A DNA stretch of 21,149 nucleotides, from positions 1 through 21,149 of the IMG/VR virus record IMGVR_UViG_3300048918_000128, one strand, 5' to 3'. The notes beneath the pieces were generated by a model. It worked only from the letters and a program-made list of their open reading frames with translations, was not told where the DNA came from and made no database searches. Positions within the stretch are counted from its first letter, which is position 1, and every line of letters starts with the position of its first letter. The translations under genes were made by a program, and so were the position numbers. This DNA comes from a virus. Shown in pieces: positions 1 to 21,149 of the stretch.

Positions 1-372
1 CGTATCGACCAGCAACCCCGTCGCCGTGTTGAACAATTTGACCGTGCAACCTGGATTCGGGGCGCCGGAGGCGTCGAGCGTCTGGCCGATGACTTTCTTG
101 GGGACATGCGTCCCGGTTTCCGGCCAATCCCATGCCCACATCTGATGCATCCCTTCAATGATGTAAGGGCATGGCGAATTGGCGTCGATCCCTCCGGTGA
201 AGGAGGAGCGCGGCCAAAGAACATCGGAATCGCGCGGATCGCGGCGAGCGAAAGGCGTTCCTGTCCTATAATCTGAAGGTTGGATCGAGTCGTCATTTGA
301 AGTCAGACCGGCCCATCCAAGCCCCGGAGCGTGCGGGAACGACGCACCGAACCCAAAAAGAAAACCGCTCAT
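1..372 (-). CDS. Phage tail protein, partial (C-terminus beyond window)
   Basis: The frame is open from an ATG at 372 to the left edge, giving the first 124 residues of a longer protein. The start overlaps the stop of the upstream 158-residue gene in an ATGA arrangement, typical of coupled phage genes. The N-terminus is rich in Gly, Phe and Trp. From about residue 94 the sequence (VIGQTLDASGAPNPGCTV and on) resembles the start of a carboxypeptidase-regulatory-like or Ig-like beta domain, a fold often found in phage tail and fibre proteins. The position at the distal end of the tail module suggests a tail-tip, fibre or adsorption protein. The exact role is not known, and without the C-terminus it cannot be refined. 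Confidence 0.75.
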   Translation of the reverse strand, partial: MSGFLFGFGASFPHAPGLGWAGLTSNDDSIQPSDYRTGTPFARRDPRDSDVLWPRSSFTGGIDANSPCPYIIEGMHQMWAWDWPETGTHVPKKVIGQTLDASGAPNPGCTVKLFNTATGLLVDT

Positions 373-845
373 AGGTCCATCCCCACGCTTATGATCGGCG
401 TTTCCAAAACATTCGCAGTCGCTGCGACAGATATGGCCCAAAGCACAAGCGAACTTGCGGGCGCCATCTGTATTCCAGCGCCAAGATTTAGCCGCAGAAC
501 AATTCCGCCCGCCGTGGCGAAGCCCGAATTTTTTGTCATGCGCCGCAAATATTTCGATGGGACGGTCGGAGGCGTCGTCCAGTCGGTTATCAGCGTTGTG
601 CTGAAAATAGTCGTCAAACCGTCTTCTGAAATGGGATTCCATGATTGGCGCGCGACGCCCGCAGCGGCAGGGTTTCCGAATCCGACGACATAGGCGTTAG
701 AGGAAGAATTCCCGCCATAAGTGGTTAGCTCAATATCCGTAATGACGGGATAATCGGTCGGACCAGACCGGATCTCGAAAATGGGGCCTGACGTGATAGA
801 AATCCCGTAGGGAAGCCCCTGCGCCGTAGCGACGAAACGCGCCAT
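369..845 (-). CDS. Small beta-rich tail-region protein, paralogue of its upstream neighbour
   Basis: This encodes 158 residues. It aligns along most of its length with the 144-residue protein encoded just upstream (855-1289). Shared landmarks are an acidic-Ile start of the core, a Gly/Ala-rich central part with PAAAGV, then W89 followed by PTVP at 93-96, RR at 101-102 and SLVLW at 132-136. It has no signal peptide or transmembrane segment. The pattern of alternating hydrophobic residues with many Thr, Ser and Gly suggests a beta-sandwich structural protein. Its place among distal tail genes suggests a tail-tip or fibre-associated component, or a virion decoration. I do not recognise a named family. 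The gap to the upstream gene is 9 nt, and its stop overlaps the next ATG. Confidence 0.8.
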   Translation of the reverse strand: MARFVATAQGLPYGISITSGPIFEIRSGPTDYPVITDIELTTYGGNSSSNAYVVGFGNPAAAGVARQSWNPISEDGLTTIFSTTLITDWTTPPTVPSKYLRRMTKNSGFATAGGIVLRLNLGAGIQMAPASSLVLWAISVAATANVLETPIISVGMDL

Positions 846-854
846 GTCCGAGCC

Positions 855-1289
855 TCACTCGTCGAGGACGATCCACACGTCTGCGACCGAAGTCGTGGAC
901 AGGTTCCACAGCACCAGCGACGTATTTTTCGGCACCATGATGCCGCGCGGAAAGGTCCAGATGATGCCCGCGCCAATAGTCGCCGGGAGCGAAACGCGGC
1001 GGAAGAAATTCGCCGGGACCGTGGGCGCCGTGGTACCCCAGGCCAGCGCCGTGGTCGTGTTGCCCGCCGTGGTGTTGTTCTGATCTTCCGCCAGCACCGT
1101 CACGGGTGAGGTTGCGCCGACGCCCTTGGCGGCAGGCACGCCGAGGCCGAAGGCCGAAGCCGTCGCGGCGTTAATAGTGATCCCAACTTCCAGCAGGCGA
1201 TAGCCGACGCCGGACGCCGCGATGATTTCGAGATTGGCGGCGCCGGTCGTGGTGTTGGTGGTGCGATTGGCAAGCGAATAGATAGCCAT
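855..1289 (-). CDS. Small beta-rich tail-region protein, paralogue of the following gene
   Basis: This encodes 144 residues from an ATG at 1289. A longer open frame extends upstream to 1631 but would overlap most of the 125-residue gene at 1316-1693, and its extra part is His/Arg-rich shadow sequence, so the internal ATG is preferred. An AAGG lies about 11 nt upstream, a weak fit for a ribosome site. The sequence shares W84, PTVP (89-92), RR (97-98) and SLVLW (124-128) with the 158-residue protein that follows, which indicates a tandem gene duplication. Thr, Asn and Ala dominate the N-terminal half. It is probably a structural beta-sandwich protein of the tail tip or fibres. The family is not recognised. 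Confidence 0.8.
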   Translation of the reverse strand: MAIYSLANRTTNTTTGAANLEIIAASGVGYRLLEVGITINAATASAFGLGVPAAKGVGATSPVTVLAEDQNNTTAGNTTTALAWGTTAPTVPANFFRRVSLPATIGAGIIWTFPRGIMVPKNTSLVLWNLSTTSVADVWIVLDE

Positions 1290-1315
1290 GAGGTTTCGCC
1301 TTCTAGCTTTGAGGG

Positions 1316-1693
1316 TCAGGAATAGGCGATCTTCATGGTGTAGGCGATGGAATCGCCGCTCGCGAGCGTGACGGAGCCATGGTCGCAGTAATAGTCCATG
1401 TTGCCGCCAGTCGGAGGCGAGCCAGAGCCAACAGCATCGAACGCGCCGACTTCGGTAATGGTGCGGGCGCCCGCCGCCGTGATCGTCGCCACGAGCTGAA
1501 GGGTGTCGTTCGTCACGCTCGTGGTCTGCTGCGTCGCGGTGCAGGAAACGCGCGCTTCCGTGGTCGTGGTCGTAGTGACGACATTGGCCGAGGCGGCGGC
1601 GGCGCTGCCGGTCCCCCACTGGAACCACCACGAAGCGGCAGCAAGCAGCGATGTGACGCGGGCCAGTCCGTTATTCTGAGTCCTTGCGGTCAT
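1316..1693 (-). CDS. Small tail-region structural protein, unknown function
   Basis: This encodes 125 residues and begins with an ATG preceded by a good AGGAG ribosome site about 7 nt upstream. The N-terminal part (about 1-35) is Ala-rich with two adjacent Trp and may form a helix. The rest alternates hydrophobic and Thr/Ser residues. The C-terminal half has an ITEVGAF element and ends in a GDSIAYTMKIAY strand pattern, which I recall from small phage tail and fibre-associated proteins. The gene lies between the 53-residue basic protein and the duplicated beta-protein pair, so it is likely part of the tail-tip or fibre apparatus. No enzymatic motif is visible and the function is unknown. Confidence 0.75.
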   Translation of the reverse strand: MTARTQNNGLARVTSLLAAASWWFQWGTGSAAAASANVVTTTTTTEARVSCTATQQTTSVTNDTLQLVATITAAGARTITEVGAFDAVGSGSPPTGGNMDYYCDHGSVTLASGDSIAYTMKIAYS

Positions 1694-1710
1694 TGGTGTC
1701 TCCTGTTCAA

Positions 1711-1872
1711 TCAGATGCCGAGCGCGCGGCGGATGCGGAAAGCCCAGCGCATGAGCGGGTTTTTGTGCCAGTAGCCAATCACGCCGAGGTCTTCCCGGCG
1801 CCCATCGGCGCGAATGACGACAGCCGAAAGCGTCGCCTGCTTCGCGCGGGCATGCGTCAAAAGTTCAGTCAT
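1711..1872 (-). CDS. Short basic protein (53 aa), unknown function
   Basis: This is a short gene in the gap between the fibre gene and the 125-residue gene. Translation from the ATG at 1872 gives 53 residues ending at a TGA at 1711-1713. The protein reads as an amphipathic N-terminus, then VIRADGRREDLG, then a YWHKNPL motif at 34-40 and a basic C-terminal tail with Arg pairs. The RADG, DLG and YWH-NP elements look like a conserved small phage family that I recall near tail fibre genes, but I cannot name it. The Shine-Dalgarno sequence is weak. The start lies 14 nt after the fibre stop, so translational coupling is possible. The reading frame fills the gap exactly without overlapping either neighbour, which supports it being real. 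Confidence 0.7.
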   Translation of the reverse strand: MTELLTHARAKQATLSAVVIRADGRREDLGVIGYWHKNPLMRWAFRIRRALGI

Positions 1873-1886
1873 GTGGGGTTATCCGG

Positions 1887-2957
1887 TTAGATCGGGCCGA
1901 CGCGGGACGTTTCGAAAAAGTTGGTTCCGTCCGTGATAAATTCGACGGTGAAGACCTTGCCGGAAACGGTTCCGGTCGAAAGGGTTCCGGACGTGTTCGT
2001 AAAATACGTCCCGAACGTGAGCGTATAGGAGGTCGTCCCGCTGGTCGTGATGATGAAGGTGACGCGCTTGGGATTGGTTCCGAGCGATGCGTTGATCGTC
2101 AGGGTTCCGGTCGGCGTGAACATGACGACATCGCTAACATCCGGATTGAATGTTGCAGATCCGGTCGTTGGGGAAAGCGAGACGAGCGCGAGCGCGGGCG
2201 ACGCGGGCGTTGTCCAAGACGCATCGCCATCGGTTCCGGAATTCTTGACCAGCGTTTGGCCGGTCGTCCCGCCTGCGGGGAGCTGGATCACAGTCGCCCA
2301 TGCGCCGGTTCCGCTCGTGCCGCCATAGCCGACAAACTCGCCTGTGGCGCCGCCCGTTGGAATGCCGCCCGGAGGGTTGATCCATGCGAGCGCGTAATCG
2401 GTCGAACTTGTTTTGGAAAGAACCTGTCCCGTCGTTCCGCCCGGGATCACATAATGTGGCGTGATAAAGACAGTATCAAAATCAGTCGCGGAATTCTTGG
2501 CGAGAACCTGTCCCGTCGAGCCGCCCGTTGGGAGCATGTTCGACGGTGAAACCAGAATTTCCCCGTAAAGATTATGCCCCAGACCGTCCGTCGCGCCGGC
2601 TGAAAAGGTCGTGGCCGATGTATGCGCGATCAGAACTTCGTAAGCCGCGCCATTAACATAAAACGTATCGGCGACAGCATAGGCCGTCGAAGCCGCCCAT
2701 GCCCCGCGCGCGTTCCAGTGCAACAAAGGAAGATCGAAAGGGCCTTGAACCGTGGCGTCTGTTAACGTGACGGTGAAGGTTCCGCCCGTCACGGTGAACG
2801 TGGAAATCCCGACCGGCGTCGCCAGCGTCAGGCCGTTAATCGCCGTTTGCAGCGTCCACATATCCATGTCGAATTGCGCGGCGGATAAATCGGCGCCCGT
2901 CCCGGTTCCCCAACGGGTCAGATCGCTTGTCCGATAATATGGGACGGTAACTGTCAT
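1887..2957 (-). CDS. Tail fibre protein with GG-TGQ repeats
   Basis: This encodes 356 residues. The N-terminal 80 residues are likely the virion-attachment part. Residues about 83-134 form a small Trp/Tyr-rich module (W87, TAYAV, a second Tyr-bearing strand) resembling a CBM5/12-like carbohydrate-binding domain. Residues about 143-250 hold four copies of a unit reading roughly GGTTGQVL-KNS-TD----W--P, a repeat seen in many phage fibres and usually part of a trimeric shaft. The C-terminal 100 residues are Thr/Gly/Ser-rich beta sequence, possibly the distal receptor-contacting part. No collagen Gly-X-Y run, intramolecular chaperone or enzyme motif is visible. It probably mediates host adsorption. 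A GGAA about 9 nt upstream may serve as ribosome site. The gap to the upstream gene is 34 nt and contains a small dyad. Confidence 0.85.
   Translation of the reverse strand: MTVTVPYYRTSDLTRWGTGTGADLSAAQFDMDMWTLQTAINGLTLATPVGISTFTVTGGTFTVTLTDATVQGPFDLPLLHWNARGAWAASTAYAVADTFYVNGAAYEVLIAHTSATTFSAGATDGLGHNLYGEILVSPSNMLPTGGSTGQVLAKNSATDFDTVFITPHYVIPGGTTGQVLSKTSSTDYALAWINPPGGIPTGGATGEFVGYGGTSGTGAWATVIQLPAGGTTGQTLVKNSGTDGDASWTTPASPALALVSLSPTTGSATFNPDVSDVVMFTPTGTLTINASLGTNPKRVTFIITTSGTTSYTLTFGTYFTNTSGTLSTGTVSGKVFTVEFITDGTNFFETSRVGPI
2208..2531 (-). repeat. Four-copy GG-TGQ protein repeat in tail fibre
   Basis: Residues 143-250 of the fibre contain four degenerate units of about 25-28 residues. They start near residues 143 (PTGGSTGQVLAKNS), 171 (IPGGTTGQVLSKTS), 199 (IPTGGATGEFV) and 226 (LPAGGTTGQTLVKNS). 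The third copy is the most diverged. At DNA level the units share tracts such as the complement of CCTGTCCCGTCG. Such repeats commonly build the shaft of trimeric fibres and can change in number by recombination. Confidence 0.8.
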
Positions 2958-2991
2958 TTAGGATTCCGATCAGATCAGTTTATTGGACTGT

Positions 2992-4551
2992 TCAGTCCAG
3001 ATAATCGCCGGGTTCGTTGTCGCCGTTGCCAGTCGGAGTCGCGGGCGATCCGACGCCGCCAGAGACGACAATGGGCCTGCCGAGCGCGTCACGAACCTGG
3101 CCGCCGCCGTCAACCGTCCACCAATAATCGCCGGGCAGATCGGTCGTGTTCACCGCCATGTTCGCGGGCGTCAGATCGATGTTCAACGTCAAGGTCGGAT
3201 CGAAAGGCGCAAGCCGGTCATCGGGATAAAGGTTCTTGTCCGCGCCCCAGGTCTGCGCCTTGTCATTGACGATGGCCTTGGTTCCGCGCCAGCCCTTGTC
3301 CACGCGGCGCAGGGCCTTGGGGTTCCTGCTGTAGAATTCCGCCCAGACCACGCATTCGCCAGAAACATGGGTTCGCATTTCCCGGCGCCACGGCGGCAGG
3401 GGGAAAGTCGGAGAAAGCCAATAGCCGCTCAAATAGCCTGCTGGCGCATCGGCGTTCAGCGTGATGGTCAGGACATTGGTGCCCACTGGCTTAAGCGGGC
3501 TGCTGGCGATGTCCGGGTAATTGATGACGATGGGCGAAGCTGTGAAATAGTCCCCCGCGTGGCTCAGCAGCGAATTACCTATGCCGTTCGGCTGAACATA
3601 ATTGCGCGGGTTGAGGTGCGGATATTTGAACAGCCTTCGATCATGGCGCGCGGCGTCAATCGGCGCGAACGGGCTGTTGGTGTTGAGGCTGTCATTTTCT
3701 GAAGAATGCTGGCGCAGGGCGGTGCGCCCGAAGGTGATGAGAACCAGCGGCGTCAGGTCCGAAACATCCGTCCCGACCGTAACCGTTGTAATCGTTTTCC
3801 CGTTCAGTTTGACGGTGTAGACGCCGGGAGGAGGCGGCGGGGTCGAGCCGCCTGTAATCTGTACGCCACCCGGAACGCCTGTATCAGGCAATGGCAAGCC
3901 GTCTGCTGTGACAAAAGATGAGGTTGTCGCCGGAATGAAGGCGATATAGCCATCGAGATTGGCCCAATAAGAATCGATGATCTGCTGAAACGGATCGACG
4001 CGCCACGGCGGGTTGATGCTGGTTCCGTCCCATGTCGTCGTCGGTCCCGGCAGATTGGCGTCATCGCCGGTCGTCGGGTCGCTATCGTTCCACGCCAGCT
4101 CGTAGATTGTTTCCTGATAATTGTCTTTCGGATCGATGAAATCGGCCTGATCGACGCGGCGGATTTTCAGCCATCCGCTTTCATCGACATTGCCGCTTGC
4201 GTCCCGCTTTTTGACCTTCACGTCATGGGTTTTGAGATGCTTCGGCGGATCGTCGTCATTCCTCCAACCGTGCCGCGTTTCCTGATAATTTTGCTTCGGG
4301 TCCAGCACGTTGACCTGATCCGGCCATTCGACGCGCAAGCCGCCCGAGACTTCCACGACATGGGCTTGTCGGGAAGATTGATCCGTATTGTCGTAGGTGA
4401 ATTGCGTTTCCTGGTAATTGTCTTTTGGATCGATGAACGAAATGCCGTCGATAATGCGCAAATCGACATAGTTAGACGGGTTCGACGGATTTTGGTCGGA
4501 TGGATCGACAATGCGCCGAACCGATGTAACGCGCCCGATTTCCGATGGCAT
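2992..4551 (-). CDS. Tail-region structural protein with N-terminal triple repeat
   Basis: This encodes 519 residues with a start 3 nt after the stop of the 69-residue gene. The N-terminal 150 residues carry three copies of a unit centred on DPK-NYQET (residues 41-49, 84-92 and 140-148), each preceded by a basic or hydrophobic strand and followed by an acidic/Asn stretch. A Pro-rich linker (STPPPPPG) lies near residues 235-242. The rest has no motif that I recognise and looks beta-rich with many Pro and Asp residues. Its position between the hub protein and the fibre makes a tail-tip, fibre-connector or baseplate-like role plausible. I do not recognise the family. No clear ribosome site precedes the ATG, so coupling to the upstream gene is likely. 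Confidence 0.8.
   Translation of the reverse strand: MPSEIGRVTSVRRIVDPSDQNPSNPSNYVDLRIIDGISFIDPKDNYQETQFTYDNTDQSSRQAHVVEVSGGLRVEWPDQVNVLDPKQNYQETRHGWRNDDDPPKHLKTHDVKVKKRDASGNVDESGWLKIRRVDQADFIDPKDNYQETIYELAWNDSDPTTGDDANLPGPTTTWDGTSINPPWRVDPFQQIIDSYWANLDGYIAFIPATTSSFVTADGLPLPDTGVPGGVQITGGSTPPPPPGVYTVKLNGKTITTVTVGTDVSDLTPLVLITFGRTALRQHSSENDSLNTNSPFAPIDAARHDRRLFKYPHLNPRNYVQPNGIGNSLLSHAGDYFTASPIVINYPDIASSPLKPVGTNVLTITLNADAPAGYLSGYWLSPTFPLPPWRREMRTHVSGECVVWAEFYSRNPKALRRVDKGWRGTKAIVNDKAQTWGADKNLYPDDRLAPFDPTLTLNIDLTPANMAVNTTDLPGDYWWTVDGGGQVRDALGRPIVVSGGVGSPATPTGNGDNEPGDYLD
4108..4431 (-). repeat. Triple DPKDNYQET repeat in 519-aa tail protein
   Basis: Three near-identical nine-residue cores are encoded at about 4405-4431 (DPKDNYQET), 4276-4302 (DPKQNYQET) and 4108-4134 (DPKDNYQET). 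Spacings are 43 and 56 residues. The DNA differs by synonymous changes, so the repeats are conserved at protein level and not a recent DNA duplication. Flanking residues are similar in pattern (a hydrophobic-Ile/Leu strand before, Asp/Asn after). Confidence 0.9.
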
Positions 4552-4554
4552 CGA

Positions 4555-4764
4555 TCAGGCCGTCTGCGTTTCTTTGGGCTTATGGATCACATAAATCGAA
4601 ATGCTCGAGGAATAGGAGACATGGAAGGTTTTCGTCGCGCCGACGAGGCCCAGACGTAGCCGAACCGGCGAAGCGCCCTCCGAAAAGCCGGATGGAAATG
4701 CCACTTGCGCCGGGGAATAATCCGCCGTCTCGTAAGGCCGCACAATGCGTTCAAAACCGGCCAT
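4555..4764 (-). CDS. Small tail-region protein (69 aa), unknown function
   Basis: This encodes 69 residues. Its ATG overlaps the stop of the 880-residue hub gene as TGATG, and its stop lies 3 nt before the next start, so it fits the operon exactly. The sequence begins MAGFERIVRPYETADYSP, then has a Gly/Val/Leu central part and a beta-like segment (KTFHVSYSSSISIYVIHKP). There are no transmembrane or enzymatic signatures. It is probably a small structural or assembly component of the tail tip. I do not recognise the family. Confidence 0.75.
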   Translation of the reverse strand: MAGFERIVRPYETADYSPAQVAFPSGFSEGASPVRLRLGLVGATKTFHVSYSSSISIYVIHKPKETQTA

Positions 4765-7406
4765 CAGGACGCCCCTAGATCGATCTGTTTCGGAAGCTGC
4801 AGCAATGTCGTTGGCACGTCATAGACCGTGGTAAACGCCGTCCCGTTGACGGGTTTCAATTGGAGATCCAGATAGATCGAGTTCCCGGCCTTCGCCAAAA
4901 CCTGATCGATCGAGACATTGCCAAGGGCCGCAATCTGCGCCATCAGCGACAGTTTCGCCGGGGCTGTAGCCGTCGCCCATCCCGCCTTGGCCTGAAGGGC
5001 CGCTTCTTTCTGAATGAGCGGGATGGCCGCCTTGATCGCCGCTTCCTGCGTCGCGAGGCTTCCCACCACTGAACTGCTGATCACAACCTGATTTGCATCG
5101 AGCGGAAAGCGCAAGCCGTCATCGTTTGGATTGTCCAGCGGCGGACCATAGCCCAGATCGCCAGAGGACGGCAGCACGGTCGCCCCGTCCATTTGCTGCA
5201 CTCCCGGCTGAAACAAACCGGGAGCGGCGTATACGCCCGTCCCTGCCACGGCGGCAACCGTTCCCGCCTTGCCGACTGCACAGCCGATCTTGATCTTGGT
5301 TTCAAAATCTCCGTTGTCGCCATCGCCGGATAGCGAATAGGACACGATTTTCCCCGTTGCCAAGCCGCCCGGAAGGCGCGGGTCATTGATAATCGCATTC
5401 TTGCGGCAGGACAGATCGACGCCGAGCGAGAAAGGAACAGCAAAGCCAACCTCGACCGCCCGCGCCCTGCGGCGCAGATGCGCGCGGGCCTTCATCAGCG
5501 CATATTCAAGGCTCTGCAATCCGCGCGATGACGGAAAATAGGACGGCGCCGTGACATTGCCGACCATGCCGCCCGCCGGGATCGAAAGCGACGGGCCGCC
5601 ATAGCCCAGCGAGCGCCAATGGATCGTCCCGTCCGTGACCGTGTTGCCCGCCGTCGCAGAGAAGGGCGGCGGAACCTGAACATCCGATGTTCCGGCCTGC
5701 GTGCAAAGCTGAAAGGTTCCGCTCGGCAAGACCGGGCCAAGCGAGGTCCATTGCACAGAACCGTCATTGACCGTCGCGCCCCATGTCGAGGAAAACGCCG
5801 GAACGGTCGTATAGCCGGTTGTGCCGCCGATGGTGCAGACCTGAAAAGACAGATTATTATCCGCCCGGATGACCATGCCTTCGGAAACCGAGACGCCTTC
5901 CGTGCGATAGGGGACAACCGCAGGCAACAGCGCCGAATAATAGACCCAAGACGGGGTGAGAGGAGCGATGATCGTTCCGAGCGCCGCAGCCGTTCCCGCC
6001 TTCCAGCCGCCAATGGTTGGCAGGCTTTCGCCAAGGCAGGCCCAGACCGCCGAGCCCTCATTGGTGGTGACGCCGACGACATCCGAGAATGTCGGTTCCG
6101 TCGCGCCGCAAGTTCCCGCCGTGATGCAGATTTGATAGGACGTGCCGCCCGGAAGGATCGGATTATTCGGCAGGCAGATTTGCCCGACCGCGACAGCCGT
6201 CCCAGCGAGAACCGTCCAATCTTTGGCGTCAATCAACGGCTGCGACAGATCGACGGTATTGAGCTTGAGAACTTCCGAATCCTGCTGCACGGTCGGATCG
6301 GTCAAGACCGGCTGAAGATCGCTTTGCAGCGTGAAATAAACCGATTCCGCGCGCTTGCGATCCGCCTGATATTGCAGGAACATCGAGGCGATGACGGTAT
6401 ATTGCGGAACCCAGAGATAGGTGCTGTTCGACGATGAGTTGGGGCTTCCCGTGCCGTCAAACAGGACGACGCCCGTCGTTTCCGAATAAGTGAGCAGGAT
6501 CGGAATATAAGGCGTATTCGTCAGGAAATAGGGCTGAGACTGCGAGACGCTGAGCGACATGGTGTCGCCCTCGTTATGCTTGGTGTCCTTGTTCTGCCAG
6601 GAATAAGACGTGCTGATCGTCTGCGCCGTGTTGACGCCCCCGATGTCCAGCGCGCTCGACGACTGCACCGACCAGCCGCCGCCGATCGAAGCTCCGGCTT
6701 TAGGCCAATCTGAAATCAGGCTGGCGCCGGTGTAGGTCTTGATCGTCCACGGGCCGAGCTTGATGCTGCCGCCGGTGGTCGTCTGCGACCATTTGGCGCT
6801 GATTTCAACCCGGATCGCGGTGAATGGCGGCTGGTCGATCCGCAATTCAAGGCTATCATAAAAAGCCTGATCTCCGGTGAACGTGACCGTGCCATCCTCG
6901 CCGTTGAGAATGTCAGAGACGGTCCACGCCATCGAGGTGCGGTCGACATGATAGGCCGCCGACCACGCCTCTAGAATGGCGTCCGGGTCGCTCCTATGCG
7001 CGTCATCGAGAAAGACCGGATCATAATAGGGCGCGACTTTCAGCGTCTCAGCCAAGGCCTGCTTGCGCGAGATATAATCCGGCGCGCGGGCGATCAACTG
7101 AATTTTGATAACCTGCTCGAACAGGTCGCTTGGAACGCCGACAAGGCGACCGAAGAACATTTGAACGACGCTCGAACCGTTCCACCACGAAAGCCTGCCC
7201 CATTGCTTGCGGCCCGTCGAAAGCAGCCCCACGCCTGGGTTTTTGATTTCGAGATCGAGCGTCGGAATCTGGCCTTCGGAATGGCTCAGATTGAACGAGA
7301 AGATTTGTTCGTCTTCAACATAATCATCCGACGAAAACGCAACCGTCGAATCCGCGACCCAATGGAAATAGAACGGGCCGCCCGAACCGGGGCCTGGACC
7401 GCTCAT
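4764..7406 (-). CDS. Tail hub/tip protein with inserted tandem domains
   Basis: This encodes 880 residues. The first ~210 residues (a beta-rich part with LDLEIKNP, WWNGS and a long strand-helix pattern) resemble the N-terminal region of phage tail-tip or hub proteins, the piece that caps the tube. Residues ~397-601 are an insertion of about three tandem copies of a small domain with the pattern Y/F-Q-x-C, A/G-GT, P-FS, G-T, DG-V-W--LG. After that the hub-like sequence resumes (about 627-715), followed by an Ala-rich helical part (about 775-845) and a C-terminal end. By position (third gene after the tape measure) it should correspond to the lambda L/J region, so a structural role at the tail tip, contacting fibres, is likely. 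No lytic or peptidase motif is seen. It overlaps both neighbours by one base. Confidence 0.75.
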   Translation of the reverse strand: MSGPGPGSGGPFYFHWVADSTVAFSSDDYVEDEQIFSFNLSHSEGQIPTLDLEIKNPGVGLLSTGRKQWGRLSWWNGSSVVQMFFGRLVGVPSDLFEQVIKIQLIARAPDYISRKQALAETLKVAPYYDPVFLDDAHRSDPDAILEAWSAAYHVDRTSMAWTVSDILNGEDGTVTFTGDQAFYDSLELRIDQPPFTAIRVEISAKWSQTTTGGSIKLGPWTIKTYTGASLISDWPKAGASIGGGWSVQSSSALDIGGVNTAQTISTSYSWQNKDTKHNEGDTMSLSVSQSQPYFLTNTPYIPILLTYSETTGVVLFDGTGSPNSSSNSTYLWVPQYTVIASMFLQYQADRKRAESVYFTLQSDLQPVLTDPTVQQDSEVLKLNTVDLSQPLIDAKDWTVLAGTAVAVGQICLPNNPILPGGTSYQICITAGTCGATEPTFSDVVGVTTNEGSAVWACLGESLPTIGGWKAGTAAALGTIIAPLTPSWVYYSALLPAVVPYRTEGVSVSEGMVIRADNNLSFQVCTIGGTTGYTTVPAFSSTWGATVNDGSVQWTSLGPVLPSGTFQLCTQAGTSDVQVPPPFSATAGNTVTDGTIHWRSLGYGGPSLSIPAGGMVGNVTAPSYFPSSRGLQSLEYALMKARAHLRRRARAVEVGFAVPFSLGVDLSCRKNAIINDPRLPGGLATGKIVSYSLSGDGDNGDFETKIKIGCAVGKAGTVAAVAGTGVYAAPGLFQPGVQQMDGATVLPSSGDLGYGPPLDNPNDDGLRFPLDANQVVISSSVVGSLATQEAAIKAAIPLIQKEAALQAKAGWATATAPAKLSLMAQIAALGNVSIDQVLAKAGNSIYLDLQLKPVNGTAFTTVYDVPTTLLQLPKQIDLGAS
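5604..6218 (-). repeat. Tandem small-domain insertion in the hub protein
   Basis: Residues 397-601 of the 880-residue protein hold about three related units ending in VWACLG (454-459), VQWTSLG (551-557) and IHWRSLG (595-601). Each unit has an Aro-Gln-x-Cys element, then GT, then P-FS and a G-T/N-DG-turn before the final Trp strand. The middle unit has a ~35-residue extension. The same pattern occurs once in the tail tube protein. The domains probably project from the tail surface. Confidence 0.75.
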
Positions 7407-7852
7407 CAGATTTCTTCCAGTTCAAGCGACCAATCGACCGCCGCGCCATATTCATCCATGCCGGTGCGAAGCCCGGTTACTTTCATCACCAATTGCGGGC
7501 GATAGAAGGTGAACGCGCCTTCGACATAGGACGAACCGGAAACAACCGTGCGATGCGCCGATCCGCCCGAGGTCAGGTAGGATAGTTCAGCCACACACGA
7601 AACCGTGACCGTTTGTCCGGGCCAGATGCCATCAATTGCCGGCGCGCGCTGGTCCTTGCATGTGATCGTGGAGGCGTATTTGCGAAACTGCGCCAGCGAG
7701 AGATCGACCAAGCCGCCATTGATGGTCCGGCGCTCCTGCTTGGCCTGCGCGATCGGCGCCAGCGTCTGCGTCAGCCCGCGCGCGGAATAAAGCGGGACGC
7801 CCATGCTGTCGAGAATGAGCAGCGTGGTCGCACCGGGAGGAAGCAGAGCCAT
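7406..7852 (-). CDS. Conserved minor tail protein (lambda M/L position)
   Basis: This encodes 148 residues with TGATG overlaps at both ends. The sequence has YSARGLTQTLAPI near residues 22-34, RRTINGGLVDLS at about 41-52 and CKDQRAPAIDGIWPG at about 65-79. These look like a highly conserved small family of alphaproteobacterial phage tails, but I cannot give it a family name. The rest is beta-rich. There is no signal peptide, although the N-terminus is hydrophobic. Located two genes after the tape measure, it is probably a tail-tip ring or distal tail component that joins the tube to the hub encoded next. Function is inferred from position only. Confidence 0.75.
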   Translation of the reverse strand: MALLPPGATTLLILDSMGVPLYSARGLTQTLAPIAQAKQERRTINGGLVDLSLAQFRKYASTITCKDQRAPAIDGIWPGQTVTVSCVAELSYLTSGGSAHRTVVSGSSYVEGAFTFYRPQLVMKVTGLRTGMDEYGAAVDWSLELEEI

Positions 7853-8016
7853 CAGATTTCACGCACAAGCATGATGATGAGATAAATCAGGAGGGGGACT
7901 GCGGCCACGAGGAGTCCGGCCAACATCAACTCTGCCCATTGCGGAAGAGGCACATCGCTTGGGCCAAAAATGACAGACGAAGGGATGACGATGGGGATAA
8001 ATATTGCCATCATCAT
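7852..8016 (-). CDS. Short membrane protein (52-54 aa) after the tape measure gene
   Basis: This is a short gene in the gap after the tape measure protein. Three consecutive in-frame ATGs occur at 8016, 8013 and 8010; the first makes an ATGA overlap with the tape measure stop. The stop overlaps the next ATG as TGATG. The product is 52-54 residues. It has a hydrophobic N-terminus (IFIPIVIPSSVIF), a short polar turn (PSDVPLPQW) and a clear transmembrane segment (LMLAGLLVAAVPLLIYLIIM) ending in LVREI. It could be a two-segment membrane protein. Holin-like, membrane-penetration or tail-associated roles are possible, but none is shown. Its tight coupling to both neighbours supports it being translated. 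Confidence 0.75.
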   Translation of the reverse strand: MMMAIFIPIVIPSSVIFGPSDVPLPQWAELMLAGLLVAAVPLLIYLIIMLVREI

Positions 8017-11000
8017 CGATCCCAGCTCGGCTTGCGGCGCGTGGTGGAGGACATTTGAGACGACGAGGAATGACGCTCAAGATCGCGAATGGTGTCGCGC
8101 GAGGCGAACATCTCGAAATGCTGGCCGCCGACGCCGAGCGGGAAGCTGATCAAGCCGCCGCGCCCGCTCACCTGACCGCCAGACGCGAAAGCCGGAATGC
8201 TGGCGATCGACGGCGCCCCGATCATGCCGCCCAACGCAAAGCGCGGCATTTCGAAATTGTTCAGCGCATGGAAGAAGCCCGGCCCCCACGCCGCGACGGC
8301 CTTGGCGTTGACGACGAATTCACCATTGGAGAGACGCGCGAGAATGCTATCTGAAGTCCCGGTTCCAGGCCCCGAGATATGGCCGCCAGCGGCGTGGCCA
8401 TCGACCGGCGCAGCGGACTGGCCGCCCGGAAGTTTGAAATTCGACATCGCGTCGGAGAGATTGCGAATTCCGGTCGTGAACGTCTGCAACAGGCCTGAGG
8501 CTGTCGCCGTGGCTTCGCCAGCTTGTTCGAAAGACGATTTCGCTTCGGTCGTCTTTTCGCTCGCCGCCTCAACAGAGCCGAGATATTCCGTATTGGCTTC
8601 GGCGCTGCGCTGCAAAGCCTCGGCTGAAAGATAGACGCTGTTGCCGTGCGCCGTCAGCGAATGGTCAGATGCGTTTGAGGCTTCGCCATCCGCGTCGTCG
8701 CCTTTCGGCGCGTTCTTGAAATTACGCCCGCCGAAATGACCTTCGCCCCCGCCTGAGAACATTTTCAGGATATTGGCGAAAAATCCGTCCGATGCCTGCT
8801 TGGTCTGCTGTTCCATCGACTTGAACGGTTCGACAATATCGCCCGCAATGCGCGACATGATCGAGGCCAGATCGGAGCCAATTCGCACCGCCTCTTGATA
8901 GGAGCCGGCGAGATCGGCTTTCGCGCCGGGCTTGCCGCCTGGAACGCCGCCCTTGGCTTCGGCTGCGGAAGCGCTCGAAACGCCGAATTCTTTCCAGAGT
9001 TTTCCAAGAATTCCAAGCGTGTCTTCGTGGTCTTTCTTGACGCCCTCAAGGGAATCCTTCTGAACCTTGCGGAAGTGATCGGCGGCGTCTTGATTGCCGC
9101 TGAACAGCTTTGAAAATCCGCTGATGATGCCGGAAAAGAAGCCGTCGCTGTCCTTTTTCGTTTCGTTGGCCGCGTCGCCGGTGCCGGAAAACAGCGAGCG
9201 GACGCCCAAGACGAGTTTAGCGATTGACGTGGTGAAAACGCCGGAACTGGCGCCTGCGCCGCCAAAGGCGTCGCCAATCGCGGTTTTCACATTGCCAAGC
9301 GTCTCGGATAGTTCGCCGGTCTTGAGTTTGATCCCGATCAAACCCGCCAGAAAGGCCGCAATCGCGGGATGCTCCATGATCAGGACCGCCGCCGTGATCG
9401 CCAGCGCGAGGCCATCGAACACCACGGCGAGAGCCGTCACCAGCGCCAGCACGGGCGCGAGAATGCCGGTAAATTGCAGGAATGCGCCGATCAAAAGCAA
9501 CTGCTTCCCGGTCAAGCTGGTGCCGAAAATACCGTTGATCGCCTTGGCGACGAAATTGGCGCCGCCCTCTACCGCCTTCCAAACGGCTAGAAGGTCGTCC
9601 CAAACGCCCTTGATGACCGTCCAGCCCTTTTGATGCTCGGCCTTGATCCACGCCCATGCGCCGCTGACAGCGCCCTCCAGCGCCTCCCACGGGCCGCGCA
9701 GCCACGGGATAGAGGAAACTGACTGCGCGCGGAGCCACGCATAGCCCTCGGCAAACGCCGTGCGCACCGTCGCCCATGCCTCGCTGGCCGCCGTGGCGAA
9801 TTGCCGCCACGCCTGCGCCTGCACCGCGCTATTGCCTGAAAACAGGCTCCCGAACCACGCCAGAAAGGCGCGGCCTGCGGTCATGATCTCCGCGAACGCA
9901 CCGCTTCCAGCAACCGAGATTGAGCGCCACGCCGTCCCTAAGATGGGAACAGTCTCAACCGCTCCGGCCCAGACCGCCCGCCATGCGACAGCCGCCGCAA
10001 TCGCCAGTGCAGAGAAGCCGCCGCCCCATAACGCCGCGCTGGCGAGCAAGCCGATGCCGATCTCGATCCATGTTTCGCGCGAAAAGCCCTTGATCTTGTC
10101 GAAGACCGCGCTCGCAATTTTCTCGATTTCCGCTAGCGGAGCGGCAAGGCTTGGGAACGCGGAAACCAGAGTTGATTTGAGCGCGTCATAGCCATTTTTT
10201 GCGATCTCTCCGAGACGCGAGAAGACGGATACAGCCTGCGCCTCAATCGAGGTCCAGAGCGCCGAAAAGTCGATTTTAGAAACCGCTTGCGAGATTTGCG
10301 CCCATGCCGCCGAGGCGCGCGTCACGATGCCGCCGAAAATATCGGACGCGGCCTGCTTGAACCCGCCGAACGATGAAAAATCATGCGCTGCGAAAAAGTC
10401 GCGGATCGAATTGATCGCGGGCTTAATGTAATTGGAGACAAAATTCGGAAGATCGAGGCGGTGCTTTTCGATGAATTCAGAGAGGCCGTCCTGCGAGGAA
10501 GTCGCAAAAGGCGTGAACAGCAGCCCGATCTCATGCAAAGTTCCGCTGATCGTCGCGGAAATGACCGTCTTTTGCTCTGAAAGATTAAGGCTCAGACGAT
10601 GGAATGAATCGCCCCATTCTTTGGAAACCTCTTTGGCGTGGTCTGTCTCAGCGAGGCCGAGTTTGTTGAAGATTTCCTTTGTCGTGCTGATCTTTACAGC
10701 AAGGTCTTCGATTTCCTCGGCGTGCTTGCCGTACCGGGTTTTCAGCGCCGCAATGAATGAATCCTTGCGCGGGCCATCATCCAACCCTTTGAGCGTTTCG
10801 CCAATCTTGAGCAAAACCGCTTGAAAGTTGTTCGCATCTTCGCGCGCGCCAAGGCCGAATAGCCCTTCGAAGCGCAGGCTGGTTTTCCCAGCCTCTCCCG
10901 GCTTGGCGCCGGAAATGACGGATATACCATTGCTGGCGAAAAAGGCCGCGCTTTCCGAGCCAAGTTCCCCAATCGCGCGGAAATGGTTTTTCGCGCTCTT

Positions 11001-11435
11001 TGCCGTTTCGTCCAGAGCGTTCTTGGTCTTGTCCAGCCAAGAATTCAGCTTGTCTCCGCTGATGCCCGCCGCCCCCGCTGCGAATTGCAGACGCTGGACT
11101 TCCTCAGTCGTCGTCTTCAATTCCTTGGCGGTGTCAACGAGATCATTCGTCGTCTTGGCCGCCTTCGCGCCAACAGCCGCCATAATGCCGGAAAGCGCAC
11201 TGAACGCAGCGGCAATCTCGCCTATGCCTTTGACGATAGACCCGAGGCCGCTTCCGAGCGGGCCGAACGAATCAGCCGCAGAGCGGAAAGCGTTCAGGCC
11301 GCCAGTCGATTGGCGCGCAGCGTCGCTAATCTGCTTGAACGCCTGATCGCCCGCCTTTCCGATTTCGGCAAGCTGCTTGGCGATATCAGTGCCGCCATCA
11401 AGCGCGATTTTTGCCCGGAGGATATCGTCAGCCAT
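8013..11435 (-). CDS. Tape measure protein
   Basis: This encodes 1140 residues, the longest gene here, with a strong AAGGAGGG ribosome site about 8 nt upstream. Residues 1-160 are helical and Ala/Lys-rich. Two long hydrophobic stretches lie at about 458-490 and 645-704, typical of the membrane-inserting parts of tape measure proteins. Between them (about 485-620) is a Trp-rich region with several Trp pairs 11 residues apart. The C-terminus (1015-1071) has the common tape measure ending with SGPGTGTSDSILARLS, GEFVVNA and FALGG. The protein sets tail length and is threaded through the tube; by the rule of about 0.15 nm per residue the tail would be near 170 nm. No peptidase or lysozyme motif is evident. 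It lies after the chaperone genes, as in other siphoviruses. Confidence 0.93.
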   Translation of the reverse strand: MADDILRAKIALDGGTDIAKQLAEIGKAGDQAFKQISDAARQSTGGLNAFRSAADSFGPLGSGLGSIVKGIGEIAAAFSALSGIMAAVGAKAAKTTNDLVDTAKELKTTTEEVQRLQFAAGAAGISGDKLNSWLDKTKNALDETAKSAKNHFRAIGELGSESAAFFASNGISVISGAKPGEAGKTSLRFEGLFGLGAREDANNFQAVLLKIGETLKGLDDGPRKDSFIAALKTRYGKHAEEIEDLAVKISTTKEIFNKLGLAETDHAKEVSKEWGDSFHRLSLNLSEQKTVISATISGTLHEIGLLFTPFATSSQDGLSEFIEKHRLDLPNFVSNYIKPAINSIRDFFAAHDFSSFGGFKQAASDIFGGIVTRASAAWAQISQAVSKIDFSALWTSIEAQAVSVFSRLGEIAKNGYDALKSTLVSAFPSLAAPLAEIEKIASAVFDKIKGFSRETWIEIGIGLLASAALWGGGFSALAIAAAVAWRAVWAGAVETVPILGTAWRSISVAGSGAFAEIMTAGRAFLAWFGSLFSGNSAVQAQAWRQFATAASEAWATVRTAFAEGYAWLRAQSVSSIPWLRGPWEALEGAVSGAWAWIKAEHQKGWTVIKGVWDDLLAVWKAVEGGANFVAKAINGIFGTSLTGKQLLLIGAFLQFTGILAPVLALVTALAVVFDGLALAITAAVLIMEHPAIAAFLAGLIGIKLKTGELSETLGNVKTAIGDAFGGAGASSGVFTTSIAKLVLGVRSLFSGTGDAANETKKDSDGFFSGIISGFSKLFSGNQDAADHFRKVQKDSLEGVKKDHEDTLGILGKLWKEFGVSSASAAEAKGGVPGGKPGAKADLAGSYQEAVRIGSDLASIMSRIAGDIVEPFKSMEQQTKQASDGFFANILKMFSGGGEGHFGGRNFKNAPKGDDADGEASNASDHSLTAHGNSVYLSAEALQRSAEANTEYLGSVEAASEKTTEAKSSFEQAGEATATASGLLQTFTTGIRNLSDAMSNFKLPGGQSAAPVDGHAAGGHISGPGTGTSDSILARLSNGEFVVNAKAVAAWGPGFFHALNNFEMPRFALGGMIGAPSIASIPAFASGGQVSGRGGLISFPLGVGGQHFEMFASRDTIRDLERHSSSSQMSSTTRRKPSWDR

Positions 11436-11439
11436 AAGC

Positions 11440-12096
11440 TTAACCCTCCTTCAAATGCGCTGAGAATGATTTGGTCAGATCGGCATAGGCGCGCTCGACT
11501 ACGCCGAGAACGTCGAATTTTTTGGCAATGGTGACGCTTGGGACGCCAAAGAACATCGGCACGTCATAGCCGCCGTTTTTCGCCCCGGCGCGCAATGCCG
11601 AAACTTTCTCGACGCGCGGTCCAGACAGGCGGATCACGCCGGGAGGCGGCGGCGCTTTGGGAGGCGTCGCCGTCTTGCCGACGAGCAACGGGTGATTTCT
11701 ACCGCGTACATATTGCAGCTTGCCGATGTTCTGCTGATAGACCGATGGCGTTGGATGGCGCCCGCCAATGACCGATGGGCAAGACGGCAACGGAAGCCAC
11801 AACAACGGGTCACCCTGGATCGTTTCGCCGTGCTCGAACACCATCGCATAGGGGATATTATGGCGAACATAAATGCTGCCGCCGCCGCTCTTTGACGGAT
11901 AGACATCGACGCGCAAGGCGTTCTGCCATTTGTTGGAAAAGCCGGCCTGCGCGATCGAGGCGCGGCCCTCCCATTTGATCCGCTCGGCTGTTTCCACCAG
12001 CGCCTTTTGCGCCGCAGAATGAACCGCGTCTTTCCAGCGCACGGTAAGACGCGCCATAGCGTCGGAACTGATGCTGACCCTCGCTTCAAGGCTCAT
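11440..12096 (-). CDS. Tail protein, possible gpZ/HK97-gp10-like tail completion protein
   Basis: This encodes 218 residues and overlaps the end of the chaperone T frame by 11 nt. An N-terminal helix (about 13-52) is followed by FSNKWQNALRVDVYP, a basic strand, a Pro-rich linker (TPPKAPPPPG, about 143-152) and a C-terminal VPMFFGVPSVTIAKKFDVLGVV element with a final helix. The overall layout (helix, strand-rich middle, basic residues, C-terminal helix) resembles tail completion proteins of the lambda Z or HK97 gp10 type. In lambda that gene lies before U and V; here there is no Z-like gene in that place, which fits a moved equivalent. The assignment is uncertain. A separate conserved tail family between chaperone and tape measure is the main alternative. 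Confidence 0.7.
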   Translation of the reverse strand: MSLEARVSISSDAMARLTVRWKDAVHSAAQKALVETAERIKWEGRASIAQAGFSNKWQNALRVDVYPSKSGGGSIYVRHNIPYAMVFEHGETIQGDPLLWLPLPSCPSVIGGRHPTPSVYQQNIGKLQYVRGRNHPLLVGKTATPPKAPPPPGVIRLSGPRVEKVSALRAGAKNGGYDVPMFFGVPSVTIAKKFDVLGVVERAYADLTKSFSAHLKEG

Positions 12097-12762
12097 CGAT
12101 CAATGCCCCGAATTGCTTTTCAACCGCGTTTGGATCGCCGCGCGCGGCCAGCGTCTGGATGTTGAGTTGTTCCGCCAGTTCGCGGCGATGGCGCTTTGAC
12201 GCCAATTTCAGCGATGCGGCGATCTGGCGCGGCGTCATCGCCCAGACTTCCATCGGGCGATAATTGAAGCCGATCAGCGCATCAAAGGCCTCGGCCAAAT
12301 CCGCGAAAATATTGCGTTTTGGCTCCGGTGCGGCGTCATCGGGTCTTGCCGCCGCCGCCGCTTCGATATTGGCGTAATAGCCTAGGGATTCGAGGAAGGC
12401 GTCACGCCCATCGCCTTCGTCAACGCCTGCACTAAAGGGCCGGGGCCATCCGGCATGGTGAGAGCAATAATCGGGGCCAGGAGCGCCGCCTGTTCGCCCA
12501 TGACGAGACGAGAGAACAGCTTTTCAGCCGCCTCGTCTCCAAGCCGTCCGCAACCGGCAGCGATCGCAGCTCCAACCGCATCGGCGCCAATATCGAACCA
12601 GTCGCCCTCAGTCACTTCTCCGCCTTTCAGCTTCGTGATGATCTGCGGGAAACGCTTGGCGAGGCGAAGAAAATCCCCGAGCGCCAGCCCGGAGACTTCC
12701 ACCGCGATATTGCGGATGGTAACGGTTTCAGAGAGCGGCGCGAGGTCGAAAATATCGGCCAT
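12086..12762 (-). CDS. Tail assembly chaperone GT, made by -1 frameshift
   Basis: The frame at -1 relative to the 126-residue G gene is open from about 12523 to the TGA at 12086-12088 and has no good start of its own (the first candidate is a TTG at 12298). A slip at CCCTTTA (12433-12439) after Leu110 would continue with 115 residues starting SAGVDEGDGRDAFLESLGYY, giving a 225-residue fusion. The T part has an Ala/Pro linker and then a helical domain (FNYRPMEVWAMTPRQIAAS, then KRHRRELAEQLN). This is the classical G/GT arrangement before the tape measure gene, where GT recruits tube subunits to the tape measure protein during tail assembly. The protein is a chaperone that is not found in the virion in lambda. 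Frameshift efficiency cannot be judged from the sequence. Confidence 0.8.
12382..12762 (-). CDS. Tail assembly chaperone G (unshifted product)
   Basis: This encodes 126 residues and starts in a TGATG overlap with the tube gene stop. It is acidic and mostly helical (for example LALGDFLRLAKRFPQIITKL, then an Ala/Gly-rich helix and LPDG-like turn). Size, position between tube and tape measure, and the overlapping -1 frame behind it match gpG of lambda-type tails. It coats and protects the tape measure protein before tube polymerisation. The zero-frame stop is a TAG at 12382-12384, 48 nt after the slip site. Confidence 0.82.
   Translation of the reverse strand: MADIFDLAPLSETVTIRNIAVEVSGLALGDFLRLAKRFPQIITKLKGGEVTEGDWFDIGADAVGAAIAAGCGRLGDEAAEKLFSRLVMGEQAALLAPIIALTMPDGPGPLVQALTKAMGVTPSSNP
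12433..12439 (-). promoter_or_regulatory. -1 ribosomal frameshift heptamer CCCTTTA
   Basis: On the minus strand the G gene reads GGC CCT TTA GTG, so C CCT TTA is a perfect X XXY YYZ heptamer in the right phase. It is the only such heptamer in the 140 nt where the two frames overlap. Five nt later a modest hairpin can form: the arm at 12422-12427 pairs with 12398-12403 (GGCGTT with GACGCC, including one G-U pair), which is the usual spacing for a stimulatory structure. Confidence 0.75.
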
Positions 12763-13469
12763 CAGGCGATCTCCGCGCCATAATACAGCGTGAAGCTGTC
12801 ATTAGGCACGCCGTAGACATCGCCCTTGAGGCTCATCTTGGCCTGCTTTTCCGAGATCCACTCGATCTTGTCGGGGATGAGCTGGAATCGCGGGATGATG
12901 ACCTGGAAGTGCTTGCCATAAGCGCCGGTTCCGACGAATTGCAGCGCGACATTGGCCGGCAGCGCGCCGCCGAAGGTCACAAAGCGATGCGGCGACGTGC
13001 CGCCGATGGTGCCGAAATTGGCGAGCGCCAGATTTTCGATCGTGTATTCCTCGATCGTCAGCTCCATTTCGCCCTTACGCTTGGTCAAGAACGTCATGTC
13101 GGTGTTGACGGCGCCGGACTGCGAGGTCTGATGATCCTCGCGAGTGTCGGTCATCTTGGTCGAGAAGCCGGAGGTATTGCCGATTCCGACGAACGGGACG
13201 TAATCCCATTTCAGCGTGACGCCATCCGCAATCGCGGTCGTGGTGCCGGTCGGGCCGCCCGAGGAAGCAGATGTTCCAGCAGTCGAGCAGACATAGACCG
13301 AATAGGGGAATTCGGCTCCGGTCGGAGACGGATTGAAGTTCAAAACCTGATCGCCAAGGGCGTAGGCGGTCGTCGCCTGCCAGCGATTGATCAGGGGCGC
13401 GTTGGTAATAACGCCCATGACGCCTTTGCCGAGGTAGTAGTTCTGCGGGCCAAGAGGGGTAGCGGCCAT
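12762..13469 (-). CDS. Major tail tube protein with an inserted surface module
   Basis: This encodes 235 residues from an ATG at 13469 with a GGAG ribosome site 8 nt upstream. The N-terminus (about 1-28) and the part from about 95 onwards (KRKGEMELTIEEY, strand-rich to the end) fit a tube-forming protein of the lambda gpV type. Residues about 30-90 are a separate module (WQATTAYALGDQV, then YSVYVCSTAGTS, then a DGVTLKW strand) like that in the hub protein. It is likely displayed on the tail exterior and might bind carbohydrate. The tube protein polymerises around the tape measure protein. It is the first gene after the terminator at 13547-13568, so it may have its own promoter or be reached by readthrough. 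Confidence 0.85.
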   Translation of the reverse strand: MAATPLGPQNYYLGKGVMGVITNAPLINRWQATTAYALGDQVLNFNPSPTGAEFPYSVYVCSTAGTSASSGGPTGTTTAIADGVTLKWDYVPFVGIGNTSGFSTKMTDTREDHQTSQSGAVNTDMTFLTKRKGEMELTIEEYTIENLALANFGTIGGTSPHRFVTFGGALPANVALQFVGTGAYGKHFQVIIPRFQLIPDKIEWISEKQAKMSLKGDVYGVPNDSFTLYYGAEIA

Positions 13470-13498
13470 GATAAAGGCTCCATCTAGGGGAATGGCGC

Positions 13499-13545
13499 GC
13501 TGTCACAGCGGGCCGAACGGTGTTGCCTAAGCACCGGATTAGGCA
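13499..13545. promoter_or_regulatory. Dyad-rich leader of the tail genes
   Basis: Between the terminator and the tube gene are two perfect inverted repeats: TGCCTAA and TTAGGCA separated by 8 nt (13524-13545), and GCTGT-c-ACAGC (13499-13509). They could be protein-binding operators or RNA hairpins. I see no convincing -35/-10 pair on the minus strand in this gap; GTGACA followed 14 nt later by TAGATG is too poorly spaced. Confidence 0.45.
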
Positions 13546-13546
13546 C

Positions 13547-13568
13547 AAAAAAACCGGCCTAAGCCGGT
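13547..13568 (-). terminator. Rho-independent terminator between head and tail genes
   Basis: On the minus strand ACCGGC-TTAG-GCCGGT is followed directly by seven T (13547-13553). This is a compact GC-rich stem with a four-base loop and U tract, located 32 nt after the stop of the tail terminator gene. In the other direction only four T follow the stem, so plus-strand activity would be weak. It divides packaging/head genes from tail genes and could set their ratio by partial termination. Confidence 0.88.
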
Positions 13569-13599
13569 CGTTTTGAAGTCTTGAAGGCGTATTCGACGC

Positions 13600-14046
13600 C
13601 TAGAATTCGAAGGGGTTAAGCATGTAGGTAAAGGAGATCGACAGCAGCATTTCGCCGGTCATCTCCATGCCGCGATCGAGCGCGGTGCCCGCGCCCTCAT
13701 AAAACATATCGCCGTTGAACGTGAGGCTATCCAGCAAAGCCGCATCAGTCAGAACGGCCTTAAGGACCGAAATCCGCATGGCGTTCAGATCAGGCCCAAC
13801 CGTTTCCGGATCTTCGGACAGATAAATTCCAATGCGCGGCGTCATCTTCACAAGGCCGATGCCTTGCGTTCTCATGCCGATACGCTCGCCGCTGTCGATG
13901 CGGTCTTCATGCCCGTCGAACAGGACGAAGCAGGGATACATGCGAGGCGTCAGGTCTTCCTTGTTGCGGAAGGCTTGCCAGCCGCCGTCAAGACCGCCGA
14001 GAATTTCTTCAAGGCGCGACAGAATGGCTTCGCGGCGATCGGTCAT
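13600..14046 (-). CDS. Tail terminator protein, gpU-like
   Basis: This encodes 148 residues and overlaps the upstream stop as ATGA. The sequence starts with a helix (REAILSRLEEILGGL), followed by RMYPCFVLFDGHED and a strand/helix pattern with RIGIYLSEDPETVGPDLNAMRISVLKAVLTD split over two elements, then strand-rich GEMLLSISFTYMLNP at the end. This is the layout of minor tail protein U and related tail terminators, which cap the finished tube and connect it to the head. Position directly before the tube gene agrees. Lambda U is slightly shorter (131 residues). It is the last gene before the terminator. Confidence 0.75.
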   Translation of the reverse strand: MTDRREAILSRLEEILGGLDGGWQAFRNKEDLTPRMYPCFVLFDGHEDRIDSGERIGMRTQGIGLVKMTPRIGIYLSEDPETVGPDLNAMRISVLKAVLTDAALLDSLTFNGDMFYEGAGTALDRGMEMTGEMLLSISFTYMLNPFEF

Positions 14047-14396
14047 TTCGAGATAATCAGGTTCAACGCGACTTCGCCACCGCCGAAATTCGGGCCGGGG
14101 AAATCAGCAGAGGAATCGACTTTCCATTTTACGCCATCGACCGTGACGTTAATTCCGTCAAGATCCGTCGCCGCAAGGTTCAACACAGCGAGGTCGCCCA
14201 TGCGTACGCAATATTGCGGGCGGCTGGACGCGACGGACACTTGCAGCTTTCCCTCGCTGTCATGGCGCAGCGTGTGGTCGATCGCCTTCAACGAAACCGG
14301 GCGCCGCGTCTTGGGATGCGTGAAGGTCAGCGGAACGCCCCAAATATCATACTGCGGCGCGAACAGGAGATCGGAGAAATCAAGATCGAGCGCCAT
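14043..14396 (-). CDS. Head-tail joining protein, gpFII-like
   Basis: An upstream ATG at 14423 exists, but the ATG at 14396 is preferred because GGAGGGG lies about 6 nt before it. This gives 117 residues (the length of lambda FII). The sequence begins MALDLDFSDLLFAPQYDIWG, then has a strand-rich core with SVASSRPQYCVRMGDLAVLN and VDGVKWKVDSSADFPGP. The short N-terminal arm, small beta-barrel-like body and position between the capsid genes and the gpU-like gene match a FII-type connector that forms a ring at the head-tail interface. The stop overlaps the next ATG. Sequence similarity to FII itself is low, so the call rests on layout and context. Confidence 0.68.
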   Translation of the reverse strand: MALDLDFSDLLFAPQYDIWGVPLTFTHPKTRRPVSLKAIDHTLRHDSEGKLQVSVASSRPQYCVRMGDLAVLNLAATDLDGINVTVDGVKWKVDSSADFPGPNFGGGEVALNLIISK

Positions 14397-14430
14397 GATT
14401 TCCCCTCCTCGCCCGCGCCGCAAAGATTGG

Positions 14431-14763
14431 TCAGATGTGGCCGTTCAGGCGCACGGTTCCGCTCGCGGACGGATTGGCCGCAGCGGCGACGGCGTTGCCG
14501 ACCAGTGTGTTGCTGGTCGAAACGGTCGTCAGAACCTTGGCGGTGTCGTCCCAATAGATTTTCGCGCCGACTGTCCACGCTTCGGCGGAGTTCTTGGCAT
14601 GGGTGAAGACGCCCTGTGTCACCAGCGGGACAAGCGCGCCGGAAAGCGCCGTGACATTGGCGAAGCCGAAGATGCCGCCGCCGACAAGGCAACCGCCGCC
14701 CGAAGAGACGTTGTAGGGCGCGGCGACCTCGATGACCTTTTCACTCTGAAGATAATTGTTCAT
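14431..14763 (-). CDS. DUF2190-type capsid cement/decoration protein
   Basis: This encodes 110 residues with a GGAAGG ribosome site about 8 nt before the ATG. The sequence has a Gly-rich turn (SSGGGCLVGGGIFG), a strand, TQGVFTHAKNSAEAW, then GAKIYWDDTAKVLTT and NTLVGNAVAAAA, ending in a VRLNGH strand. This is the typical pattern of the DUF2190 family (sometimes mislabelled as a recombinase), which are capsid cement proteins bound to the outer surface of HK97-fold heads, similar in role to lambda gpD. It lies 40 nt after the capsid gene, the expected place. Confidence 0.82.
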   Translation of the reverse strand: MNNYLQSEKVIEVAAPYNVSSGGGCLVGGGIFGFANVTALSGALVPLVTQGVFTHAKNSAEAWTVGAKIYWDDTAKVLTTVSTSNTLVGNAVAAAANPSASGTVRLNGHI

Positions 14764-14803
14764 GGTTTTGACCTTCCGTCAAAATGGTTGAGCCAAGCGC
14801 CTA

Positions 14804-16864
14804 TCAGGCGCCGTTCGACTTGAGCATGGTGCGGAAATCGAGCGCCTTGACGCCCGCGTCGATGCGAATTTTCATCTCGACGCCATCGACATCCCAGCCG
14901 AGTTGCTGTTCCATCGTCGGGGCCTGCACGCCATTGAGGTAAGCAACCTCGATAGTGTCGTACATGCCCGCGTCGGCGGTCAGATACCAAGCCGTGGTGG
15001 AAGCAGCGTCGAGACGCGCATCGGCCAGAACTTCCGCCATATTGGCGGCGGGGTTGGCGACTCCCGCATTGGCCTGCGCCGGATCGGACGATGAACGGAT
15101 CAACTGACCCGCGAGGCCTTCGAGAGCAGCCGGAACGAGCAGATATTTCGGGCGAATGTTGAGGCCACCAGTCGCGCGGGCGTCCGGGTCCTGCTGCGTC
15201 GCCATCTTGGCGCGCGCCGATATCAACGAAGTCGAGGATAGCACCGAAGAACCGCCAGTGAGCAAGTTCTTGTGATTGGCGTGGAATAGCGCCACGCTGT
15301 CCGACATATTCGGGTTGCCGGTCAGGACCGCATAGACCAGGTTGCCGATGGTGCGGCGCGCGGCGCGGCCCATGCGCGACGGAACCTTGGTCAACATGTT
15401 CAGGTCGTCATTGATGATGACCTGGCGGTTGATGCGGAACTTGTTGCCATAGGTGGCGAGTTGGATCGTCTCGCCACGGTCGCCAACGGTGGCATAATTG
15501 TATTCGGTGCCTTCGTCGAGCTGCGACAGCGCCGGGAACAGGTTCAGATCGACGCGCTTGGTCGATTTGAAATCGGGCAGCGTGCCAGGCGAAGTCCACT
15601 TGTCGAAGGTTTCCTCGGCTTCGTCCCAGCCCTTCATCATGCCCTTGTTGGCGATGTTGGCGAGGATATTGGCGAAGTCGGAGGTGGACTGACCGGCGCC
15701 TTCGTTGCGCACGGTGAAGGCGCGACCGATCATGGCCATCGTATCCGAAGACCTGGCCATCGAGTCATTACGAACGCGCAGGCTCTCGCGGGCCAGTTCG
15801 CGCAGCGTCATTCCCGAAAACTCGTTGCGCTCGCCGCCCTTTTGGCCGGCGCGGGCCGAGACGCCCAGGCTGGCGCCGACGATGAATTTTTCGCGCTCGT
15901 CGGTCACGACATGATTGGCGGACTTGTTCTGGATTTCCGGACCTTCGTTGGCCTTGGCCCAGGCGTCGATGATGCTCTCGCGGGCCTTGTCAACTCCGGC
16001 GCCGGAATCGATCAGGCTCTGCGCGAAGGTGTCTGGCAGTTTGGCCGAACGCACGGCGTTCTGAATGGTCGAAACGCGGGTGCGTTCCGCGATGATTGCT
16101 TCATCGCGCACGGCCTGCAAAGCGTTGGCGTCCGGCGCGGCGTTCTGCACGCCCGCCTGATCCATATTCTGGATGGTCATGGGGTTTTCCTTGAGGTTTG
16201 CGGCGGGCGCCGCATGTGACGCCACGGCGGGAGCCGGAGCGAAGGTTTTCGACGCGAGCAACCGCGCCAGATTGGTTTTGTCGAGTTTGTCGCAAGCCGC
16301 GACCGCGAGCGCGCCGACAATGCCGGTGCAAAATCCCTTGGTCATCGCGTCTTCAGCGCAAAGATAGGTTTCAGACGCCATCATGGCGCAGATCTCGTCC
16401 GGGTCGCAGCCGGTGCGGCTGGCGTAAATCCCGACAATCAAATCTTTCTGCCGGTCGATCTCGTCAGCCTGCGCGCGCAGATCGCTGGAGCCGCCCATTG
16501 CGAAGGCCCACGGGTCGTGAATCATGATCGTAGCGCTTTCCGCCATCATGATTTCGTCGCCCGCCATCGCAACCACGGAAGCAGCAGACGCCGCCATCGC
16601 GTCGATCTGGACTTCGCAGGGGCGCGGGTCGTTTTTTAGAGCGTTGTAAATCGCCAAAGCTTCGACGACAGAGCCGCCCGGCGAATTGATGCGCGCCTTG
16701 ATCTTCGGCCCTTGGAATTTGAGCAGCGTATCGACCACATCGATGGCGCGGACGCCTTGACCGGCCTCGCAAAATGGATCGATCACGCCGTAAATCATCA
16801 GCGCATCGCCGGAAAGAAGGCTTCGCGTCCCATCCTGGGCGCGCACTTCATTTTGCGCCATCAT
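14804..16864 (-). CDS. Prohead protease (ClpP-like)/major capsid protein fusion
   Basis: This encodes 686 residues from the ATG at 16864 (a start 30 nt further upstream is less likely: AGGGGG precedes 16864 and this ATG sits at the portal stop). Residues about 20-190 are a ClpP-like head maturation protease: SPGGSVVEAL (61-70), the serine in MAASAAS (Ser94) and MIHDP (His116). A linker and helical delta/scaffold-like region (about 200-330) follows, and the HK97-fold major capsid protein occupies the rest (FRINRQVIINDDLN, RPKYLLVPAALEGLAGQ, then YLNGVQAPTMEQQ). The protease cleaves the scaffold region during head expansion. Protease-capsid fusions of this sort are a known type. Where ClpP has its catalytic aspartate, this protein appears to have Glu (ASETYLCAEDA). 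Confidence 0.92.
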   Translation of the reverse strand: MMAQNEVRAQDGTRSLLSGDALMIYGVIDPFCEAGQGVRAIDVVDTLLKFQGPKIKARINSPGGSVVEALAIYNALKNDPRPCEVQIDAMAASAASVVAMAGDEIMMAESATIMIHDPWAFAMGGSSDLRAQADEIDRQKDLIVGIYASRTGCDPDEICAMMASETYLCAEDAMTKGFCTGIVGALAVAACDKLDKTNLARLLASKTFAPAPAVASHAAPAANLKENPMTIQNMDQAGVQNAAPDANALQAVRDEAIIAERTRVSTIQNAVRSAKLPDTFAQSLIDSGAGVDKARESIIDAWAKANEGPEIQNKSANHVVTDEREKFIVGASLGVSARAGQKGGERNEFSGMTLRELARESLRVRNDSMARSSDTMAMIGRAFTVRNEGAGQSTSDFANILANIANKGMMKGWDEAEETFDKWTSPGTLPDFKSTKRVDLNLFPALSQLDEGTEYNYATVGDRGETIQLATYGNKFRINRQVIINDDLNMLTKVPSRMGRAARRTIGNLVYAVLTGNPNMSDSVALFHANHKNLLTGGSSVLSSTSLISARAKMATQQDPDARATGGLNIRPKYLLVPAALEGLAGQLIRSSSDPAQANAGVANPAANMAEVLADARLDAASTTAWYLTADAGMYDTIEVAYLNGVQAPTMEQQLGWDVDGVEMKIRIDAGVKALDFRTMLKSNGA
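16178..16192 (-). promoter_or_regulatory. Internal ribosome binding site and start in protease-capsid gene
   Basis: Inside the fusion gene, AAGGA (16188-16192) stands 7 nt before an in-frame ATG at 16180 (codon 229), starting MTIQNMDQAGVQ. This is exactly at the boundary between the protease linker and the helical scaffold region. Initiation here would give a 458-residue scaffold-capsid protein without the protease, like the nested Nu3 within lambda C. Not proven. Confidence 0.5.
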
Positions 16865-18408
16865 GCGCCCCCTTTTGGTGTTTGTTCGGCCCATTTCCCA
16901 GGTTCTCCGGACTTCTCGGCCTGATCTGTCGCCAATTGATCCGGCGCGCGCTGATCCTGGCCGCGCAAATTGGTGTGGCGGGCATCGGAATCGAGAACGA
17001 GGCCCAATTTGTCGGCGCGCTTGTTGTCGCTGGCGATCTCGCGATCGATCTGTTCAATATCGAGGCCACGGCGCCGCAGGATCTCGGCGCGCGACGACAG
17101 GCCCGCGCGGATTTCTTCTTTCGCGGACTGATTTTCAGAAGTCGGGTCGATCATTTCACGCTGCGGCGGCGTCCAGTTCAATTCGAACGGCGCGCTCGAC
17201 ATCGTGACCATCATCAGGGCTTCTTTGGTCCAGCGTTCCAGCGGCTCAAGCGCCTGAGGAATGAACATATTCCAGCGCCAGGCGTCGATATTGCGCTGGA
17301 ATTCCAGCCAACCCATGCGCCCAGACGAGAAATTGACGCCCGATAGATCGCCCGTAAGGCCCTCATAAGTCACGCCTAGGCCGCAGGCGATTTCATGCAG
17401 CGTGACCGAGCTATAAACCGCCGCATCATTGGTGCTGGGCGGCGTCCCGAAAATCACGCTTTCGCCATCGCGTAGGCGCTCGATCATGCCGGGTTCAAGC
17501 TGTTCGATCGGCAGGCTTCCATCCGCCGAAGGCGTCGCGGCATAGCCCTCTTGCGTTGTGATGAAGGCGGAGAAACACGCCGCAATCTTCTGTTGCATCA
17601 GTTTCGCGTCGAGCATGTCCGCGAAATCGCGCAGCCGCAGAACGACAGGAGCAAACCAGCTTGTCCCCCTGACCTGTCCTGGGCGATCGGCGCGGAACAC
17701 ATGGCAGACATTATCCGCAGAAACGCGCTTGCCGCGCATGTTCCATTGGCCGGTCGTCCAGTACATCGCGCCGGGGTGCTGGTCGAATAGGTAATAGGCG
17801 ACGCGATGGCCAAGAACGTCGAACTCGACGCCCTGGATTACATAATTGCCGTTGTCCAGCTTGCCATTAATCCATGGGTCAAGGTGGTCCGGTTCAAGGA
17901 TCTGCAATTGGAACGGCAGCGCGTAACCATCAGAGGACCGGCGGGGACGGCGGCGGATAATGACCTCGCCGGCCTCCACAACCGTCTTGATCGCCAGTTC
18001 TTGCAAGCCGTAAAGGTTGAGCCTTCCGTCCGCGTCGATGTCGGTCGATTCAAAATGCTGCTTGAGCAGCGCGGAAATTTTCTTTTTGCGGTCTTCCGAT
18101 TGGCAAATGACCGAGGGCGTTATGCCTGCGCCGACGATGTTATGCGCGATCAACTGTTTTGCGCGCGAGGCGTAGGAATTGTTACGGCAGAGATCGCGCG
18201 CGACATTGCGCAGCCGATAGATCGCCGGAGCATTTTCCGCATTTGGATCGGTTCCAACGGCGCGCCAATGCTGAGTCCGGCGCCCAACAGCCGCAGCTTC
18301 GTACACGTTCAGAACATTGTTAAGCCGCTGAATCTGCGCCCGCGCCTCAAGCCTCCGCGCCGCAGCGCGTGGGGCGATTGCGGAGATGGCCTTTTCGAGC
18401 AGATTCAT
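16861..18408 (-). CDS. Portal protein, lambda gpB family
   Basis: This encodes 515 residues. The N-terminus is helical and Arg/Ala-rich. It continues with RLRNVARDLCRNNSYASRAKQ split over a helix, then DADGRLNLYGLQELAIK and VVEAGEVIIRRRPR, QILEPDHLD (about 190) and later RGTSWFAPVVLRLRDFADML, all typical of lambda-family portals. The dodecameric portal occupies one capsid vertex, acts as the DNA channel and binds terminase and joining proteins. Length is near that of lambda B (533). The C-terminal tail is polar and charged. The stop overlaps the start of the protease-capsid gene. The start lies 3 nt after the gpW stop without a clear ribosome site, so translational coupling is likely. Confidence 0.93.
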   Translation of the reverse strand: MNLLEKAISAIAPRAAARRLEARAQIQRLNNVLNVYEAAAVGRRTQHWRAVGTDPNAENAPAIYRLRNVARDLCRNNSYASRAKQLIAHNIVGAGITPSVICQSEDRKKKISALLKQHFESTDIDADGRLNLYGLQELAIKTVVEAGEVIIRRRPRRSSDGYALPFQLQILEPDHLDPWINGKLDNGNYVIQGVEFDVLGHRVAYYLFDQHPGAMYWTTGQWNMRGKRVSADNVCHVFRADRPGQVRGTSWFAPVVLRLRDFADMLDAKLMQQKIAACFSAFITTQEGYAATPSADGSLPIEQLEPGMIERLRDGESVIFGTPPSTNDAAVYSSVTLHEIACGLGVTYEGLTGDLSGVNFSSGRMGWLEFQRNIDAWRWNMFIPQALEPLERWTKEALMMVTMSSAPFELNWTPPQREMIDPTSENQSAKEEIRAGLSSRAEILRRRGLDIEQIDREIASDNKRADKLGLVLDSDARHTNLRGQDQRAPDQLATDQAEKSGEPGKWAEQTPKGGA

Positions 18409-18411
18409 CGG

Positions 18412-18645
18412 TCAATAATGCCAATCGCGCGAATTGGGCCATGACAGCCCAGGGTTATAGCCTGCGACGGTGCGGCGCGTGGTCTGCGGTCCGTTGTCGC
18501 TCACTTCCTGCTGCATCTGCGCAAGCAGGCGCTGCATGTCGCCCACGTTCTGGAACGTGGTTTCGCGCTCGCCATGCTTGATTTTGAGAACGCCCTTGGC
18601 CATCGCGGCTTTGAGGTTATCAATGTCCGCTTGCGTCCAGGCCAT
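18412..18645 (-). CDS. gpW-like head-tail joining protein
   Basis: This encodes 77 residues with a GAGG ribosome site. The sequence begins MAWTQADIDNLKAAMAKG, then has a short strand pair (VLKIKHGERETTFQN) and a second helix (VGDMQRLLAQMQQEV), the helix-strand-strand-helix layout of lambda W (68 residues). The C-terminal ~25 residues are disordered-looking. gpW binds below the portal after DNA packaging and helps attach tails. Position between large terminase and portal is the same as in lambda. Confidence 0.88.
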   Translation of the reverse strand: MAWTQADIDNLKAAMAKGVLKIKHGERETTFQNVGDMQRLLAQMQQEVSDNGPQTTRRTVAGYNPGLSWPNSRDWHY

Positions 18646-18650
18646 TTGAT

Positions 18651-20552
18651 TTACCTCGAAAGCCAGTTCTTGCGCTCAACCCCGAGCCAGCCGGATTTTT
18701 CGCTCTGGCGAACAGGGCGGCGCATGGTCTTGTTTTTCCAGGCCGCATCTTCGGCAAGCCGGATGCCCCAGATCACATTCTTGGCGAGCAAAGCCGCATA
18801 GGCATAGACGCGGCAATCCAGCGCCTCATTGCGCCGTCCGTTCGGGAGCAGATAAACTTTTTGCGGGCGCCCATTGACGTATTTGTATCGGGCAATCTCG
18901 GACGTGAGCTGATCAAAATAATTGCTCTCCCGATCGAGCGGGAAGTGACAATAGCGCGGGCCGATGTCCTTGGTTTTCAGGCGAGCGTATATCTGATCTT
19001 TGGCGGCGTGAACGCCGACCAGAAACACATTTGCCCTGAATTTATTGTTGCTGCTGGACTTGACCGGCCATACCCTGGCGTCCGTCTTGCTGGCGCCCTT
19101 GATCGCGTAGGCAAATCCAACCTTGTCCTTTGCGAAGGCGTAAACGCTTTGCGTGAAATGGCCGCCCGAATCGATGCACGCCGCTTCAACGGGAATTTCG
19201 CGCCCATCGCTGCGCGTCGTCGGCGTCAGCAGATAATCGTGAAGCTGCTTCCACAAGTTCGGCGCGCTTGGGTCGCCATACATGATCTGATAATCAAGCG
19301 ACCAGCTTTCCTCGCCAGCGCCCCATCCGACGCGCTCTATTTCGATGCGGTCATCCTGAACGTCAACGCCGCACGTGATCATCAGCACGTTATCCGGGCA
19401 GCCGTTCGGCCCGAAGTCTTCGACGCGCGCATAAAGCGCGTTGCCGTCAACCTTTTCGGCGTCTTCCTCCCACGGCTCACCCAGAACCAGATTAATCCAG
19501 GTCCGCAAAAGCGTGTTGTCGTTGTGAACCCGCAGCCATTCCGAAACGAGATTGGCCCAGCACGCATTTGGAAACAGAGAGTATCCGGCCCAGACATGAA
19601 ACCCGGCATGACCCTTGAACGGCTTCTCCGCGATCCATTCTCCGTTATCGATCATCCACGGCTTATGATGCTCTTCGATCACACAGCCGTTGCCGCTTTC
19701 GCAGAGCAGATAGACCGATTCAGGATCTAGGTTGCCGTCCTCGTCACGCGAAAACTTGATATTGCCCCAGCGGATGACTTGTTTATGTCCGCAATGAGGG
19801 CAAGGCACGAAATAACGCCGCTGATCGCTCTCCGCGAAAGCCTTCTCGATCCGCGAGACGCCCTTAACGGTTGGCGTCGAACCCAGAATGATCTTGCGAT
19901 TCCAGAACGTCTCGGATCGCTTCGTGCCAAGCGCGATCTGGTCGCCTTCGTCTCCGGCGCCCTCGCGGGGATAACCATCCACCTCATCAAAGGCGATGAT
20001 GCGCGCGGTAATGCGGCGGAAACCTCCCGGCGAATTGGCGCCGACAAACGAAACCGAAGATCCATTTCGAAACAGCCGCTTGTTAATGCGCTGGTTCGAA
20101 TCCCTCGATTTCAGGTCGCCCGCGATTTCAGCTAAGACCGGCGTATCGCGCAGCATCGGCGCGATTTCCGTTCTGGAATAATCTTCTGCGTCCTCGACGC
20201 GCGGCTGAACCACGAGGATTGGCGACGGGTCTTGATGGATGAAATATCCGACAACGTGATCGAGGATCTTGGTGTATCCGACGCGGGCCGATTTCATGAC
20301 CGTGATCTGGCGCGACGCCGGATCTGTGATCGCGTCCATGATCCCGTTTTGGTAGGCGAACGCCGTAAACTTGCCGCCCCGCGCGCTCGTCTCCGGGGAG
20401 AGATGCGCATATTCGTTCGCCCATTCGCTCAGGCTCAGGATCGGCGGCGGCTTAAGAGCCTCGCGCCTTGCCCGGAATAGCGCCTCAGTGAGACGCGCCG
20501 CGCCTCGGCGATACCGATCCCGCGCTAGCGGCTGCAACGCCGTCGCCGTCAA
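18651..20552 (-). CDS. terL: Terminase large subunit, GpA family
   Basis: This encodes 633 residues (lambda A has 641). The ATPase part has a Walker A-like KSARVGYTK (87-95), Walker B RIIAFDE (184-190, acidic pair 189-190) and a coupling motif LGSTPT (223-228). A zinc-binding-like set of Cys lies at 251, 254, 284 and 290. The nuclease part shows Asp397 (GVDVQDD), Asp461 (CIDSGG) and the NEALDCRVYAYAA element near 575-587. The enzyme translocates DNA into the prohead and cuts it; GpA types usually cut at cos sites, but headful types exist. The start is TTG at 20552, preceded by AGAGGG at about 8 nt, and the gene overlaps the small subunit by 68 nt. No better ATG exists near the N-terminus. Confidence 0.95.
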   Translation of the reverse strand: MTATALQPLARDRYRRGAARLTEALFRARREALKPPPILSLSEWANEYAHLSPETSARGGKFTAFAYQNGIMDAITDPASRQITVMKSARVGYTKILDHVVGYFIHQDPSPILVVQPRVEDAEDYSRTEIAPMLRDTPVLAEIAGDLKSRDSNQRINKRLFRNGSSVSFVGANSPGGFRRITARIIAFDEVDGYPREGAGDEGDQIALGTKRSETFWNRKIILGSTPTVKGVSRIEKAFAESDQRRYFVPCPHCGHKQVIRWGNIKFSRDEDGNLDPESVYLLCESGNGCVIEEHHKPWMIDNGEWIAEKPFKGHAGFHVWAGYSLFPNACWANLVSEWLRVHNDNTLLRTWINLVLGEPWEEDAEKVDGNALYARVEDFGPNGCPDNVLMITCGVDVQDDRIEIERVGWGAGEESWSLDYQIMYGDPSAPNLWKQLHDYLLTPTTRSDGREIPVEAACIDSGGHFTQSVYAFAKDKVGFAYAIKGASKTDARVWPVKSSSNNKFRANVFLVGVHAAKDQIYARLKTKDIGPRYCHFPLDRESNYFDQLTSEIARYKYVNGRPQKVYLLPNGRRNEALDCRVYAYAALLAKNVIWGIRLAEDAAWKNKTMRRPVRQSEKSGWLGVERKNWLSR

Positions 20553-21084
20553 GCGTCAATCCCTCTAAAACCTTGGCGACTTCCTTGGCCAGAAAGGCCT
20601 GAACCTCTTCCGCCGATTTCAGGATCGCGACGCGCGGGGCCACTTCAGCCGGAATGCTCAACAGCCGATTGCGGACAACCGCATATTCACCAGCGACTGC
20701 CTGCGCTACATCATCAGCCGCGACCACAGCGCCGGATTTTTGGTCGTATTCGAGCTGGCGCAGCATCGCCAGATAGTTTTCCTTGATGCGCTCGGCTTCT
20801 GCCAGAGAATGCGGCGCGCGCCCCTCGTCATTTACGATGCGATCGGCGGCGTCTTCCGGCGTTTCATCCTTGCGCGCGGCGTTTGCAAAGCCCTTTGCAT
20901 TGCCGTTTGCATTTGCATCTGATGCACGATTGCCGAGCCGCCAAGCGGACCCGACAAGGTTCGGGTCCATGCTGCCATCGGGAAACTTTTGCAGATGCCC
21001 CGCCTTCAGCGCCTGGTGAACGAGCGTATCAGAAACGCCATCGCGCCGGGCGAATTCGCGGATTGAGATGCCTTCCTTGGCCAT
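20485..21084 (-). CDS. terS: Terminase small subunit, Nu1-like
   Basis: This encodes 199 residues. Residues about 5-50 form a winged helix-turn-helix-like DNA-binding segment (ISIREFARRDGVSDTLVHQA, then a wing with LQKFPDG). A low-complexity Asn/Ala linker (about 55-72) is followed by an acidic helical part (about 73-180) with long helices likely used for oligomerisation and large-subunit contact. Size and layout are those of Nu1-type small terminases (lambda Nu1 is 181 residues), which recognise the packaging site on the phage DNA. An AAGG lies only 3 nt before the ATG, so the ribosome site is short-spaced. It is the first complete gene of the operon in this window. Confidence 0.82.
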   Translation of the reverse strand: MAKEGISIREFARRDGVSDTLVHQALKAGHLQKFPDGSMDPNLVGSAWRLGNRASDANANGNAKGFANAARKDETPEDAADRIVNDEGRAPHSLAEAERIKENYLAMLRQLEYDQKSGAVVAADDVAQAVAGEYAVVRNRLLSIPAEVAPRVAILKSAEEVQAFLAKEVAKVLEGLTLDGDGVAAASAGSVSPRRGASH

Positions 21085-21149
21085 AAGCCTTTACCGCAAA
21101 GGAGTTTTAATGGTCTGCACCTACGGATAGATCGGGCCGAAGCTTTACC
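21085..21149. other. Right edge, 65 nt upstream of terS
   Basis: I see no promoter or terminator that I can support here. One minus-strand frame is open from the edge to a TAA at about 21107-21109 and might be the end of an upstream gene, but it is too short to judge. A cos or pac site would be expected near here in a lambda-like layout but cannot be recognised. Confidence 0.3.

Follow-up and report, generated by a model that had tools for sequence, protein, structure and literature searches.

The tail module of an uncultivated tailed phage, positions 1 to 21,149 of IMG/VR record IMGVR_UViG_3300048918_000128 (this whole stretch of 21,149 nucleotides is referred to as the window), contains two overlapping frames, G and T. 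They raise the question of whether T is translated as a separate gene or is joined to G by -1 slippage of the G/GT type, which is used by phage lambda and most long-tailed phages. All of the tail-module genes considered are encoded on the minus strand, which the original prediction of a frameshift at this locus had left unstated. The genes are arranged in the order major tail protein (12762..13469; PHROG 807, E 2.7e-11), G (12382..12762), the T frame (12086..12433), a DUF6441 gene (11440..12096; PF20039, E 6.3e-17), the start of which overlaps the stop of T, and the tape measure protein (8013..11435; PHROG 3547, E 3.4e-24). The overlapping frames, the second at -1, are thus located between the genes of the major tail protein and the tape measure protein, with the one DUF6441 gene intervening between T and the latter. 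G, the zero frame, encodes a tail assembly chaperone of 126 amino acids and ends with the stop codon TAG at 12384-12382. Its product matches Pfam family PF23789 (Pre_tape_measure) with 28.2 bits, above the curated cut-off of 27 (E 1.8e-6), and PHROG 5260, annotated as 'tail' (E 3.1e-4). The T frame is open from 12523, next to a stop at 12526-12524, to its own stop at 12088-12086, and the overlap of the two frames measures 142 nt, close to the 140 nt estimated before.

The overlap contains a single heptamer of the type X XXY YYZ in the zero-frame phase, C CCT TTA at 12439-12433 (12433..12439, minus strand), as had been proposed. A -1 shift at this position would join 110 residues of G to the 115 residues of the T extension (SAGVDEGD...), resulting in a 225-residue fusion with the junction GPL-SAGVDEGD. 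It is very probable that a programmed -1 ribosomal frameshift at CCCTTTA makes the G-T protein, as indicated by the gene order, the family matches, the conservation of a start-less T frame, the presence of CCCTTTA in the close relative L007, and that of CCCTTTC in a remote clade. A count through the genes of the window gives 15 in-phase canonical heptamers in 5925 codon positions, which corresponds to 0.12 expected in the overlap. The codon TTA represents 1.4% of the leucine codons in these genes (7 of 488), and CCT is used for 32 of 300 prolines. The heptamer by itself is only moderately improbable, and the case is carried by conservation. Without stimulators, C_CC.U_UU.A gives more than 0.10% frameshifting in Escherichia coli, where this motif is under-represented among genes; C_CC.U_UU.C is listed with the motifs that shift at a high level, and the heterogeneous class ending in UUA is reported to shift less than the all-pyrimidine UUY class (PMC4066793). 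CCCTTTA is a less usual slip sequence, and its heterogeneous UUA codon is a point against efficient slippage. A literature search that covered few subscription papers returned none on tail chaperones in which CCCTTTA or CCCUUU appears, so this absence is no proof of novelty.

The closely related contig L007 (IMG/VR 3300048908_000149) contains a G that is 97% identical to that of the window, and has the same CCCTTTA. In the overlap upstream of the site, all five differences between the two sequences are synonymous in G and none of the five is synonymous in T. Between the site and the G stop, both of the two differences are synonymous in T and one of them in G, and from the G stop to the TTG codon at which a 70-residue frame could start, five of eight are synonymous in T. 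The frame under selection appears to change where the frameshift model predicts, albeit judged from small numbers of differences. The nearest diagnostic difference upstream of the heptamer is approximately 27 nt away, so the frame switch is bounded rather than pinned. The -1 shift might instead take place elsewhere in the overlap, for example within the runs of CCCC/GGCC (12478-12442) or at a position two codons further on. However, the overlap has no second in-phase heptamer on which both tRNAs could re-pair.

The remote clade L017-L024, found via its major tail protein, which is 23% identical over the part that matches, comprises eight contigs with three distinct sequences over the G/T region. 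The G of these contigs is about 35% identical to that of the window, and the G of L019 matches PF23789 with 39.9 bits (E 4.7e-10). Their T frame (SAIEQLISLGHRSGDVWEYTPRQLEGF...) can be aligned with the T frame of the window and has the same -1 arrangement. The sole heptamer in the clade, CCCTTTC, occupies the same alignment column as CCCTTTA (GP[L/F]V), and the codons at the site are GGC CCT TTC GTC as compared to GGC CCT TTA GTG in the window. In 34 aligned codons, the window and L019 share 14 identical residues but the same codon in only three positions, two of which are the GGC CCT that builds the heptamer. There are no differences between L019 and L021 in their 133-nt overlap and 24 in the remaining 487 nt, as reading of both frames in the overlap would predict. 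The window is a single uncultivated contig, and the break between the frames might in principle be a sequencing error or the mark of a decayed gene. Nevertheless, G and T are related by the same -1 offset in independent contigs from several lineages, which contradicts a sequencing error and makes this explanation extremely unlikely. In the clade L017-L024, T is separated from the tail gene that follows by a small hydrophobic frame of 68 amino acids (L019:5356-5562 and relatives), which has no counterpart in the window.

The contigs L004, L005, L006, and L012, the G of which is about 30% identical to that of the window, lack CCCTTTA. The expected conservation of the heptamer in homologues thus holds for L007 and, in the form CCCTTTC, for L017-L024, but not for this clade. 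The T frame is conserved here at -1 (D[AP]FLES[LI]GYY...VW.MTPRQI) and is start-less in the overlap, although L006 ends ahead of most of it. The absence of the heptamer looks like site turnover rather than a refutation of the frameshift, because T stays both conserved and start-less in the overlap. L004, L005, and L012 share G GGG GAG, located 6 nt (two codons) beyond the position of CCCTTT and in the same phase. GGGGGAG is the likely replacement slip site in these three contigs; we put it forward as a proposal, since dual coding alone could conserve those bases. Differences between L004 and L012 at third positions of G codons drop from 21 of 31 upstream of GGGGGAG to 1 of 9 downstream. In L012 (L012:2642-3064), the stop codon of G is lost and G continues beyond the place where it usually ends. 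FLESIGYY is nevertheless retained in the T frame by means of synonymous changes, one of them a switch of serine codon, which shows that reading of T begins ahead of the G stop position. The sequence GGGGGGC is possible as the site of L004 and L006, but was set aside, being absent from L005 and L012. The motif G_GG.G_GG.U, quoted for G_GG.G_GG, has the weakest quoted value, 0.018% (PMC4066793).

Judging by the GGGGGAG clade, the site may be mobile, which together with the loose bound from L007 speaks for a shift at another position in the overlap of the window. CCCTTTC, however, is the sole candidate in the remote clade and lies in the same column as CCCTTTA, and we consider another position very unlikely. 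With slippage at CCCTTTA as the preferred reading, it seems rather probable that the frameshift has been kept in one tail-module family while its slip sequence was exchanged, with C CCT TT[A/C] used by two lineages that are remote from each other and G GGG GAG by a third. If true, this would be a traceable replacement of a site within a dual-coding overlap. The three clades provide a small comparative set for following how a frameshift site changes as coding is maintained in both frames. Two additional contigs, L014 and L015, were found at 36-37% partial identity of a tail protein. A PHROG with the name tail assembly chaperone is matched by G of L014 at an E value of 5.3e-30. A TTTTTTT run is the sole in-phase heptamer in their G/T overlap, and ribosomal and transcriptional slippage could both apply to it. 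The run (L014:4968-4974, L015:4977-4983) is positioned 118 nt from the G stop, in a region that has no counterpart in the G of the window.

Alternatively, T could be a separate small gene, translated from its own start (TTG 12298 or ATG 12253) or by ribosomes that re-initiate once they have terminated on G, for which no frameshift is needed. The isolated 70-residue gene with a TTG start, anticipated as the annotation that would stand in place of the 225-residue fusion, is present at 12298-12086. Moreover, the conserved core of T begins near those starts, and the related profiles TAC_6 and TIGR02216 are short (58 positions). The T of the window matches PF09550 (Phage_TAC_6) with 18 bits (E 0.004) and that of L007 with 20.5 bits, as compared to the curated cut-off of 23.4, and that of L004 is just above it with 23.5 bits. 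However, there is no evident ribosome site in the bases preceding TTG 12298, and the TTG is not shared by L007, in which the first ATG, GTG, or TTG of the T frame is located 129 nt past the G stop, at residue PMEVW, leaving no start codon ahead of the T core. Furthermore, the part of the T frame upstream of the TTG, with FLES[LI]GYY encoded across the G stop, is kept in five sequences, in L012 through the T-synonymous changes described above. The downstream frame is thus under protein selection without a start of its own, in agreement with the original prediction, and an independent start of T, which we rejected on the evidence of L007 and of the conservation upstream of the TTG, is very unlikely. 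The frame arrangement, the heptamer, the conservation, and the coding of T without a start codon can all be read from the sequence.

A stimulatory RNA structure is often present at G/GT frameshifts, but it is optional. Hairpins can be drawn downstream of the heptamer at 12395..12427 on the minus strand. The 6-bp stem (one G-U) proposed earlier, GGCGTT/GACGCC (12427-12422 / 12403-12398), which begins 5 nt after the heptamer, does exist; however, it is no more stable than shuffled sequences, and the predicted fold displaces it with a competing 7-bp stem, GAAGGCG/CGCCTTC (12418-12412 / 12401-12395). The 55 nt downstream of the heptamer have a folding energy of -17.3 kcal/mol as compared to -17.05 +/- 2.98 in shuffles (z -0.08), which gives no support to the hairpin as a stimulator, and no stimulatory RNA structure was found in these 55 nt. 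The first 50 nt downstream of the site are unexceptional, as 29% of the gene stretches of the window fold at least as well, and in L017 the structure is no more than weak (z -1.47). Inspection by eye identified no clear Shine-Dalgarno-like stimulator upstream. Because a stimulatory structure is optional, a missing one does not exclude the locus from the G/GT type, and structural stimulators are not always found at prokaryotic frameshift sites (PMC4066793).

Searches with tblastn gave no match for G and T among 50,697 phage records, and none for the DUF6441 protein and the G of the remote clade in the phage collection. The major tail protein had only two matches in this collection, both distant, in Vibrio phage, and scans of genome contigs for relatives returned no confirmed relative. 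The large terminase subunit (18651-20552, minus strand) is up to 57-59% identical to those of Citrobacter phage phiNP and Serratia phage BZS1. The known relatives of the terminase, set against G, T, and DUF6441 proteins with none in phage records, indicate a mosaic genome. A single 696-residue gene at 14804-16894 (minus strand) unites a ClpP-like prohead protease and the major capsid protein in one product (NF045540, E 7.5e-196), a fusion of a known kind.

We infer the slippage itself, its rate, and the chaperone roles of the products as follows. Most ribosomes would read G to its TAG codon and produce the 126-residue protein. In a minority of ribosomes, the tRNA-Pro at CCT and the tRNA-Leu at TTA would move back by one base and re-pair with CCC and TTT, in a double slippage. 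Translation would then proceed in the T frame (AGT GCA GGC...) and yield the 225-residue G-T protein, so that G would be plentiful and GT scarce. On the model of lambda, the tape measure protein would be coated by many copies of G and few of GT, the T part would recruit the major tail protein, and both chaperones would then leave the tail. The binding partner of gpG in lambda is the tape measure protein, and that of the T part is the major tail protein, according to a review (PMC5009743). The annotation is corrected, here and in the unannotated relatives, by replacing the orphan 70-residue TTG gene with the 225-residue GT fusion, and CCCTTTA and CCCTTTC join the slip sequences on which genes for tail chaperones probably rely.

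The locus is very probably an ordinary G/GT frameshift of the lambda type, and its interesting part is the heptamer and the apparent replacement of the latter within the family. The likeness to lambda gpG/gpGT is one of arrangement: a short zero-frame protein with a -1 extension is encoded ahead of the tape measure gene, the heptamer is near the end of G, and T has no usable start. The slip sequence is GGGAAAG in lambda as opposed to CCCTTTA here, and a DUF6441 gene separates T from the tape measure gene in the window. The G-T pairs of Burkholderia phages BcepNazgul and AH2, and gp93/gp94 of phiCbK, are alike in naming and gene position, and differ in slip sequence from the CCCTTTA/CCCTTTC described here; the GT of AH2 has 228 residues as compared to 225. 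Slip sequences vary in such phages: AAAAAAG in AH2, GGGAAAC in KL1, AAAAAAC in phiCbK, and GGGAAAC in Colossus (PMC3483164, PMC3556154). Among SEA-PHAGES genomes, GGGGGAA is reported at about a thousand sites, where the second tRNA re-pairs if G-U is allowed (PMC10885494). The G GGG GAG of L004, L005, and L012 resembles these 'fivetwo' sites, described with PRFect (PMC10885494), and is in the same phase, but differs by one base, with GAG in place of GAA, and the window itself has no such site.
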